Positions 1-64,000 of a stretch of DNA of 64,000 nucleotides are shown here, piece after piece. The DNA comes from Adhaeribacter swui (GTDB lineage Bacteria > Bacteroidota > Bacteroidia > Cytophagales > Hymenobacteraceae). The stretch's first letter is position 1, and each line of letters begins with the position of its first letter. Under the pieces are notes generated by a model. The model had not been told where the DNA came from. It ran no database searches and saw only the letters and a program-made list of their open reading frames with translations. The stretch lies in NCBI RefSeq assembly GCF_014217805.1, contig NZ_CP055156.1, positions 3,416,585 through 3,480,584 on the forward strand, given 5' to 3'. The translations under genes were made by a program, and so were the position numbers.

Positions 1-508
1 GAGCCAAGGTAATTTTCTGCATTACCAACGGATCCTGATTAAGGACACCAGGCCAGTTCATCATTTCGGCGAGGTATTTAACTTCTGGTCGCAGAAATAA
101 ATCTTCAATATCTTCGGGTGTTACTTCGGCTCCGGCCGTTTCAAAGGGCGTAGCGGGTACGCAGGAAGGCGCCCCAAAATAAAATTTAAACGGTACTTTC
201 TGCCCGTTTTCAATCATGTATTCTACGCCTGGCAAACCCAAAACATTCGCAATTTCGTGGGGGTCCGATACGGTGGCTACGGTGCCGTGCGGCACCGCTA
301 AGCGGGCAAACTCACTGGGTACCAGCATGGAGCTTTCGATGTGCACGTGGGCATCAATAAAACCCGGCACCAGGTATTGCTGACTTTCGACTGGTTCCCG
401 GATAATATGCGCGATTTTACCATTGATTACCACAATAGAGCCGCTGAAAATTTGTTTATGAATAACGTCTACAATCTGGCCGCTGACTTTAAATTCCCGG
501 TATGACAT
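1..508 (-). CDS. ade: adenine deaminase, 5' part (truncated by window edge)
   Basis: Reading the minus strand from an ATG at 506-508 gives 169 open codons with no stop before the edge, so only the N-terminal part is present. The metal-binding motif [10 protein letters not shown] lies near residue 54, followed by a [17 protein letters not shown] stretch; this combination is characteristic of the bacterial Ade family of the amidohydrolase superfamily. Ade converts adenine to hypoxanthine plus ammonia in cytosolic purine salvage. Full-length members are about 540-590 residues, so roughly two thirds, including the remaining metal ligands, lies outside. It is transcribed divergently from the small lipoprotein/cmk unit. 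The family call is firm; activity cannot be judged from this part. Confidence 0.9.
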
Positions 509-565
509 AGTTAAGCTGGTTCCGATAAATTTACGTATACTACGAATCGTAAGTACAATTAACGT

Positions 566-573
566 TATATTTG
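566..573 (+). promoter_or_regulatory. candidate -7 box TATATTTG
   Basis: TATATTTG fits the Bacteroidota -7 consensus TAnnTTTG and lies 18 bases before the start of the small lipoprotein gene. No good TTTG -33 box is seen 19-20 bases upstream. An odd palindrome TACGAATCGTA (541-551) sits between the divergent ade and lipoprotein/cmk starts and could be a shared operator. Confidence 0.4.
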
Positions 574-590
574 CACGAAATTTTGCAGCT

Positions 591-749
591 TTGAGAAAGA
601 TAATTTTAAGTTTCGCGATTGTTGGTTGCTTACTGGCTGGTACCCAAACGGCTTGTACGCGCCAGACCCCTCAGCAGAAAAAAACCAAAGCCTTTAAACG
701 CAGCCATAAGCCTGGTAAATCGCTTCCTTGTCCGAAGAAAGATTGTTAG
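591..749 (+). CDS. small lipoprotein-like peptide, 52 aa
   Basis: A TTG-started frame of 52 residues is absent from typical length-filtered gene calls. It begins with two basic residues, a hydrophobic segment (about residues 4-16) and a cysteine at about residue 22 preceded by GTQTA, which resembles but does not perfectly match a lipobox. The rest is short, very lysine-rich and ends PCPKKDC. A TAnnTTTG box lies just upstream and cmk starts 18 bases downstream, so it probably shares a transcript with cmk. Similar tiny basic lipoproteins are common in Cytophagales but have no known function. Coding status is supported by position, signal-like N-terminus and promoter only. Confidence 0.5.
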
Positions 750-767
750 GCACACAACCAGGTCTTT

Positions 768-1475
768 ATGAAAAAAATTGTAATTGCCATTGATGGGCAT
801 TCTTCCTGCGGAAAAAGTACCACGGCCAAATTAGTAGCCAAAGAAATGGGCTACGCTTACATTGATACAGGCGCTATGTACCGGGCCGTAACCTTGTATT
901 TCCTGGAAAACTACGTTGATTTTACCAACCCCAAGAAAATTCAGCAGGCTCTCGATAACATACATATTACGTTTGAACGCAACGCGAAAACCCAGCGCAA
1001 CGAAGCTTTTTTAAACGGCTTAAACGTGGAAGACGAAATCCGGAAAATGTACATTTCGGATAAGGTAAGTGAAGTAAGCGTGATTCCGGAAGTGCGTCAT
1101 GCTTTGGTGCACCAGCAGCAAAAAATGGGCAAGCGCCGCGGCGTAGTTATGGATGGTCGCGACATAGGTACGGCCGTGTTTCCGGATGCCGAGGTGAAAA
1201 TTTTTATGACCGCCGACGTGGAAACCCGCGCCAAACGCCGCCAGCAAGAGTTACTGGAGAAAAACGAAATGGTACCGCTGGACGCCATCGTGGAAAATTT
1301 AAAAAAACGCGATTTGATCGATTCTACCCGCAAGGAAAGTCCGTTAATACAAGCGCCCGATGCGGCCTTGCTCGATACCTCGTACATTACCATTGACGAA
1401 CAGGTAGATTTTGTGCTGCGCAAAGTAGCTGAGAAACTGTGCAGCGAAGAGTTTTTGCTTTCAAAAGATAAGTAG
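768..1475 (+). CDS. cmk: cytidylate kinase
   Basis: This 235-residue protein has the P-loop GHSSCGKST at residues 10-18, the DTGAMYRAV motif that follows it, MDGRDIGTAVFPDA in the middle, and the RDLIDSTRKESPL lid-region motif near the C-terminus, all standard for bacterial CMP/dCMP kinase. It transfers phosphate from ATP to CMP or dCMP in the cytosol, feeding CTP and dCTP synthesis. Its length matches the family. The ATG at 768 is preceded by the small lipoprotein ORF, and ispH follows after about 200 bases; cmk next to ispH is a frequent Bacteroidota arrangement. Confidence 0.97.
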   Translation: MKKIVIAIDGHSSCGKSTTAKLVAKEMGYAYIDTGAMYRAVTLYFLENYVDFTNPKKIQQALDNIHITFERNAKTQRNEAFLNGLNVEDEIRKMYISDKVSEVSVIPEVRHALVHQQQKMGKRRGVVMDGRDIGTAVFPDAEVKIFMTADVETRAKRRQQELLEKNEMVPLDAIVENLKKRDLIDSTRKESPLIQAPDAALLDTSYITIDEQVDFVLRKVAEKLCSEEFLLSKDK

Positions 1476-1519
1476 CTACTGAAGAAGTCAACCTTTATTT
1501 TGGTGAGATTAAAAAATTG

Positions 1520-1540
1520 AATTTTTAAAAATTTAAAATT
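1520..1540. repeat. A/T-only TTTAAA-type intergenic motif (example)
   Basis: A run built only of A and T with the self-complementary core TTTTTAAAAATTTAAAA lies between cmk and ispH. Related runs occur in many gaps, for example 5212-5229, 10051-10072, 13871-13891, 15907-15929, 16336-16370, 26132-26150, 37836-37854, 47913-47930, 54316-54330 and 56525-56545. Shorter forms also occur inside genes, so this may be a genome-wide oligonucleotide bias as much as a discrete element. Confidence 0.6.
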
Positions 1541-1674
1541 CTAGCTCATCTCACAGTTAACATTGCAAGATTGCACGATTAAATATTGGAATTAAAATGG
1601 ATTAATTGTTGTATGCTGAAGAACGCAACTTACAATACGCAAATTTGGCAGAACAACTATTTAACGAAAGCACA

Positions 1675-2547
1675 ATGACTATAGCCATCGACAAAAATTC
1701 AGGATATTGTTTTGGAGTAGAATTCGCTATTCAAATGGCCGAAGACGAAATGGAAGAATCCGCTGAATTGTATTGTTTGGGCGATATCGTGCATAACAGC
1801 ATGGAAGTGCAGCGGCTTTACGCCAAAGGTTTGCGCATTATTGATCGGGAACAATTAAAAGAACTGCAAGACAGCAAAGTTTTAATCCGGGCCCACGGCG
1901 AACCACCCGAAACCTATAAAATTGCTTTAGAAAACAACCTGGAATTAATAGATGCTTCTTGCCCGGTAGTTTTAAAATTGCAAAACCGGGTGAAACACGC
2001 TTTTGATAGTACCAAAAGCAACAACGGCCAAATTGTAATTTACGGCCAGCAGGGCCACGCCGAGGTTATAGGTATTGCCGGCCAAACGCAAAACGAAGCT
2101 ATTGTGGTAACTTCCGAAGCCGATTTAGTAAAAATTGATTTTACCCGGCCGGTAACTTTGTTTAGCCAAACTACCAAAAGTACCAAAGGATTTTACCACA
2201 TTAAAGCCAGCATCGAACAGCAAATTGCGCAAGCCGGTGGCAGCCTCGAAAACTTTGACGCCAACGATAGCATTTGCCGGCAGGTTTCTAACCGGGAACC
2301 GCAACTCACCAAATTCGCTGCCGAGCACGACGTTATTATTTTTGTGAGCGGCAAAAAAAGCTCTAATGGTAAAGCGCTGTACGCGGTTTGCCAGGCCAAT
2401 AACCCACGTAGTTATTTTGTGGAGAATGCTGATGAACTGGAGGTAAGTTGGTTTGATGGCGTAAACTCGGTGGGTATTTGCGGCGCTACTTCTACGCCCA
2501 TGTGGCTGATGCAGCAGGTAGCCGATGCCATTAAAAATTTAACGTAA
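1675..2547 (+). CDS. ispH: 4-hydroxy-3-methylbut-2-enyl diphosphate reductase
   Basis: From the ATG at 1675 the protein is 290 residues, the usual IspH length. The frame is open back to a TTG at 1606, but the extra 23 residues have no family counterpart and the ATG has a purine-rich leader. The three cysteines expected to bind the iron-sulfur cluster are in GYCFGVEFA (Cys12), DASCPVV and DSICRQVSNREPQ, and the AHGEPP motif is present. IspH makes IPP and DMAPP from HMBPP, the last step of the non-mevalonate isoprenoid pathway, in the cytosol. The gene follows cmk in the same direction. Confidence 0.95.
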   Translation: MTIAIDKNSGYCFGVEFAIQMAEDEMEESAELYCLGDIVHNSMEVQRLYAKGLRIIDREQLKELQDSKVLIRAHGEPPETYKIALENNLELIDASCPVVLKLQNRVKHAFDSTKSNNGQIVIYGQQGHAEVIGIAGQTQNEAIVVTSEADLVKIDFTRPVTLFSQTTKSTKGFYHIKASIEQQIAQAGGSLENFDANDSICRQVSNREPQLTKFAAEHDVIIFVSGKKSSNGKALYAVCQANNPRSYFVENADELEVSWFDGVNSVGICGATSTPMWLMQQVADAIKNLT

Positions 2548-2633
2548 ACCTGGCCGCATTTTAGTAGAGTTGGTTGGCTGGTACGTTTATTGGTAACTTC
2601 CTGCTTACTTAACTTACCTGATCTGTTTGCTCC

Positions 2634-3176
2634 ATGAAACGCTTATTACGTTATTTCCTGAATGGGTTTTTACTTCTGGCGCCCATTAGCATTACTATTT
2701 ACATTATCCTGGCATTTATTTATTGGCTGGATCATTTTTTTGATTTAGGTGTGCCGGGTTTGGGTATTCTGGTAATGGTGGTGCTGGTAACCCTGGTGGG
2801 TTTTATTGGCTCTTCTTTTTTAGTGCGGCCTTTTTTGGTGGTTTCTGAGCGCTTGCTTACCCGGGTTCCCCTCGTCAATATTATTTATACTTCCATCAAA
2901 GATTTGTTTAACGCTTTTGTGGGCGATAATCAAAAGTTTAACAAACCGGTGCTGGTGAAAATGACCCACCTTCCCGAAACTTTCCGGATGGGTTTTGTAA
3001 CCCACGATAACTTGGCCAACATTAATCACGAAGATAAAGTAGCTGTTTACTTCCCGGACTCGTATAATTTTTCGGGCGAATTGTGGTTCGTGCACCGCGA
3101 CAATCTGACTTACTTAGATCTACCGAGTTCGGAGGTTATGAAGTTTATTGTTTCCGGAGGGGTAGCCAAATTGTAG
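2634..3176 (+). CDS. DUF502 family membrane protein
   Basis: The 180-residue protein has two hydrophobic segments (about residues 8-32 and 41-68) followed by a soluble domain with the RVPLVNIIYTSIKDL stretch typical of DUF502. The family is widespread in bacteria and some plants; its function is not established. The N-terminal KR before the first segment suggests an inner-membrane protein. It follows ispH by 86 bases and precedes an alpha/beta hydrolase. The family call is strong; nothing in the context fixes a role. Confidence 0.85.
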   Translation: MKRLLRYFLNGFLLLAPISITIYIILAFIYWLDHFFDLGVPGLGILVMVVLVTLVGFIGSSFLVRPFLVVSERLLTRVPLVNIIYTSIKDLFNAFVGDNQKFNKPVLVKMTHLPETFRMGFVTHDNLANINHEDKVAVYFPDSYNFSGELWFVHRDNLTYLDLPSSEVMKFIVSGGVAKL

Positions 3177-3180
3177 TTTA

Positions 3181-3252
3181 GTCGATGGTCCATAGTCCAC
3201 GGACCAAAGACTACGGACAACTCATAACTCATAACTTTTAACTCATAACTCT
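3181..3252. repeat. dispersed low-complexity repeat (TAGTCCA / ACTCATAAC type)
   Basis: The segment consists of tandem degenerate words such as GGTCCATAGTCCACGGACC followed by iterated ACTCATAACTCATAAC. Related sequence occurs at 35299-35385, and a weaker TAGACGCTAGACATTAGAT version at 61971-61990. All three lie between genes. Confidence 0.6.
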
Positions 3253-3258
3253 CACCCC

Positions 3259-4059
3259 GTGTTTGTTCAGGAAGGTCGGTCGCGTTTGCATTACAAAATA
3301 TATGGCAGGGGAGAGCAGGTAGTGCTGGCTTTTCACGGGTACGGGCAAGATCATTCGCATTTTTACAACCTCGCCGGCGTTTTGCCGCACGTTAAAATTA
3401 TAGCTTTTGATTTGTTTTTTCATGGGCAAAGTGTGCTGCACAAAAAAGACATGTCTTTGCAAAAAGAGTTTCTGGCTAAACTCATTCAAAAATTCCTGGA
3501 CGAACATCAAATTAAGCGTTTTTCTTTGATGGCTTTTAGTATGGGTGGTAAGTTTGCCCTAACGCTGTTAGAGGCTTTTCCGGAAAAAATAAACCAGGTT
3601 TTATTGGTGGCTCCGGATGGCATTAGTACCAGCTTTTGGTACAGCGTGGCTACTTATCCGGGTTGGTTGCAAGGTTTGTTTAAACGTACGGTGGTGCGGC
3701 CCGCCCGATTTTTTAAATTTATTAACTGGCTGGATAATAAACGGTTAATAGATCCGGGATTGATTAAGTTTGCGGCCTGGCAAATGAACAGTACTCAAAA
3801 ACGCCTGCGGGTGTACAAAAGTTGGGTCGGTTTCCGGACGCTCACCTTTGATATCCGCAAAATTGTAAACCTCCTGAACAATCAAAATATTAAGTTTACC
3901 TTATTTCTGGGCGAGTACGATCAGGTTATTTCGGGCAAACGATTACAGGTTTTTGCCCGCGCCGTTAAAAACTGCGAGTTAATTATTTTAAAAACCGGCC
4001 ATACGTTTCTGCTGCACGAAGTAGCTACCTACCTGCGCCGCCATCCGGGTGTTTTTTAA
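3259..4059 (+). CDS. alpha/beta-fold hydrolase
   Basis: The protein has 266 residues from a GTG start. It shows the oxyanion-hole motif HGYG (residues 26-29), a nucleophile elbow FSMGG with Ser94, a late acidic residue in LGEYDQV and a catalytic-type histidine in TGHTFLLHE, the canonical order of the alpha/beta hydrolase fold. No signal peptide is seen, so it should be cytosolic. The substrate cannot be predicted. It is the last gene of the plus-strand run starting with cmk, and the dispersed repeat directly abuts its start, which may have displaced its native leader. It converges on the DUF4184 gene. Confidence 0.85.
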   Translation: MFVQEGRSRLHYKIYGRGEQVVLAFHGYGQDHSHFYNLAGVLPHVKIIAFDLFFHGQSVLHKKDMSLQKEFLAKLIQKFLDEHQIKRFSLMAFSMGGKFALTLLEAFPEKINQVLLVAPDGISTSFWYSVATYPGWLQGLFKRTVVRPARFFKFINWLDNKRLIDPGLIKFAAWQMNSTQKRLRVYKSWVGFRTLTFDIRKIVNLLNNQNIKFTLFLGEYDQVISGKRLQVFARAVKNCELIILKTGHTFLLHEVATYLRRHPGVF

Positions 4060-4085
4060 TAAAATCCTTTCGTAAGATTCTAAAG

Positions 4086-4817
4086 CTATTTATTAGAAGT
4101 TTGATTGGAAACTAACGAGGCTAGAATTATACTGAGCATGGCGGCCGAAATGAAGGTTACCACCACGTTCCCGTACTGATTTAATTCTAAGCCCATGATA
4201 AATTGTAGGCTAACCAGCAAAACCGTAAAAGCTACTACTACCAGCCAATATATTAGAAAATTCTTGTTTTTGGATACTTTTTCAGCAGAAAGATTGCTAA
4301 TAACGGCCAGAATAAGCAACAGACCCAATAACGAACTTCCGTGTTGTAAAAGCTTATAAACTGGTATATTACTTTTATTTATAGATACTGCCTGCGATAA
4401 AATTTTAAAATTTTCTACAAAAAAGCCATGGTGGTGGGTAAAGCTATCCCATAAAATATGACTAGCCGTTCCTATTAAAATAGAAAAAAGCACTACGCCG
4501 TAGCGCTTTTGGAAATAGTTAAGCCAATCCAAATTTTTAAATTTTAGCAAGCGTGCTTTAAAATAGCCGGGTAAATTTTCTAACATAGCTTTTTTAATAA
4601 TCACGTGATACGCTAAACTCAAAGCCAAAGCTACCGGCAGATTAAACCAGAAAATGCCTGGCAACGTGTGGCTGTACACACTTAATACTTGCGCCCGGAA
4701 AAAATATTCGAAATCGGGTGCTAAGCTTCCGGCTACTAATCCGGTTAACGATACGCGATATTTAGGTAAATAAGCACCAGCCAGTACAATAGCCGGATGA
4801 GCAAACGTAAAAGGCAT
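4086..4817 (-). CDS. DUF4184 family membrane protein
   Basis: The 243-residue protein begins MPFTFAHPAIVLAGA and continues with GLVAGSLAPDFEYFF, the histidine and aspartate pattern that defines DUF4184. HILWDSFTHHHG in the middle adds a cluster of histidines. Four or more hydrophobic helices occupy the second half. The pattern resembles membrane-bound metal-dependent hydrolases (YdjM-like), but no activity is established. It is convergent with the alpha/beta hydrolase across 26 bases and appears monocistronic. Confidence 0.85.
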   Translation of the reverse strand: MPFTFAHPAIVLAGAYLPKYRVSLTGLVAGSLAPDFEYFFRAQVLSVYSHTLPGIFWFNLPVALALSLAYHVIIKKAMLENLPGYFKARLLKFKNLDWLNYFQKRYGVVLFSILIGTASHILWDSFTHHHGFFVENFKILSQAVSINKSNIPVYKLLQHGSSLLGLLLILAVISNLSAEKVSKNKNFLIYWLVVVAFTVLLVSLQFIMGLELNQYGNVVVTFISAAMLSIILASLVSNQTSNK

Positions 4818-4889
4818 TCTGGTTTGTTTTGTTAGCAGTTTTATAACGTTTTGTTGTTCTAAAATTGCGTCTAAATGCCCGCTAAATGC

Positions 4890-5216
4890 TGATTAAAATT
4901 TGGACTCTAATTTTGGTAGTTGTATTGGTCAGTGCAAAGAAATTCTGGACTGCAACAATCCCTAATACCTGTAGTCAGGTAACTACTCGCAACTTACCCC
5001 AGTTTGGCTATTGAGGGCCTTCTGGATTCCGCGAATCTTTGGTTCCGGTGTGGCGCTAAGCCACATTCCGAGGTACGAGAAAAGGAAAAAGTAGCCCGCC
5101 CGAGTGCCCTGACGAGGCCCGCCGGCCATGAGGCAAACTCAGCTGGTTCAATTACAATAACACCTGAGTCTAGAGATGGGAACCGGCTTCAAATAAGTAC
5201 CAAGACAAACTAAATT
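4890..5216. other. non-coding, fold-prone element of unknown origin
   Basis: This stretch is visibly richer in G and C than the flanking spacers. Potential pairings nest inside each other: GGTTCC (5041-5046) with GGAACC (5179-5184) encloses TGTGGC/GCCACA (5049-5054 with 5060-5065) and ACTCAG/CTGAGT (5137-5142 with 5164-5169). A further short stem GTAGT/ACTAC is near 4972. A 69-codon frame crosses it but has no recognisable protein character. A structured RNA or the decayed remnant of a ribozyme-type mobile element (for example part of a group II intron) are possibilities; I could not identify a domain V or exon-binding sites. Confidence 0.35.
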
Positions 5217-5386
5217 TTTAAAAATTTACATTTTAGCAGCTTGTTAAGCCAGAGACTTTACCTTATCGGTAGGCACAAGTTGGAAACCTTACACCATTGT
5301 GAAATTAGTCAGAAAGTAATTTTAAAAATCAACTATTTACTCAGCCTTCCTAGCTGATAACTTTTATCTGAACTATTGGTGTTCAT

Positions 5387-5902
5387 TTATTTACTGGCCT
5401 GCCATTCCATGCGTTGAAATAAAAAATACCGGCCATTGATTTTTAAAGCTTCAAAGCGTAAAGCTAAGGGTTGGTTGTCGCGGGTGGTAAGGGTAGCCGT
5501 TACGGGAATTAAAGCTTTATTTTTTGAACTAGCATTTCCTGCCCGTACATCGCCTAAGGTAAGTTCGGCTAAATTTAACGTTTTGTCAACCCCGGCTTGA
5601 ATAACGGCGTCAAAAGATTCGCGCAAACTGGCAGTTACATCATCGGCGGTTAAATCCTGCAGTACGGCTTGCATATCTTCCGATGATTTTTTCTGCAGAC
5701 TACTCAGTTCCGTATCGGTGGGTACATATAAAGGCAATTGCTCAAAGTCGTTGTTTTGCAGTGCAGCGAAAACCACGTTGGCCAGTTCACTTACCGTGGC
5801 GGTGCCACGAGCGGCGGCCTGCTGCACCGGTAAAGAAACTGAATGAGAAATAACGGGTAGTGTTGGAAGGAATAAGGCAACTATAAAAAATAATTTTTTC
5901 AT
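5387..5902 (-). CDS. secreted hypothetical protein, 171 aa
   Basis: The protein starts MKKLFFIVALFLPTLP, a classical Sec signal peptide with cleavage expected around residues 19-25. The mature part is about 145 residues: a helical N-terminal half with a repeated Leu/Asp pattern, then a short beta-rich end. Two halves are suggested by the conserved-looking stretches AALQNNDFEQLPLYVPT and NGRYFLFQRMEWQ. The layout recalls NTF2-like or DUF4878-like secreted proteins but no motif settles it. It stands alone, convergent with nothing, and divergent from the RimK trio. Confidence 0.7.
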   Translation of the reverse strand: MKKLFFIVALFLPTLPVISHSVSLPVQQAAARGTATVSELANVVFAALQNNDFEQLPLYVPTDTELSSLQKKSSEDMQAVLQDLTADDVTASLRESFDAVIQAGVDKTLNLAELTLGDVRAGNASSKNKALIPVTATLTTRDNQPLALRFEALKINGRYFLFQRMEWQASK

Positions 5903-6095
5903 AAGGCTCTGTTAATAGCGTTCTCAGTACCAGTATATACGGCTAAGTCCCGGCGGCATGTTAATAATCCGCATAAATATTTATACGAGAAAAAGGCCGT
6001 TCTATTTACTTTTACCGTAATATGAGCAAGAATTTAAAACGATAGGAGTAATTACATCAGAGCCAAGCGCCATTAACTGTTTAACCTAAAGGAAT

Positions 6096-6569
6096 ATGCC
6101 CGTTAAAAAGGAGAAAAGAACAATTGGCCGACGCGAATTAATTGATTTTCCGGCGCTGGAGCTTTACGGAATAGAAGCTAAAATAGATACCGGGGCTTTT
6201 ACCTCCGCCATTCATTGCACCGCCATTCACGAAATAACGTTGCCCGATGGCAGTACAATTATCCGTTTTAGTTTATTAGATCCCGGGCATCCGCAGTATC
6301 ACCATAAAATTTTTGAATTTAAACAGTTTACCCAACGCGATATTAAAAGCTCCTTTGGCGAAGTACAGGAACGTTACATCATCCGGACGAAATTTCAATT
6401 GTTCGATAAAGTTATAGAAACCGAATTTTCGCTTTCGGACCGTAGCGACATGAAATATCCGGTTTTAATTGGCCGGTCGGCTATCCGGAAAGAATTTGTG
6501 GTGGATGTAGCGCACAAAAACCTATCGGCCAAAGCAAAATTTAAAAAGCAGAACAAAAAAAATATATGA
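6096..6569 (+). CDS. retropepsin-like RimB / putative ATP-dependent zinc protease family protein
   Basis: The 157-residue protein contains [12 protein letters not shown] followed by [12 protein letters not shown], with Asp31 in a DTGA motif like that of retropepsin-type aspartic proteases; this is the RimB/putative zinc protease family (PF05618). Members are encoded beside RimK and, in Pseudomonas, RimB cleaves poly-glutamate tails added by RimK. The stop overlaps the start of rimK by four bases, indicating translational coupling. The C-terminus is very lysine-rich. Family assignment is strong; that this copy trims glutamate tails of S6 is inference from context. Confidence 0.85.
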
Positions 6570-7480
6570 AAATAGCCATTCTATCGCGGAACGCAAAACT
6601 TTACTCTACCCGACGGTTAGTAGAAGCAGCGCAGCAGCGAGGGCACGAAGTAGTAGTATTGGATCATTTAAAATGTGATTTGGTAATTGAAGCCGGCCAA
6701 CCGGCCATTATATATAAAGGTGTAAAACTAACCGATATCGACGCCATTATTCCCCGGATCGGGGCTTCGGTTACTTTTTACGGCACGGCCGCGGTTCGGC
6801 AGTTCGAGATGATGAAGGTAAAAAGCGCCGTAAACTCCCAGGCCATTGTGCGGTCGCGGGATAAGTTGCGGTGTATGCAGATTTTATCGCGGGCGGGTTT
6901 AGGAATGCCCAAAACAGCTTTCACCAATTACTCGAAAGATGTAACGCAATTGATTGCCCAGGTAGGCGGTGCGCCTTTAGTAATTAAATTGTTGGAGGGT
7001 ACGCAAGGTTTAGGTGTGGTACTGGCCGAAACCGATAAAGCCGCCGAATCGGTAATTGAAGCTTTTCATAATTTAAAAGCCCGTATTATCGTGCAGGAAT
7101 TTATCTCGGAATCCAAAGGGGCCGATATCCGGGCATTTGTGGTTAACGGCGAAGTAGTAGGGGCCATGTTGCGGCAAGGCAAAGAAGGCGAATTCCGGTC
7201 GAACCTGCACCGGGGCGGCACCGGTCGCTTAATTAAACTGAGCCGCGCCGAGAAAACTGCGGCCCTGCTCGCGGCCAAAACCCTAGATTTAGCCATTGCG
7301 GGGGTAGATATGCTACAATCCAAAAGAGGGCCGCTTATTCTGGAAGTGAACTCTTCGCCGGGTTTAGAAGGAATTGAAAAAGCTACCAAAACCGATATCG
7401 CCCAAAAAATTATTGAGTATACCGAAAGTTTAGTCGAAAAGAAAAAAGAAAAGCGGGCCCCAAAAATTAGCAAAGAATAA
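6566..7480 (+). CDS. rimK: RimK-type ATP-grasp ligase (S6--L-glutamate ligase family)
   Basis: At 304 residues it matches E. coli RimK (300). It begins [18 protein letters not shown], has an IPRIGAS motif, the ATP-grasp glycine loop [10 protein letters not shown] and the metal-binding [12 protein letters not shown] near the C-terminus. RimK adds glutamates to the C-terminus of ribosomal protein S6 and can make poly-glutamate. The gene overlaps the upstream retropepsin-like gene (ATGA) and its stop overlaps the next start by one base (TAATG), so the three are one operon. The C-terminal tail after residue 290 is lysine-rich and not part of the core fold. The substrate in this organism is not shown by sequence. 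Confidence 0.92.
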
Positions 7481-8442
7481 TGCCCAAACAAATTTGTATT
7501 AACGGCCAAGTGATTGCGCCCGGCGAAAACGTACAGACTCGCTTGCTGGTATCGAGTTTACCCAGCGGTACGGTAATTGATATTCCGGTGTACGTGTACC
7601 GGGCTATAGAAGACGGGCCCGTGTTGCTGTTAATGGCGGGTATGCACGGCGACGAGGTAAACGGCATAGAAACGATCCGGCGGATGATCCGGGGCAAAAT
7701 GCTGTACCCGCAGCGCGGAACTATAATTGCCATCCCAATTTTAAATATCTACGGATTTTTAAATTTTTCGCGTGAAGTGCCCGATGGCAAAGATGTAAAC
7801 CGTAGTTTCCCGGGGAGTAAATCTGGTTCTTTGGCTAGTCGCGTAGCTCACCGTTTTACTCAGGAAATTTTACCGTATATTGATTACGGCATTGATTTCC
7901 ATACGGGTGGCGCCAGCCGCACCAATTACCCGCAAATCCGCTGTTTAATGGAGTACTCCGAGAATGAACGATTAGCACAAGCTTTCGGGGCACCTTTTAT
8001 TTTAAACGCTAAACTCCGGGCCAAATCGCTGCGCAACGAAGCTTTTAAGCAAGGTAAATACATTATCGTGTACGAGTCGGGCGAGTCGTTGCGCTTAGAT
8101 GAAATCGGGATCAGAATTGCTATTAAAGGTAGCTTGCAGGTAATGCAGGAACTGCAAATGAAGGAAGATCACTTGGCAAGGCTGCCGGTAAAACCTATTA
8201 TTTGCGAAAAATCGAATTGGATCCGGGCTAAAGTTTCGGGTATTTTCCGGACGAAAGTTGCCATTGGGCAATTCATTAATAAAGAAGAAGTGTATGGAAG
8301 CCTGGCCGACCCGTACGGTGACATGCAAATTTCTTTAAAAAGCCCGTATACGGGTTATATTATCGGCCTCAATAACATGACCGTAGTAAACCAAGGCGAT
8401 GCTTTGTTGCACATTGGTATACCGGCTACTCCCGCGTCATAA
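7480..8442 (+). CDS. succinylglutamate desuccinylase/aspartoacylase family (M14-like) protein
   Basis: The 320-residue protein has a zinc site of the AstE/AspA type: GMHGDEVNG gives His56 and Glu59, and DFHTGG gives His141. DVNRSFPG supplies the substrate-binding arginine region, and Glu199 in VYESGES is in the position of the catalytic glutamate. A C-terminal beta-rich domain (about residues 250-315) with GYIIGLNNM resembles the accessory domain of this family. Cytosolic. It starts inside the stop codon of rimK, and the same trio recurs in other bacteria, so a role in removing or processing glutamyl groups linked to RimK is likely but unproven. Confidence 0.85.
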   Translation: MPKQICINGQVIAPGENVQTRLLVSSLPSGTVIDIPVYVYRAIEDGPVLLLMAGMHGDEVNGIETIRRMIRGKMLYPQRGTIIAIPILNIYGFLNFSREVPDGKDVNRSFPGSKSGSLASRVAHRFTQEILPYIDYGIDFHTGGASRTNYPQIRCLMEYSENERLAQAFGAPFILNAKLRAKSLRNEAFKQGKYIIVYESGESLRLDEIGIRIAIKGSLQVMQELQMKEDHLARLPVKPIICEKSNWIRAKVSGIFRTKVAIGQFINKEEVYGSLADPYGDMQISLKSPYTGYIIGLNNMTVVNQGDALLHIGIPATPAS

Positions 8443-8468
8443 CTTATATTTTATCTACTTACTACCGG

Positions 8469-9650
8469 CTACAAATTGGTTTTAGCCGAACTTTTTTTAT
8501 AAACCGGGTTATTAGTGCTTTTTGTTTCCGGCACAGGTTCTAAGCTTTCCGTTAAATCTACCAGCAAGGTTATTTGCGTGCCATGCCCTTTATCCGATTC
8601 AATTTTTAAATTGGTATTTAATTCGGCGGCTCTTTGGTGCATGTTGGTTAACCCGTAATTTTCGTTTACATCTACCTGAGCGGGCTCAAAACCTATGCCG
8701 TTATCCTGTATTAATAATTGTAAATGTTTATCTGCCACGGTAATTAATTGCACTGTAAAAAAATTAGCCTGACTGTACTTTATAACATTGGTTATAGCTT
8801 CCTGCGCAATCCGGAAAATGTTAAGGGTTTGTACCGGGGTAAGTAAAATGGCCTCGTTGGTCTGCGATTTAAACTGATAACGCAAATTGCCTTGCGGTGG
8901 AATTAGTTGCCAAAGTAATTTCTGCAGTTTCTCGTTTAGCTCCCCCACGCGAATATGCTCTTTGCGGATGGCCCAGATCGTTTCGCGCAATTGGGTAATG
9001 GTTTGCCGGGTATATTCCCGGAGTTGCTCTATTTGGTGTTGTTGCTCAGAGCCCTGCCACATGTTTGGCGAATCTTCCAACCGGTTTACAATATAGGTTA
9101 GGTGCGAGCCCACATTATCGTGTAAGTCGCGAGCAATCCGTTCCCGCTCTAACTGAATTTTATGATCGGTTTCGAGCTGTTTGATTTTTAATTTTAATTT
9201 CTGCTGCAGAAAATACCAATTGATTACAAATACGGTACCTAAGAACAGTAAAATAACCATTATAAAAAACCACCAAACTTTCCAGGCAGGAGAATTAATT
9301 GTAAAAACAAACCGAATAGGCTGGTTAAAAGCTGCTTTTGGATGGATAAAATAAGTTTTTTGCCCGGAATTAAAGGCTATATTTTTTATTGGTTGATTAC
9401 GAAGACTGGTAATAAGCTGATTTTTTAAGATGTAAGTTTCCGGGAGGGACTCTTTGAAGGCTTGGTCTAAATATGAGTGGCCTTGGGTGCGGATGACACT
9501 AAGCCCGGTATTTAACCAGCTAAAATCTTTAAAATTGCGGGAAACAAAGTATGCGGCAGCATTAGAAAGTTTTTTTTCAGGCTGCGCCCAGCCGCATCCT
9601 GCCTGAAAACAAAAGCTACTAATTAACCAAATTCGAAGGAGTAGATGCAT
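8469..9650 (-). CDS. sensor histidine kinase (HisKA_3 type) with shortened sensor
   Basis: The protein has 393 residues: a signal-like N-terminus (residues 1-22), a short extracytoplasmic part, one membrane helix at about 123-147 preceded by PAWKVWWF, a short coiled coil, the DHp motif ERIARDLHDNVGSHL with phospho-acceptor His177, and a HATPase domain (QEAITNVIKYS, DNGIGFEP, GHGTQITL). The segment just before the helix resembles the end of a Y_Y_Y domain, as in kinases that normally carry a large beta-propeller sensor; here that propeller is missing. The likely partner is the NarL-type regulator encoded 423 bases upstream on the same strand. Confidence 0.88.
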   Translation of the reverse strand: MHLLLRIWLISSFCFQAGCGWAQPEKKLSNAAAYFVSRNFKDFSWLNTGLSVIRTQGHSYLDQAFKESLPETYILKNQLITSLRNQPIKNIAFNSGQKTYFIHPKAAFNQPIRFVFTINSPAWKVWWFFIMVILLFLGTVFVINWYFLQQKLKLKIKQLETDHKIQLERERIARDLHDNVGSHLTYIVNRLEDSPNMWQGSEQQHQIEQLREYTRQTITQLRETIWAIRKEHIRVGELNEKLQKLLWQLIPPQGNLRYQFKSQTNEAILLTPVQTLNIFRIAQEAITNVIKYSQANFFTVQLITVADKHLQLLIQDNGIGFEPAQVDVNENYGLTNMHQRAAELNTNLKIESDKGHGTQITLLVDLTESLEPVPETKSTNNPVYKKSSAKTNL

Positions 9651-10073
9651 GCACAGGTAAAAGTTTTACCAATTAGGTGGAGCGTAAATTTTTTAATACA
9701 ATAATTTTTTAAGCAAGCTTATCAACGGCATTCTAGCAGAATAGCTCATTTTGGCATGTGTTATTTTCTTAACCCGATTTCATGATAATTGATTTACAGG
9801 TTTTTACATTTTTTTTTTAATTTTTTAAGAAACAGTTATTATACCGCTGCCTCATTTTAACCCATAGGTATAGCTATATACCGGTAACCGGGTAATTGTT
9901 ACCTTTATACGGAGAAATCTTTAAAAATGAAGGCTGTTACCCGTTTAGATAAAGATTCTGATTGTAGAAATTGGATAGCTAACGCCGGACAGGTTATAAA
10001 AGATATTTTAATTTTTCCGGTATAAAATCTAGGAAGCCGCCTTTTAGCAGATTTTTAAATTTTTTAAATTTTA
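9651..10073. other. AT-rich gap with two tandem hairpins
   Basis: This gap separates the kinase from its regulator. It contains GGTATA-gcta-TATACC (9867-9882) immediately followed by GGTAAC/GTTACC arms (9883-9903), plus an A/T-only run at 10051-10072. A 32-codon plus-strand frame (9927-10025) has a GGAG upstream but nothing else in favour of it. The hairpins may be an operator or leader for the kinase gene. Confidence 0.4.
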
Positions 10074-10748
10074 TTACCGGCTAAACCATTTACGATCGAC
10101 GGCCATTTTAGCGGCGGCCATTTTATTGTTTACGTGTAATTTCTGGTATATATTTTTGATGTGCGTTTGTACGGTATAAGTACTGATAAACAACTTTTCG
10201 GAGATGTTGTGGGAACTGTTGCCCGCCGTAAGTAACTCCAGAATTTCAATTTCGCGTTTTGATAAATTTCCTGGAATAGGCTCAGGGAGCGTAGGTTTAC
10301 CCAAAGAGGCTTTGGTGGTATGCGTTCGTAAGAGCGTTAAGGCTTTTTTAGCTACTACCGGCGACATGTAAGCTTCGCCGGCCAGGGTGCCCCGGATAGC
10401 CTGCACAATTACCGCGGCCGGTTCCTCTTTTAATAAATACCCACTGGCGCCCGCTTGTATTGCCCGGAAAATAGTATCGTCATCGTCGGATACGGAAAGC
10501 ATGATAACCTCCATGCGGGGAAATTGGGCTTTGACGTGGTAAGTAGTAGCAATGCCGTCGAGCGCCTGCATTTGAATGTCCATCAACACTACTTCCGGCA
10601 GATCAACAGGAGTCGTTTTTTGAATTTCTTCTAAAAATTTTAAACCACTCGCAAAGGTTTGTACGGTTAAACCGGGGTAAGATTGTAAACGCAGTTCTAA
10701 ATTTTTGCGCAATGTCAGGTTATCATCTACAATGGCAATCTTAACCAT
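10074..10748 (-). CDS. NarL/LuxR-family response regulator
   Basis: A 224-residue two-domain protein. The receiver domain (1-120) has the acidic pair Asp8/Asp9, phospho-acceptor Asp57 in VVLMDIQMQ, and the lysine in GYLLKEEP. The C-terminal HTH (about 160-220) starts LSKREIEILELLTAG and contains the recognition helix STYTVQTHIKNIYQKL. It should bind DNA as a dimer on phosphorylation by the neighbouring HisKA_3 kinase. The pairing is inferred from strand and adjacency; the 423-base gap is large for an operon, so separate promoters are possible. Confidence 0.93.
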   Translation of the reverse strand: MVKIAIVDDNLTLRKNLELRLQSYPGLTVQTFASGLKFLEEIQKTTPVDLPEVVLMDIQMQALDGIATTYHVKAQFPRMEVIMLSVSDDDDTIFRAIQAGASGYLLKEEPAAVIVQAIRGTLAGEAYMSPVVAKKALTLLRTHTTKASLGKPTLPEPIPGNLSKREIEILELLTAGNSSHNISEKLFISTYTVQTHIKNIYQKLHVNNKMAAAKMAVDRKWFSR

Positions 10749-10971
10749 AAGGTTTGCTTCTGAACGAGTAAAAATTTAAAAATTTTAGATTTTCATTAAA
10801 ATAAACGGTTGCCAAAAGAGGCTTTTTTTGCCCGCTCGCATACCTTATACATTGCAAAAAATAAATTTGCTGGCCCGAGTTTACCTTAAATAGTGTTAGA
10901 ATAGTAATACCCAGATGGATTTGCAACACAAATTATACCAGAATGGTATTTTGTAAATAATTATATGGTAT

Positions 10972-11763
10972 TTAACTCTTATGTTTTGGTTTATACGATT
11001 GGAGATAGGCATTTTTTTGGGTGCGACGGGCAATAAGCCGGAAAAAAGAAATTAATCCTTGTTTATCATCGGCCAGGGCGCGGGCAAACGGGTCTTTAAA
11101 TTTTTTATCTTCAAAGTCGCGGATGTACTCTTGCCGGATTAAATCGGCGGCCGGCAATGTTTCAGCAGTTTTTATCTCTACCAGGCCGGTTTTTTCCCAG
11201 AGTTGTTGCCACCAGGTTATGGCATGAATAAAATACCAGTAGTTCTGAAAATCTTTCCGTAAAAAGCCGGGCACTTCCTGCAGCGTAGTTATTTCGCGGG
11301 TAAAGCAAACATCGGCAATGGCTAAATAACCACTGGGTTTAATAAACTTACAGATGTAAGGCAAATATTTTTCGTCGGTGCCAAAGTACGTATATGAATC
11401 CACCACAATTACGGCATCAAAATATTCTTCCGGAAAAGGCAGTTCGCGGGCATTGCCTTGCAGCGGAAATACCTTATCGGCCAGACCGGCCTCCTGCACC
11501 CGTTCCAGGTTTTCGGTAGGCGATATAGCTTCGTCTACGGCCCACACCTGCACGCCGTATTCTTTTGCCAGAAAGATAGAACTGATAGCTTTGCCGCAGC
11601 CCAAATCCAAAACCCGCATGCCAGGTTTTAAATGCAGCTCCGAAGTAAGACTTTCTAAGTTAAATAAAACATTTTCGCCCATCGAATGCTCCCGTACCCA
11701 TTGCGGATCGTAGTGGGCAGAACGGGGGAAAGTAGCGTATAATCTTTTTTTAGCAGCAGACAT
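10972..11763 (-). CDS. class I SAM-dependent methyltransferase
   Basis: The 263-residue protein has the SAM-binding motif I VLDLGCGKAISS after an N-terminal cap, an acidic residue in VWAVDE (motif II), GNARELPF and DAVIVVDSYTYFG as motifs III/IV, and a C-terminal substrate region. This is the Methyltransf_11/25 fold. An aromatic-rich segment (QNYWYFIHAITWWQQLW) could bind a small-molecule substrate. No signal or membrane segment is present. Substrate unknown. It stands between a two-component pair and an oxidoreductase, all on the minus strand but with gaps large enough for separate transcription. Confidence 0.85.
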   Translation of the reverse strand: MSAAKKRLYATFPRSAHYDPQWVREHSMGENVLFNLESLTSELHLKPGMRVLDLGCGKAISSIFLAKEYGVQVWAVDEAISPTENLERVQEAGLADKVFPLQGNARELPFPEEYFDAVIVVDSYTYFGTDEKYLPYICKFIKPSGYLAIADVCFTREITTLQEVPGFLRKDFQNYWYFIHAITWWQQLWEKTGLVEIKTAETLPAADLIRQEYIRDFEDKKFKDPFARALADDKQGLISFFRLIARRTQKNAYLQSYKPKHKS

Positions 11764-11926
11764 AACAGTTGTTTATGCCCGAGGTACGTAGAGAATTTAA
11801 GATTGGTTAACGGATGAGCAGTATTCCTGGGCACAAAAAAGAATCAGCGCCCGTAAAAATTTACTGTATGCTTGGCAAAACGTAATTTAAAATGCTACAA
11901 AGTTAATTTTTTGAATTTTTACTTTT

Positions 11927-12616
11927 CTACAAGGGCTCGGCTTGCAGTTTGGCCGTTGTGGCAATGCGGGCGTTGGGGTAAATGCTAATGCCGGCGCCAT
12001 CTTGCGAGGCAGCGTATAACATGGCTTTAGCTACATCGCGGGCTTGAATAGGCTTATACGGGCGCAAGGGGCCCACAAAAATAAACGGCAGCACTTTGGC
12101 AACTACTTGGGCTACCTGTTCTCCCAAACGTTTTTCGGAGCGTTGCCCCAGCAGCAACGACGGCTGAAAAATATGAACTCCCAAAAAAGATAAGGGCTTA
12201 ATGTCGGTTTCCATTTTGCCTTTTACCTGGTTATAAAAAATCCGGGATTTGGCATCGGCGCCCAAAGCCGACACGACCAGAAACTGCGAGGCAAAGTTAG
12301 CCGAGGTAATACGGGCTAGCTTCAGCACGTAAGTATAATCTACTTTATAAAAGTTGTCTTTAGAGCCGGCTTTATTGATGGTAGTACCCAAACAGCAGTA
12401 TACATCGTCGGCGATTAAACCCGGGGCGTAACTTTCCAGAATATCAAAATCTACTTGTTTCTGCTCTAGCTTTGGGTGTTCCAGGGGCAAAAGTTTGCGG
12501 CCGATGGAAATTACTTTCCGGTAGCGGTTACTTTTCAGGAGCAAATCCAGGCAATGGCTGCCTACCAGGCCCGACGCCCCGGCAATAATAGCGGTTTTAG
12601 GAGCAGAAGAAATCAT
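11927..12616 (-). CDS. NAD(P)-binding oxidoreductase, TIP30/HTATIP2-like
   Basis: A 229-residue Rossmann protein beginning AIIAGASGLVGSHCL, with the GASGLVG dinucleotide-binding loop of atypical short-chain dehydrogenases. DDVYCCLGTTINKAGS and a YNQVKGKMET segment (Tyr-x-x-x-Lys) fit the extended SDR family, and the overall length and pattern match bacterial homologues of TIP30/HTATIP2. The PSLLLGQR segment is also typical. It is probably cytosolic; substrate unknown. The gene is followed on its upstream side by a 730-base regulatory gap. Confidence 0.85.
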   Translation of the reverse strand: MISSAPKTAIIAGASGLVGSHCLDLLLKSNRYRKVISIGRKLLPLEHPKLEQKQVDFDILESYAPGLIADDVYCCLGTTINKAGSKDNFYKVDYTYVLKLARITSANFASQFLVVSALGADAKSRIFYNQVKGKMETDIKPLSFLGVHIFQPSLLLGQRSEKRLGEQVAQVVAKVLPFIFVGPLRPYKPIQARDVAKAMLYAASQDGAGISIYPNARIATTAKLQAEPL

Positions 12617-13349
12617 GCGTTATATCAGTATGAATGCGTATTCGGGAAGGAGCGGGTAAATGTTACCAAAGTAAAGGTATTTTCCGGATTTGTACCTGTT
12701 CCGTTTAGGTTCATTTTTTAAAAAATTACTCCGCCTACCTGAAAACAACCACTCCTGCCCCTCCTAAACTTAGGTGGGGAGTTGTTACCCCAAATAATCA
12801 ACTGAGAAATAGAAGCGGCCAGCCTATAATAACCTGTTTTACCCATTGCAACGGGTGTAACATTTTGTAACACTATTGTAACATCGGTTTCTCAATTAAA
12901 ATAATCTGCCTGATTTTTTTCGGGTTTTAATTATTAATAAACCTATCCACCCGTTTTTTAATTCTTAGTCTTTTTTTAACGGTTTAGCGCCAAGTGTCTA
13001 GAGATTATTTTTTAAATATTTTTTATTTTAATCACTTTATTATTAGTAAGTTATATTAGTAAATTCCCTTTTTTATTCTGATATAATCCTCCCGGTTTCT
13101 GCTTTAAAGATTTAAGTTTTTCGCGGTTATTACCCGCCCTTTTTGGCTGCTTTTTTTAGATTTTTTCGGGTTTAAAACCGGATGTTACAATACTAACACA
13201 AACGGTTACAATGGTGCTAACACCTGCCTGTACCCGTGCTATACCTTTGTGTCGTCTTCAAAATACTTGCAAGTAAGACGCTCCAACAAATCAATCCTTA
13301 ACGCTTTACAAAACCATTAATCAATCCAAATTTAAAACGCTAATCCATC
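12617..13349. promoter_or_regulatory. long AT-rich regulatory gap with phased TGTAACA motifs
   Basis: Three TGTAACA copies lie at 12856, 12866 and 12877, about one helical turn apart. The reverse word TGTTACAA appears at 13183-13190, with a second GTTACAAT at 13205-13212, 21 bases after the first; each of these is followed by CTAACAC (13193 and 13217). A TACCTTTG box at 13242-13249 fits the -7 consensus and would place transcription start near 13256, about 95 bases before the lipoprotein gene. The pattern looks like operators for one regulator. No open frame of note is present. Confidence 0.5.
13242..13249 (+). promoter_or_regulatory. -7 box TACCTTTG for surface-protein cluster
   Basis: TACCTTTG matches TAnnTTTG and follows the GTTACAAT/CTAACAC repeats. 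No strong TTTG is seen at -33, which would fit an activator-dependent promoter. It is correctly placed to drive 13350-15850. Confidence 0.5.
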
Positions 13350-13766
13350 ATGAAAAAAGCAACATTTTTAAAAAATCAATTAATTACATCCGTAGCCTTT
13401 TACATTATAATAGTGGGCGGACTGTTGAGCGCCTGTAAAAACGACAAAGACGAGGTAGCGCCCGCCGGAGCTTTCGCGGGTAAATACACCGCCGAAGACA
13501 GTAGCAGCGACACCTATATCATGACCATCGAGAAGAAAGAAGGCAACAAGCTGATCATCCACAATTTTGGCGGCTTTATGTACGTGCCCATTCAGGCTAC
13601 CGCCTCCGGTAACAACCTTACTATTCCGAAGCAAACCTTTAAAGAAAGCCATTTTGAATTAACCTTAAAAGGCACCGGCAATTTAGCCGGCGACAACTTA
13701 CAGATTCATTACGAAGCTTCGGGCTCTACCAATTACGAAGAAGATATCTGGGCCGTCCGGAAATAG
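13350..13766 (+). CDS. lipoprotein, 138 aa, unknown function
   Basis: The N-terminus has a charged start, a hydrophobic stretch and the lipobox LLSAC with Cys29, followed by KNDKDEV, a usual spacer after a Bacteroidota lipobox; acidic residues nearby would suit surface export. The mature domain of about 110 residues is rich in beta strands and Thr/Gly (GKYTAEDSSSDTYIMT, NLTIPKQTF), recalling small lipocalin-like or copper-resistance-type barrels found as stand-alone lipoproteins. It is the first gene after the phased regulatory region and precedes the repeat protein by 174 bases. Confidence 0.75.
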   Translation: MKKATFLKNQLITSVAFYIIIVGGLLSACKNDKDEVAPAGAFAGKYTAEDSSSDTYIMTIEKKEGNKLIIHNFGGFMYVPIQATASGNNLTIPKQTFKESHFELTLKGTGNLAGDNLQIHYEASGSTNYEEDIWAVRK

Positions 13767-13939
13767 CTACGCAGCATACTTTTAGCTGATTACCCTGCCT
13801 GCGTTAAAGGTTGCGCTTACTTTAGATTTTCCTGGGTAAGCGTAATCCGGCCGGAAAGAACAAGTACCTTATTTTTTAAATTTTTAAAAATATCAAATTC
13901 TATACTTCAATCATCTTTCACTATCAATCCTTTTACTCC

Positions 13940-15148
13940 ATGAAAACTATTAAAATTTTAGTTAGCGCTATGCTAACCATCCTGTTAAGCAATCATACTT
14001 CTTTTGGCCAGTATAATGTTTATTTTGCCGGTAAAAATGCGGGTGCGGTTAATACCGGCAGTTATAACTCCTTTGTGGGCTATTACTCGGGCCAGGTTAA
14101 CACCTCCGGATTTCATAATACTTTTTTCGGAGCATTAAGCGGTTATTTAAACAAGACAGGCCGCTACAATACCTTTGTGGGCAGTCAGGCCGGGGCCAAA
14201 AACGAAACCGGCGAGGGAAATAGCTTTTTCGGGATGAATGCGGGCTACATAAGCCGGGGGAGCCACAACAGTTTCTTTGGCAAAGAAGCCGGCAGCCTTA
14301 ACCAGGCCGATGGCCAAAGTTATTTTGGTTATCAGGCCGGCATGAACAATTATACCGGTTTAAGAAACAGCTTTTTCGGCGCTTATTCTGGCTACAGTAA
14401 TACCTCCGGCTCTAACAACAGCTTTTTTGGTTACGAAGCGGGTAAAGCCAATACTACCGGGGGCGATAACGTTTTCTTTGGTTACCGGGCAGGCCAGGCC
14501 AACACCTCGGGAAATTCTAACGTGTTTTTAGGCCGCGATGCCGGGCCCAATAATACCTACGGTTTAAACAACGTATTCCTGGGCCGGGAAGCCGGCTGGA
14601 AAAACACCAATGGTAGTTTTAACGTTTTTGTGGGCCGTAACGCCGGCAAAATGAATGAAACGGGCAGTAGCAACGTGTTTATCGGGAATGATGCCGGTTA
14701 CAACGAAAAAGGCTCCAGTAAACTATACATTGCCAATACCAGCACCACTACGCCTTTAATTTACGGCGAGTTTAACAACAATAAGTTAGTGGTAAATGGT
14801 TGGATGGGCATTGGTACCAACAATTCTTCCGGCGATTATAAGCTTTCGGTAAATGGTAAAATCCGGGCGAAAGGCCTGAAAGTAGAAACAGACTGGGCGG
14901 ATTTTGTTTTTGCCGATAATTATAAGTTGCGTTCGCTGGAGGAAGTTGCGGCTTATATTAAGGAGAACAAACATTTACCCGACGTGCCTTCGGAAGCCCA
15001 GGTAGCCCAAGAAGGCGTAGACTTAGGCCCGATGCAGGCCACTTTACTGCAAAAAATAGAAGAACTCACTTTGTATTTGCTGCAAGCCCACGAAGAAACC
15101 AAGCAATTGCGCCACGAAGTAGAAACCCTGAAAGCAAGTAAAAACTAG
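13940..15148 (+). CDS. secreted 17-residue-repeat (beta-solenoid-type) surface protein
   Basis: The 402-residue protein has a signal peptide (about 1-23) and then some fourteen repeats of 17 residues, from residue 26 to about 262, with the pattern N-x-F-x-G-x-x-A/S-G-x-x-N-x-T-G-x-x. The spacing of Asn, Phe and Gly suggests a regular beta-solenoid, broadly like YadA-type head repeats. After the solenoid comes GWMGIGTNN and a domain with DFVFADNYKLRSLEEV and HLPDVPS, a C-terminal module seen at the ends of many Bacteroidota tail-fibre-like proteins, then a coiled coil (about 365-400). It is probably exposed at the cell surface; whether it adheres or assembles is unknown. Confidence 0.8.
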   Translation: MKTIKILVSAMLTILLSNHTSFGQYNVYFAGKNAGAVNTGSYNSFVGYYSGQVNTSGFHNTFFGALSGYLNKTGRYNTFVGSQAGAKNETGEGNSFFGMNAGYISRGSHNSFFGKEAGSLNQADGQSYFGYQAGMNNYTGLRNSFFGAYSGYSNTSGSNNSFFGYEAGKANTTGGDNVFFGYRAGQANTSGNSNVFLGRDAGPNNTYGLNNVFLGREAGWKNTNGSFNVFVGRNAGKMNETGSSNVFIGNDAGYNEKGSSKLYIANTSTTTPLIYGEFNNNKLVVNGWMGIGTNNSSGDYKLSVNGKIRAKGLKVETDWADFVFADNYKLRSLEEVAAYIKENKHLPDVPSEAQVAQEGVDLGPMQATLLQKIEELTLYLLQAHEETKQLRHEVETLKASKN

Positions 15149-15175
15149 GTTCGGGCTTTATTAAAGAATGGCATC

Positions 15176-15850
15176 ATGAAAATACTATTTCTCTTTGTTT
15201 TACTACTTGCCGGCGCCTTGCCAATATGTGCCCAAATGCGCGCCCCGAAAGCAGCAACCGCCGAAAAACGAATTATCACTGCCACGGAAATTGCTGCGAA
15301 GAAAAAAAGCAGTCCGGCCCGTAAAAAAAGGGCTGGCGAGGCCGATGGTTCTGGCCAATATTTCCGGGCCCAGAGAGTGATTCAAACGCTGGGGCCGGTT
15401 TATTTAACCCCCGGAGAAGCTTTTACTTTTACTGCCGGCGACTCCATCGTACTTGGTCCGGGCTTTGAGGTAGATTCTACTACAGAGTTTACCGCCCAAA
15501 TATACGCTTTACCCGCCGAAACCGCTCCTGCCCCGGAACTGGCTGCTACGCCTTCTAATGCTTTAAATGCTGCAGCAGATAATACGGGAAATCTGCAAGC
15601 TTTTACCTTATTCCCGAATCCGGCCAGCGAGCAGTTTCATATTCAGTACGAAGTAAATAAAACGGCGGTGGTAAGCGTGGCGCTGTATACCCTGGAGGGG
15701 ACTCCGGTGCAGCAATTTGTAACGGCGCAACAACAAGAACCGGGTAGTTATAAGTTGGCTTTGCCGGTAACCCAGATAGCCAGCGGCGTGTACGTGGTGG
15801 CTTTAAAAATAGACAGTAAAACCATTAGCCAACGCGTGGTTATTCGCTAA
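15176..15850 (+). CDS. T9SS-sorted secreted protein
   Basis: A signal peptide (MKILFLFVLLLAGALPICAQ) is followed by a lysine-rich region (about residues 30-55), a small beta module with SIVLGPGFEVDSTTEFTAQI, a linker of Ala/Pro/Glu, and a terminal domain of about 80 residues starting FTLFPNPASEQFHI and ending QRVVIR. This end is the type A sorting domain that directs cargo through the type IX secretion system to the cell surface. The gene lies 27 bases after the repeat protein and probably shares its transcript. No catalytic domain is seen, so it is likely structural or binding. Confidence 0.88.
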   Translation: MKILFLFVLLLAGALPICAQMRAPKAATAEKRIITATEIAAKKKSSPARKKRAGEADGSGQYFRAQRVIQTLGPVYLTPGEAFTFTAGDSIVLGPGFEVDSTTEFTAQIYALPAETAPAPELAATPSNALNAAADNTGNLQAFTLFPNPASEQFHIQYEVNKTAVVSVALYTLEGTPVQQFVTAQQQEPGSYKLALPVTQIASGVYVVALKIDSKTISQRVVIR

Positions 15851-16036
15851 ATCGTTATTTGTTATTTGTAATTTTTGTATTCTAATTATTTGCGGTAGCG
15901 GCAACCAAAATTTAAAAATTTAAAATTTTCGACTTATTGATTATTCCGTCTTCAGGGTATAGCTTTGGCTATGCCCTGAACCGCTGGAAGTAAATTTTTT
16001 AAATTTAAAAATTCGAGCTGCCATTCAATTATTCCT

Positions 16037-16198
16037 ATGATGACTATGGAAAAATTTACCCGGTTGGTATTTGCCGCGTTTGCGTTAGCCATTATTCTTT
16101 ATTTAACGGCCTGCGCACCCACAAGCTTAGCACCCGAAAACAACAACTCCCCAAAACTGGGGTGGCGCAATAATTTGCCTATTCCTTTATCTTGCTAA
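16037..16198 (+). CDS. mini-lipoprotein, 53 aa
   Basis: An ATG at 16037 (alternatives at 16040 and 16046) opens a 53-residue frame with a hydrophobic segment and the lipobox LTAC (Cys26), then a short Asn/Pro-rich tail ending in Cys. It is in the same direction as the surface-protein cluster, 186 bases behind the T9SS cargo. Such peptides are common near surface operons in this phylum. The lipobox is good; coding is otherwise unproven. Confidence 0.5.
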   Translation: MMTMEKFTRLVFAAFALAIILYLTACAPTSLAPENNNSPKLGWRNNLPIPLSC

Positions 16199-16389
16199 TT
16201 TTAAAAAATCAGGACGGAGCCGCTGGTTTAGATAAAAAGTAACAACCAGGATTAGTTGTTTTATCCGGATGAGGTACAGGTATTTTACTTGTTACCTCTT
16301 TCCTGTTTTAATAAAGTACTTACCTTTCCATGGATTTTATATTTTTAAAATTTTAAATTTTTAAAATTTTCAGTCTGATCAAACTTGTT

Positions 16390-16749
16390 ATGGAGATTAA
16401 TTTAATACAAGCCCAGGGAGTAAATATGGCGGAAGTTACCGGCAACGGTGTAGAAATTAAAAACAACCAGGATGCTTTAGATTTAATGGCTAATTGCGGT
16501 TACCAGGGCGCCGACGGTATTATTTTGCGTGCCGAAAATATAACTCCCGATTTTTTTGATTTAAAAACCGGAATCGCCGGCGAAATTCTGCAGAAGTTTT
16601 CTACGTATAACATGAGGCTGGCCATCGTGGGCGATTTTTCTAAGTTCAGCAGCAAAAGCTTAAAAGACTTTATGTACGAGAGCAACAAAATAGGCCGGAT
16701 TAATTTTGTGGGTTCCCTGGAAGAGGCCAAAGCCAAATTAGCGAACTAA
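16390..16749 (+). CDS. DUF4180 domain-containing protein
   Basis: The 119-residue protein is a full-length DUF4180 domain: the segment ALDLMANCGYQGADGIILRAENI and the later MRLAIVGDFSKFSSKSLKDFMYES are the two conserved blocks. The fold is predicted alpha/beta and resembles STAS-like small regulators; function is unknown. There is no signal peptide, so it is cytosolic. It is preceded by a 35-base A/T-only run (16336-16370) and followed by a sensor kinase gene with about 220 bases between, so it is probably monocistronic. Confidence 0.85.
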   Translation: MEINLIQAQGVNMAEVTGNGVEIKNNQDALDLMANCGYQGADGIILRAENITPDFFDLKTGIAGEILQKFSTYNMRLAIVGDFSKFSSKSLKDFMYESNKIGRINFVGSLEEAKAKLAN

Positions 16750-16971
16750 ACGAAAGGCGATAAATTGAAGACCAGCCCCAATAATTTGCTTTGCGATTAA
16801 AGATAAAAGCATTCGCGTTAAAGGCCGGCAATACGAATTTGCTTAAGGTGCGTTTAATGGTTGTTTTATATAAGCATAATTTGTATTTACCTGATTGTTT
16901 TACCTTTACAAGTGCTTTGTTTTTCTAAAATCCCGAAATACTTAGCTTATTTCTTTGGGAATAGTTAAATA

Positions 16972-19900
16972 ATGGTATACCTTTTACAAAGATTTACTAT
17001 TACTTATCTAATACCCGTGAAAGCTGTTATTTTATCCTGCCTGATCTGCTGTTGGTTGGTGGTATGTTTGCCGGTTTTCGCCCAGCCCGGTAAAATAGAT
17101 AGCCTCGAAAAAGTATTGGCCACAACGCGCCCCGACACTAACCGGGTAATTATTTTAAATAAATTATCGGGCCAGTACCGCTCCTGGACCAGCAATTTAG
17201 ACCAAAGCAAAGCCTTGGCCTTAGAGGGGTTGCAGCTAGCTAAAAAAATAAATTTTTTGCAAGGCATTGGTACGAGCTACACCTGTTTAGGCAATTATTA
17301 CTATAAATTAAACCAGACCCAGCCAGCCCTAAACAACTTCCGGAAAGCGCTGCACTACTATAACCAAGCCCACGACGAAAAAGGCATAGGGGTAAGCTAC
17401 TCCAACCTGGCCATGATTTACGAAGATACCGGCAACTATACCCAAGCCCTCGAATTTTATTTAAAAAGTTTAAAAATCGCCGAAGCAAGAAACGACCCGG
17501 AAGCCCAGGGCCTTATTTATAGTTACCTGGGCGTAATGCTGCAAAACCAAAAAAAATACAAACAATCGCTGGGTTATAATTTTAAAGCCATTAAACTTTT
17601 AGGTGCGGTAAATAACTTACCCAGTAAAGCTTATGCTTTAAATTGCATCGGTAATACTTACCGCGAATGGCACCAATACCAGCAAGCGGTAAATTACCTG
17701 CAACAAGCCCAGGAAATATTTGATACTTTTAAAATTGCGCGCGGGCAGGTAGGTAGTTACAATAATCTGGGCCTGGTTAATTATAGTTTAAAACAATACG
17801 ATCAAGCGTATGCCTACCACCAAAAAGCTTTAGCTATTAGCGAACCTAATCAGTTTAACAATTCCACGATAGTGGCGTTGCATGGCATGGGGGCGGTATT
17901 GCTGCAGAAAAAACAAGCCAATGCGGCTATTCCGCTGTATCAAAAATCTTTAAAAATTGCCTCCGAACACCACTTGGTACTGGATAAACTGGATGCTTAT
18001 AAGGGCTTAACGGAAGCATACGCGCAGAACCAGAATTATGCCGCGGCTTTTGCCATGCAAACCAAAGCCAGCGCTTTAAAAGATTCTATCTTTAACGACC
18101 AGAATACCCACGAAATAGCCCAGCTACAAGCCAATTACCAGGTCGAGAAAAAACAGGCCGAAATTGAATTATTAAAAAAAGACCAGCAACGCGAAGATTT
18201 AATCCGGAATATATCGCTGGCTGGGTTATTAGCTGCGCTCTTGTTCGGGGCTTTATTATACAGCCGCCAGCGTTTAAAAATTAAACAGGATAAGTTACTG
18301 GTGGCCAAAAGCAAAGAACTGGCCAGCAAAAACAAAGAATTAGCCGGTAAAAACGCACAACTAGAAGCTTTGGCCCAGGTACTAGAACTACAAGCGCAGG
18401 AACTGGAACAGCAAACTTTAAAATTGCAGGAACTCGACCAGGTAAAATCTACTTTTTTCGCCAATATTTCGCACGAATTCCGGACGCCGCTTACTATTAT
18501 TTTGGGCAGTTTGTCGGATAAAATAGTGCAACTCCGCCATCAACCGCCACCCGTGAACCTTACCCTGGAAGAAAAAGAAGTACGGGCCATACACCGCAAT
18601 GCCCAGCGTTTGCTCGAGTTAATTAATCAACTGCTGGATTTATCGAAGCTGGAATCCGGGCAATTAACGCTGCAACCCCAGGCCGGCGATTTAATGCAGT
18701 TTTTCCGGATGCTGGCAGGTTCGTTTTCGTCGTTGGCCGAGTTCCGGCGGATTAAGTTTGATTTTATTCTTCCGGAAACGCCGGCTTTTTTCCGGTTCGA
18801 TGCCGATAAACTCGAAAAGATTTTCTCGAACTTACTTTCCAATGCCTTTAAGTTTTCGCCGGACGGAGGTGAAATTCAGCTAAAAGTAGAATTGTTTGCG
18901 GTGGTACCCGGCGGTGAATGGCTCATTCGGGGGCTGGTACAGGATACCGGACCCGGCATTGCCCCGGAGCAACTCGATAAAGTATTCGAACGGTTTTACC
19001 AGGGCTCCCAAAAATACACCAGCGACCAGCAAGGAACCGGAATTGGCCTGGCTCTGGTAAAAGAACTGGTGGCTTTACACGGCGGAAAAGTCTGGGCCGA
19101 AAACAGCCCTGCCGCCGGTGCCCGCTTTATCGTGCAATTGCCCTTGCTGGAAGCCCCGGTGCAGGAGCTAGCGCCCTTTTCATTAAATCTAGCCCCGGAG
19201 TTAAACCTTGCTGCCGCTTCTGCTAAAATAGAAATAGATATTGCTCCGGAGTTGGCGGCGGCAGCGGTAACGCAACCAGAAAAACCGGTATTGTTAATTG
19301 TAGAAGATAACCTGGATTTGCGGAGTTATATCCGGAAGCACTTAGAAAACGCTTATACTGTTCTGGAAAGTGAAAACGGCAGTTTAGGTCTGCAGAAAGC
19401 CGTAAGCCAGGTGCCGGATTTAATTATCAGCGATTTAATGATGCCCGAAATGGACGGTATGGCGCTTTGCCACCACGTAAAAACCGACGAGCGTACCAGC
19501 CACATTCCGGTTATTTTACTAACGGCTCTGGCTACTCCCGAGAGCAAATTACAAGGCCTGGAAACCGGCGCCGATGATTACCTGACCAAACCTTTTAACC
19601 CCCAGGAGTTGCAAATAAGAGTGCGCAACCTGGTAGAAAGCCGGCGGAAATTACGCGAGCGCTTCGGGAAAGAAATTTGGGTAAAGCCGCAGGAAATTAC
19701 CGTATCGTCGGTAGATGAGAAATTTTTAGAGAAAGCAATAAAAGTAGTTGAAGAAAATCTGAGCGATTCCGATTTTGGAGCCGAGGAATTTAGCCGCGAA
19801 ATAGGCATGAGCCGCATGCAACTGCACCGCAAGTTAACCGCCCTTACCGGCCAAAGTACCAGTGATTTTTTGCGGAGCATGCGCCTGAAAAGAGCCGCCC

Positions 19901-20052
19901 AGTTGCTGCAAGCCCGCGCCGGCAACGTATCAGAAGTAGCTTTTGAAGTAGGCTTTAACAGCTTATCGTACTTCTCTAAATGCTTTAAAGAACAATTTCA
20001 GGTGCAACCCAACGAATACCTGGCCCAACAAGAAAAAAGTGCCTTGGCTTAA
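16972..20052 (+). CDS. hybrid sensor kinase/response regulator with TPR sensor and AraC output
   Basis: A 1026-residue one-piece two-component system. Residues 1-37 form a signal sequence; about 60-380 are six or so TPR repeats expected in the periplasm; a membrane helix is at 411-431; a coiled coil of Lys/Glu repeats runs to 490; the H-box FFANISHEFRTPLT has His501; the HATPase has NLLSNAFKFSP, DTGPGIAP and GTGIGLAL; the receiver has Asp821 in ISDLMMPEMDG; and an AraC-type HTH fills the last 110 residues. TPRs replace the beta-propeller of classical HTCS proteins, so the signal may be a peptide or protein. No obvious target operon is adjacent apart from DUF4180 upstream. Confidence 0.93.
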   Translation: MVYLLQRFTITYLIPVKAVILSCLICCWLVVCLPVFAQPGKIDSLEKVLATTRPDTNRVIILNKLSGQYRSWTSNLDQSKALALEGLQLAKKINFLQGIGTSYTCLGNYYYKLNQTQPALNNFRKALHYYNQAHDEKGIGVSYSNLAMIYEDTGNYTQALEFYLKSLKIAEARNDPEAQGLIYSYLGVMLQNQKKYKQSLGYNFKAIKLLGAVNNLPSKAYALNCIGNTYREWHQYQQAVNYLQQAQEIFDTFKIARGQVGSYNNLGLVNYSLKQYDQAYAYHQKALAISEPNQFNNSTIVALHGMGAVLLQKKQANAAIPLYQKSLKIASEHHLVLDKLDAYKGLTEAYAQNQNYAAAFAMQTKASALKDSIFNDQNTHEIAQLQANYQVEKKQAEIELLKKDQQREDLIRNISLAGLLAALLFGALLYSRQRLKIKQDKLLVAKSKELASKNKELAGKNAQLEALAQVLELQAQELEQQTLKLQELDQVKSTFFANISHEFRTPLTIILGSLSDKIVQLRHQPPPVNLTLEEKEVRAIHRNAQRLLELINQLLDLSKLESGQLTLQPQAGDLMQFFRMLAGSFSSLAEFRRIKFDFILPETPAFFRFDADKLEKIFSNLLSNAFKFSPDGGEIQLKVELFAVVPGGEWLIRGLVQDTGPGIAPEQLDKVFERFYQGSQKYTSDQQGTGIGLALVKELVALHGGKVWAENSPAAGARFIVQLPLLEAPVQELAPFSLNLAPELNLAAASAKIEIDIAPELAAAAVTQPEKPVLLIVEDNLDLRSYIRKHLENAYTVLESENGSLGLQKAVSQVPDLIISDLMMPEMDGMALCHHVKTDERTSHIPVILLTALATPESKLQGLETGADDYLTKPFNPQELQIRVRNLVESRRKLRERFGKEIWVKPQEITVSSVDEKFLEKAIKVVEENLSDSDFGAEEFSREIGMSRMQLHRKLTALTGQSTSDFLRSMRLKRAAQLLQARAGNVSEVAFEVGFNSLSYFSKCFKEQFQVQPNEYLAQQEKSALA

Positions 20053-20296
20053 ATTAAGTCAAGCTTCCGGCTAATGTAGGTTGCTAAATATTTGGGGTAG
20101 TGTTATTTAAATTCTTGAAAAGTGATTTTTTAAAATTTTAGTTTTTTGAATTTATCTTAACGCGTTTGCCGCGCCTGAGGCAAATTGCTACACTAACCTG
20201 AGTTCGAGCTAAGAAAAGGACCAAAAAAAGGAGCCTTCTTAAAATTCTGAATTCCAGAAATTGAAATTTTTAAAAATATTTTAATTGAATTGTTGA

Positions 20297-21139
20297 TTAC
20301 TCTTCTAGCTGGCTGCTCAACGCAATGCCTTGCTCTTGCAAAACAATCTGGCCCTGGCGGTACAAGGTGCCAATGGCTTTTTTAAACGTTTTTTTGCTCA
20401 TGCCCAGCGTTTGATAAATTTCGTCCGGATGGGAATGGTCAGATAAGGGCAGTTGGCCGTTGGTGGCGCGCAGTTTGTCCAGAATTATTTGGGCGGCATC
20501 TTTTACTTCCCCGAAACCGGTGCGCTGCAAGGTAACGTCTATTTTCTGGTCTTCCCGGATTTTTTTAACGTAGCCCTTGGTTTGTTCCCCAATACTTAAC
20601 TCCCGGAACACTTCGTTTTTATACAGCATACCCAGGTACTGGTTATTAATGATTACTTTAAAACCTAAATCGGTGTAACCGGCTATGATTAAGTTTACTT
20701 CCTGCCCTTCGGTTAAGTTATCTACTTCTTTTTTTAAAAATTTCTCGTATTTGGCGGTGCCCACAATGCGGTCGGAGCTATCGTCGAGGTAAACGTAAAC
20801 CACGTAGCTGCGGCCGGCCTGCATTTTGTCGCGCTGGTTATTAAAGGGCACAAATAAGTCTTTCTCCAGCCCCCAGTCCAGGAAAGCGCCGTATTGGTTG
20901 GTATCTTTTACCCGGAGCGCAGCAAAATCGCCTACTTTGGCTTTTGGTTCCAGCGTAGTGGCAATCATCCGGTCCTCGGAATCGCGGTAAATAAAAACGC
21001 GTAACAGGTCGCCTACGCGGGCATCGTCGGGTACGTATTTCGTGGGCAGTAAAATTTCCCCGTCTTCCGAATCCAGGTAAACGCCAAAATCTACTTCTTT
21101 TGCAATTTCCAGTTCGTTGTAATCGCCAATGGCTACCAT
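20297..21139 (-). CDS. CvfB-like S1 RNA-binding protein
   Basis: This 280-residue cytosolic protein has a tandem series of S1-type OB folds (about residues 1-65, 65-135 and 135-210) with repeated VGDL/VGDF starts and a GAFLDWGLEKDLFVPF stretch. It ends in a winged-helix-like part (ILDKLRATNGQLPLSDHSHPDEI and SKKTFKKAIGTLYRQG). This is the CvfB/YitL architecture; CvfB binds RNA and affects virulence gene expression in Staphylococcus. The target in this organism is unknown. A CAAAGATA on the plus strand at 21344-21351 reads as TATCTTTG on the minus strand, a candidate -7 box giving a leader of about 200 bases. Confidence 0.88.
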   Translation of the reverse strand: MVAIGDYNELEIAKEVDFGVYLDSEDGEILLPTKYVPDDARVGDLLRVFIYRDSEDRMIATTLEPKAKVGDFAALRVKDTNQYGAFLDWGLEKDLFVPFNNQRDKMQAGRSYVVYVYLDDSSDRIVGTAKYEKFLKKEVDNLTEGQEVNLIIAGYTDLGFKVIINNQYLGMLYKNEVFRELSIGEQTKGYVKKIREDQKIDVTLQRTGFGEVKDAAQIILDKLRATNGQLPLSDHSHPDEIYQTLGMSKKTFKKAIGTLYRQGQIVLQEQGIALSSQLEE

Positions 21140-21542
21140 GCTGTTTAATTAAATGTTAAATGATGATTACGTAAGAAGAAACAACTTAGTGTCAGGAACA
21201 AAATCTTGTTACGCGTTAGTTTTTGGTATATCGCTCAAAGCCAGGAATGTAACTGTTGCTTTATATTCTGCTGTATTTGCTACCTTACCAAGCGGTTGTT
21301 GAGAAAAAATGTATATCTAATAGCCGGCTTGTACTACCCGCCCCAAAGATAATAGCTAATTATGAAAGAGTAGCATAGAGTAATGGGTTTGAACAAAACC
21401 AGGTGGTTAATCTGGCAAATAAGGCTCTGCGTTTCCGGTAGATTTACTTAGATTTAAACGTATAATCTCTTAACCCTAAACTGTAGAATTTAAAAATCCC
21501 GCACGAAGTAAGTTGAGTAATTTAATAAATAGTTTGTAAAAC
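21140..21542. promoter_or_regulatory. gap between two minus-strand genes with candidate CvfB promoter
   Basis: It holds the TATCTTTG box (minus strand, 21344-21351) and an otherwise unremarkable leader of about 200 bases before the CvfB-like gene. I see no hairpin terminator for the TonB-receptor transcript and no gene. Confidence 0.35.
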
Positions 21543-23834
21543 TTAGAAAGAATACGTGATGCCCGCTTTTATAAAAAATGGCGAACCCGGCGTAAAGTTA
21601 ATTTCCGTTACGGGTTCGGTTTCGTGCCGGAGCCGCGATTCGGTTTCGAACTGGGCTTCTTTCCATTCCTGGTTCAGCAGGTTTTCGGCGCTAATTTTAA
21701 ATTCCAGTTTTTTAACGGTGTAAGCAGCTACGGCATCGAGTAAAAAATAACCGTCGGCGGTTAAGCTGTAATCTTCGTTAGCGGGGCGGTCGGCTACGTA
21801 GCGGTACCGCAAACTGCCCCGGAATTTATTCGGGGTTTGGTAAGTAAAACCACCCACGCTCGTAGCAGTAGGGGCAAGCGGAATGTAATAAGCGCCGGCA
21901 TCGGTATGGCGGGCGCGGGGTTTAGCCAGGTTCACGTCGGCGTCGGCAAAAAGATTATTGGTGAGCTGGTAACGCGCCGAAAAATTCAGGCCATAGCGCC
22001 GGGTTTTGCCCGATGGTTCCACAATACCTTCGTCGCCCACGTACACTAATTCTTGCTCTAAATCCAGGAACCACAACGCCGCGTTCATAAACAAACGATC
22101 AAACGGTTTAAAGGTAAAGCCTAAATCGGTGCCAGTAGCTTTCGGTAAAATTCCGCGGGCATTAGGCTGCACCGAAACCCGGGCATCGTTGGAGTGAAAG
22201 CCCTGACCAGTATTTAAATAAACTTGTACGGCAGGGGAGAGGGCGTACGAAATATTTAACTTGGGGCTAAGCCGGTGGCGGTTCGCTTTTAGTACCGTAG
22301 CCAACGTGTCGTTCGGGAGTAGGTTCTGGTATTTAAAATAAAACTGATCGAAGCGTAAAGCGGCATTTACCGACAAGCGCGGCGATAGTTCCCAGGTTTC
22401 GCTTACGTAGGCAAAAGCATTAGCTTCGTTTATATTGCCTTTTTGTACTGGCGCTAAAAAAGTTTGGTTACGGTTGCGCGATAACTCCGAGCCGTTCACA
22501 TCGTCGTAACGCAAGCCAAGCCCGATATCGCTCCGCAGCGGTTTGCCCAGTAAACTAAACTCTTTCTCTAAATTGCCCTGATACCCGTAAATGGTGCGTT
22601 TCTCGCGTTGCCGGATTTCGTCGCCGTTTACCGGATCGTTCAGAAACAAAGTAAAGTTAGAGTACAAATCAAAATCGTACTTTATCAGGTATAATTGATT
22701 TTTAAGGACGGCATCGTGCGCCAGCATTCTTTCTAAAGAAACGGTAGCGTTGTAACGCGCCGTGCTGCCGCCTTCGCTGCTATCGATGGCGCCGAACCGG
22801 CTGATAAGGCCTTGTTTTACCGCTCGTTCCGGAATCTGGCCCGAAGCGCCCCAGTTACTCCGGAAAGCCGAAAGTGAGGCGTTGATAATGGTTTTATCGT
22901 TGATAATAACTTGGTAACGGCCTAATACGTTGAAGCGATTTAAATCCTGGGGCAAATCAAAATACCCGTTGCTGAATAAATACTCGGCGGCTACGTAAGC
23001 GTTCTGATGATTCTGCCGGGCTGCTGGCCCTAGTACATTAAACATACCCAAGGCCCGGTAATTATCAAAACGGCCAGCTTCTAGTTTTAAACTGTTTTTA
23101 TCCAGAGCGGTGCGGGTGCGAAAGTCGGCGTAACCGGCAGTGGCAAAATTGCCTTTATTGGCCTGGTACGGTCCTTTGCCAAAATCCACGGCCTGAATGG
23201 TTTCGGGAATTAAAAAATGCAGATCGGAATAACCTTGTCCGTGCGCGTGCGACACCATATTAACCGGCATGCCATCAGCAGTTAAGTTCATATCGGTGCC
23301 GTGGTCAATATCAAAACCCCGCAGAAAAATCTGTTCGGCTTTACCACCGCCCGCGTGCTGCGCTATAACTAAACCCGGTATAAAACGCAAAATTTCCTGG
23401 GAGTTCTGGAGAGGCCGCATTTGTAAATCTACCGCGCTGATAATATTCAGGGGCTTATCCTGCGTTGCCGAAACGGCTACTTCGGATAGTTGTAAATTGC
23501 CGGGTTCCAGGTGCGTAACTACTTTGGTTGGAGTTATACTGCTTACTTCTACGGTAGTCCGGCTTTGCACGTAGCCCAGGTAAGAAATCTGCAATTCATA
23601 GGCGCCATCGGCTAAGTCGGTGAAAATGTATACGCCAAAATTATCGGTGGTAGATATTTTAGGGGTGTTTAGTAGCTGTACGGTAGCCCCGGGTAAGGGA
23701 GTGTTGGTGTTTTTGCCGTATACTACACCCCGGATAGAAATTTTATGCGCCGATGCTGAAAAAGTGAGACATAGAAACCAAAAGAAAATACTTACTGCCA
23801 GGAAATTTTTAAATTTTTTATTTTCTGCAGCCAT
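21543..23834 (-). CDS. TonB-dependent outer-membrane receptor with carboxypeptidase-regulatory domain
   Basis: I prefer the ATG at 23834 over the upstream one at 23870 because it gives a clean signal peptide (MAAENKKFKNFLAVSIFFWF onward, cleaved after SASA). The mature protein has a CarboxypepD_reg-like domain (GVVYGKNTNTPLPGATVQL), a plug domain (LRFIPGLVIAQHAGGGKAEQIFLRGFDIDHGTD) and a long beta-barrel ending in aromatic ITYSF. The plug motif with FLRGFDIDHGTD is typical of siderophore or metal receptors. Length (763 residues) is normal for TBDRs. No SusD partner or transporter is adjacent, so this is a stand-alone receptor; the ligand is unknown. Confidence 0.93.
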   Translation of the reverse strand: MAAENKKFKNFLAVSIFFWFLCLTFSASAHKISIRGVVYGKNTNTPLPGATVQLLNTPKISTTDNFGVYIFTDLADGAYELQISYLGYVQSRTTVEVSSITPTKVVTHLEPGNLQLSEVAVSATQDKPLNIISAVDLQMRPLQNSQEILRFIPGLVIAQHAGGGKAEQIFLRGFDIDHGTDMNLTADGMPVNMVSHAHGQGYSDLHFLIPETIQAVDFGKGPYQANKGNFATAGYADFRTRTALDKNSLKLEAGRFDNYRALGMFNVLGPAARQNHQNAYVAAEYLFSNGYFDLPQDLNRFNVLGRYQVIINDKTIINASLSAFRSNWGASGQIPERAVKQGLISRFGAIDSSEGGSTARYNATVSLERMLAHDAVLKNQLYLIKYDFDLYSNFTLFLNDPVNGDEIRQREKRTIYGYQGNLEKEFSLLGKPLRSDIGLGLRYDDVNGSELSRNRNQTFLAPVQKGNINEANAFAYVSETWELSPRLSVNAALRFDQFYFKYQNLLPNDTLATVLKANRHRLSPKLNISYALSPAVQVYLNTGQGFHSNDARVSVQPNARGILPKATGTDLGFTFKPFDRLFMNAALWFLDLEQELVYVGDEGIVEPSGKTRRYGLNFSARYQLTNNLFADADVNLAKPRARHTDAGAYYIPLAPTATSVGGFTYQTPNKFRGSLRYRYVADRPANEDYSLTADGYFLLDAVAAYTVKKLEFKISAENLLNQEWKEAQFETESRLRHETEPVTEINFTPGSPFFIKAGITYSF

Positions 23835-23870
23835 ATACAGGTGGCTTATAACTTTAAAATTATAACTCAT

Positions 23871-24391
23871 TTAAATGGTTTACTTAGGCAGGCACAAACA
23901 GAAAGCTTACCAATTTCGAGGTAAAAATAAGTAAATAATTCAGGAGATATTAAGATTAAAATACGCGGTAGTTGGTTGTTGTTAATTTAAATTGTTGTTT
24001 TTCAATACTTTGAATAAGTAACTTTAACCTCTAACCTATGGAATTAACCTGGCCCATTACTTATTAGTAACTGATGTTGATGTGCGCATTATATCCCGAA
24101 CCATTCAAAAAAGATAATATTTAAAAAAAGCGTTACAAGCATGTAATTAAAGCTAAGCTATTGGTTTAATCAGAAAGCTTAATAAGCCGCAAGCCGAATT
24201 GACTTAACGCTGGCTATGCGTAAGGAAATGTGGTTATAACGGTTACTCTTTGTAAGGCTTTGAAAGTAAGAAGTTGATGAAGAAGTTGATGCTTCTGGAT
24301 AAATAAAAAAGCAACTCCGGTAGGAGTTGCTTTCTAAAAATAGTTTAGCTGAAAAGTGGATTCGATAATTTTAGCCAGCATAGGAGAGCAC
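23871..24391. other. gap upstream of TonB receptor
   Basis: Apart from the hairpin terminator at 24308-24333 this 520-base stretch shows no gene, no tRNA and no convincing promoter box; it is plain AT-rich spacer. Confidence 0.5.
24308..24333 (-). terminator. terminator of the sigma/DUF4097 operon
   Basis: Arms AAAGCAACTCC and GGAGTTGCTTT surround a four-base loop, and on the minus strand the second arm runs into a T-rich tail. It is 59 bases beyond the stop of the last DUF4097 gene. Confidence 0.8.
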
Positions 24392-25096
24392 TTATTCTTT
24401 CTTCCGGAAGTAAACGTTGTTGCTAATGGTTTCCAGGTTTACTTGTGGGCCGCCGCCGTTGAGATTGCCTTTTAACTGATAGCCCACCAGCGGAATTTCT
24501 TTTTGCTTGTTGGTAAAGGCAATGTTTAAATCGGAGTATACTTCGCCGGTAATGGTTTTTAATGCTACGGTTGCGCCTTTTTTGCCGGGCCAGTTCATGT
24601 CTACAAACCCACTAATAGATTTAGCGTTTACGGAGCCGGTTAATCCGTTTAGTTCTATGTTGCCGTTAATGGTATTTACTACCAGATTGCCCTCGCGGGG
24701 TACTTTAATTTCGTAATCAATTTGCGTACAGGTAAAATACTGCTGGCCATTATGGGAGTTGCGATTGCCTTTATTTTTGTTGTCCGGACAATCCTCAGCT
24801 TTGCCTTTTTTTAAAATTTCGTGATCCAGGTCAACGGTTACCTGGGGGCCACTGCTCTCCGAACTAAAATTTAACTTTAAAGCATTATTCAGCTTACCGG
24901 AATTAATGTTGTAAGTAACTTTTACGTATACTTCTTTTTTATCCCAGGCGGTAATTTTAATGGCATCACCAAATTTTAATTGTAAATCTATTTTTTGATT
25001 AGCGGCTACGGGTAAGGTTTTTTCTACTACTTGTTGCGCCAAAGCAATGGACAGTACCCCCCAGTTAGCCAGCATAAAAAGCAATAACTTTTTCAT
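24392..25096 (-). CDS. DUF4097-like secreted protein (second paralogue)
   Basis: The 234-residue protein has a signal peptide (to about residue 20) and a repetitive beta-strand pattern with motifs like NTINGNIELNGLTGSVNAKS and TITGEVYSDL, typical of DUF4097/putative adhesin beta-helix proteins. It ends NGGGPQVNLETISNNVYFRK, parallel to the end of its upstream neighbour (NGGGVEMNIYTINSDIFIRK), so the two are tandem paralogues. An insertion with three cysteines lies at about residues 95-125 (EDCPDNKNKGN, YFTCTQIDYE). It is the last gene of the ECF sigma operon, and the terminator follows 59 bases later. Confidence 0.8.
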   Translation of the reverse strand: MKKLLLFMLANWGVLSIALAQQVVEKTLPVAANQKIDLQLKFGDAIKITAWDKKEVYVKVTYNINSGKLNNALKLNFSSESSGPQVTVDLDHEILKKGKAEDCPDNKNKGNRNSHNGQQYFTCTQIDYEIKVPREGNLVVNTINGNIELNGLTGSVNAKSISGFVDMNWPGKKGATVALKTITGEVYSDLNIAFTNKQKEIPLVGYQLKGNLNGGGPQVNLETISNNVYFRKKE

Positions 25097-25128
25097 GATT
25101 TTTAAATTTAAAGGTGAGCGCTAGAAGT

Positions 25129-26043
25129 TTACTTGCTTTTGCGGATAAAAATATCACTGTTAATGGTGTAGATGTTCATTTCTACGCCGCCGCCGTTAGT
25201 TTTGCCCTCTACGGTACTGCTGCCAGCTATTTTCTGCAAATCGGTTTTTTCTTTGGGCAAAGCCATGTCAAAATCGGTATAAACTTCGCCGCTAATCGAA
25301 CGCAGCTTCCAGTTGGCTTTGGTATTGGCAGGCAAGGTAAGATCAATTTCCCCGTCAACTACCGAAATAGACGAAGGCTTTTGCTGGTTAACATTTTTAA
25401 ATTTTACTTGAATGCCGCCGTTGGTGCTGTTGGCTATTATGGGGCCCGATACGTTGTTGAGTTGCGCTTGGGAGTTGTTGAGTTTTAACTCTATTTCGCC
25501 GTCTACATCGTTTAGCTCAAAATCGCCGCCGTTCCAGTTGGCTTCGGTGTAACTTACCGCTACTTTTTTAGGCACCCGGATGGTGTATTTTCCGTCGGTT
25601 TTCTGGGCTTTTATAATCTGCAAAACATTGCCTTCGCGGGTTACCGATAAGCCCATGCCGGTATTATCTTCGCCGGAATTATACAGCGCTTTTAAACCTT
25701 TGGCCCGGGCCGGGGGAGCCTGATAATCGTTGGTTTCGATTATTACTTCATCCGAGTTGTGGCCCATAATTTTTACTTCGCTGCTGGCCATTACAATCCG
25801 CACCTGGTTGCCTGCATTATTGCCGATTTTTATTTTGTATTCCCGGCGCTCACTTGGCTGGGCATCCTGGTAATCTGCTTCTTGAATGGGATTTTCTACA
25901 GCCGCGTAGGCGTGGGTAATAGAAGTATCCAGTACCAGGTTAAAGTTAAATTCATGGGTATCTGCCTGTTTTTCAGTTGCCTGAGCCTGACCAGCGGGAA
26001 TAAACAGAGCGCTAAAAGCCGTATATAGTAGTAACTTTTTCAT
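25129..26043 (-). CDS. DUF4097-like secreted protein (first paralogue)
   Basis: This 304-residue protein has a signal peptide (to AQA, about residue 22) and then a parallel beta-helix type pattern. Segments such as NDVDGEIELKLNNSQAQLNN and SISGEVYTDFDMALP repeat the GE(I/V) turns of the DUF4097 family, whose members are extracytoplasmic and of unknown function. It lies 32 bases before its shorter paralogue and 121 bases after the HEAT-repeat gene. Because it sits in an ECF sigma operon, it is probably an envelope-stress or adhesion protein, but this is inference. Confidence 0.8.
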   Translation of the reverse strand: MKKLLLYTAFSALFIPAGQAQATEKQADTHEFNFNLVLDTSITHAYAAVENPIQEADYQDAQPSERREYKIKIGNNAGNQVRIVMASSEVKIMGHNSDEVIIETNDYQAPPARAKGLKALYNSGEDNTGMGLSVTREGNVLQIIKAQKTDGKYTIRVPKKVAVSYTEANWNGGDFELNDVDGEIELKLNNSQAQLNNVSGPIIANSTNGGIQVKFKNVNQQKPSSISVVDGEIDLTLPANTKANWKLRSISGEVYTDFDMALPKEKTDLQKIAGSSTVEGKTNGGGVEMNIYTINSDIFIRKSK

Positions 26044-26164
26044 AAGAATTAGCTGTAAAAAATGAGTTTAATTAAAGCAGGAAATACAGATTAAGAATAG
26101 CAGACTAGGCCTTCTGCTGCCACCATAACTGTTAATTTTTTAAATTTTTTGATTTTTAGATTTT

Positions 26165-26935
26165 CTAAATCAGAATGCCAATGGCTTGCTGCGCTTTTAG
26201 TTTAATAGTTGGCTGCAGATTGGGCTTTTGGGTTAATTTTTTAACCTGATCCACGGCTTGTTTTTCTTTTAAGGCCACCAGAATATCAATCAGCATGGCC
26301 TGCACATTCGGGTCGGTTTGAATTTGTAAGGATTGAATGTAAGCTTCGCGCACCATGGGTTGTTGCCGGTACTGAAACAAAGATTCGCAAGCCGCCAATC
26401 GCACGTTCACGTTCGGGTCGAAGTTCATAGCATTAATTAAAATCTGAATAATTTCTTTATCGGCCGGGGCTTTTTTAATTTTTCGTTGCACTACTAGTAA
26501 TCGCTCCGAAGCGGTAGTACTCTCAGTGGCTTTGGGCGAAAGGATTTTTTTAAAATTTTGTACTTCCTGGCGCAAAGCGGCTACCTCGGGCTGGATAGTA
26601 TTGTTCGTTATCTGCCGCGAACCAAACCAAAAGCCAATAACGAGTAAGGCTACGCTGGCGGCTACCTGCCACAACCAGTTAAAAGAATCGGGTTTCAGGA
26701 AAAAGCCGCGGCCTTTGGGTTCTTCTATTTTGGCGAACAACCAATCATCGTGGGTGTAGCCGGTAAGTTTTTCGTTCTGTTGCGCTTCCATAAACTTAAA
26801 ATGTGCTTGCGCTGCTTTTAAACTGGGTGGTACTTCGGTTTGGGTAAAGTACTGGCGTAGGTAATTTTCTTCCTCCAGGGTAGTTTCCGCTTCGTAGTAG
26901 CGTTCCAGCAGCTCTTCTATATTATCCCACTTCAT
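26165..26935 (-). CDS. membrane HEAT-repeat protein, probable anti-sigma factor
   Basis: I start it at the ATG at 26935; a TTG nine bases earlier is also possible. Of 256 residues, the first 85 or so are acidic and helical and lie in the cytosol (NIEELLERYYEAETTLEEENYL), followed by a membrane helix (about 90-108, WQVAASVALLVIGFWFG) and a periplasmic part with a coiled coil and HEAT-like repeats (VNVRLAACESLFQ, PNVQAMLIDILVALKE). The 5' end overlaps the sigma gene, and a cytosolic domain plus one membrane span is the usual anti-sigma layout. A HEAT repeat output on the far side could sense protein partners. No zinc motif is visible. Confidence 0.75.
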   Translation of the reverse strand: MKWDNIEELLERYYEAETTLEEENYLRQYFTQTEVPPSLKAAQAHFKFMEAQQNEKLTGYTHDDWLFAKIEEPKGRGFFLKPDSFNWLWQVAASVALLVIGFWFGSRQITNNTIQPEVAALRQEVQNFKKILSPKATESTTASERLLVVQRKIKKAPADKEIIQILINAMNFDPNVNVRLAACESLFQYRQQPMVREAYIQSLQIQTDPNVQAMLIDILVALKEKQAVDQVKKLTQKPNLQPTIKLKAQQAIGILI

Positions 26936-27434
26936 ATTTTTCAATTTTTAAATAACGTTCGCGCACCCATTTGCGGGCTCTGGATAAATTAACCCGGATG
27001 GTATTGATGGGTAACTGCGTAATTTGTTCTATTTCTTCAAAAGAGTATCCTTCCACGTCGCGTAAGTGCAGAATCAATTTTTGCTGCTCCGGCAATTGGT
27101 CTACTAACTGGCGCATTACCTCGGCACTGTTGCTTAACTCATAACTCACGTGCGGCGATTGGGCCCCCGAGTCAATTTCCAGTTCGGCTACATCGGCCAG
27201 GTGTTTGGGCGCTTTTACCTTTAACTTATCCAGGCACAAATTTTTGGTTACCGTCATGGCAAAGGCTTCTACACTTTGGCAAGCTTCCAGTTTTTGCTGA
27301 TTGGACCAAAGTTTCAGAAAGACTTCCTGTAGGGCATCTTCGGCTTCTTCGTGGTGGCGCAGCATGGTTTTGGCCAGCCGGAAAAGCTTGTCCCGGGTGG
27401 GTAAAACTTTCTGTTTAAACGTTTGTAAGTCCAT
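26922..27434 (-). CDS. ECF-type RNA polymerase sigma factor
   Basis: The 170-residue protein has sigma region 2 (RLAKTMLRHHEEAEDALQEVFLKLW, region 2.2-2.4) and region 4 (DVEGYSFEEIEQITQLPINTIRVNLSRARKWVRE), with the short linker expected of ECF factors. It is the first gene of a minus-strand operon with the HEAT membrane protein and two DUF4097 proteins; its stop overlaps the next start, so sigma and its likely antagonist are translated together. The 246-base region upstream presumably holds an autoregulated promoter, but I could not pick out the boxes. Confidence 0.94.
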   Translation of the reverse strand: MDLQTFKQKVLPTRDKLFRLAKTMLRHHEEAEDALQEVFLKLWSNQQKLEACQSVEAFAMTVTKNLCLDKLKVKAPKHLADVAELEIDSGAQSPHVSYELSNSAEVMRQLVDQLPEQQKLILHLRDVEGYSFEEIEQITQLPINTIRVNLSRARKWVRERYLKIEKYEVG

Positions 27435-27680
27435 TCAAAAACAAAGACGACACCAGCCCAAAAACATTACAGCAGATTTTAAAATTTTTAAAAAAGCAGA
27501 GGTGGTAGGTAGTTTATCAAAGCAGCTTTAACAAACAGTCCAACAAATTACATTTAATATTTAGTTGTAAATGACTGTAAACCAATTTACTTAAAAATTA
27601 AGATTTCCGCTTAACAGCTAATTGAAGGATTAAAATTAGAAGCAGGATTTATAAAGAAAGCGCCGGAAAGAATAAAACAG

Positions 27681-29567
27681 CTACCGGTAAATACCATCGC
27701 CAAAAACCGAAGTAATGGGACGGGAATAAATAAAATCGTTGAATTCGTAATAAGGCCGGGTAGAAGGGTACGTTTTAATGGTAGTGGGGCCCTGCGGATA
27801 AAAGCCCACTGATATTTGGATGGTGTTAAAAGTAGTGTACTCGTTATGAAACCGGAACCCGATGCCGTAGCCCTGCAAAGGTCTGGTTAAAAAAGGGTTG
27901 CTGCTGTTGCCCGTAGAAAGCCAGGCAAAATCAGCAAAAGCCACAATGGCAAACCTAAAACCGATAAAAGAAAAAGGAGTATACAGGTTGTTTTCGTAAT
28001 TAAGCACAAATTTGCGGGTACCCCGTTCGTCGGAGCTAAACCCCCGGATACCCTGTAATTTATTGACGTTTAATACGTTTTCGCCGTACTTGCGATTTAG
28101 CCCAAAAGAAGTGCGACCCCAGAAAAAATGACGTACCTGCCAGTTGTCCCAGTGGTATAGTTTAGTAAAATACAGGATATCTGCCGCAATTTCGCCTTGT
28201 TCCCACTTTTTATCCCTGATGTAGGTATCGAACTCGGCAGTTACGTTTAAATAGCCAAATTCCCGGTTGTATTTGCCAAAGCCGCCTTTAATATTCATGT
28301 AGCGCCGGTTGTATTTGTTCCCGTTCTCGAAACCGTAAGTAAAAGCCAGTAAATTACCCGCCGGAATATCTTCAGTACGGCCAAAGCCAAATAAGTATTT
28401 GTCTTTATAATATTTACGATACGTGTACCCCACACCGGCCAGAAAAAAAGTATTACTCTGGTACTCGTCGGTAGGAGGGGAGGGGTAGCGGGTAGCAATC
28501 ATGCGGGCCGAAGTAATAATCCGGGCGCGGTTATCAAAACCCAGGTTATATGATTTAAACCGGAACGATTTGCCCAACCAAAAATCCTGCGTAGAAAATG
28601 CAATATTCTGCCGGCGGCCCGTAGAGTCGGATAAGCGAACGTACGTAGGAATGTTGTACCAGTTAAGCGCAATCGCACCGGCGTACTTGGTATTAATCGA
28701 GAAAAAGTCGCGCTGCAAGCTGGCTCCTTTTTGTTTGTAGTTCACTTCGTCGCGATAAATTAACTCGCTACTGATAAAAGTTTTATAAATATTTTCTACC
28801 CGGTAGCTGCCCGTGTACTCGTACGATTGCTGCACCGAGTCGAGCCCAAACCGGTACGTGTTACGAATCTGATGGCCACTGCCAATAAAGTTAATATCGC
28901 GCAATACTATCCGCCCAGAACCGTTCCCGGCATTATACGAGCCGCCCGCGCTAATCGAAAAAATATCCTTGGTAATAACCACAATATCTACGCTGTCACG
29001 GGTAGAGGTTTTTTCGTTTACCGTTACCCGGGCATCTAAAATATAATCCGTCTGGCGCAACAAACGCTCCGATTCGCTTAAATCCAGCGGGTCGAGGGGT
29101 TGGCCTGGTTTAAAAAGTAATTTGTTGCGGATGCGGCCCTGGTGGGTTTTAATGTGCAGGGAGTTGCCGGCTTTTTCTAAAAAGTTAACGGGCTCCCGTA
29201 AAGTATCGGTAATGGAGTAGCCAAAAGCATCTAAATTTTTAATATAAATATTCCTTACAATCTTATACCCGTGCTTTTTATATTGATTGTTTAGCACTTC
29301 GGCGTTTACCCCAATGGGTTCCGGCTTCCGATCGAACCGGAAAACGGCTTTCATCAGGCGGCCCATTATTGTTTTGCGTTTCGAATAAGCTTTTATATCC
29401 GCTAATATTTTATCGGAATCCAGCTTTTTACGGGTTGTATCGGCTTCAGTGTTTTTTAAAGTATCGGGGTTGGCTTGGTTTTTTTGAGCGTAACTTGGTA
29501 CTGTAAGCAAGAGAAGTACCAGCAGTAGTAACAAAATCCATTTCCAAAAAAAATTAAGTAATACCAT
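27681..29567 (-). CDS. Omp85/BamA-superfamily outer-membrane protein
   Basis: The 628-residue protein has a signal peptide (residues 1-28), a periplasmic region with one or two POTRA-like segments (about 100-210), and a 16-strand-type barrel. The Omp85 hallmark loop is IRGFSSDERGTRKF near residue 520, matching the conserved (V/I)RGF/Y motif. Compared with BamA (about 800 residues and five POTRAs) it is short, closer to TamA-like or patatin-type translocators without the enzyme. A role in inserting or exporting a protein is likely, substrate unknown. It is divergent from the radical SAM gene. Confidence 0.85.
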   Translation of the reverse strand: MVLLNFFWKWILLLLLVLLLLTVPSYAQKNQANPDTLKNTEADTTRKKLDSDKILADIKAYSKRKTIMGRLMKAVFRFDRKPEPIGVNAEVLNNQYKKHGYKIVRNIYIKNLDAFGYSITDTLREPVNFLEKAGNSLHIKTHQGRIRNKLLFKPGQPLDPLDLSESERLLRQTDYILDARVTVNEKTSTRDSVDIVVITKDIFSISAGGSYNAGNGSGRIVLRDINFIGSGHQIRNTYRFGLDSVQQSYEYTGSYRVENIYKTFISSELIYRDEVNYKQKGASLQRDFFSINTKYAGAIALNWYNIPTYVRLSDSTGRRQNIAFSTQDFWLGKSFRFKSYNLGFDNRARIITSARMIATRYPSPPTDEYQSNTFFLAGVGYTYRKYYKDKYLFGFGRTEDIPAGNLLAFTYGFENGNKYNRRYMNIKGGFGKYNREFGYLNVTAEFDTYIRDKKWEQGEIAADILYFTKLYHWDNWQVRHFFWGRTSFGLNRKYGENVLNVNKLQGIRGFSSDERGTRKFVLNYENNLYTPFSFIGFRFAIVAFADFAWLSTGNSSNPFLTRPLQGYGIGFRFHNEYTTFNTIQISVGFYPQGPTTIKTYPSTRPYYEFNDFIYSRPITSVFGDGIYR

Positions 29568-29811
29568 AAAGGTATAAAATCACAGCTTAATAATAGGGCC
29601 TCTGCTACAGGTATACGGCCGTTTTCAATTTACTACAAAATAATTGATATCTACTATTTAAACCTATCTAGGTTTAAAATATTGCATCGGGCAGAAATGC
29701 AGCTTATAAAAATAGTTAGCGGAAAGTTTTTGCTAAAAATTAAAACTTTTTACTAAATATATTAGTTTATGTCGGAAAAGCAGTTTATTTTGCTACCCTA
29801 TAAACACCGGG

Positions 29812-31077
29812 ATGAACGATAAAATTAAAGATAAGCTAAAAATATTAGCAGACGCGGCCAAATACGATGTGTCTTGCTCTTCGAGCGGTGCAAAGCGCAA
29901 AAACCATAATAAAGGTTTGGGAAACGCCGAGGGGATGGGTATTTGTCATTCGTATACCGAAGATGGCCGTTGCGTTTCTTTGCTTAAAATATTGCTTACC
30001 AACTATTGTATTTTCGATTGTGCTTATTGCGTTACCCGGCGTAGCAACGATGTGCAGCGGGCCGCTTTTACCATCGACGAAGTTGTAAACCTGACCATTA
30101 ATTTTTACCGGCGCAATTACATTGAGGGTTTGTTTTTAAGTTCCGGAATTTTTAAAAATTCGGATTATACCATGGAGCGTTTAATCCGGATTGCGAAAAA
30201 ATTGCGCCAGGAGCATAAGTTTAACGGCTACATTCACTTAAAAACCATTCCGGGGGCTAACGATGATTTAATCCGGGAGGCGGGTTTATACGCCGACCGC
30301 TTAAGCGTGAACATTGAATTACCAACCGAACTTAGCTTACAAAAACTAGCTCCCGAAAAAAACTACGCCCAGGTTATTAAACCCATGTCGGCTATTAGTC
30401 AGGAGTTAATGGCCAGTAAAGAAGAAATTAAAATTTTTAAAAACGCGCCGGCTTTTGCCCCGGCCGGTCAAAGCACGCAATTAATTGTAGGTGCTTCGGC
30501 CGAAAGCGATAAGCAAATTCTTCAGCTTTCTGATCGGTTGTACGGTAAGTTTCAGTTAAAACGGGTGTATTACTCGGGTTACGTGCCGGTAAGCCAGGAT
30601 AGCCGCTTAGCCGGTATTGAGGTGCCACCTTTAATGCGCGAAAACCGCATTTACCAGGCCGATTGGCTGATGCGCTTTTATGGGTTTAAGGTAAATGAGA
30701 TTGTGTCGGATTTTTACCCTAACCTGGATTTAGAAATAGATCCCAAGCTATCGTGGGCTTTACGGAATATGCACTTTTTCCCGGTAGAAATAAATACGGC
30801 CGATTACGAAATGATTTTACGAGTGCCGGGCATTGGGGTAAAATCGGCGAAGAAAATTGTAATGGCCCGGCGCTTTGCCGCGCTTACCCCCGAGCATTTA
30901 ACTAAAATTGGCGTGGTACTAAAGCGGGCCCGGTACTTTATTACCTGCAACGGTAAGAGCCCTGATGCAAAAACTTTTACCGAAGACGTAATACGGCGGC
31001 GCATCTTACTCGGCGAAGGCTCGGTGCGCAATAGCTTAATTAAGCAACAGCTAAGTTTATTTCAAACGGCCAGCTAG
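29812..31077 (+). CDS. putative DNA modification/repair radical SAM protein (TIGR03916 family)
   Basis: The 421-residue protein has the radical SAM cluster motif CX3CX2C (Cys66, Cys70, Cys73 in NYCIFDCAYC), extra conserved cysteines at 22, 45 and 54, and a helix-hairpin-helix near residues 325-360 (NTADYEMILRVPGIGVKSAKK), a non-specific DNA-binding module. This arrangement is the family annotated as putative DNA modification/repair radical SAM protein, which almost always neighbours a DUF4130 protein, as here (31378). The enzyme likely acts on a DNA base or damage product, but its reaction has not been settled in the literature I know. It is divergent from the Omp85 gene. Confidence 0.92.
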   Translation: MNDKIKDKLKILADAAKYDVSCSSSGAKRKNHNKGLGNAEGMGICHSYTEDGRCVSLLKILLTNYCIFDCAYCVTRRSNDVQRAAFTIDEVVNLTINFYRRNYIEGLFLSSGIFKNSDYTMERLIRIAKKLRQEHKFNGYIHLKTIPGANDDLIREAGLYADRLSVNIELPTELSLQKLAPEKNYAQVIKPMSAISQELMASKEEIKIFKNAPAFAPAGQSTQLIVGASAESDKQILQLSDRLYGKFQLKRVYYSGYVPVSQDSRLAGIEVPPLMRENRIYQADWLMRFYGFKVNEIVSDFYPNLDLEIDPKLSWALRNMHFFPVEINTADYEMILRVPGIGVKSAKKIVMARRFAALTPEHLTKIGVVLKRARYFITCNGKSPDAKTFTEDVIRRRILLGEGSVRNSLIKQQLSLFQTAS

Positions 31078-31137
31078 CATTTTCATAACCTACTATCTCC
31101 AGCACTTAACTATTTAATCAGCCAAAAAAATACTTCT

Positions 31138-31326
31138 ATGCAAAACGTAACTAAAAACTCCGGCCAGAAAACAACTACTAAAGTTGCTCCTTTATCGTGC
31201 CATTGCAAACTTAGTTTATTAGTAGTGCACCTGCAGTACTTAACTGAAAAACGCAATGCGCGTCGGGCTAATTTAAATCCGGTACTACTAACCGAGGCAA
31301 ATGCTTTGTTTTATCAGTATATCTAA
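31138..31326 (+). CDS. small basic protein, 62 aa, between the radical SAM and DUF4130 genes
   Basis: An ATG at 31138 opens a 62-residue frame with the same orientation as the flanking pair. It is basic (KKSGQKT-like start), has two cysteines (SCHCKL) and an amphipathic LLVVHLQYL helix. I do not recognise it. It lies 60 bases after the radical SAM stop and 51 bases before the DUF4130 start. A real, lineage-specific accessory protein or a chance frame are both possible. Confidence 0.4.
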   Translation: MQNVTKNSGQKTTTKVAPLSCHCKLSLLVVHLQYLTEKRNARRANLNPVLLTEANALFYQYI

Positions 31327-31377
31327 ATCGGTAAAATTTAAAAAATAAAATTTTACAACGGTTAAAACATAGAAAGA

Positions 31378-32151
31378 ATGTTTCATTACACGTACGATGG
31401 GTCCTTTGAAGGATTATTAACCGTGATTTTTGAAATTTATGAGCGTAAAGGCTGGCCCGATAAAATCATAAAAGAACAACACCTGCAGCAAGCCAGTTTA
31501 TTTGCTGCTTCTATTGCTGTTGTAACTAACACAGAAAAGGCCGACCGGGTCTGGCAAGGCGTCTTGCGCAAAGTTTCGGCAACGGCGGGAGTGCAATTGT
31601 TTAAAGCTTTTTTATCGGAATTGCCCGAGGTGGAAATGGTAATTTTTAACTATATTAAACTGGCTTTAGCTAGCCCGATAAATATAGAAGAAAATTTTGC
31701 CGCTGATTGTGTGCGCCAAATTGCCCAGATTACCCGGCAGGTTTTCCGGGAATCGCACCGGATGGAAGCGTTTGTGCGGTTCCAGAAAACCCAGGACGAT
31801 TTGTTTTACGCGGCCATTGAACCCGATTATAACGTTCTGCCTTTAATAATTAAACATTTTACCCAAAGGTACGCCGACCAGCGCTGGATTATTTACGACA
31901 TAAAACGCCGGTACGGCATTTATTATAACTTATTAACGGCCGTTTACGTGCAATTAGAACAAGTGCCCATCAATAAGAGCGGGCAATTGCCCACCAACCT
32001 GTTAGACCAGTACGAAACCAGCTTTCAGGATTTGTGGCAGACGTATTTTCATAGCGTAAACATACCCGAAAGAAAAAATAAGAAGCTGCACCTGCGGCAT
32101 ATTCCGGCTCGTTACTGGAAGTATTTAGCCGAAAAAAGACCGGTTTTTTAA
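31378..32151 (+). CDS. TIGR03915 family DNA metabolism protein (DUF4130)
   Basis: The 257-residue protein starts FHYTYDGSFEGLLTVIFE, has the SHRMEAFVRFQ and ALIEPDYNVLPLI-type block (here AAIEPDYNVLPLI), and ends with RHIPARYWKYLAEK; all are signatures of TIGR03915/DUF4130. Its partner is nearly always the TIGR03916 radical SAM protein, and some relatives are fused to a uracil-DNA-glycosylase-like domain (TIGR03914), so a DNA-repair role is the best-supported guess. No enzyme active site is evident. The gene is the third of a co-directional set 29812-32151. Confidence 0.92.
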   Translation: MFHYTYDGSFEGLLTVIFEIYERKGWPDKIIKEQHLQQASLFAASIAVVTNTEKADRVWQGVLRKVSATAGVQLFKAFLSELPEVEMVIFNYIKLALASPINIEENFAADCVRQIAQITRQVFRESHRMEAFVRFQKTQDDLFYAAIEPDYNVLPLIIKHFTQRYADQRWIIYDIKRRYGIYYNLLTAVYVQLEQVPINKSGQLPTNLLDQYETSFQDLWQTYFHSVNIPERKNKKLHLRHIPARYWKYLAEKRPVF

Positions 32152-32280
32152 AATTTTAGATTTTAGCACGAGGATTATCGCTGGAATTTTTACTTTTAAA
32201 CAGATTTTAATTTTAGTAAACCTTAAAAATCTATCATTCGTACAAAACTTGATTTTGCTTAATTTTTAAAAAATCAATAA

Positions 32281-32302
32281 AAATACCTAAAATTAGGTAT
32301 TT
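32281..32302. promoter_or_regulatory. near-perfect palindrome upstream of the acetyltransferase promoter
   Basis: Arms AAATACCTAA and TTAGGTATTT (10 bases each) flank two central A residues. The palindrome sits about 20 bases upstream of a TATATTTG -7 box (32323-32330), the position of a -33-overlapping operator. Confidence 0.5.
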
Positions 32303-32322
32303 ACTTGCTGGTGTTACTAGGC

Positions 32323-32330
32323 TATATTTG
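32323..32330 (+). promoter_or_regulatory. -7 box TATATTTG of the acetyltransferase gene
   Basis: It matches TAnnTTTG. A TTG occurs 15 bases upstream, shorter than the usual 19-20 spacing. The transcript would have a leader of about 190 bases before 32532. Confidence 0.5.
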
Positions 32331-32531
32331 CTGCCAAAATTTTACTCTCTTCTCTGTTCTGTTGGTTGTTGTGTGATGTATGTTTTTAAGCCTATTATCG
32401 GCTAATACTGTTAAGGTGCAGTTTGTGTCTATTAAAAAGTAGCTGGTAGTTACAAGAAACAACGCATTTTAAAGTTTAATAAATATAAGTCCCCGATCCG
32501 AGTTTTAAGCCTACTTACCAACCACTAATGT

Positions 32532-33212
32532 ATGTCGTTAAATTTTAATAGGGAGCAGGAGCGCCCCGTTTGCTTTGAGTGTATCCAGGATTCTAAATTA
32601 CTTACTGCAGATACAGATTGGTGGAATCTTTACTCTAAAACTTTTGCAACCGAAGAACAAGAGCCCCCGCAAGCAATTTTGGATAGCCTGGATCAAGGAG
32701 TAGGTCTGGCATTTCGGGTAACTACCCGCGAAAAAACAATCGGGATGGCTACGGTTCATTTGCTTACTAACCCCTCTGCCGTTTTTCTGGTTTACTTAGC
32801 CATAGAACCGGCCGCGCGCAATAAACAAATAGGTTCACTTTTTTTTGATTATATCTATCAAACCGGTGCGGCTAAACTAAAAGAAAGGGGTTATCTGTCG
32901 GTAGGTTTTGTTTGGGAGGTAAGCGCAAATCCTAGCGCGAGTTTAACTGAGAATCAAACATACTCCCGTAAAATAAACTTCTTTCAGCAAAACGGCGGAA
33001 CCGTTTTGCCCTATCGTTATTTTCAGCCACCTATTAATGGCGATACCGCCGTACCCATGCAGGTCATGTTCCGGCCCGGCGATGAAGGCGTAACTTTTGA
33101 GGCTACTAATCCGGCTGCGCTCATCCAAGCCATGTATTACGAAAAATATGCCGCCATTAACTACATTAATCCGGAGTTAATAGAAGAACTGCTGGAAGAA
33201 ATTTCATCGTAA
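32532..33212 (+). CDS. GNAT-fold N-acetyltransferase
   Basis: The 226-residue protein has the GNAT acetyl-CoA-binding arrangement: VFLVYLAIEPAARNKQIGSLFFDYI, i.e. the beta4 strand followed by the Q/RxxGxG/A loop (RNKQIGS) and helix 3. The N-terminal arm is acidic, and the C-terminal 60 residues are specific to this protein. It is cytosolic; the acceptor is unknown. It is preceded by a well-formed palindrome and -7 box and followed by the ribosomal-protein promoter region. Confidence 0.82.
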   Translation: MSLNFNREQERPVCFECIQDSKLLTADTDWWNLYSKTFATEEQEPPQAILDSLDQGVGLAFRVTTREKTIGMATVHLLTNPSAVFLVYLAIEPAARNKQIGSLFFDYIYQTGAAKLKERGYLSVGFVWEVSANPSASLTENQTYSRKINFFQQNGGTVLPYRYFQPPINGDTAVPMQVMFRPGDEGVTFEATNPAALIQAMYYEKYAAINYINPELIEELLEEISS

Positions 33213-33498
33213 TAGAATTCGCTTTTTGTATAAATTAGAATTGCCCATCCTGACTTTGTTTCGCCGGGGAGCTTATCTTTGTTGCAGACCTTCTTATAAA
33301 GATGTTACCGGAGCTTCCCATTGCTCTATTTATGCAGCTCAAAAACATAATTTTTAAAAATTGATTTATTTATAAAACCGCCGTAAAGTTTAGGGTTTGT
33401 ATAGTAGCCAGGATTTTGCTTAAAAACACGTTGTACTACACCTACACACGTTATTATTATAGCGCCCGAAGTTTTACTTACAGAGATTAATAATTTAG

Positions 33499-33530
33499 TT
33501 TGCAATTGCCGATTAATGCATCTATCTTTG
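33499..33530 (+). promoter_or_regulatory. rplM promoter (TTTG-N20-TATCTTTG)
   Basis: -33 box TTTG (33499-33502) and -7 box TATCTTTG (33523-33530) with a 20-base spacer fit the Bacteroidota consensus closely. Transcription would start near 33536, about 57 bases before rplM. Confidence 0.75.
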
Positions 33531-33591
33531 TGCTCATTTTCTGGAAACAGAAAGAAAAACAAATATTTAACTAATCGCTTTAAAGCACAAA
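33527..33591 (+). promoter_or_regulatory. possible L13 leader structure
   Basis: TTTGTGCT (33527-33534) is fully complementary to AGCACAAA (33584-33591), which abuts the rplM start at 33593. Inside it, TTTCTG-GAAA-CAGAAA forms a short hairpin (33538-33553). A closed structure could hide the ribosome binding region, as in autogenous ribosomal-protein leaders. The left arm overlaps the -7 box, so the outer stem forms only in a transcript from the upstream promoter. Confidence 0.4.
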
Positions 33592-33592
33592 A

Positions 33593-34039
33593 ATGGATCA
33601 TTTAAGTTATAAGACGCTATCAGTTAATAAGGCGACCGCTAATAAAGGTTGGGTAGTGATAGACGCCGGAGACGCCACCCTGGGCCGCGTATGCAGCCAG
33701 ATTGCTAATATTTTAAGAGGCAAAAATAAGCCTTCGTTTACTCCTAATGCCGACTGCGGCGATAACGTAATTGTTATCAACGCCGAGAAACTGCGGGTAA
33801 CCGGTAAAAAGTTAAACAACAAAGTGTATGTAACGCACTCTGGCTACCCAGGTGGTCAAAAACAAACTACCGTTCGTGAGTTAAAAGCGAAATCTCCTTC
33901 TAAAGTAGTAGAAAGAGCTGTACGTGGTATGCTGCCGCGCACCCGCTTAGGCCGGGAGCAATTCCGTAACCTGTTTGTTTACGACGGAGCGGAGCATCCG
34001 CACGAAGCACAACAGCCAAAACAAGTAAAAATTTCTTAA
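33593..34039 (+). CDS. rplM: 50S ribosomal protein L13
   Basis: A 148-residue L13 with the usual N-terminal GWVVIDAGDATLGRVCSQIANILRGK and the conserved GMLPRTRLGREQFRNLFVYDGAEHPHEAQ. L13 is an early-assembling large-subunit protein and known as a repressor of its own operon in E. coli. It is followed after 14 bases by rpsI, the conserved rplM-rpsI arrangement. A strong promoter and possible leader structure precede it. Confidence 0.98.
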   Translation: MDHLSYKTLSVNKATANKGWVVIDAGDATLGRVCSQIANILRGKNKPSFTPNADCGDNVIVINAEKLRVTGKKLNNKVYVTHSGYPGGQKQTTVRELKAKSPSKVVERAVRGMLPRTRLGREQFRNLFVYDGAEHPHEAQQPKQVKIS

Positions 34040-34053
34040 CTATATACTAATTA

Positions 34054-34440
34054 ATGGAAGTTCTCAATACATCTGGTAGAAGAAAAACCTCGGTGGCACG
34101 TGTTTATATCACGGCCGGGCAAGGGAATATCACTATTAACGATAGAGATATCAAAGCATACTTTCCAAGTGAAGTACTGCAGACAATTGTGAACCAGCCT
34201 TTTCAAACTTTGAATCAGGTTGGTAAGTACGACGTCAAAGCTAATGTAAAAGGCGGTGGTGTAAGTGGCCAGGCCGAAGCAATTCGTTTAGCTATTGCTA
34301 AAGCTTTAGTGGCTGAAACAGCAGATAACCGTCCAGGGCTGAAGAAAGAAGGTTTTCTTACCCGCGACCCACGGATGGTGGAACGCAAGAAATTTGGTAA
34401 AAGAAAAGCGAGACGTTCGTTCCAGTTCTCTAAACGTTAA
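34054..34440 (+). CDS. rpsI: 30S ribosomal protein S9
   Basis: 128 residues with the GRRKTSVARVYI start, the VKGGGVSGQAEAIRLAIAKAL core and the conserved C-terminal tail KARRSFQFSKR that reaches the P-site tRNA in the small subunit. It follows rplM in the same operon and precedes rpsB by 18 bases, so the three are probably co-transcribed. Length and motifs are ordinary. Confidence 0.98.
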   Translation: MEVLNTSGRRKTSVARVYITAGQGNITINDRDIKAYFPSEVLQTIVNQPFQTLNQVGKYDVKANVKGGGVSGQAEAIRLAIAKALVAETADNRPGLKKEGFLTRDPRMVERKKFGKRKARRSFQFSKR

Positions 34441-34458
34441 TCCTAAAGATGTATCAAA

Positions 34459-35220
34459 ATGGCAAGTGTTAATTATAAAGATTTATTGGATGCTGGTGTA
34501 CACTTTGGACACCTTACCCGGAAATGGGATCCAAAAATGGCGCCGTATATTTTCATGGAAAAGAACGGCATCCATATTATTGACTTAAATAAAACCGTAG
34601 CGGCGCTTGACGAAGCTGCGGCTGCAATCCGGCAGATTGCCAAATCTGGCCGTAAAATTATGTTTGTGGCTACCAAAAAGCAGGCCCAGGATATTGTTTC
34701 GGACGAAGCAAAACGCCTGAAAATGCCTTACGTAACCGACCGTTGGTTAGGTGGTATGTTAACAAACTTTGCTACTGTGCGCAAGTCGCTAAAGAAAATG
34801 TCTACCATTGATAAAATGATTAAAGACAATGTTTCTTACGCTAACTTAGCAAAACGCGAGCGTTTAATGGTATCGCGCGAGCGCGAAAAATTAGGACGGG
34901 TATTAGGTGGTATTGCTGACCTTTCTCGTTTACCGGCTGCTTTGTTTGTAGTGGACGTAAAACGCGAGCATATTGCCATTAAAGAAGCGCAAAAATTAAA
35001 TTTACCGGTATTTGCTATTGTGGATACCAACTCCAACCCGGAATTAGTTGATTTCCCAATCCCAGCTAACGACGATGCTTCTAAATCTATTTCTTTAATT
35101 GTTAGCGTTATTGGCAAAGCTATTGAAGAAGGTTTATCCGAAAGAAAAGTAGATAAAGAAGAAACCGAAAGAAAACGTTCGGAAGAAGAAGGAGTAGCTG
35201 AAAAAATTGCTGCTGAGTAA
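34459..35220 (+). CDS. rpsB: 30S ribosomal protein S2
   Basis: 253 residues with all S2 hallmarks: [58 protein letters not shown] and a highly charged C-terminal extension (about 25 residues). S2 joins the small subunit late. It is directly behind rpsI. In many bacteria tsf follows immediately; here a hairpin terminator and a repeat lie between them, separating tsf transcriptionally at least in part. Confidence 0.98.
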
Positions 35221-35246
35221 TTCTGGCTTTTAAAATGCCTTACCAT

Positions 35247-35288
35247 AACTGAACATTAGATTTAAAATTCTGATGTTCAGTTTTTTTT
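35247..35288 (+). terminator. terminator between rpsB and tsf
   Basis: Arms AACTGAACAT (35247-35256) and ATGTTCAGTT (35273-35282) are perfectly complementary and followed by a run of T residues to 35288. The 16-base loop is AT-rich. Confidence 0.8.
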
Positions 35289-35298
35289 AAAATATTAC

Positions 35299-35385
35299 TT
35301 AGATGTTAGATAATGGACAGTAGATTTTATATCTATTGCACACCAATAACTAACTTTTAACTTACAACTCTTAACTCATAACTAA
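35299..35385. repeat. dispersed low-complexity repeat (second copy)
   Basis: GATGTTAGATAATGGACAG is followed by ACTAACTTTTAACTTACAAC and ACTCATAAC words, the same vocabulary as the 3181-3252 element. It occupies the space between the rpsB terminator and the tsf start, so tsf must take its promoter or leader from it or from read-through. Confidence 0.6.
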
Positions 35386-35390
35386 ATAAG

Positions 35391-36227
35391 ATGGCTATTA
35401 CAGCACAAGATGTTAACAGACTTCGCCAGGAAACCGGCGCCGGTATGATGGATTGCAAAAAAGCACTTACCGAAGCTAACGGCGATTTTGAAGCGGCTAA
35501 AGATATTCTACGCAAAGCCGGCCAGAAGATTGCCAGCAAACGTGCCGACAATGTTACCTCCGAAGGCGTTGTTTTAACTCAAGTAAGTGCCGATGGCACC
35601 ACTGGTAAAGTAATTGCATTAGCTTGCGAAACCGAGCCGGTATCTAAAGTGGCAGATTTCCAGAGCTTAGCTAAATCTATTTTGGAAGCGGCGGTTTCTA
35701 CCAATGCTGCTTCTAAAGAAGAATTATTAGCTACTCCACAAGCTGATGGCCGTTCGTTACAAGATCATATTACCGATTTAATGGGTAAAATTGGTGAAAA
35801 ATTAGATGTAGTTACTTACGAAACCGTTACTGCTGATAAAGTAGTAGCCTATAATCACTCTAATGGTAAATTGGGCGTATTGGTTGGCTTAAAAAATACT
35901 AACGGTACCGATGTAAGCGAAGTAGGTAAAGATGTGGCCATGCAAATTGCCGCTATGAAACCTATTGCTTTAGATAAAGATGGCGTTGATGCTGCTACCG
36001 TAGCCCGCGAAATTGAAATTGGTAAAGAACAAGCCCGTGCCGAAGGTAAGCCCGAAGCGATGCTGGAAAAAATTGCTCAAGGTAAACTGAACAAATTCTA
36101 CAAAGACAGCACTTTGTTAAACCAAGAGTTTGTAAAAGATGCTTCTTTAACAATTGCGCAACTTTTAGATAAAACCAGCAAAGGTTTAATCGTAAGTGAA
36201 TTTAAGCGGGTAGCTATTGGCGCTTAA
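35391..36227 (+). CDS. tsf: translation elongation factor Ts
   Basis: 278 residues. The N-terminal UBA-like module (TAQDVNRLRQETGAGMMDCKKALTE) carries the conserved TGAG-MMDCKKAL signature, followed by the dimerisation core with VGLKNTNGTDVSEVGKDVAMQIAAMKP. EF-Ts promotes GDP release from EF-Tu. Only one copy is seen. A strong bidirectional terminator follows at 36248-36281. Its separation from rpsB by a terminator and repeat is a peculiarity of this locus. Confidence 0.98.
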   Translation: MAITAQDVNRLRQETGAGMMDCKKALTEANGDFEAAKDILRKAGQKIASKRADNVTSEGVVLTQVSADGTTGKVIALACETEPVSKVADFQSLAKSILEAAVSTNAASKEELLATPQADGRSLQDHITDLMGKIGEKLDVVTYETVTADKVVAYNHSNGKLGVLVGLKNTNGTDVSEVGKDVAMQIAAMKPIALDKDGVDAATVAREIEIGKEQARAEGKPEAMLEKIAQGKLNKFYKDSTLLNQEFVKDASLTIAQLLDKTSKGLIVSEFKRVAIGA

Positions 36228-36247
36228 ATTTTAAAAATTTAAAAAAA

Positions 36248-36281
36248 CAAAAAGCCTGCGGTATTTACTGCAGGCTTTTTG
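36248..36281. terminator. bidirectional terminator tsf / acetyltransferase
   Basis: Arms CAAAAAGCCTGC and GCAGGCTTTTTG (12 bases each, perfect) are flanked by A-runs on the left and T-runs on the right, so it can stop transcription of tsf on the plus strand and of the convergent acetyltransferase on the minus strand. Confidence 0.9.
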
Positions 36282-36325
36282 TTTTTTACGCAATCCGTAA
36301 CAATAATTTTAAAGCTTGTTTACGG

Positions 36326-36925
36326 TTATTGTTCTGGTACATGAATGGGACCACATAGTTTTTGATAATCTACCCGCGTCAGGCCATAGTAGAATACATC
36401 TACCAAACCGGTTTTATCATCCGAACGAAAATCTTGGCGCAGTAACCCTTCGCGGGTAAAACCGCACCGCTCCGCTAAACGATAACTTCGCTGATTTTGA
36501 ACGGGCATTTTTATAAACAGTTTATTTAATCCGAGCTGATCGAAGCCAAACCTGACTACGGCACTTAACGCTTCATAAGCTAAGCCTTGTCCTTCGGCAG
36601 CGGCATCCAGATAATACCCGATTTCACCTTTGGGTACTCGTTTTTCAATGTTTTTTAAGGTAATATCGCCAATGTATTTTTTTGCTTCCGAAAGCCAAAT
36701 ACCTAGTTCATACACTCTTTTTAGTTGCCAGTCGGTGCGCATTTGTCGGATAAAGTGTTTCGCGGTTGCTAAATTTTGCGTCATGGCTACTCTACCGGGA
36801 AAAGCAGGGGATAAACGCAATTGATTTTTTTGAATAAGTTGTAAAAAGTCTGGCGCATCGGTTACCTGATACTGGCGCAGAAGCAGCCTTGCCGTTTGTA
36901 ATTTGGTTGGAATGTTAGCATTCAT
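36326..36925 (-). CDS. RimJ/RimL-type GNAT acetyltransferase
   Basis: The 199-residue protein starts TKLQTARLLLRQYQVTD, the typical RimJ/RimL entry (RLLLR), and has the acetyl-CoA site KGEIGYYLDAAAEGQGLAYEAL and VQNQRSYRLAERCGFTREG near the end. This clan acetylates N-termini of ribosomal proteins or other small targets. It is convergent with tsf, whose terminator it shares. Specific acceptor unknown. Confidence 0.88.
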   Translation of the reverse strand: MNANIPTKLQTARLLLRQYQVTDAPDFLQLIQKNQLRLSPAFPGRVAMTQNLATAKHFIRQMRTDWQLKRVYELGIWLSEAKKYIGDITLKNIEKRVPKGEIGYYLDAAAEGQGLAYEALSAVVRFGFDQLGLNKLFIKMPVQNQRSYRLAERCGFTREGLLRQDFRSDDKTGLVDVFYYGLTRVDYQKLCGPIHVPEQ

Positions 36926-37018
36926 TATTACTTATACTTCACGTAAGTTTTGCAGGTGGGTTCTCCGTTTTACTTACGATACAAAGCCGATCCTGATAGC
37001 CGTAGCTAGTAATAAAAA

Positions 37019-37043
37019 AGCCTTGCTCTAGAAAAGCCAGGCT
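37019..37043 (-). terminator. terminator of the 143-aa gene
   Basis: Arms AGCCTTGC and GCCAGGCT pair with one mismatch, and the minus-strand product ends in a run of T residues. It is 23 bases past the stop of the gene at 37066. Confidence 0.6.
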
Positions 37044-37065
37044 GGTAAAATTTTAAAAAATAATT

Positions 37066-37497
37066 TTATTTCTGAAGCAGCGGATAATTGTACTGCAAAG
37101 GACTTCCCAATTGCTGCTGCGTAATCATGATAGTAAGGGTTCGGGCCATTTCGTTAAAATACTCCAACCGGCGAATCAAAAGTTCTTTTGTTAAAATGGT
37201 GCCTTCGGGAGTTTTCATGTACGAGCGTTTATCATTTAAAATTTTAGCCATCGCCTCGGCGGCACTTTGGTTATGTTGCATGTATTGCTGCCGAAAGTTA
37301 AATAAGGTTTGTACCCCGTCGCCGTTTACGGAAAAATATTCGCCGGCCGTATTTAGTATTTCGCAGAGGCGAGTTACTTCTAAGGGAATAACCGTCTCGA
37401 AAGGCGTACGGCTGATATCTACCTGGTTAGATTCCAGTATGGAAATAATTGAATTTAAATTTTCTTCAAAACGGGCAAAAAGAGCAGGAGCTTCCAT
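37066..37497 (-). CDS. hypothetical protein, 143 aa
   Basis: A helix-rich cytosolic protein without signal or membrane segment. Long amphipathic helices (ALFARFEENLNSIISILE, EVTRLCEILNTAGEYFSV, KELLIRRLEYFNEMARTL) suggest an all-alpha fold, possibly dimeric. I do not recognise a family. It is flanked by its own terminator and appears monocistronic. The 364 bases on its upstream side contain nothing notable. Confidence 0.7.
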   Translation of the reverse strand: MEAPALFARFEENLNSIISILESNQVDISRTPFETVIPLEVTRLCEILNTAGEYFSVNGDGVQTLFNFRQQYMQHNQSAAEAMAKILNDKRSYMKTPEGTILTKELLIRRLEYFNEMARTLTIMITQQQLGSPLQYNYPLLQK

Positions 37498-37861
37498 AAT
37501 GTTATTGCTGAGTTCTTGACTAATTTATAATCAGGAAAGTAAAATTAAGAATTAAGGCCGAAGTAATCTTTTTTTATTTCTATCTTTTTTAGTGTAAAAA
37601 GCAAGATTGCCAATTTCTTAATCACCAATTCTGATTGTGTTATTTCTTTATTCTTTCTAAACGATGAAAAATAAGGAAAGTAGTAGTTAGGGCAGGATTT
37701 AGTTCCTGTAGAGTTGCAAACAAGCCAGTAAAGCGTTAATCGGGTTATTTGTGTTAACCGAAATAATAGTTTGAATTTTAAGATGCTTAACCACGTATCA
37801 AGTAAACTAAAAAGCCCGGCTACAGACCAGGCTTTTTAAAAATTTAAAATTTTTGTTCAGG
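37498..37861. other. spacer with MoxR-operon terminator
   Basis: Besides the hairpin at 37809-37837 and an A/T-only run at 37836-37854, I see no gene and no clear promoter. Confidence 0.4.
37809..37837 (-). terminator. terminator of the parvulin/SurA/MoxR operon
   Basis: Arms AAAAAGCCCGG and CCAGGCTTTTT pair with one mismatch around a seven-base loop, with A/T-rich tails on both sides. It lies 25 bases after the moxR-type stop. Confidence 0.75.
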
Positions 37862-38827
37862 TTATAACAAATCCTGAATTATTTTTTCTACAGTTATTCC
37901 TTCGGCTTCGGCTTTAAAGTTTCGAACAATGCGGTGACGCAAAATCGGTAAAGCTACGGCTTGTACATCTTCAATATCCGGCGAATATTTGCCATTAAGC
38001 AAGGCATTGCATTTGGCTCCCACAATTAAATGCTGCGAAGCCCGCGGCCCAGCGCCCCATTCTAAATACTGCGAAGCCTGCGCAGCGCCCATGGCCGTAT
38101 TAGGCCGGGTTTTGTGCACCAGTTTTACCGCGTATTCTATTACATTATCTACTACCGGTACCCGGCGCACCAGGTGCTGAAAGGCGGTAATTTCGTCGGC
38201 GTGCAAAACCGTAGGTAAACGGTAACTCGCATCGGAAGTGGTATTTTTTACGATCTGCAGCTCCGAAGCAAAACTCGGATAGTCCAGCAAAATGTTAAAC
38301 ATAAATCGATCGAGCTGCGCTTCCGGTAAAGGATAAGTACCTTCTTGCTCAATGGGGTTTTGGGTGGCTAATACGAAAAACGGCCGGTTAAGCTCATACT
38401 TTTGCCCCGCTACAGTTACCGAATATTCTTGCATCGACTCCAGTAAGGCCGCCTGGGTTTTGGGTGGTGTCCGGTTAATCTCGTCGGCCAGAATAATGTT
38501 GGCGAAAATAGGGCCTTTTACAAACTGAAAGTTCCGGCTCTGGTCCATGGTTTCGGAACCCACAATATCCGACGGCATTAAGTCGGGGGTAAACTGGATG
38601 CGGTTAAACGATAAATCCAGGGATGAAGCAATCGTTTGAATCAGCAGGGTTTTGGCTAAACCCGGTACCCCAACGAGCAAACAATGCCCTTGGCTAAATA
38701 CCGCGGTTAATACCAAACGGACTACCTCATCCTGACCAATAATTACTTTTGAAATTTCGCTGGTTAAATTCTTGTAAGCTTGGGCCAACGCGTCGGCGGC
38801 TTCTTTATCGGAAGAGAATTGCTTCAT
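37862..38827 (-). CDS. MoxR-type AAA+ ATPase
   Basis: 321 residues with Walker A GVPGLAKT, Walker B ILADEINRTPP, sensor 1 ATQNPIEQEGTYPLPEAQLDRF and an arginine finger region; this is the MoxR/RavA family. MoxR ATPases are chaperone-like, often helping insert metals or activate von Willebrand domain proteins. It lies nine bases behind the SurA-like chaperone gene, closing the operon. The usual VWA partner genes are not adjacent, so a chaperone role linked to outer-membrane assembly is an inference. Confidence 0.93.
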   Translation of the reverse strand: MKQFSSDKEAADALAQAYKNLTSEISKVIIGQDEVVRLVLTAVFSQGHCLLVGVPGLAKTLLIQTIASSLDLSFNRIQFTPDLMPSDIVGSETMDQSRNFQFVKGPIFANIILADEINRTPPKTQAALLESMQEYSVTVAGQKYELNRPFFVLATQNPIEQEGTYPLPEAQLDRFMFNILLDYPSFASELQIVKNTTSDASYRLPTVLHADEITAFQHLVRRVPVVDNVIEYAVKLVHKTRPNTAMGAAQASQYLEWGAGPRASQHLIVGAKCNALLNGKYSPDIEDVQAVALPILRHRIVRNFKAEAEGITVEKIIQDLL

Positions 38828-38835
38828 GAAGAACG

Positions 38836-40209
38836 TCAGTTGTTTATCGATTGCAGAATATTACAGGCATCAAACTCCGGATCTATATCGATAAATACGG
38901 TACTTTTGTTTTTGTTAAACCAAGTATTCATTGCTTTTTGGCGTTTTTCGTTTAAAGCAGCGGCTGATATTTTCTGATAATCGTCTTTTAAGTTGGCCTG
39001 GTGCGGCGGCATGTTTGACTTCAGGTATAAAATCCGCATGGCTTGTTTTCCATCTTCGGTCCGGTAAGGCAATGGTTTGGTAATGCTGCCTACCTTCATG
39101 GTATCAATAGTAAAGAAAATTCCCGGATCTACTTTATCTAACGGAATATAGGTGCTGCCATCCTGCGGGTTAGCTAATAAACCGCCATTATCTTTGGTAG
39201 CCGCATCATCAGATAAATCTTTGGCCGCTTTAGCAAAAGTAATACTATCAGCTACTATACGGTTCCGGATTTTATCGAGTTCCTGTGCGGTTTGTTCCAT
39301 ATCCAGATCGGTAGATGCTGGCTTTAAAAGAATATGACGCGTGTTATATTGCTCGCCCCGGCGTTCAATCAATTGAATTAAGTGAAAACCAAACTGCGAT
39401 TCTATAACTTCTGATAATTGACCGGGCTCTAACTTAAGGGCTGCTGCTTCGTATTCCGGTACTAATTCTTTTTTCTTAAAAAATCCTAAGTTTCCGCCAT
39501 CTTTAGCCGAAACAGGATCTTCGGAAAATTCCCGCGCTAAGGCAGCAAAGTCTTCGCCGTTTTGAATCCGTTTTTTTATTTCTTCCAATCTGGCCCGTGC
39601 TTTGTCCTTTTCTTTTTTATCTATTTGCGCCAGTTTTACAATTTGCCCAATTTCTACTTCCGTAGAAAAATAAGGTAAGCTGTCTTTCGGAATTTGATTA
39701 AAATATTTTTTAACCTCGTTGGGTGTAATAGTAACTTTTTCGGTTAGCTCAGCCTGCATCTTTTGTAAAACCAATTGATTTTTAACCTGGCTGCGCAAGT
39801 CGTCTTTTAGTTGGCGCAGGCTTTTATTATAATATTCTTCCAGCTTTTCTTCGCTGCCGATTTGTTGCACAAAATAAGCCATACGCCGGTCGAGTTCGCT
39901 GTTAACCTGGGCGTCTTCTACTACTACCGAGTCTATTTCGGCGCGGGCCAGCATTAAGCTGTTCATCAACAACGAACGTAATACGTTACAACGCAACTCG
40001 GGAGTTACAGGTTGCCCTTCGCTGGCTACCTGGGCCAGGGTGGTTTCCAGTTCAGAGCGTAAAATAATTTGATTATCTACTTTTATAATTATTCCATCAA
40101 CGGGTTTAAAGGTACGTTGCTGGGCCTGCGTGGTAATAGCTAAAACCAGACATAAACTTAAAACCGGTAACAGTTTAGCTAAAAAGCAATTTTTTAAAAA
40201 ATATTTCAT
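38836..40209 (-). CDS. SurA-like periplasmic peptidyl-prolyl isomerase
   Basis: The 457-residue protein has a signal peptide (1-29), an N-terminal chaperone region (ILRSELETTLAQVASE, LRCNVLRSLLMNSLMLARAEID), and two parvulin (PpiC) domains: the first with ALAREFSEDPVSAKDGGNLG (about 205-290) and a second with NTRHILLKPAST (about 290-390). The layout matches SurA, which escorts outer-membrane proteins through the periplasm. It is encoded between a larger parvulin-OmpA lipoprotein (171 bases upstream) and a MoxR gene (8 bases downstream) on the same strand. Confidence 0.9.
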   Translation of the reverse strand: MKYFLKNCFLAKLLPVLSLCLVLAITTQAQQRTFKPVDGIIIKVDNQIILRSELETTLAQVASEGQPVTPELRCNVLRSLLMNSLMLARAEIDSVVVEDAQVNSELDRRMAYFVQQIGSEEKLEEYYNKSLRQLKDDLRSQVKNQLVLQKMQAELTEKVTITPNEVKKYFNQIPKDSLPYFSTEVEIGQIVKLAQIDKKEKDKARARLEEIKKRIQNGEDFAALAREFSEDPVSAKDGGNLGFFKKKELVPEYEAAALKLEPGQLSEVIESQFGFHLIQLIERRGEQYNTRHILLKPASTDLDMEQTAQELDKIRNRIVADSITFAKAAKDLSDDAATKDNGGLLANPQDGSTYIPLDKVDPGIFFTIDTMKVGSITKPLPYRTEDGKQAMRILYLKSNMPPHQANLKDDYQKISAAALNEKRQKAMNTWFNKNKSTVFIDIDPEFDACNILQSINN

Positions 40210-40379
40210 GAATTAAAAGATGTTAAATCTTATGCAAGGGTTGCCTGCAAAACGCTAACGTACAAGTTATAAATAAATTTTATCTTGTAAATTGCTTACT
40301 ACAAAGGTACAGTTTAATTGCACAAAATAAAAGCACGACCAACCCGGCGTGCTCTTAACTGCTATAGATAAAGTTAAAT

Positions 40380-42665
40380 TTATTTCTGAGTAAGTTTCTG
40401 TACTTCAGCTTCATTTACCTGCACCGGATACTTTTGTCGCAACTCTTTCAGCCATTCTTTCTCCAGGTAGGTTTGGTAATCGGAGGTGGCCAGGCCGCGT
40501 ACTTCGTTTAAGGTTTTATAACCAGGAGGCAAAACCTGATTTATTTTTATAAAAACAGCCCGGCCGTCTTTCTCTAAGTTATAAGTACCTTCATGCCAGG
40601 TAACTTCATCGAGTAATTTGTTCTCGCCTTTTTGAAAACGTTTGCTGTGCACTTGTACTGCCAGCGGGTTAGTTGTATTAAGGGCTTCTTCAATTCCTTT
40701 CAGGTCGCTGGTAAATAAGGCGAACGTAACATTCCGGTTCGCGGCCGTGGCGGGTTTTGGTTTGTTGGCGGTTAGTGTCAGGCGATTAGCTGCAATTCCT
40801 TTGTTGGTAAGAAAGGCGGCCACATTTTCGGCCCTTTTGTTAGCCAGTCCGGGAATTTTACCGGTGCTTTCTTTAACATCGGCATTACCGGTTAGCTGCA
40901 GCGTAAGGGCCGGATCGTTGGATAAACGGTCAAAAATTTCGTTTAACTGATTGGCAATAGCCGGCGTAATGGCATCTTTACCCGCTGGAAACAAAATAGG
41001 TTCCGGACGCATTTTCTTTAACTCGAACTTGCCGGCTGTAAGCATTTGCTGCGCCTGGGCTAAAATTTCTTTATTAGCCGCACTAATAATAATAGCGTCG
41101 GCGCGGGTATCCCATTTGTAATTTTCCTTGTTCTTTTCAAAAAATGCTTGCAGACCAACCGTATCTTGAATGGCTTTCGACCATACTTTTTCGTCCATTA
41201 ATTGAAAAAGTAAAATGCCATCGCGGTATTCGTTCACTAGCATGCGATAATCCACATACTTTGATTCCAAGTGCTCCCGCTCAAAGCTCAAAAGGCTGTT
41301 GCTCACAAAATTATCATACAACACGTTCATAATATGAGCCGGCGAGGTAGCATTGGTAGTGCCTTTCTGGTTGGTTTGCACGTAATTAAAAAAGTCTTTC
41401 ACGGTAAATGCCCGGCCCTGCAGGGTAAATAACGTTTGGTTTACTTCTTTTTCGGTGCCGGTGTATTGCCAGTTTCCTTCTTTTAGGGCATCGTTTGCTT
41501 TGCTTAAAGCAAAATCTTTGGCTGTTTTTGTCTCCTGAAAGTTATTTTCCTGTTTAATTCTTTTAAGAAAAGCTGATTTATTTAATTCAGAGCGAGAGTC
41601 TTTGGCTACTTTACTCCGTAAATAAGGCTCCATTTCTTCGTAGGCCGGTAGGCCGCGACGTTCAATTAATTTAATAATGTGCCAGCCATAGGGCGTTTGT
41701 ACCGGTTGCGAAATTTCTCCTATGGTAGTTAATTTAAAGGCTGCTTCTTCAAAAGAAGGTAGCATACGCCCGGTACCAAACCAAGGTAACTCCCCGCCTT
41801 TGGTAGACGAACTGGCATCTTCTGAGAATTGCGCTGTAAGTTTATCCCAGTTTTCTTTACGGGTAAGCCGGCTGTAGATGGCATCAATCTTTTTCTTGGC
41901 TACCACCGAATCTGCTTTTGGAATGCCGGGTGTGGCGCGTACCATGATATGAGCCACTTTAATTTCGCCTTGCGCTGGCCGCACATTATTAACGCGAATG
42001 AGATGGAAACCAAAACGGGTCCGGACCGGATTCGAAAGCTGACCGACAGGAGTACTGTAGGCGGCTTTTTCAAAAGGATAAAGCATCTGAAGCGCCGTGA
42101 AATATCCTAAATTACCGCTGTTTTCTTTTGCCGATGGATCATCTGACTCGGCCCGGGCCAAGGCATTAAAATCTTCGCCGGCTTGTACCCGGCGCCGTAA
42201 ATCCATTATTTTGTTGTAAGCGGCCAGAGTATCTTTGGGTTCCGCATCAGGCTCTACGTTTACCAGAATATGAGAGGCATTTACCTCTTGTTTCAGGCGC
42301 TCGTAAGCTTCTTTTACCAATTGGTCTGTTACATTCTTTTCGGTAAGATAAGGCTGGGCAAGCTGTTCTTTATAGCCTTCCAGTTCTTTCCGGAAAGCGG
42401 TAGTGGTATCTAAACCGCGTTTTTCTGCCTCGGTAACTTTAAGTTTAAAATTAGTATACAATTCCAGGTATTCTTGTACACTGCCTTTTGCGGCGTTATC
42501 TTGCTGGCTGTTGTTTTTATTGTAAACGTAGTTAAATTCAGAAGTAGTAACGGGCTTACCGGCTACGGTAAAAAGTACGGGTTCTTTTTTTTCCGGGGTT
42601 TTGGAAGCGTTGCATCCGGTAAGTAATAAAATAGTACTACCAATAAGAAAATGGCTTTTGTGCAT
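40380..42665 (-). CDS. parvulin lipoprotein with inserted OmpA-like domain
   Basis: A 761-residue lipoprotein (lipobox LLTGC, Cys18). Residues about 30-130 form a SurA-like chaperone part; two parvulin domains follow (NASHILVNVEP with ALARAESDDPSAKENSGNLG; KVAHIMVRATP with QFSEDASSSTKGGELPWFG). Then a long spacer, and near 560-660 an OmpA-like module with QLTGNADVKE and ANKRAENVAAFLTNKGIAANRL, keeping an Asp and Arg in the positions that bind peptidoglycan. A C-terminal part (about 670-760) resembles the start of a third PPIase-like unit. It leads the operon with the SurA-like and MoxR proteins. The OmpA segment could tether the chaperone to peptidoglycan. Confidence 0.85.
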   Translation of the reverse strand: MHKSHFLIGSTILLLTGCNASKTPEKKEPVLFTVAGKPVTTSEFNYVYNKNNSQQDNAAKGSVQEYLELYTNFKLKVTEAEKRGLDTTTAFRKELEGYKEQLAQPYLTEKNVTDQLVKEAYERLKQEVNASHILVNVEPDAEPKDTLAAYNKIMDLRRRVQAGEDFNALARAESDDPSAKENSGNLGYFTALQMLYPFEKAAYSTPVGQLSNPVRTRFGFHLIRVNNVRPAQGEIKVAHIMVRATPGIPKADSVVAKKKIDAIYSRLTRKENWDKLTAQFSEDASSSTKGGELPWFGTGRMLPSFEEAAFKLTTIGEISQPVQTPYGWHIIKLIERRGLPAYEEMEPYLRSKVAKDSRSELNKSAFLKRIKQENNFQETKTAKDFALSKANDALKEGNWQYTGTEKEVNQTLFTLQGRAFTVKDFFNYVQTNQKGTTNATSPAHIMNVLYDNFVSNSLLSFEREHLESKYVDYRMLVNEYRDGILLFQLMDEKVWSKAIQDTVGLQAFFEKNKENYKWDTRADAIIISAANKEILAQAQQMLTAGKFELKKMRPEPILFPAGKDAITPAIANQLNEIFDRLSNDPALTLQLTGNADVKESTGKIPGLANKRAENVAAFLTNKGIAANRLTLTANKPKPATAANRNVTFALFTSDLKGIEEALNTTNPLAVQVHSKRFQKGENKLLDEVTWHEGTYNLEKDGRAVFIKINQVLPPGYKTLNEVRGLATSDYQTYLEKEWLKELRQKYPVQVNEAEVQKLTQK

Positions 42666-43103
42666 AAAGTTTTAAACAAACGGCTAGGGCAACGATGCTA
42701 AAATAGTAGCGTTTTCGTCAGGCAATTTACAAAATTTTGCATCCAGATTTAAATGCATTTTTCTAATTTCCTGGTTTTTTAGCAAAAACGAGGCCGCATT
42801 AAATTTTGGTATAAAGAATACAGAAAATTAGTATTAACCGGATTGGTTATTACCAGAAGCGTAAATTCAAAAATAAAATTTTTTAAAATTTAGATTTCCA
42901 GCTACGTTAGCCAAGAACAAATACATTAATTAAGAATCGTCTCCAGATAAGGTAAACGAACTACAATGGGTAGCCAAATTGCTGCTACTTTATAGGGTAG
43001 CTGATTTTTTAATTGCCCTAAAAACAATAGCAAATTACTGCCTGTTGGCGTGGTGGTACCAAAACCAGTACAATAAAATACGGCAGGAGGGTAGAGCTGT
43101 GGC
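42666..43103. other. spacer between the parvulin operon and the Rsb-like module
   Basis: No gene, hairpin or clear promoter box is seen. A 82-codon minus-strand frame at 42926-43174 overlaps the RsbW-like gene and lacks protein character. Confidence 0.4.
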
Positions 43104-43520
43104 TTAAACTGTAATTTGAATCCGGCAAACATTGGTGCCGTTACCCTTGGTGGTATATTCCAGTTTATCCACAATGCGTTTTACCATGGCTAACCCAATT
43201 CCCCCTTTTCCCCGACGCCGGATAATTTCATCAATATCGGGGTCCCCTAATTTATTGCCGTCAAAAAAAGCGCCCTGATCGGAGAGCTCAAATATAAAAC
43301 TATCTTTCTTTTTGCTAGTGGTTAGTTTTACGTACTTGCTGTTATCCTTCTGGTTAGCGTGAATAATTAAGTTGGCACTTAATTCATCCACCGCTAACAC
43401 AATCAGGTTAACCTCACTTTCGGTAAGGGCATAAGGTTTTAGAAATTCCCGGACGAAATCTCTTACTTCGGCTAAATTAGTTAAGTCGCAGCTAATCCGA
43501 ATGGAGTTATTCATTAGCAA
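43104..43520 (-). CDS. RsbW-like anti-sigma/ATP-binding kinase
   Basis: 138 residues with a GHKL ATPase fold: N-box VDELSANLIIHA, G1 ELSDQGAFFDG, G2 GKGGIGLAMVKRIVD. This is the RsbW/SpoIIAB type serine kinase used in partner switching, which binds and phosphorylates its STAS antagonist. Its 5' end overlaps the STAS gene by 14 bases, so they are translationally coupled. The matching sigma or other target is not encoded here, which is common in Bacteroidota that lack SigB. Confidence 0.9.
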   Translation of the reverse strand: MLMNNSIRISCDLTNLAEVRDFVREFLKPYALTESEVNLIVLAVDELSANLIIHANQKDNSKYVKLTTSKKKDSFIFELSDQGAFFDGNKLGDPDIDEIIRRRGKGGIGLAMVKRIVDKLEYTTKGNGTNVCRIQITV

Positions 43521-43851
43521 TCGTCATAGCTTCGTCGTAGGAAGAGACTATCGTCATGAGCAAGTCCAGACCTAAAATTTCAAAAACGTTTTTAACTTTA
43601 TCCTGCATGTTAAAAAAGATTAATTTGATCTGGGCGTCTTCAAAACGTTGAAGGTGTGAAATAAATACACCTAAACCTGCGGATGAGATATAGTTAAGCC
43701 GATCGCAATCAACCAGAATTTTTTTAAATAACATAATTTCTGGTTTAGACAATTCTTCATCCAGCAGGACAGAGGAGCTGGCATCCAGTTCACCATTCAG
43801 GCGGATGGTGATAGCTTGGTCTTTGATTTCGTGTGTTATTTTCATTGCCAT
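43507..43851 (-). CDS. STAS-domain anti-sigma antagonist (RsbV-like)
   Basis: 114 residues forming one STAS domain: ITIRLNGELDASSS at the start and LVDCDRLNYISSAGLGVF in the middle, where Ser57 is in the place of the phosphorylated serine of SpoIIAA/RsbV. When dephosphorylated it would bind the RsbW-like kinase and free its target. It is encoded eight bases after the PP2C phosphatase and overlaps the kinase, giving a complete three-gene switch in order phosphatase-antagonist-kinase. Confidence 0.92.
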   Translation of the reverse strand: MAMKITHEIKDQAITIRLNGELDASSSVLLDEELSKPEIMLFKKILVDCDRLNYISSAGLGVFISHLQRFEDAQIKLIFFNMQDKVKNVFEILGLDLLMTIVSSYDEAMTIANE

Positions 43852-43859
43852 TTATTACG

Positions 43860-45917
43860 TCACAAGGCTAAAATTGGTTGATCATTTCTGAATTTTATCA
43901 CGATTAGCGTTTGGTCGTCGTGGATCAGTTCGCCGCTAAATTGGTTTAAATCGTTTATAATGGCCGCTTTAATGTCATCTGCTTCCAGATGGTAGTGCCG
44001 GCTAAGCATGTCCCGCAAGCGTTCTTCGCCGTATTCGTCTTGGTTGGCACTACGCGCTTCTACAATGCCATCAGTATAAATAATCATTACATCGCCCGGA
44101 TTATAATCATAGTGCATGTTATGAATGCGCTTGCCATACGACTTATCGCGGATAATGCCTAAGCCCAAACCTTCGGTATTAAAGTAGAATGTTTCCTCGG
44201 TCATGGAGTTATAGTACAGGGTATGGCAATGACCGGCGCGTGCAAAGAAAAAGCCTTTTAACTTATAATCGATAATGTATAATGCAGCGGTAATAAACGA
44301 GGTGCGTTCCAGGCAATGGGTTAAAGCATTATTGGCTTTTACCATAAACTCTACGGGCTGCAAATCGTCTTGCATCAAGCCATGAAAAATGCCTTTCATC
44401 TGGGCCATGTGAAAAGCGGCCGAAATTCCTTTCCCCGAAACATCGCCGATAATTATGGCAATGCGGTCTTCGTTTAGTTGCAGGAAATCATAAAAGTCGC
44501 CGCCTACTTCTTTAGCGGCCTGGCTAAAGCAGCTAATCTCAAACCAGCTATCGCTCGGAAACGTTTTAGGAATTAAGCTTTCCTGCACCGAAGAAGCAAT
44601 TTTAAGCTCTTCTTTATACCGCTCGTTCTGGAGCGATGCCGCCATTAACCGCAGGTTTTCGATGGTTAAAATAGTTTGGCTGGTAAATGTACGGATAACA
44701 TTGATGCTCTCCCGGTCGAAACCTTGCTCAATGTCTTTGAGCAAATACAAGGTGCCGTAGGTACGTTTCTGCGATTTTAAAGGTACTACGTTTAACGACC
44801 GAAAGGGTAAGTCGAGGGCTTTAAAACCGGCGTTGTGATCCAGGTTGTTGTTTACGTACTCCACGGTGGTAACCTGGTATTTTTCCAGCACCTGCCGGAT
44901 TTGTTGTACGATGGTTTCATCTACATTTTCTGCCTCGATGATGGCGGTTTGCCCCGCGTCGTCGATAATTTCCAGCCAACCGGCTACGGCTCCCGAGGCG
45001 TTCATGGCGCTGTTAAACATCAGGTTATATACCTGCTGCTCATCTTCGCCTTGCTGAATCGATTGACTCAGACGCTGGAAGTTGAGCAGGTCTTCGCGTT
45101 TTTGCTCGAACACCGACGAAGTGGGCAAGTTAAAAATAGCCACTAACAACGAAACCAAGGTGTAAATACCCACAAAAAGCGAGGTTAGCACCAGAAAAGG
45201 ATCGTAGTAAAAGTCGCTAATTAGCTGGTGCTTTTCCAGCATGTAGTCGAAATACTCGTAAAAAATAAATAAACTAACTAAAATACCGATGAGCAGAAAA
45301 ATAGACCGCCATTTTTTGGTGGCCGTTAAATAAGCAACCCAACGTAAATGAATACTTAAAAAAAGCATGTACAAAACCATTAAGCTAATTAATGGCACAT
45401 GCTTGAGTAACTCCAACGGCAGCAAACTCCCCAATAAAGAAGAGTAAATCAGCAGCTCAAACCAATCCCATTCGTATTGCAGGGCCCGGGTTTTCTGAAA
45501 CAAAATCATATTGCGCCAGATGTAAAAAGCTTTACCCAGGAAATAAGTAATAAAGGCGAAACTGATAAAATAAAGGATTTCGAGCAGGCGGAATTTAGGG
45601 TTGGTGAAGAAATCAAAGTTTGTGATTCCCAGAAAAAAAAGCCCGCAGATATAGGCGGTACTGCCCGCTCTGATAAACAATTTCCACAGATAGCCAATAA
45701 AGTCGGTGCCTTTGTAAGCTTCTACGGAGGCTCTTTGGGTAAGAAATACCAAGGCAATAAAACTTACTTTAAACAGGCGGCCTAAAAAATCGGAATTTTC
45801 TTGAAAAGTACCGGGGTAAGATTCTTGATTAACAAGCAAAGAATTACCAACTAACAAAATCCAGCTTACCGTTGCGGCAAAAGTGTATAACCTTTTGTAA
45901 TTTATGTTATAGGGCAT
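43860..45917 (-). CDS. membrane PP2C (SpoIIE/RsbU-type) phosphatase with GAF domain
   Basis: A 685-residue protein. Residues about 10-270 hold several membrane helices arranged like a 7TM-type sensor; a GAF-like domain covers about 285-430 (GAVAGWLEIIDDAG); a linker helix leads to a PP2C domain (about 470-680) with GGDFYDFLQL, IGDVSGKGISAAFH and the metal-binding IYTDGIVEARS. It should dephosphorylate the adjacent STAS protein. The membrane plus GAF input suggests sensing of a membrane or small-molecule signal. It is the first gene of the minus-strand switch operon. Confidence 0.9.
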   Translation of the reverse strand: MPYNINYKRLYTFAATVSWILLVGNSLLVNQESYPGTFQENSDFLGRLFKVSFIALVFLTQRASVEAYKGTDFIGYLWKLFIRAGSTAYICGLFFLGITNFDFFTNPKFRLLEILYFISFAFITYFLGKAFYIWRNMILFQKTRALQYEWDWFELLIYSSLLGSLLPLELLKHVPLISLMVLYMLFLSIHLRWVAYLTATKKWRSIFLLIGILVSLFIFYEYFDYMLEKHQLISDFYYDPFLVLTSLFVGIYTLVSLLVAIFNLPTSSVFEQKREDLLNFQRLSQSIQQGEDEQQVYNLMFNSAMNASGAVAGWLEIIDDAGQTAIIEAENVDETIVQQIRQVLEKYQVTTVEYVNNNLDHNAGFKALDLPFRSLNVVPLKSQKRTYGTLYLLKDIEQGFDRESINVIRTFTSQTILTIENLRLMAASLQNERYKEELKIASSVQESLIPKTFPSDSWFEISCFSQAAKEVGGDFYDFLQLNEDRIAIIIGDVSGKGISAAFHMAQMKGIFHGLMQDDLQPVEFMVKANNALTHCLERTSFITAALYIIDYKLKGFFFARAGHCHTLYYNSMTEETFYFNTEGLGLGIIRDKSYGKRIHNMHYDYNPGDVMIIYTDGIVEARSANQDEYGEERLRDMLSRHYHLEADDIKAAIINDLNQFSGELIHDDQTLIVIKFRNDQPILAL

Positions 45918-46072
45918 ATGGTAAGTTGCTGAGTATGGCCCAACCCGTGTTAAAAGTTAGACTAATGGCCCAAATATAAGTTTTACTAAAACAAGTTTCA
46001 AACTTCTGGAATTCTTAGCAAAAAAAAGCTGGCTATACTAATGAATTAAGTTAGGCAGAAGTTAAAAATAAA

Positions 46073-46128
46073 GCGCCAAAGCGGTCCGGATGTGAAGAGT
46101 TTTTTTAAAATCCGGACTGCTTTGGCGC
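46073..46128 (-). terminator. guaB terminator with a 19-base stem
   Basis: Arms at 46073-46091 and 46110-46128 are complementary at 18 of 19 positions around an 18-base loop, and the minus-strand product ends in a T-rich stretch. It is 73 bases past the guaB stop and well before the phosphatase start, insulating the two units. Confidence 0.75.
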
Positions 46129-46201
46129 AGCATGAACAAAGAAATTTAAAATTTATCTTAAATCGGGCAAACTGATAAAATTAAATAAAACCCGGAGTGG
46201 C

Positions 46202-47671
46202 TTACCGGGTATAGTTAGGGGCTTCTTTCGTAATTTGTACGTCGTGCGGGTGGCTTTCGCGTAAACCGGCCGCTGATATTTTTACCATCCGGGCTTCTTT
46301 TAAACGTTCGATATCCGGGGCACCGCAGTAACCCATACCGGCCCGTAAACCACCCACCATTTGGTAAATAACCTCGGCTACCAGGCCTTTAAAAGGTACC
46401 CGGCCCACAATACCTTCTGGTACCAGTTTTTTAATATCGTCTTCGGCATCTTGGAAATACCGGTCTTTAGACCCTTCTTCCATGGCTTCAATAGAGCCCA
46501 TGCCGCGGTAAGTTTTAAATTTACGGCCTTCGTAAATCACCATTTCGCCGGGAGCTTCGTCGGTGCCGGCCAGTAAAGAACCAATCATTACGGTACTGGC
46601 TCCGCCCGCAATAGCTTTTACTACATCGCCGGAAAATTTAATACCCCCATCGGCAATTACGGGTACATCGGTGCCTTCCAAACCGCGCACCGCTTCCATA
46701 ACGGCCGAAAGTTGCGGTACTCCAATTCCCGCAATAATCCGGGTGGTGCAAATACTGCCTGGGCCTACGCCCACTTTTACGGCGTCGGCACCAGCATCGG
46801 CTAAGGCTTTGGCACCTTCGGCGGTGGCTACGTTACCGGCAATTAAATCCAGGTTCGGGAAGTGTTGTTTAATTTCGCGTACGGCATCCAGTACGCCTTT
46901 AGAGTGGCCATGGGCGGTATCTACGCTAATAACATCCACGCCGGCTTCGGCTAAAGCGGCTACGCGGGTAAGTACGTCGGGGGTTACCCCTACGGCGGCG
47001 CCTACCCGTAAGCGGCCAAATTCGTCTTTGCAGGCGTTGGGCCGGTTTTTCTTTTTCAGGATATCTTTGTAGGTAATTAAACCAATTAATTTGCCGTTGC
47101 CATCAATTACCGGTAATTTTTCGATGCGGTATTGTTGCAGTATATCTTCGGCTTTAGCTAAGTCTATTCCTTTTTCGGCGGTAATTAAATTTTCTTTGGT
47201 CATTACTTCCGATACTTTTAGCGTGGTATCTTTCTGGAAGCGCAGATCGCGGTTGGTAATAATGCCGGTTAGTTTGCCTTCGCTGTTCGTTACCGGAATA
47301 CCGCCAATTTTATATTCTTTCATAATCCGGAACGCGTCAGCCAGGGTAGAGTTATCGTCCAGGGTAACGGGGTCCATGATCATGCCGCTTTCCGAACGCT
47401 TTACTTTGCGCACCTGCTCGGCTTGTTGCTTTATCGTCATATTCTTGTGAATAATACCGATACCACCTTCCTGAGCCATGGCAATTGCTAAATCGGCTTC
47501 GGTTACGGTGTCCATAGCGGCCGATACAAACGGTATGTTTAACCGGATGTTGCGGGTTAATGGCGTAGTAGTATTGCAATTTTTAGGTAAAACTTCTGAA
47601 TAATCAGGGAGCAGAAGCACATCGTCGTAGGTGAGGGCTTCAAAAAGTACTTTGGATTGGTAGGTAAGCAT
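46202..47671 (-). CDS. guaB: inosine-5'-monophosphate dehydrogenase
   Basis: 489 residues, the standard bacterial length. A split TIM barrel surrounds two CBS domains (about 95-205; [23 protein letters not shown] and [15 protein letters not shown]). The active-site loop [11 protein letters not shown] carries the catalytic cysteine, and [10 protein letters not shown] with the flap arginine-tyrosine region follows. It makes XMP from IMP with NAD, the committed step to GMP. A CAAAGTTA at 47704-47711 (TAACTTTG on the minus strand) is the likely -7 box, about 35 bases before the start. Confidence 0.98.
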
Positions 47672-48161
47672 TGCAAATACGGTTAGGGTTCCTATTTGCA
47701 GCGCAAAGTTACGGTAATCTTATTAATTATCCTTATAAAGTAAAAATATTTAATTTTATTTATCAAAACGCTAAGATATAAACGGAAGTTGCCGGCCATG
47801 CATTTGCCCGGGCAAGGCATCCAACCAATAAATTATACTAAAATAGTAAAGCTGGTTCCTGGCAAATTATAGCTTGTTTACTGCTGGTATCCGGCTCAAT
47901 GTAAAAAAGTAAAAATTTAAATTTTTAAAAAACCGGCGGTTAATTTCAGGATGCGCATTTCAACTTTTGAAAATTTTAAAAATCCGGTTCGCTGGTTTTG
48001 TTTTTACTATCTATTTTTAAAAAATCTGGTTCTTACTTCGGCTCATTTTAAATTTGCGATTTCAGGTACCATTTTTATCTATTACTTTTGGAATAAAGGT
48101 TTCGGGCGGTGCATGATAACCGCCTAGCTTATTTTTTTAAAAATCCTGTAAGTAGACTTAA
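47672..48161. promoter_or_regulatory. divergent promoter region guaB / GH3
   Basis: The minus-strand -7 box TAACTTTG (47704-47711) serves guaB, and TACTTTTG at 48083-48090 may serve the GH3 gene on the plus strand. A perfect 12-base palindrome TTGCCCGGGCAA lies at 47804-47815 between them and could be an operator. A/T-only runs near 47913-47930 add spacing. Confidence 0.45.
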
Positions 48162-51100
48162 TTGGTACCCAACTTGAAAGTTTGTAAAATCACCCTGGTT
48201 TTTATTCTGTTTGCTACGTTTACTGCCTTCGCGCAAAAAGCTAAAAAAAGTAAAATTCCTGCGCCGGTTAAACCCGAAATAGTGGTGCCCCCTGCCTTTT
48301 TGCAAACCAATCAGCGTTGGGTCGATTCGGTGTTTGCCACTCTAAGCCCAGACGAACGCATAGCCCAGATGTTCATGATTGCGGCTTACTCGAACCGGAG
48401 CCGGGCTTTCGAAGATTCTATCGCTAATGTTATTTCGCAGTATAAAGTAGGCGGATTAATCTTTTTTCAGGGTGGACCGGTGCGCCAGGCTAAACTCACT
48501 AATCGTTACCAGAGCTTAGCTAAAGTGCCTTTGCTTATTGCCATGGACGCGGAATACGGCATTGGCATGCGCCTGGATAGTACCACCCGGTTCCCGTACC
48601 AAATGAGCAGTGGGGGCCTGGAAGATGAAAAGCTCATCTACGAAATGGGGAAAGAAGTGGCTACTCAATTTAAACGCTTGGGAATGCACGTAAATTTTGC
48701 CCCTGTAATAGACGTAAATAACAACGCCGACAACCCGGTAATTAACTTCCGGTCGTTTGGCGAGAACAAGAAAAACGTAACTCGCAAAGGCATTGCCTAC
48801 ATGAAAGGCATGCAGGACCACGGAATTATGGCTTGCGCCAAGCATTTCCCAGGCCACGGCGATACCGACGTAGATTCGCACTTAGCTCTACCACAGATTT
48901 ACTACAACCGCCGCCGCTTAGATTCCTTGGAATTGTACCCGTTCCGGGAGCTGATGAAAGAAGGTTTAGGCTCGGTAATGGTGGCTCACCTAAATATTCC
49001 GGCCCTGGATACTACCAGTAATCTGCCATCTACCTTATCGAAACCTATTGTAACCGGTTTATTAAAGGAAGAGTTAAATTTTAAAGGTTTGGTTTTTACC
49101 GACGCTATGAACATGAAGGGCGTAACGAAGTTTTTCCCGGACGGGCAAGCTGATTTACGAGCTGTATTGGCCGGCAACGATGTTATTGAGTTTTCCGAGA
49201 ATATTGGGTTAGCCATTAAGTTGGTAAAAGAAGCTATTGTACAGAAGCAAATTTCGCAATCCGATATTGATGCCCGGGTCCGGAAAATTCTGGCGGCTAA
49301 ATACTGGGCCGGTTTAAACCACTACCAACCCGTAAATTTAAAAAACCTGTACCAGGATTTAAATAACGGTAATGCCGAGTACATTAACCGCAAGTTATCG
49401 GAGCTATCGGTTACGGTGGTGCGCAATGTGAATAATACTTTGCCTATCCGGAGCCTGGATACTTTAAAAATTGCTGCCTTAGCCATTGGCGTTGATACTG
49501 AAACTGCTTTTCAGCGCATGTTGGCGCGTTATGCCCCGGTGCAAAAGTTTTATTTACCCGCCAATGCCAGCATCGATTATTTACAAAATTTAAAAAATAA
49601 GCTGCAAGGCTATGATTTAATCATTGCGGGCGCCCACGACTTAGGTGTGCGGCCAGCCAATAATTACGGGGTATCTCCGGAAACCATTGTATTTATAAAA
49701 GAATTGGCTAAGGGCAAAAAAACAATTTTAAGTGTGTTTGGCAATGCGTATTCCCTGGCTAAATTTCAGGATTTAGAAAAACTAAACGCGGTGATAATGA
49801 GCTACCAGGAGTCGGTGAATGCCCAGGAAGTAGCCGCCGAAGTAATTTTTGGAGGAGCCAGCGCCAGCGGCAAATTGCCCGTAACCGTTACCCGTACTTA
49901 CAAAGCTACTTATGGTTTGCCCACGCACGGTGGGCTGCGCTTTAAATACTCGTCGCCGGAAGACGTAGGTTTAAGTTCCAGCATATTCAGCCGCATCGAT
50001 TCGCTGGTAAATGTGGCCATTCAGGCCAAAGCTATTCCGGGCGCCCAGGTGCTGGTAGCTAAAGGCGGCAACGTTATTTACCAGAAAGCTTTTGGCTATC
50101 ACACCTACGACAACAAAACCCCGGTAACCAACACCGACCTGTACGACCTGGCTTCGCTGACTAAAATATCTACTTCTTTGGCGGCTTTAATGAAACTGCA
50201 GGACGAAGGTAAATTTGATTTTAACAAAAAAGTAGGCGATTACTTGCCGGAGTTTAAAGGCTCGAACAAAGAAAATTTAAATTTTAAAGATATTCTCACG
50301 CACCAGGCCCGCTTAACGCCTTTTATTCAGTTCTGGAAAGAAACCATGAAAAAGAACGGCAAATTTAAGTGGGGTACTTTTAAAGCCGATTCATCGGCCC
50401 GTTTCCCGGATAAAGTTGCCCAAAATTTGTACATGCACCGCAATTACCATAAAAAAATGTACAAAAAAATCCGGAACTCTCCTTTAAACGAAAAGCCCGG
50501 TTACGTGTATTCTGATTTATCTTTTATTCTGTACCCCGTAATTGTGGAACGGCTGACCGGGATGAAGTTTGAAGAATATTTAAAAGAAAATTTTTACCGG
50601 CCGCTCGGAGCTACGTCTTTAACTTTTAATCCGGAAAAACATTTTCCTAAGAGCCAGATTGTACCTACCGAATACGATTCGCTGTTCCGAAAACAATTGC
50701 TGCACGGCACCGTGCACGACGAAGGCGCGGCTATGCTGGGCGGTGTATCGGGGCATGCGGGCTTATTTGGCAACGCCAACGATTTAGCTAAGTTAATGCA
50801 AATGTATCTGCAAAAAGGCCAGTCGGGTAACCGGCGGTATATTTCCGAAGCCACCATGAACACCTATACCAGTTGCCAGTTTTGCCCCACCAACCGCCGG
50901 GCTTTGGGCTTCGACCGGATTAACTCGCCGTACATTGAAAACGGCAATGCCGCCCGAAGCGCCAGCCCCGAAAGTTTTGGCCACAGTGGCTTTACCGGTA
51001 CTTTCACCTGGATTGATCCGAAATATGAACTGGTGTACGTGTTCTTGTCGAACAGAGTAAATCCGACGCGGAATAACAGCAAGCTCTACGACTTAAACAC

Positions 51101-51182
51101 CCGCACCCAAATACAACAGGTAATTTACGATGCCATAGAAGCCGCCGAAAAAAACAAACCAAAAGCTTTGGGTAGTAAATAA
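48162..51182 (+). CDS. GH3 beta-N-acetylhexosaminidase/beta-lactamase-type fusion
   Basis: A 1006-residue secreted protein (signal peptide within 1-24). Residues about 45-400 are a family 3 glycoside hydrolase with AKHFPGHGDTDVDSHLALP (His/Asp dyad near residue 227) and nucleophile Asp314 in VFTDAMNMKG, as in NagZ-type enzymes. The second half (about 600-990) is a serine beta-lactamase/DD-peptidase fold with Ser665-x-x-Lys668 in SLTKI and YSDLSF. Together they could remove GlcNAc and process the peptide part of peptidoglycan fragments. The TTG start has no ATG alternative nearby; a second TTG four codons later is possible. A strong terminator follows at 51201. Confidence 0.9.
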   Translation: MVPNLKVCKITLVFILFATFTAFAQKAKKSKIPAPVKPEIVVPPAFLQTNQRWVDSVFATLSPDERIAQMFMIAAYSNRSRAFEDSIANVISQYKVGGLIFFQGGPVRQAKLTNRYQSLAKVPLLIAMDAEYGIGMRLDSTTRFPYQMSSGGLEDEKLIYEMGKEVATQFKRLGMHVNFAPVIDVNNNADNPVINFRSFGENKKNVTRKGIAYMKGMQDHGIMACAKHFPGHGDTDVDSHLALPQIYYNRRRLDSLELYPFRELMKEGLGSVMVAHLNIPALDTTSNLPSTLSKPIVTGLLKEELNFKGLVFTDAMNMKGVTKFFPDGQADLRAVLAGNDVIEFSENIGLAIKLVKEAIVQKQISQSDIDARVRKILAAKYWAGLNHYQPVNLKNLYQDLNNGNAEYINRKLSELSVTVVRNVNNTLPIRSLDTLKIAALAIGVDTETAFQRMLARYAPVQKFYLPANASIDYLQNLKNKLQGYDLIIAGAHDLGVRPANNYGVSPETIVFIKELAKGKKTILSVFGNAYSLAKFQDLEKLNAVIMSYQESVNAQEVAAEVIFGGASASGKLPVTVTRTYKATYGLPTHGGLRFKYSSPEDVGLSSSIFSRIDSLVNVAIQAKAIPGAQVLVAKGGNVIYQKAFGYHTYDNKTPVTNTDLYDLASLTKISTSLAALMKLQDEGKFDFNKKVGDYLPEFKGSNKENLNFKDILTHQARLTPFIQFWKETMKKNGKFKWGTFKADSSARFPDKVAQNLYMHRNYHKKMYKKIRNSPLNEKPGYVYSDLSFILYPVIVERLTGMKFEEYLKENFYRPLGATSLTFNPEKHFPKSQIVPTEYDSLFRKQLLHGTVHDEGAAMLGGVSGHAGLFGNANDLAKLMQMYLQKGQSGNRRYISEATMNTYTSCQFCPTNRRALGFDRINSPYIENGNAARSASPESFGHSGFTGTFTWIDPKYELVYVFLSNRVNPTRNNSKLYDLNTRTQIQQVIYDAIEAAEKNKPKALGSK

Positions 51183-51200
51183 ACCGGATAAATAAGTTAG

Positions 51201-51254
51201 CTGGGTCGGTTAAAATTTTAAAAAAAGAAATTTTTAAAATTTTAACCGACCCAG
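51201..51254 (+). terminator. 24-base perfect stem after the GH3 fusion
   Basis: The arms at 51201-51224 and 51231-51254 are perfectly complementary around a six-base loop. The outer ten bases are GC-rich (CTGGGTCGGT) and the inner part is A/T-only TTTAAAATTTT. It acts as the end of the GH3 transcript. Confidence 0.8.
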
Positions 51255-51431
51255 TATTTTAATGAAGAATACAATCTGATTTTCCGACCGGATTTAACCC
51301 GAAACCGTTTCACATTTTAAAAACTTTACTGGTTTGTTCCGCAGAATTATCTTCCGGAGGTATCCATCTGTAAAATAGTACGTAGGTAGTAGGTATACTA
51401 AGTTTGTTCATTTACATTAACTTAACTCCAT

Positions 51432-51626
51432 ATGCTAACTACCGTTGTTATTATAGCCGTTATCATCGCTGTTATTATTGGTGTATTTACTGTGAGAAGT
51501 AAAGCCAAAAGCGATCCCAATTCTTCTGCCAATTCAGCGCGCCCAGATGCCCCTCCGGGATATAATGCGCGCGCCAACGATCCGGAAGTAAGAGGCGCCG
51601 GTGCCGATCCTACCAGAGGAAGGTAA
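51432..51626 (+). CDS. small single-span membrane protein, 64 aa
   Basis: The N-terminal 20 residues (MLTTVVIIAVIIAVIIGVF) are one hydrophobic helix, followed by a polar tail rich in Asn, Pro, Ala and Arg (SDPNSSANSARPDAPPG, ending TRGR). The isolation of this frame between two strong terminators (51201-51254 and 51643-51689) supports that it is a real, independently expressed gene. Function unknown; such single-span proteins often modulate larger membrane complexes. Confidence 0.7.
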   Translation: MLTTVVIIAVIIAVIIGVFTVRSKAKSDPNSSANSARPDAPPGYNARANDPEVRGAGADPTRGR

Positions 51627-51642
51627 TTTTTTAAAATAAAAG

Positions 51643-51689
51643 AAGCAGGCACTTACCTCGGGGCAAACCGTTTGAGTAAGTGCCTGCTT
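51643..51689 (+). terminator. terminator of the 64-aa membrane protein gene
   Basis: Arms AAGCAGGCACTTAC and GTAAGTGCCTGCTT are perfectly complementary around a 19-base loop and followed by T residues. Confidence 0.85.
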
Positions 51690-51897
51690 TTTTGTCTCTT
51701 TTCAGGAAGCTAAGCTAATAGTTAATTCTGCTGCGATAAGTTGCTGGGCTACAGGATAAAACCCGTTTAATAGAATAGTATATTTCCACTAAAAAGATTA
51801 TCATATAAGTTGAATTTTTATAATAACGTTACCCCTTAATAGCAGAACTTAGCCTAAAAGGTACATCATTGTTGCTGATTTTTTCGTAGAAGCCAGT

Positions 51898-52293
51898 ATG
51901 AGCGAGTTGGAAAAATCTAAGGCAAATAAACTCTCCGGTTCCGATAAGGTGTACCGGGATATCGTGGAAAAGCTACAAGCCACTTTTAAAAAATACGATT
52001 ATATCCCCGAAATTGCAGCTTGTAATCAGAACTGCCAACTGGTAATTGGCCAGGGCAATTCTAAAGACGAACAAACCGAATATTTATTACAGATTGTGAT
52101 GTGTCTGTTGCAAACCGTACCCAATTCGCCGTTCGTGGAAGAGCTGTTTAACAACTTTTTAAAAGACTACATTCACTTTGTAAATCCGGAGCATATCTAC
52201 CATTTAGCCGAGTATTATCTTACCGACGATTTTATTCTGAAACATAAAAGCGAGTGGCTGCAGGATCAAACCCCTAAAATCCGGTACATCTAA
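51898..52293 (+). CDS. hypothetical protein, 131 aa
   Basis: A helical cytosolic protein with no signal or membrane segment. It contains AACNQNCQLVIGQGNSKDEQTEYLL and several hydrophobic helices (LLQIVMCLLQTVP, FVEELFNNFLKDYIHF). I do not recognise the family. A perfect terminator hairpin (52297-52335) closes it four bases after the stop, which together with a clear start at 51898 supports a real gene. Confidence 0.65.
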   Translation: MSELEKSKANKLSGSDKVYRDIVEKLQATFKKYDYIPEIAACNQNCQLVIGQGNSKDEQTEYLLQIVMCLLQTVPNSPFVEELFNNFLKDYIHFVNPEHIYHLAEYYLTDDFILKHKSEWLQDQTPKIRYI

Positions 52294-52296
52294 AAA

Positions 52297-52335
52297 GAAA
52301 ACAGGCACATCTACTTGGTAGGTGTGCCTGTTTTT
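52297..52335 (+). terminator. terminator after the 131-aa gene
   Basis: Arms AAACAGGCACA and TGTGCCTGTTT pair; CTAC/GTAG extend them inside. A run of T residues follows. Confidence 0.85.
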
Positions 52336-52422
52336 AAGATTGTAAATTGTGTAAATAAACTAAGCTACATTGGTTTGGGTAACTTACTGCTCAAAATTTT
52401 AAAATTTTGGCCGCTTGCTTCT

Positions 52423-52638
52423 TTAAGGTCGGGTATTTATGATCCGGAAGGCTTCGGCCCGGGTAATTTCGCGTTCAAAAATAATATTTTCGTTATTATC
52501 AGCTATTACCAGGCTGTATCGTTCCTGGGCATCATAAAAAATAAACATGGTAATTTCTTCGTAAACTCTACTGAAAATTTTGTGAGCTTCCCGAAATAAA
52601 CCATACAATTCGAGTTTTAAATAATTTAATCGTTTCAT
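52423..52638 (-). CDS. small hypothetical protein, 71 aa
   Basis: A 71-residue frame starting KRLNYLKLELYGLFREAHK and containing SRVYEEITMFIFYDAQERYSL, a pattern of amphipathic helix then strands that looks like a small folded protein. It lies opposite a 94-codon plus-strand frame (52315-52599) that overlaps it; the minus frame has better protein character. No neighbour suggests a role. Confidence 0.6.
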   Translation of the reverse strand: MKRLNYLKLELYGLFREAHKIFSRVYEEITMFIFYDAQERYSLVIADNNENIIFEREITRAEAFRIINTRP

Positions 52639-53078
52639 TTTTATTAACCACCAAAGCTTACCAACTTCTTGTAATTCTACAAATAAGTATACTCTTTTTG
52701 GGGTTAAAAGTTATATAAATTACTTTGGAAACAATTGATAATTACGGTGTTTTGTGCAAGTAATATGATTTAAGTTATAAATGTGTTAAACAAAACAGCC
52801 GGAATTTTAAAAATTTTATTTATTCATTCAGCCTTATTTCACGGCCTTATAGCTATAAAATAAGCGAATAACCTTTGGTTTAAGCTAAAAGATAAATTAA
52901 ATGGATCAGCCCGCACTTAAATTTGCTTTAAACTTGCTTTTACCTGAGAAGTAAGTATATTTCCCGGAGCTTTATTATAGAATAATTTAAATAAAAAGCA
53001 CCAATTAAAAGCCCGTGCTTAGCCCGGTTGCTCAATTTAAATGGTATTTATTTGTAAGAAAAATTAACGCATAAACTC
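52639..53078. other. spacer before the cupin gene
   Basis: I see no gene, hairpin or clear promoter box; it is AT-rich with one short A/T-only run near 52804. Confidence 0.4.
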
Positions 53079-53483
53079 ATGAATAGCAGCGATCCGCTTT
53101 TGGCGCCCATGGTTGGCGCGGAGCACCGCCTGGTTGGCGGCGTACAACTCGATTACATGCAAACCGGCGCCGCCCGGGTAAAACGGGTAATTTACCCGCC
53201 AGGCTTTAAGTGGTCCGTGGATTTAAAGCCGATTATTGGTACCGAGTTGTGCATGCACGCGCACGCCGGCTTTTTAGCCAAAGGGCAATTGCGTATCCAG
53301 TACGCCGATGGGTTTGTGGAAGATTTTATTGCCCCGCAAATTGTAAGTATTGAACCAGGCCACGATGGGTGGGTGGTAGGTGAGGAACCAGCCGTGCTTA
53401 TTGAATTTGATTTTCAAGGAGAAACGGTGCAACATCTGCAAATTCCGCAGGTTCATTCTGCTGATCAGGCGCCCTTAGCCTAA
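53079..53483 (+). CDS. cupin-domain protein
   Basis: 134 residues forming one small cupin barrel: RVIYPPGFKWSVDLKPIIGTELCMHAHAGFLAKGQLRIQYADG holds the metal-binding histidine pair (HAHAG) and the later GHDGWVVGEEPAVLIEFD the second motif. Cupins of this size bind metal and act as small dioxygenases, isomerases or binding proteins. It converges on the GIN-like gene six bases away. Exact function unknown. Confidence 0.8.
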   Translation: MNSSDPLLAPMVGAEHRLVGGVQLDYMQTGAARVKRVIYPPGFKWSVDLKPIIGTELCMHAHAGFLAKGQLRIQYADGFVEDFIAPQIVSIEPGHDGWVVGEEPAVLIEFDFQGETVQHLQIPQVHSADQAPLA

Positions 53484-53489
53484 TAGATT

Positions 53490-54227
53490 TTATTGAGCCA
53501 AAATACCCAGCGCCGATCCGGAGAAAGTAGCCCGGGCGCTATCCGAAAAGTGGTATTGCCGTTTCGGGATGTTTAGGTTTTCTACAATTAATTCGCTTTT
53601 GTTTCGTATGTCCAGGTTGGCTTCTTGAATTTGATTGGTTTTATCCAGGTTTAAGTAGGCTGTACTCCCGGTACTTAAACCCACCACCGCCTCTAAACGG
53701 TTTAGCTTATTGCCAGAAAGTTTTACGGTAGTGCCTTTATCTTGCTGTAAATTTAAGCTAGGTTGCTCAAAACCTTCTACGGTTACGGTGCTGTTGTTCC
53801 AGGATTTAGTAGAAATTACCTTTTTGCCGTTTTGCATAAAAAAAGCGTTGGTTTTAAGATTAGCTAAATTCGGGCAAGTAATTACAATTAAATCGCCGTA
53901 AGGCTGCATTTGCGGCTCTTTGGGGTAAGCTAAATCTACCTGTAAAAGCTTGCCGTTTTGAGTAAAAGAGAGGTACTCCTTGGTGTACTTATGTACTTGT
54001 ACTTTGTAGTCGCCCGCCTTAATTTTTACGTTCAGTTCGCTGGCCGGATTTATCGCTATCTGGTCAAAATTCCGGTAATTGAGGGTAACAAAGTTGCGGT
54101 AGGGGTCTTTATAAGTGCCTTTGTTGTATTCTGTTTTTAAAGCCATGTTATAGGCTACCAAAGAACCCAGTAAAATTAAACCGGCAGTAAGCAGCAATAT
54201 GGTGCTTGTTTTAAAATGCTGTAACAT
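53490..54227 (-). CDS. membrane-anchored GIN/DUF2807-like protein
   Basis: The 245-residue protein has an N-terminal hydrophobic anchor (about 9-27) and a beta-helix-type extracytoplasmic part with regularly spaced turns (SWNNSTVTVEGFEQPSLNLQQ, LSTGSTAYLNLDKTNQIQ, LDIRNKSELIVENL) as in head GIN/DUF2807 proteins. It is the last gene of the operon with the ABC transporter and GntR regulator, 200 bases behind the regulator. It may be a regulated envelope component; function unknown. Confidence 0.7.
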   Translation of the reverse strand: MLQHFKTSTILLLTAGLILLGSLVAYNMALKTEYNKGTYKDPYRNFVTLNYRNFDQIAINPASELNVKIKAGDYKVQVHKYTKEYLSFTQNGKLLQVDLAYPKEPQMQPYGDLIVITCPNLANLKTNAFFMQNGKKVISTKSWNNSTVTVEGFEQPSLNLQQDKGTTVKLSGNKLNRLEAVVGLSTGSTAYLNLDKTNQIQEANLDIRNKSELIVENLNIPKRQYHFSDSARATFSGSALGILAQ

Positions 54228-54426
54228 GATTATAACAATTTCTAGTTTAAGTAAATAAGTTTAAGTACTTGCTTTTATATTGCCAGCGTGCGTATGTATC
54301 GTACCATCAGGCAAAATTTTAAAATTTTAGTTTTTGAAGCAGCTTAATTTTAATCTTTAAAACTACTTGTAAACAGAAGAGCCATAGCCCAGCATAAAGT
54401 CGCAGCTTTTACGCAAAATTGTGCGG

Positions 54427-54828
54427 TTACTCGGCACTTTTACCATTGCCGTTCACGGCTTTAAATTGATTCGCCTTAAAGCTTTCGTATCGTAGTTGCA
54501 CTTCTTCCAGGCTAATGTCCAGCAAGTATATGGTCCGGAAAAACTCCGGTAATTCTTGTTGCAGAAAACGCTCTTTGCGGTAATTTTTAATTTTTTTATC
54601 GCTGGCCGGGGCCACAAAAAAGCCAATACCTCTTTTGTTATAAATAATTTCCTGGTTTTGCAAAAACTCGTAGGTACGCATCACAGTATTGGGGTTTACT
54701 TGTAATTCGCCGGCTAAATCTCTTACCGAAGGGATTTTATCTTCCGAAAGCCACTTGCCCAAGAGTATGTTTTCGCTCACGTAAGTGGCTATTTGCAGGT
54801 AAATCGCTTCGTTATCTTTAAATTCCAT
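54427..54828 (-). CDS. GntR family (YtrA-type) transcriptional regulator
   Basis: I start it at the ATG at 54828, preceded by AGAGGAGA. The frame extends upstream into the permease gene but without support. The 133-residue protein has a winged HTH (IPSVRDLAGELQVNPNTVMRTYEFLQNQEII) and a short C-terminal dimer helix, as in the YtrA subfamily, which controls ABC transporters. It follows the permease gene by 15 bases. A matching inverted repeat lies at the operon promoter (56471-56496), so autoregulation of the whole operon is likely. Confidence 0.88.
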   Translation of the reverse strand: MEFKDNEAIYLQIATYVSENILLGKWLSEDKIPSVRDLAGELQVNPNTVMRTYEFLQNQEIIYNKRGIGFFVAPASDKKIKNYRKERFLQQELPEFFRTIYLLDISLEEVQLRYESFKANQFKAVNGNGKSAE

Positions 54829-54842
54829 AATCTTCTCCTCTC

Positions 54843-55619
54843 TTAAACTTGCTTTTCTTTTAGCCCAAAATAGGCAGTCACCCAAAAAATTACGGCCAGC
54901 ACTAGGGGTAGTAGCCGGGTAAGCAGCTTATTGCTTTCGGGGAGTTCTACATAGTAATATTGATTTTTATCGTGAAAGCCTATATTATCGAAGGGTATGG
55001 CTACTGCTAAATCACGATTAAATAACAGCTCCAGACCGTGGTAATTCAATAAAAGCAGCAGGGCCATTACCACGAAAAAAGTAAAAGCACTTTTAATAAA
55101 TTGTAATTTTTGAAAAAACACCGAACCCCAGAGCGCAAAGCCATGAATAAAGGCGAACGCTATAAAAGATAAGTACACCATATTATCCGAAGAAAATAAA
55201 GAAATTAATTTAACCGGTACGTTCCCTGGATTGTCTAGTGTCATTACTAAAAAGGCAACCAAGTAAAAGCTGGCAGTAAAAACCACTAAAAATAGCGGCA
55301 AAGAATAGAGCCAGGCTACCAGGTATTTTTCTAAGTGACTGGCAGGTAAGGTAAGCGCTGCCATGGCTTTTTTCTTATCGCCCAGATGCGCTAAAACCGT
55401 ACTGGTGAAGATGCTGCCAGCCCCTAATAAGCCAAATACAAACAGCAAAGTTTGTTCCTCCTGGTTGATGGGGTAAGATTGCAGGTAAGCTAAAAAACCA
55501 AGAATCAAGGTCATCCCGCCGATGAGTACGGCGGTAGCCATTAAATACCATCTAATGTGTTCGGCGGTATGCTTAGCAAATAAGCGGCTAAAGCGGGTAA
55601 AACTAAAATGATTGTTCAT
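54843..55619 (-). CDS. ABC transporter permease
   Basis: The 258-residue protein has six hydrophobic helices, beginning about residues 24-45, and an extracytoplasmic loop with KNQYYYVELPESNKLL near the C-terminus. There is no signal peptide. It is encoded directly behind the ABC ATPase with a 17-base overlap, so the two proteins are translated together and form a two-component exporter or multidrug/peptide transporter. Length and layout match the permeases of YtrA-controlled operons. Substrate unknown. Confidence 0.82.
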   Translation of the reverse strand: MNNHFSFTRFSRLFAKHTAEHIRWYLMATAVLIGGMTLILGFLAYLQSYPINQEEQTLLFVFGLLGAGSIFTSTVLAHLGDKKKAMAALTLPASHLEKYLVAWLYSLPLFLVVFTASFYLVAFLVMTLDNPGNVPVKLISLFSSDNMVYLSFIAFAFIHGFALWGSVFFQKLQFIKSAFTFFVVMALLLLLNYHGLELLFNRDLAVAIPFDNIGFHDKNQYYYVELPESNKLLTRLLPLVLAVIFWVTAYFGLKEKQV

Positions 55620-56457
55620 ATACCGGTTTATTTAATAGTTGCGTGATATTTTGATTGCCGCTAATAATAGCGTTGAATAATAATTCCAGGTCTACTTTGC
55701 TGTAGCTACCGGTGGTATTGGGCAAAATAGCTTGCTTGCCCCGCACCGAGTCTTCGGCGTAAATAACAGATTGGGATACGGAACCGGTTAAGGTGGTAAA
55801 AGTAAGCTGCTCGGCAATGCGATCCAGTTCCTGGTTCACCACAATTTCCTGGTTATGTAAAATCAAGATAGTATCAATCAAGCTGTCCAGGTCGCGCACT
55901 TGGTGGGTAGATATTACCATGCACCGGTCTTCGGTTAATGCCGAGGCCATTATTTTCCGGAATTGTACTTTGGAAGGTATGTCCAGACCGTTGGTAGGTT
56001 CGTCCATGATCAGGTAGCGGGTGTTGGAGGCCAGCCCAAAAGCAATCATAAATTTTTTTTGCTGCCCAAACGATAGCTTATCCAGGATTATGCCGGTGGG
56101 TACATCAAATTCCTGCAGGTATTTAAAAAAGGCCGTAGCGTTAAATTGCGGGTAAAAGCCAGCGGTACGCGCCAGAAATTGTTCGGCGGTTAAAGGTGGT
56201 ACGTAAATTTCTTCCGGAATAAAATACAGTTCCTGCAACACTTGTGGTAAACGTTTAGCGGCAGATTGGCCGTTTATAAAGCAACTGCCAGATTTAGGAT
56301 AAGCCAGCCCAACCATGTTCTTCAGCAGCGTAGATTTGCCGGCGCCGTTTTTCCCGAGCAAACCATAAATGTGGCCTTCCCGCAAGGTTAAATGTAGATT
56401 CTGAAAAAGCAGCGAGTGGCGCGAGTAGCCAAAACTTAAACCGTTAATCTGGATCAT
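55603..56457 (-). CDS. ABC transporter ATP-binding protein
   Basis: 284 residues: Walker A GKNGAGKST (residues 36-44), signature LSFGQQKK, Walker B YLIMDEPTNGLD and H-loop STHQ are intact. The C-terminal 80 residues (SVIYAEDSVRGKQAILPN) are an accessory domain seen in exporter-type ATPases. It leads the operon; the ATG at 56457 lies 33 bases below the start of the predicted transcript, downstream of the operator-promoter. It energises the adjacent permease. Confidence 0.94.
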   Translation of the reverse strand: MIQINGLSFGYSRHSLLFQNLHLTLREGHIYGLLGKNGAGKSTLLKNMVGLAYPKSGSCFINGQSAAKRLPQVLQELYFIPEEIYVPPLTAEQFLARTAGFYPQFNATAFFKYLQEFDVPTGIILDKLSFGQQKKFMIAFGLASNTRYLIMDEPTNGLDIPSKVQFRKIMASALTEDRCMVISTHQVRDLDSLIDTILILHNQEIVVNQELDRIAEQLTFTTLTGSVSQSVIYAEDSVRGKQAILPNTTGSYSKVDLELLFNAIISGNQNITQLLNKPVYEQSF

Positions 56458-56470
56458 TGTGTTTGCGTTT

Positions 56471-56527
56471 TAGTGTATTAGTTAAATAGTACACTACAAA
56501 AGTAGATAAAGAAATCAGACTTCCAAA
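56471..56527 (-). promoter_or_regulatory. promoter-operator of the ABC/GntR operon
   Basis: On the minus strand a TTTG (56524-56527) and TACTTTTG (56497-56504) box with 19 bases between form a near-consensus promoter. The 26-base inverted repeat TAGTGTA-N12-TACACTA (56471-56496) overlaps the start point, an ideal place for repression by the operon's own GntR/YtrA-type protein. Confidence 0.8.
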
Positions 56528-56747
56528 TTTTTTAAAATTTTTATTTTCCATTTACAAGGTGCAGATAACGGGAACCAGAATTTAGCAGGATAGAGTAGCA
56601 ATAGAAGGCATTCAGAAGTAGAAAATCAACGTTAGGCGAAGTACCTTTTAATTCTGTGGGAGCATTGCTGCGGCAATCAGATAATGTGTATTTTTGTAAG
56701 ATGCCGGTTTAAAATACAGGCAAACAAATCAGAATACACTTTTACTT

Positions 56748-59690
56748 ATGGCGGTTACCAACCTTTCGGAATTACAAAATGCTTTAACGGGAGAATTTTA
56801 TTACCGCGAAACCGGCCTCGATAATGCCATGCGCTTGGTTTACGCTTCCGATGCTTCTATCTACCAGGAAAAGCCTTTAGCCGTGGCTCTACCCAAAGAC
56901 GTAGCCGACATTAAAACTTTAATTGAATTTGCTGCCACCCACCAAGTTACGTTAATCCCCAGAGCCGCCGGTACCTCGCTGGCTGGTCAGGTGGTGGGTA
57001 AGGGAATTGTGGTAGATATCTCAAAGTATTTTGATCAGATTCTGGAAATTAACTCCACCGAAAAATGGGTGCGGGTGCAGCCCGGCGTTATCCGCGACGA
57101 TTTAAATAAAAAGCTAAAACCTTTTGGGCTGATGTTCGGACCGGAAACGTCTACGGCGAGCCGGGCCATGGTGGGCGGTATGGTGGGCAATAATTCCTGC
57201 GGTTTGCACAGCATCCGCTGGGGCTCCACCCGCGACCACTTACTGGAAGCCAAAGTAGTATTAAGTAACGGCGAAGAAGCAGGTTTTAAAGCGCTCAGCG
57301 AACCAGAGATCGCCCAGGTGCAGCAGCAAGACAATCTGGAAGGTAAAATTTTTAAAAATTTATTAGGGTTGCTGCACAATCCCGAAAATCAAACTTTTAT
57401 TCAACAGAATTTTCCGCATAAAAATATAACCCGCCGGAATTCCGGTTACGCCCTAGATGCTTTACTCGATACGGCACCGTTTTCCCCAAATCAACGACCT
57501 TTTAATTTGTGCCAGCTCATTGCCGGCTCCGAAGGTACGCTGTGTTTTTTAACCGAATTAAAATTGCAGCTAATGGAGCTGCCCCCACCTGAAAACGCTT
57601 TGCTGTGCATCCATTGCAACAGTGTGGGCGAATCGTTAGAAGCTAACCTGGTAGCCATGCGCCACGACGTATACGCCTCCGAGCTGGTAGATAAACGCAT
57701 TCTGGATTTTACCCGGGATAATCTGAGCCAGCAGCCCAACCGGTTTTTCATTCAAGGCGATCCGCAGGCAATTTTAATGGTCGAGTTTTTTGCCGATACC
57801 CGCGAGCAATGCTTAATTATGGCCGAAGTCTTGATTCAAGAATTACAGCAAGCCGGTTTGGGTTACGCCTACCCGGTATTATTTGGGACTGATGCGGCTA
57901 AAGCTTGGGACGTGCGTAAAGGCGGTTTGGGTTTATTGCGCAACATGCCCGGCGACGAGCAACCTGTTAATTTAATTGAAGATTGCGCCGTAGCTATAGA
58001 AGATTTGCCCCAGTACGTCGCCGATTTAGATCAATTGCTGCACCGCCACGGATTAGTAGCTTCGTACTACGCCCACGCCGGCGCCGGGGAGCTACACGTT
58101 GAACCAATGCTAAATTTAAAAACAGCAGCGGGTAAAACGCTCTTCCGGCAAGTACTGGCCGAAACCGTGGATTTAGTTAAAAAATACAACGGTTCGCTCA
58201 GCGGGGAACACGGCGATGGCCGCTTACGCGGCGAATTTATTCCGCAAATTATGGGGCCGGAAGTATATGCGTTGTTCCGGCAAGTAAAACAAATATTTGA
58301 TCCGCAGTTTATTTTTAACGCGGGTAAAATCGTGGATACGCCGCCCATGGATGAATTTCTACGCTACCAGCCCAATCAGGCAGACCCTAAGATTAACACC
58401 GTATTTAGTTTTGCCGGCCAAGGTAGTATTTTGCGTTTAGCCGAAAAATGTTCGGGTTCCGGGGATTGCCGCAAAACCCAACTTACCGGCGGAGTGATGT
58501 GCCCCAGCTACATGGCCACCCGCCAGGAAAAAGACACCACCCGCGCCCGCGCTAATATTCTGCGCCAGTTTTTAACCCAGGATGGCAACGTAAATGGCTT
58601 TAACCACCACGAGATAAAAGACGTAATGGATTTATGCATTAGCTGCAAAGGCTGCAAATCCGAGTGCCCCTCAGGAGTAGATATTGCCAAAATGAAGGCC
58701 GAATTTTTACAACATTACTACGATGCCAACGGCACACCCATACGCACCCGCCTGATTGGTAATTTCACCCGCCTGAACGCTTTGGCTGCCAAAATGCCTT
58801 GGGCGTACAACCGGGTAATGAACAACGGCTTAACCGGAAAGTGGGCCAAACAAATGGTTGGTTTTGCGCCGCAACGGTCGTTGCCGCCTCTCGCCAAAAC
58901 CACTTTGCGAAGCTGGTACCGGCAATGGCGCAAAAATACACCGGCCGTAGCGGGCAGCCGGAAATTGTTTTTGTTTGCCGATGAGTTTACGAACTACAAC
59001 GATGTAGAAATGGGCGTAAAAGCTGTGCAACTGCTCACCGCCCTGGGTTATGAGGTAATAATTCCGGAACACGTAGAAAGCGGCCGCACGTATTTATCGA
59101 AAGGTTTGGTGCGCGATGCCCAAAAAATTGCCATACGTAACGTAGAACTTTTGGGTAAAGTAGTAAGCAAAGAAATCCCGATTGTGGGACTGGAGCCCTC
59201 GGCCATTCTGACCTTAAAAGACGAATACCTGGATTTGGTGACGGATGCTTTGTTAACGCAAGCTACTATTTTGGCCCGGAACAGTTATTACCTGGATGAC
59301 TTTCTGGCTGCGGAAGTTACTAAAGGACATATCCGGCCGGAGCAATTTACCACGCAAGCCCGCCAGATTAAGCTACACGGCCATTGCCACCAAAAAGCTT
59401 TATCTACTCAAGTAACCACGGCCGCTTTACTCAGTTTACCCCAGAACTACGAAGTAAGCATTATTCCATCGGGCTGTTGCGGTATGGCCGGTTCGTTTGG
59501 TTATGAAGCTGAGCATTACGATGTTTCCATGCAAATTGGCGAACTGGTTTTATTCCCCGCGGTTAGAGCGGCTGGTGCCGAAGAGTTGATAGCGGCGCCC
59601 GGTACGTCGTGTCGGCACCAGATCAAAGATGGCACCGCCCGGCACGCTTTACACCCCGTAGAAATATTATGGGATGCTTTGTTAAAGTAG
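56748..59690 (+). CDS. FAD/Fe-S oxidoreductase (D-lactate dehydrogenase or glycolate oxidase type)
   Basis: A 980-residue fusion. Residues about 45-230 are an FAD-binding_4 domain (PRAAGTSLAGQVVG, GGMVGNNSCG); 280-520 an FAD-oxidase C domain (LSGEHGDGRLRGEF); near 560-640 a 4Fe-4S ferredoxin-like region with CSGSGDC and CISCKGCKSECPSG; the rest is a CCG-type heterodisulfide-reductase domain (HGHCHQKAL, PSGCCGMAGSFGYE). This is the single-chain GlcD-GlpC layout that oxidises D-lactate, glycolate or similar 2-hydroxy acids and passes electrons to the membrane. No adjacent transporter identifies the substrate. Confidence 0.9.
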   Translation: MAVTNLSELQNALTGEFYYRETGLDNAMRLVYASDASIYQEKPLAVALPKDVADIKTLIEFAATHQVTLIPRAAGTSLAGQVVGKGIVVDISKYFDQILEINSTEKWVRVQPGVIRDDLNKKLKPFGLMFGPETSTASRAMVGGMVGNNSCGLHSIRWGSTRDHLLEAKVVLSNGEEAGFKALSEPEIAQVQQQDNLEGKIFKNLLGLLHNPENQTFIQQNFPHKNITRRNSGYALDALLDTAPFSPNQRPFNLCQLIAGSEGTLCFLTELKLQLMELPPPENALLCIHCNSVGESLEANLVAMRHDVYASELVDKRILDFTRDNLSQQPNRFFIQGDPQAILMVEFFADTREQCLIMAEVLIQELQQAGLGYAYPVLFGTDAAKAWDVRKGGLGLLRNMPGDEQPVNLIEDCAVAIEDLPQYVADLDQLLHRHGLVASYYAHAGAGELHVEPMLNLKTAAGKTLFRQVLAETVDLVKKYNGSLSGEHGDGRLRGEFIPQIMGPEVYALFRQVKQIFDPQFIFNAGKIVDTPPMDEFLRYQPNQADPKINTVFSFAGQGSILRLAEKCSGSGDCRKTQLTGGVMCPSYMATRQEKDTTRARANILRQFLTQDGNVNGFNHHEIKDVMDLCISCKGCKSECPSGVDIAKMKAEFLQHYYDANGTPIRTRLIGNFTRLNALAAKMPWAYNRVMNNGLTGKWAKQMVGFAPQRSLPPLAKTTLRSWYRQWRKNTPAVAGSRKLFLFADEFTNYNDVEMGVKAVQLLTALGYEVIIPEHVESGRTYLSKGLVRDAQKIAIRNVELLGKVVSKEIPIVGLEPSAILTLKDEYLDLVTDALLTQATILARNSYYLDDFLAAEVTKGHIRPEQFTTQARQIKLHGHCHQKALSTQVTTAALLSLPQNYEVSIIPSGCCGMAGSFGYEAEHYDVSMQIGELVLFPAVRAAGAEELIAAPGTSCRHQIKDGTARHALHPVEILWDALLK

Positions 59691-60104
59691 AAGCTATTTC
59701 GTATTGAAGTTAAAAACAAAGCTGGTTATCCGGAGCAATCGCCTCATTGCCTACTTCTCCGCGAAAACCTGAATGCCGCTCTGTGCCGAAATATTGTAGA
59801 GTAAGTACTATCCCGCAACTTGTGCCAGTTGGTACACCCGATGTAGTGGATTTGATTCCTTATTTTGCAAATCTCCAATCTCCCGCCAGCTTGTAGCTGG
59901 TGGGTATTTATAAAGGGAAGTTTTCAACTTCTGGCCAGTTGAAAACTGGCCACTATAGACCGCTCCCTTTACACTGCGTGAAACTGGAAGCAGGTATATC
60001 GGTTAATTTTAGCCTAATTGTTCTGGAACCGAAAAAAGTAAAATTTTAAAAAATCAAATTGTTGATCTGGCCTATGATGCTAACCAATAATTAGCTAAAA
60101 GCCT
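59691..60104. other. spacer with REP-like element
   Basis: The gap holds the nested inverted repeats described at 59886-59952 and an A/T-only run near 60042, but no gene or clear promoter. Confidence 0.5.
59886..59952. repeat. REP-like nested inverted repeat
   Basis: CCAGC-ttgta-GCTGG (59886-59900) is followed by AGTTTTCAACT (59919-59929) matched by AGTTGAAAACT (59937-59947), and by TGGCCAGTT-gaa-AACTGGCCA (59932-59952). The last two share bases, so only one can form at a time. Elements of this type are dispersed in Bacteroidota genomes. Confidence 0.6.
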
Positions 60105-60539
60105 TTAGGCTACAGCGGCGGTATCTTTCACAATTTCAATCCAGATTTTTTCTTTTTTCTCCACGGATTTTAGCAGGGCTACCAGGTTGTTTACTTTGCT
60201 GGCGCAGTTCCAGATTCTGTCCTGCATGTTGCTGTGTTCGCCAATTAAAATGCAACCCAACGAATCGTGGCAAGTGTTACCCCCGTGAATGCGAATACCT
60301 TCGAAGCACGGCACGTTGAGCAGTAGCGGTAAATATTTTTGAAAGTTATTGCTATAGCTCAGCACTACCGGATACGTACCGCTATCAATGGCCGTCTGGC
60401 TTCGCTGCTTGCGCTGGCAATTACCGTTTAAATTCCGGTCGGTATCTTCTAAAGTATAGGCAAAGAAATTTTTATCAATAAACATTTTGCCCAGGGTGGC
60501 GGTAGGCGTGTAAACCGAACGTACAACTTGAATGCGCAT
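60105..60539 (-). CDS. DUF5675 family protein
   Basis: 144 residues with the motifs FAYTLEDTDR, IDSGTYPVVLSYS and GIRIHGGNTCHDSLGCILIG that define DUF5675. The HGG...S.GC.L arrangement resembles an L,D-transpeptidase-like active site (His and Cys near residues 92 and 101), and such proteins are frequent in phage or prophage and in cell-wall-linked contexts. Here the gene stands alone in the chromosome, with a 20-base inverted repeat (60570-60629) at its 5' side. Function unproven. Confidence 0.82.
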   Translation of the reverse strand: MRIQVVRSVYTPTATLGKMFIDKNFFAYTLEDTDRNLNGNCQRKQRSQTAIDSGTYPVVLSYSNNFQKYLPLLLNVPCFEGIRIHGGNTCHDSLGCILIGEHSNMQDRIWNCASKVNNLVALLKSVEKKEKIWIEIVKDTAAVA

Positions 60540-60569
60540 AAAAAATCAGTTTTATGTTTAACAAATTAC

Positions 60570-60629
60570 CTTTTTACCGGGTAAGAAATAGACCCGAGGG
60601 TTGCGGTAAATTTCTTATCCGGTAAAAAG
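60570..60629. repeat. 20-base inverted repeat upstream of DUF5675 gene
   Basis: Arms at 60570-60589 and 60610-60629 (CTTTTTACCGG... and ...CCGGTAAAAAG) match at 19 of 20 positions with a 20-base loop. It is 31 bases upstream of the DUF5675 start and 234 bases past the DoxX stop, and lacks a clear T-run, so a leader hairpin is more likely than a terminator. Confidence 0.5.
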
Positions 60630-60862
60630 AATTTCAATACTGATTTTTGAGTATTTTGATGTAAATTCCTGTAAAACCAAGTTTTATCCTGATTGGAAAA
60701 CTGATTTTTTGAAAATTTTAAATTCCGAAAACCTCCGGAACAAGTAAGGAAAGTAGCTGAAGATTAGCTCTTGGTGCCAGCAATTATCTGCTATTTGCTT
60801 CTTACCTTTAGCGGCTGCCAGGGGCTAAAATTAAAAACTACAGTTTAGCATTGTGGCAAATT

Positions 60863-61324
60863 CTAAAATCTGGAACTATCGCGGCGGCCAAATTCAGAAC
60901 TGCTAAAAATTTTATTATCGATACTGATTTTGCCGGGACCAATAAAATATAAACTGATAAATAAAATAGCAGACTCTAAAGCGTGCGAATAACCATTAAA
61001 ATCGTCGCCGTTACTAATGTGCGAAACCGTAGCCACGCACATGGTTATAAAAAGCAAAAGCGTAACCGGCCGGAAAAATAAACCCAGTAACAGTAAAAAG
61101 CCGCCTACAAACTCAGCAAAACCGCCCATAAATCCCCAGAAAAGAGGAGCAAAGGTAATACCCAGGTTCGCCATAGATCCCCCCACTTGTTCCCAGAACT
61201 CCGGTCCCCCTTTTAACTTCGGAAAACCGTGCAGCATAAAAGCCCAGCCAATACCTACCCGAAGTAATAGCAAACCAAAATGGCAGGTAGGGTAATAATT
61301 GCGGAAGTATTTCATTGCTTTCAA
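60863..61324 (-). CDS. DoxX family membrane protein
   Basis: 153 residues with four hydrophobic helices and the DoxX signature LLRVGIGWAFMLHGFPKL and FVGGFLLLLGLFFRPVTLLLF. DoxX proteins are small inner-membrane proteins of the quinone-reductase/oxidoreductase accessory type; function is broadly unknown. The MLHGFPK motif is intact. Monocistronic as far as can be seen. Confidence 0.87.
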   Translation of the reverse strand: MKAMKYFRNYYPTCHFGLLLLRVGIGWAFMLHGFPKLKGGPEFWEQVGGSMANLGITFAPLFWGFMGGFAEFVGGFLLLLGLFFRPVTLLLFITMCVATVSHISNGDDFNGYSHALESAILFISLYFIGPGKISIDNKIFSSSEFGRRDSSRF

Positions 61325-61426
61325 AATTTAATCCGGTGGTAAAATTAAAAGTAAATCGCCAGGGTAAAAGCCAGCCGGTTAAAGTTTGTAAAGCGGTTTT
61401 TGCCAAAATGCTCAGGATGAGCGCGT

Positions 61427-61918
61427 TTAATCTTCGTTCTCTTCTTCCGGAAATTCTAAATTTTCCAGGGCTTGCAACGTTTCTTTTACAATTTGGTTCA
61501 TTTCCCGACGGCTATCGGCTTCTAGGGTGCGGGCAAATAAATCCAGGATAAGCTCGCCTTCGGTGTTGGTGTATAAATCCTGAAAAAGCTTATCAAATAC
61601 TTTATTTTCTTTTTGAATTATGGCATCTATCTGATTGATGTTGGTGGCTTTAGCGGCTTTTTTTAAAACGGCCAGCACTTTTTCGCTTACTTCGCCGCCG
61701 CCTAAATCCGTGAAAATCTGCATTAAAGCCGTAGCCACGCCCAACCTAATTTTCTCAAAAGCAAAATGTACGTCGTTGTTTACCGGCCCTCCTTTGCGAA
61801 CCCGGCTTTCGGCTACATCAAAATTTTTAAAAATTACCTCAATGGGTTTATCAAACAGGTCGGGTTGGGCGGTATGCAATGCGCGCTGCAGTAATAATTC
61901 AAAATCGGAAGCCAGCAT
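61427..61918 (-). CDS. hypothetical acidic protein, 163 aa
   Basis: A helical cytosolic protein without signal peptide, strongly acidic at the C-terminus (FPEEENED). It contains NDVHFAFEKIRLGVATALMQI and ENKVFDKLFQDLYTNTEGE, conserved-looking helices but no motif I know. It lies about 100 bases after the DoxX gene on the same strand; co-transcription is possible. The Lys/Glu pattern suggests a soluble bundle. Confidence 0.7.
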   Translation of the reverse strand: MLASDFELLLQRALHTAQPDLFDKPIEVIFKNFDVAESRVRKGGPVNNDVHFAFEKIRLGVATALMQIFTDLGGGEVSEKVLAVLKKAAKATNINQIDAIIQKENKVFDKLFQDLYTNTEGELILDLFARTLEADSRREMNQIVKETLQALENLEFPEEENED

Positions 61919-62242
61919 GGTATAAGTTTAAGATTAATGGTAAGAAGTAAACAGAATCAAGTATGTAATACTAGACGCTAGACATTAGATACCAGATTTT
62001 TATTGATTAAGTAATTAATAGTCAATGTTTAAAAATATTGGCGAAAATAATAGCAAATCCATTTTAATGAATGCGATTGAAAAAGCCTTACAAGTAGAAA
62101 AATAGCGCCTGTAAAAAGAATTTGTTTTTAATATTAGCAGTCAGATTAACGTAAATTTGGCTGATTTTTAAATTTACTCAATCTAAAAATCTTTGAGGCC
62201 TATTTTTATTTAGCGAACTTGGCTTTAAAATTAATTGATTCT
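61919..62242. other. spacer with third dispersed repeat
   Basis: TAGACGCTAGACATTAGAT words at about 61971-61990 repeat the vocabulary of the elements at 3181 and 35299. A 26-codon frame at 62025-62105 has no supporting features. No clear promoter for the downstream gene was identified. Confidence 0.45.
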
Positions 62243-64000
62243 ATGCGGCTTCTTGTACTCCGATTTTTATTTTTCGTTTTTCTTTTCACTGCCGGCCTAA
62301 CTTCTTTATCGGCGCAAACCATTCAAACGCCTGCTAAGTTTTTGGGCTATAACCTCGGCGAACGCTTTACGCCCCACGCCCAGATTGTGCGCTACGTAGA
62401 ATACCTGGCCGCGCAGGCACCCAAGCGCATGCAGTTGCAAACCTACGGCCGCACCTACGAAGGCCGGCCGCTGTTGCTGGCTACGCTTTCGGCGGAAGCC
62501 AATATAAATAACCTGGAAAAAATCCGGACCGATAATTTAAAAAATATTGGTTTACAAGCCGGGGAAGTTAGCGGTAACCAGCCTGCTATTGTGTGGCTTA
62601 GTTACAATGTGCACGGCAACGAGGCGGTATCGTCGGAAGCGGTGATGCTGGTGCTGTATAACCTGGTAACGGCACAAAATCCCGACATTGTCAATTGGCT
62701 GCAAAATACCGTAGTATTAGTAGACCCGTGCGTGAATCCTGATGGTCGTGACCGCTACGCCAACTGGTACAACCAGGTAGCTAACCGTTTACCCAACCCA
62801 AGCCCAATGGCACGCGAGCACCAGGAGCCCTGGCCCGGCGGACGGGTAAACCATTATTTGTTTGATTTAAACCGCGATTGGGCCTGGCAAACACAATTAG
62901 AATCGCAGCAGCGCATTAAAATTTACAACCAATGGATGCCGCAGGTACATGCCGATTTTCACGAAATGGGCGTGGAATCGCCATATTACTTTTCGCCGGC
63001 CGCCAAACCCTACCACGAAGCCATAACGCCCTGGCAACGGGAATTTCAACAGATTATCGGGCAGAATAACCGGAAGTACTTCGATAAAAATAACTGGCTG
63101 TATTTTACCCGCGAAGTTTTTGATTTGTTTTACCCGAGTTACGGTGATACCTGGCCTACCTTTAATGGCGCTATTGCCATGACCTACGAGCAGGGTGGCG
63201 GCCCCCGGGCCGGCCGGGCTATTACCAAATCCGACGGCGATACGTTAACTTTAACGCAGCGTATTTCGCACCATTACGCCGCCAGTTTGGCTACCATCGA
63301 GGCTACTTCCGACCGTAAGGACCAGGTAATCCGGGAATATCAGAAATACTACCAGCAAGCCCGCACCAATCCTTCCGGTGCTTATAAAGCTTACGTTTTA
63401 AAAGCTAACAACCAACCGGGCAAACTAAACCAATTAACCACTTACCTCGATCGGCAGCAGATTAAATACGGGTACGCTACAAAAAAAAGTGCGGGCTTTG
63501 GTTTTAACTATACTACGGGTAAAGCCGAACAGGTGCGCGTCCAGCCGAATGATTTAGTAATAAGTATGTACCAGCCTAAATCCACGCTGATTAAGGTTTT
63601 ATTCGATCCGAACGCCAAACTGGAAGATTCCTTAACCTACGATATTACGTCCTGGGCCATTCCGTACGCCTACGGTTTACCGGCTTATGGTTTAAAAGCC
63701 AGGGTAGGGGATGTAGCTGATAAGCCCTTGGCTCTAGCTAATAAACCAACCAGCAAAATGGTGGAGCAGCCTTATGCCTATTTGGCGCGGTACAATAGTG
63801 TTCCCGATTTGCAGTTTATGGCATCATTAGTAAACAAAAACATTAAAGTGCGTTTTTCGGAAAAAGCTTTTGAAGCCGATGACCAAAAATACGCCCCTGG
63901 TACCTTAATTATAACTAGGGCTGGTAACGAAAACTTAAAAACTAAATTTGATGCTTTGGTAAAAGCCCAGGCCGATTCGTTCGGGGTTAGTTTAGTGCCC
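62243..64000 (+). CDS. M14 family zinc carboxypeptidase, partial (3' end beyond window)
   Basis: From the ATG at 62243 the frame is open for 586 codons to the edge. It has a signal peptide (1-25, ending SLSAQ) and an M14 domain: the zinc motif HGNE (His124, Glu127 in NVHGNEAVSSEAV), the substrate-binding NPDGRDRYANW, and HADFHEMG supplying the third ligand. The last 130 residues in the window start a C-terminal domain without recognised motifs. M14 enzymes cleave C-terminal residues; a secreted copy probably digests external protein. The total length is unknown. Confidence 0.93.
   Translation, partial: MRLLVLRFLFFVFLFTAGLTSLSAQTIQTPAKFLGYNLGERFTPHAQIVRYVEYLAAQAPKRMQLQTYGRTYEGRPLLLATLSAEANINNLEKIRTDNLKNIGLQAGEVSGNQPAIVWLSYNVHGNEAVSSEAVMLVLYNLVTAQNPDIVNWLQNTVVLVDPCVNPDGRDRYANWYNQVANRLPNPSPMAREHQEPWPGGRVNHYLFDLNRDWAWQTQLESQQRIKIYNQWMPQVHADFHEMGVESPYYFSPAAKPYHEAITPWQREFQQIIGQNNRKYFDKNNWLYFTREVFDLFYPSYGDTWPTFNGAIAMTYEQGGGPRAGRAITKSDGDTLTLTQRISHHYAASLATIEATSDRKDQVIREYQKYYQQARTNPSGAYKAYVLKANNQPGKLNQLTTYLDRQQIKYGYATKKSAGFGFNYTTGKAEQVRVQPNDLVISMYQPKSTLIKVLFDPNAKLEDSLTYDITSWAIPYAYGLPAYGLKARVGDVADKPLALANKPTSKMVEQPYAYLARYNSVPDLQFMASLVNKNIKVRFSEKAFEADDQKYAPGTLIITRAGNENLKTKFDALVKAQADSFGVSLVP

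Follow-up and report, generated by a model that had tools for sequence, protein, structure and literature searches.

A predicted 21-bp direct-repeat operator and its putative HTCS regulator at a surface-protein locus of Adhaeribacter swui

RESULTS

Gene content of the locus

Within the window, by which we mean the whole 64-kb stretch of DNA analysed, five ORFs follow one another on the forward strand downstream of the gap examined here. The first gene past the promoter encodes a putative lipoprotein of 138 aa (13350-13766, +), a label given on visual inspection of its start, which resembles a signal peptide and contains a cysteine. It is followed by a 402-aa protein composed of ~17-residue repeats and a non-repetitive C-terminal part (13940-15148, +), a T9SS cargo protein with a 3-coathanger stack domain and a type A sorting domain (15176-15850, +; PF18962, TIGR04183, NF045639), a DUF4180 protein that is a putative cluster member (16390-16749, +; PF13788) and a TPR-type hybrid two-component regulator (HTCS, in which sensor, kinase, receiver and AraC-type parts form one protein) of 1026 aa (16972-20052, +). 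Neither the lipoprotein nor the repeat protein had a Pfam or NCBIfam match, and no paralogue of the repeat protein was found in its own genome; profile matches to the lipoprotein occurred in 22 of the 390 genomes of the order, its own included. Between 11900 and 17000, Rfam returned no match at the gathering threshold.

Assignment of the HTCS rests on Pfam, hydrophobicity and comparison of its HTH. TPR_12, HisKA, HATPase_c, Response_reg and HTH_18 were found in one chain, the domain composition of the HTCS class, and hydrophobic spans at residues 7-42 and ~410-432 (Kyte-Doolittle windows) predict membrane anchoring. The sensor part comprises a signal and the TPR region, and the first helix of the AraC-type HTH, MSRMQLHRKL, is encoded from 19807. 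The gene lies 3.7 kb downstream of the operator described below and on the same strand, placing this regulator beside the target locus, and no such operator was found before the HTCS gene itself. Pfam matches to SusC or SusD, on which an assignment to polysaccharide use would rest, were absent from the five ORFs tested between 13350 and 20052; a SusC/SusD pair is the usual HTCS target and not a requirement for DNA binding.

Two arrays of a 21-bp repeat flank an AT-rich spacer

The array nearer to the lipoprotein gene, proximal operator R (13183-13224, +), contains the half-sites TGTTACA (13183-13189) and GGTTACA (13204-13210) with a period of 21 bp. Each is followed by a second box, CTAACAC at 13193-13199 after the first and GTGCTAAC at 13214-13221 after the second; the longer words read TGTTACAATACTAACAC from 13183 and GGTTACAATGGTGCTAACACC from 13204, with GTTACAATGGTGCTAACAC beginning at 13205. 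The 21-base spacing given for these words in the preliminary description is confirmed. Downstream, TACCTTTG (13242-13249, +) fits TAnnTTTG, the -7 box consensus (PMC7366714), and is the predicted promoter element of the lipoprotein/repeat-protein/T9SS cluster. It begins 38 bp past the first base of the second half-site of R. No TTTG-type -33 box was seen by eye before TACCTTTG; the second half-site covers the expected place, and we therefore read R as a class-II-like activator site.

Distal operator L (12843-12883, -) starts 300 bp upstream of R in inverted orientation, with TGTTACA half-sites at 12883-12877 and 12862-12856, again 21 bp apart, and an additional middle copy at 12872-12866. The spacer between the arrays (12884-13182) is AT-rich, as first described, with 28% GC over 12890-13180 versus 43% for the 64-kb window; its length is 299 bp, not the 350 originally given. 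In the TGTAACA reading from which the analysis began, the copies are real, lying on the + strand at 12856, 12866 and 12877 and on the - strand at 13183.

The repeated words are real, and their arrangement is not random. An explanation by chance, as clustering of an AT-rich word, could draw on the total number of TGTAACA copies in the window, which matches the shuffled mean (six copies, four of them in this region, against 6.9), and on the absence of an own-genome excess of 21-bp pairs when two mismatches are allowed (see below). However, when the 571-bp gap was shuffled 4000 times, a 21-bp TGTTACA pair with at most one mismatch arose once and two pairs never, against the two observed, and the pairs are conserved in a second species and recur across the order while the reversed pattern does not, making chance a barely credible explanation.

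The repeat is confined to one locus

A TGTAACA-N2-5-TGTAACA search of the 6.2-Mb genome returned two overlapping matches, both at this locus, and none for the reversed control; the expectation that such phased words would turn up at a random rate in other gaps was thus not borne out. The perfect repeat TGTTACA-N14-TGTTACA occurs once in the genome, at L, and R is among five one-mismatch sites, while GTTACAAT-N4-12-CTAACAC has a single match, R itself. At up to two mismatches the genome contains 49 pairs versus 46 for the reversed pattern. A large genome-wide regulon was considered and rejected for lack of an excess at this stringency. In a second species of the genus (G006), three perfect repeats all fall within 2.5 kb of this same locus (3258745-3261234), two one-mismatch sites lie elsewhere, and the count at up to two mismatches is 84 versus 55 reversed, a number of the matches resembling a dispersed GGTTACAGGTTGCA-type repeat. 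Confinement of the word to one locus suggests that its regulator is encoded in that locus.

As a separate observation, two-mismatch matches in both genomes include a dispersed GTTACAGGTTGCAAGTTACA-like repeat, copies of which lie in the own genome (C3) at about 614143, 2120911, 2358073, 2601884, 3377904 and 5446826.

The 21-bp period, not one-turn phasing, is conserved in a relative

The G006 lipoprotein is 78% identical to that of the window, and alignment of the two gaps revealed a conserved block at each end and a diverged middle, the spacer not being conserved. In the left block TGTTACA is retained at the two outer positions only, without the middle copy; in the right block both half-sites are kept, with TGTTACA in both. 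The one-turn spacing proposed earlier is accordingly present in the window, where the three words of L are 10 and 11 bp apart, but its middle word at 12866 is lost in G006. From this comparison the conserved spacing is 21 bp, or two turns, and the conserved architecture is the direct repeat TGTTACA-N14-KGTTACA. The starts of L and R are separated by 300 bp in the window and by 316 bp in G006, a difference of ~1.5 helical turns; therefore, the phasing between the arrays is not conserved.

G006 has a third operator on the other side of an HTCS remnant, before a gene for a 287-aa protein present in one of eight genomes of the genus, with the same repeat and TAGTTTTG at +38. The cluster itself (L012:8501-10696) has decayed in G006 while all three operators are intact: the lipoprotein reading frame is interrupted by a stop close to its start, the repeat protein is shortened, only a TPR fragment is left of the HTCS, and the T9SS cargo gene has no match in the decayed cluster. 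The best receiver-AraC match elsewhere in G006 is 51% identical. Because the lipoprotein and repeat genes are broken there too, we read the intact operators lacking a full HTCS as a sign of recent decay, although another regulator could hold the sites. The two species also differ upstream, where the NarL-paired kinase (8469-9650, -) has 393 aa in the window versus 1009 aa in G006; the window protein matches only near the start and at the kinase end of its counterpart, most of the sensor part being missing.

The inverted orientation of L and R raises the alternative that they are terminal inverted repeats of a mobile element of ~350 bp, and an inverted-repeat search did return arms of 40 nt, 75% complementary and 275 nt apart. 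We consider this very unlikely: the genome holds no second copy of such an element, which does not fit a MITE, and the sole other DNA match to the gap is a 41-bp stretch from the AT-rich middle. Moreover, relative to G006 it is the interior that has diverged and the ends that are conserved, and in other families the right end is found by itself, again at a fixed distance from a -7 box.

L was also considered as a divergent promoter and rejected, no TAnnTTTG box being found in the 390-400 bp downstream of L on its strand in either the window or G006. A scan of 12 stretches for a second 21-bp pair (at most one mismatch) found one in four, namely the window, G006, G109 (L195) and G040 (L191). The second pair of G040 has the same orientation as the operator, stands 352 bp upstream of it and lacks a TAnnTTTG box of its own, and that of G109 stands before another gene; G088, G305 and the other six stretches have a single pair only. 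L is likely an auxiliary operator, and looping between L and R may occur.

Repeat and -7 box recur beside HTCS genes across the order

We searched the 390 genomes of the order with the pattern TGTTACA-N14-KGTTACA-N30-32-TANNTTTG, which allows 37-39 bp between the second half-site and the box. Fourteen matches were found in ten genomes and none with the reversed pattern. Four were already known (the window, G006 twice and G088) and ten were new, of which seven lie less than 1 kb from an HTCS gene (G040 L191, G121 L192, G272 L193, the first G109 site L195, G252 L197, G179 L198 and G305 L199) and one further, the second G109 site, within 5 kb. If a density of 30 HTCSs per 6.5 Mb is assumed, the chance of seven of ten being adjacent is ~1e-9. 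Overall, 10 of the 14 have an HTCS within 5 kb, the two in G006 have the remnant only, and two have no fitting HTCS: around G272 L194 no HTCS match was found in 18 kb (this site shares TGTTACATATTT with the other G272 site), and at G252 L196 the nearest HTCS is 7 kb away and has a different helix. Separately, L196:8153-8629 contains a near copy of the L197 operator together with a shortened copy of its downstream gene, on another contig of the same genome.

Judged from match lengths, the distance from the second half-site to the box is 38 bp for eight of the 14 matches and 37 bp for the other six; the +38 spacing is shared with G006 (two promoters), G088, G040, G109 (two) and G305. This recurrence bears on a reading of the TGTAACA words as -35 elements of an ECF sigma factor promoter. 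Although ECF -35 boxes often contain AAC, the words here are paired at 21 bp, and it is the pairs together with a primary-sigma box, TAnnTTTG at +37/+38, that recur, against none reversed, so that an ECF promoter is very improbable.

A somewhat less remote, still unlikely, alternative is that the sites are bound by another response regulator, either the NarL-type regulator encoded with its kinase at 10748-8469 or an OmpR/PhoB-type protein recognizing 7-bp words every 10-11 bp. The former is 79% conserved in G006, a species with a longer version of the kinase (1009 aa) and a broken HTCS, and a NarL-type protein (32%) is found near a TPR-HTCS at G040 L043, a locus with a different operator word; the latter would suit the three words of the left array. 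Against the one-turn arrangement, however, G006 lacks the middle word, and in neither species does R have a TGTTACA at a one-turn position. Against NarL, the only NarL matches in nine regions around pattern matches (at L196 and L199) sit inside HTCS receiver domains, and most of the sensor part that the G006 kinase has is gone from the paired kinase of the window.

The same module occurs in another family and may serve other targets

In G088, a member of another family, the HTCS gene is followed in turn by the operator, the lipoprotein-family gene, a gene for a 222-aa protein, genes for two repeat proteins and a T9SS cargo gene. Its operator is TGTTACATTTGTGTTCAAAGTTGTTACATCTGTGTTAGCC with a -7 box at +38, and its HTCS is 46% identical to that of the window overall and 64% over the receiver and AraC part; the relation of the lipoproteins was detected by profile (E 5e-11) and missed by single-sequence tblastn. 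Homologues of the repeat protein are found near the G088 and G040 L191 operators. Elsewhere in G040 an HTCS directly precedes a lipoprotein homologue; the repeats there read TGTTCCA, and TAGTTTTG stands at +38. A scan of 29 lipoprotein-family loci showed a 21-bp repeat before a TAnnTTTG box at 6 and none at the other 23; at one of the six, L144, the repeat does not resemble TGTTACA, and the surrounding 16 kb gave no HTCS match.

The HTCS closest to that of the window over the receiver and AraC part (71%) is that of G305. The operator beside it precedes short peptides matching a class I lanthipeptide leader model below cut-off. Further on are a protein resembling a LanM C terminus, a thiopeptide-type biosynthesis protein and a peptide-export ABC protein; of these, only the thiopeptide-type one scores above its cut-off, the ABC protein falling short of those of the specific models. 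The region, L199:451-9141, may be a lanthipeptide-type cluster under HTCS control.

Operators of this word accompany HTCSs with one recognition helix

The nine distinct HTCSs nearest to the matches, including that of the window, all carry SRMQLHRKL as the first AraC recognition helix, while their HTHs are 44-78% identical to that of the window. This helix was present in none of seven other aligned HTCSs of the order (L043, L044, L046, the own paralogues L138 and L139, and the farther ones at match loci, L196 and the second at L199, the last of which is 4 kb from the operator) and in 2 of 45 receiver-AraC proteins sampled through the receiver domain. The 45 come from 80 loci, being those whose match reaches at least residue 164 of the 171-residue query, so that an HTH follows, with the other 35 set aside; the tails of 15 of the 45 were inspected by eye, and selection was by receiver match irrespective of the kinase part. 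Fisher p values for the nine HTCSs are 9e-5 versus the seven and 1e-8 versus the 45, which kinship makes too favourable; with only the five more distant HTCSs versus the seven, the value is 0.0013.

One of the two SRMQLHRKL proteins in the sample (L201) has a perfect repeat 120 bp before the HTCS gene with TACCTTTA at +37 (spacing by eye), and the other (L204) has no TGTTACA pair in its 15-kb locus. Among the 43 proteins lacking the helix, perfect pairs are absent, and the flanks of three (L218, L226 and L231) contain a one-mismatch pair; for perfect pairs with versus without the helix, Fisher p is 0.044.

Different helices were found with different words. SRQHLLRKI accompanies the TGTTCCA repeats of G040 L044, and SRVQLHRKL of G040 L043 is encoded between 21-bp repeats on both sides of the gene, with TGCAACA as the proximal and TGAAGCA and TGGAACA as the upstream words. 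The repeats of this latter TPR-type HTCS, at L043:5989 and L043:9845, have the proximal half-site TGCAACAT[CT]TGTGTTC and are each followed by a TAnnTTTG box; the protein encoded next is of 197 aa in one case and, in the other, a TonB-receptor-like protein (label by eye) of 921 aa. An HTCS of G052 that is 47% identical has a different helix, and no 20-22-bp repeat was found in the G052 stretches searched.

DISCUSSION

The preliminary description had proposed a multi-site operator for the lipoprotein/17-residue-repeat/T9SS cluster; comparison among genomes supports this, with the unit refined to a 21-bp direct repeat whose distance to the -7 box is fixed. We propose that R is an activator operator of class-II geometry for the HTCS encoded at 16972-20052 and that L is a second, inverted site; from sequence comparison we give this reading as a whole a probability of about 0.82. 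By analogy with HTCS biology, a stimulus on the periplasmic TPR sensor would lead to phosphotransfer to the receiver and thereby free the AraC-type domain. The receiver is described as restraining the HTCS DNA-binding domain, with its recognition helix sequestered, until this restraint is relieved (PMC11253607). Two AraC-type domains would then bind the 21-bp direct repeat head-to-tail; TGTTACA would presumably be read by helix 1 (SRMQLHRKL) and the GTGYTAAC box by the second HTH. With the proximal half-site in place of the -33 element, RNA polymerase would be recruited to the -7 box TACCTTTG, from which the lipoprotein, repeat protein and T9SS cargo gene would be transcribed. L would be an inverted site for the same regulator 300 bp upstream, probably with an auxiliary role.

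A more general and decidedly tentative proposal is that of a portable HTCS code, in which SRMQLHRKL would specify TGTTACA for any sensor and any targets, be they T9SS surface proteins or a lanthipeptide-type cluster, with a -7 box 37-38 bp from the proximal half-site, and in which a distal operator, inverted in the window and same-sense in G040, would let the regulator hold or loop the promoter at the membrane.

Bacteroidota encode numerous HTCSs, for many of which neither an operator nor a signal is known; in B. thetaiotaomicron, 16 of the 36 have a predicted motif (PMC3878776). A match between helix and word, combined with a fixed distance to the -7 box, would allow operators to be predicted from protein sequence. 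HTCS control would also no longer be confined to glycan use but would include secreted surface proteins and, for one relative, a lanthipeptide-type cluster. Among the titles and abstract openings surveyed, none announced a match between helix and word or a distal operator of an HTCS. These two, the latter in its inverted form, appear to be the fresh parts of this work, 21-bp direct repeats of HTCSs having been published already.

Three known systems invite comparison. Regulators of the OmpR/PhoB type bind tandem 7-bp boxes one helical turn apart, an arrangement that the left array of the window resembles, but only the two-turn spacing is conserved here. AraC binds head-to-tail half-sites ~21 bp apart at araI1-I2, the proximal one lying over the -33/-35 region, and has a distant extra site at araO2. 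The operators of the window share with it the 21-bp head-to-tail half-sites, the proximal position over the -33 place and the distant site; unlike the membrane-anchored protein predicted here, AraC is soluble and sugar-binding, and the distal site of the window is a full inverted repeat. The third system is that of the operators of Bacteroides HTCSs, for which Ravcheev et al. (2013; PMC3878776) describe predicted motifs as direct repeats with an average of 21 bp between sites, bound as dimers on one face of the DNA. Shared with these are the ~21-bp direct repeat near the targets, the union of kinase, receiver and AraC-type domain in one chain, and a regulator encoded in the same locus. By contrast, the target here is a lipoprotein/repeat-protein/T9SS cluster lacking a SusC/SusD pair, the sensor is of the TPR type, and a second, inverted operator lies 300 bp upstream. 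Most likely, the locus holds a membrane-anchored sensor-regulator switch of a known kind, in which helix and word can here be matched across distant bacteria.
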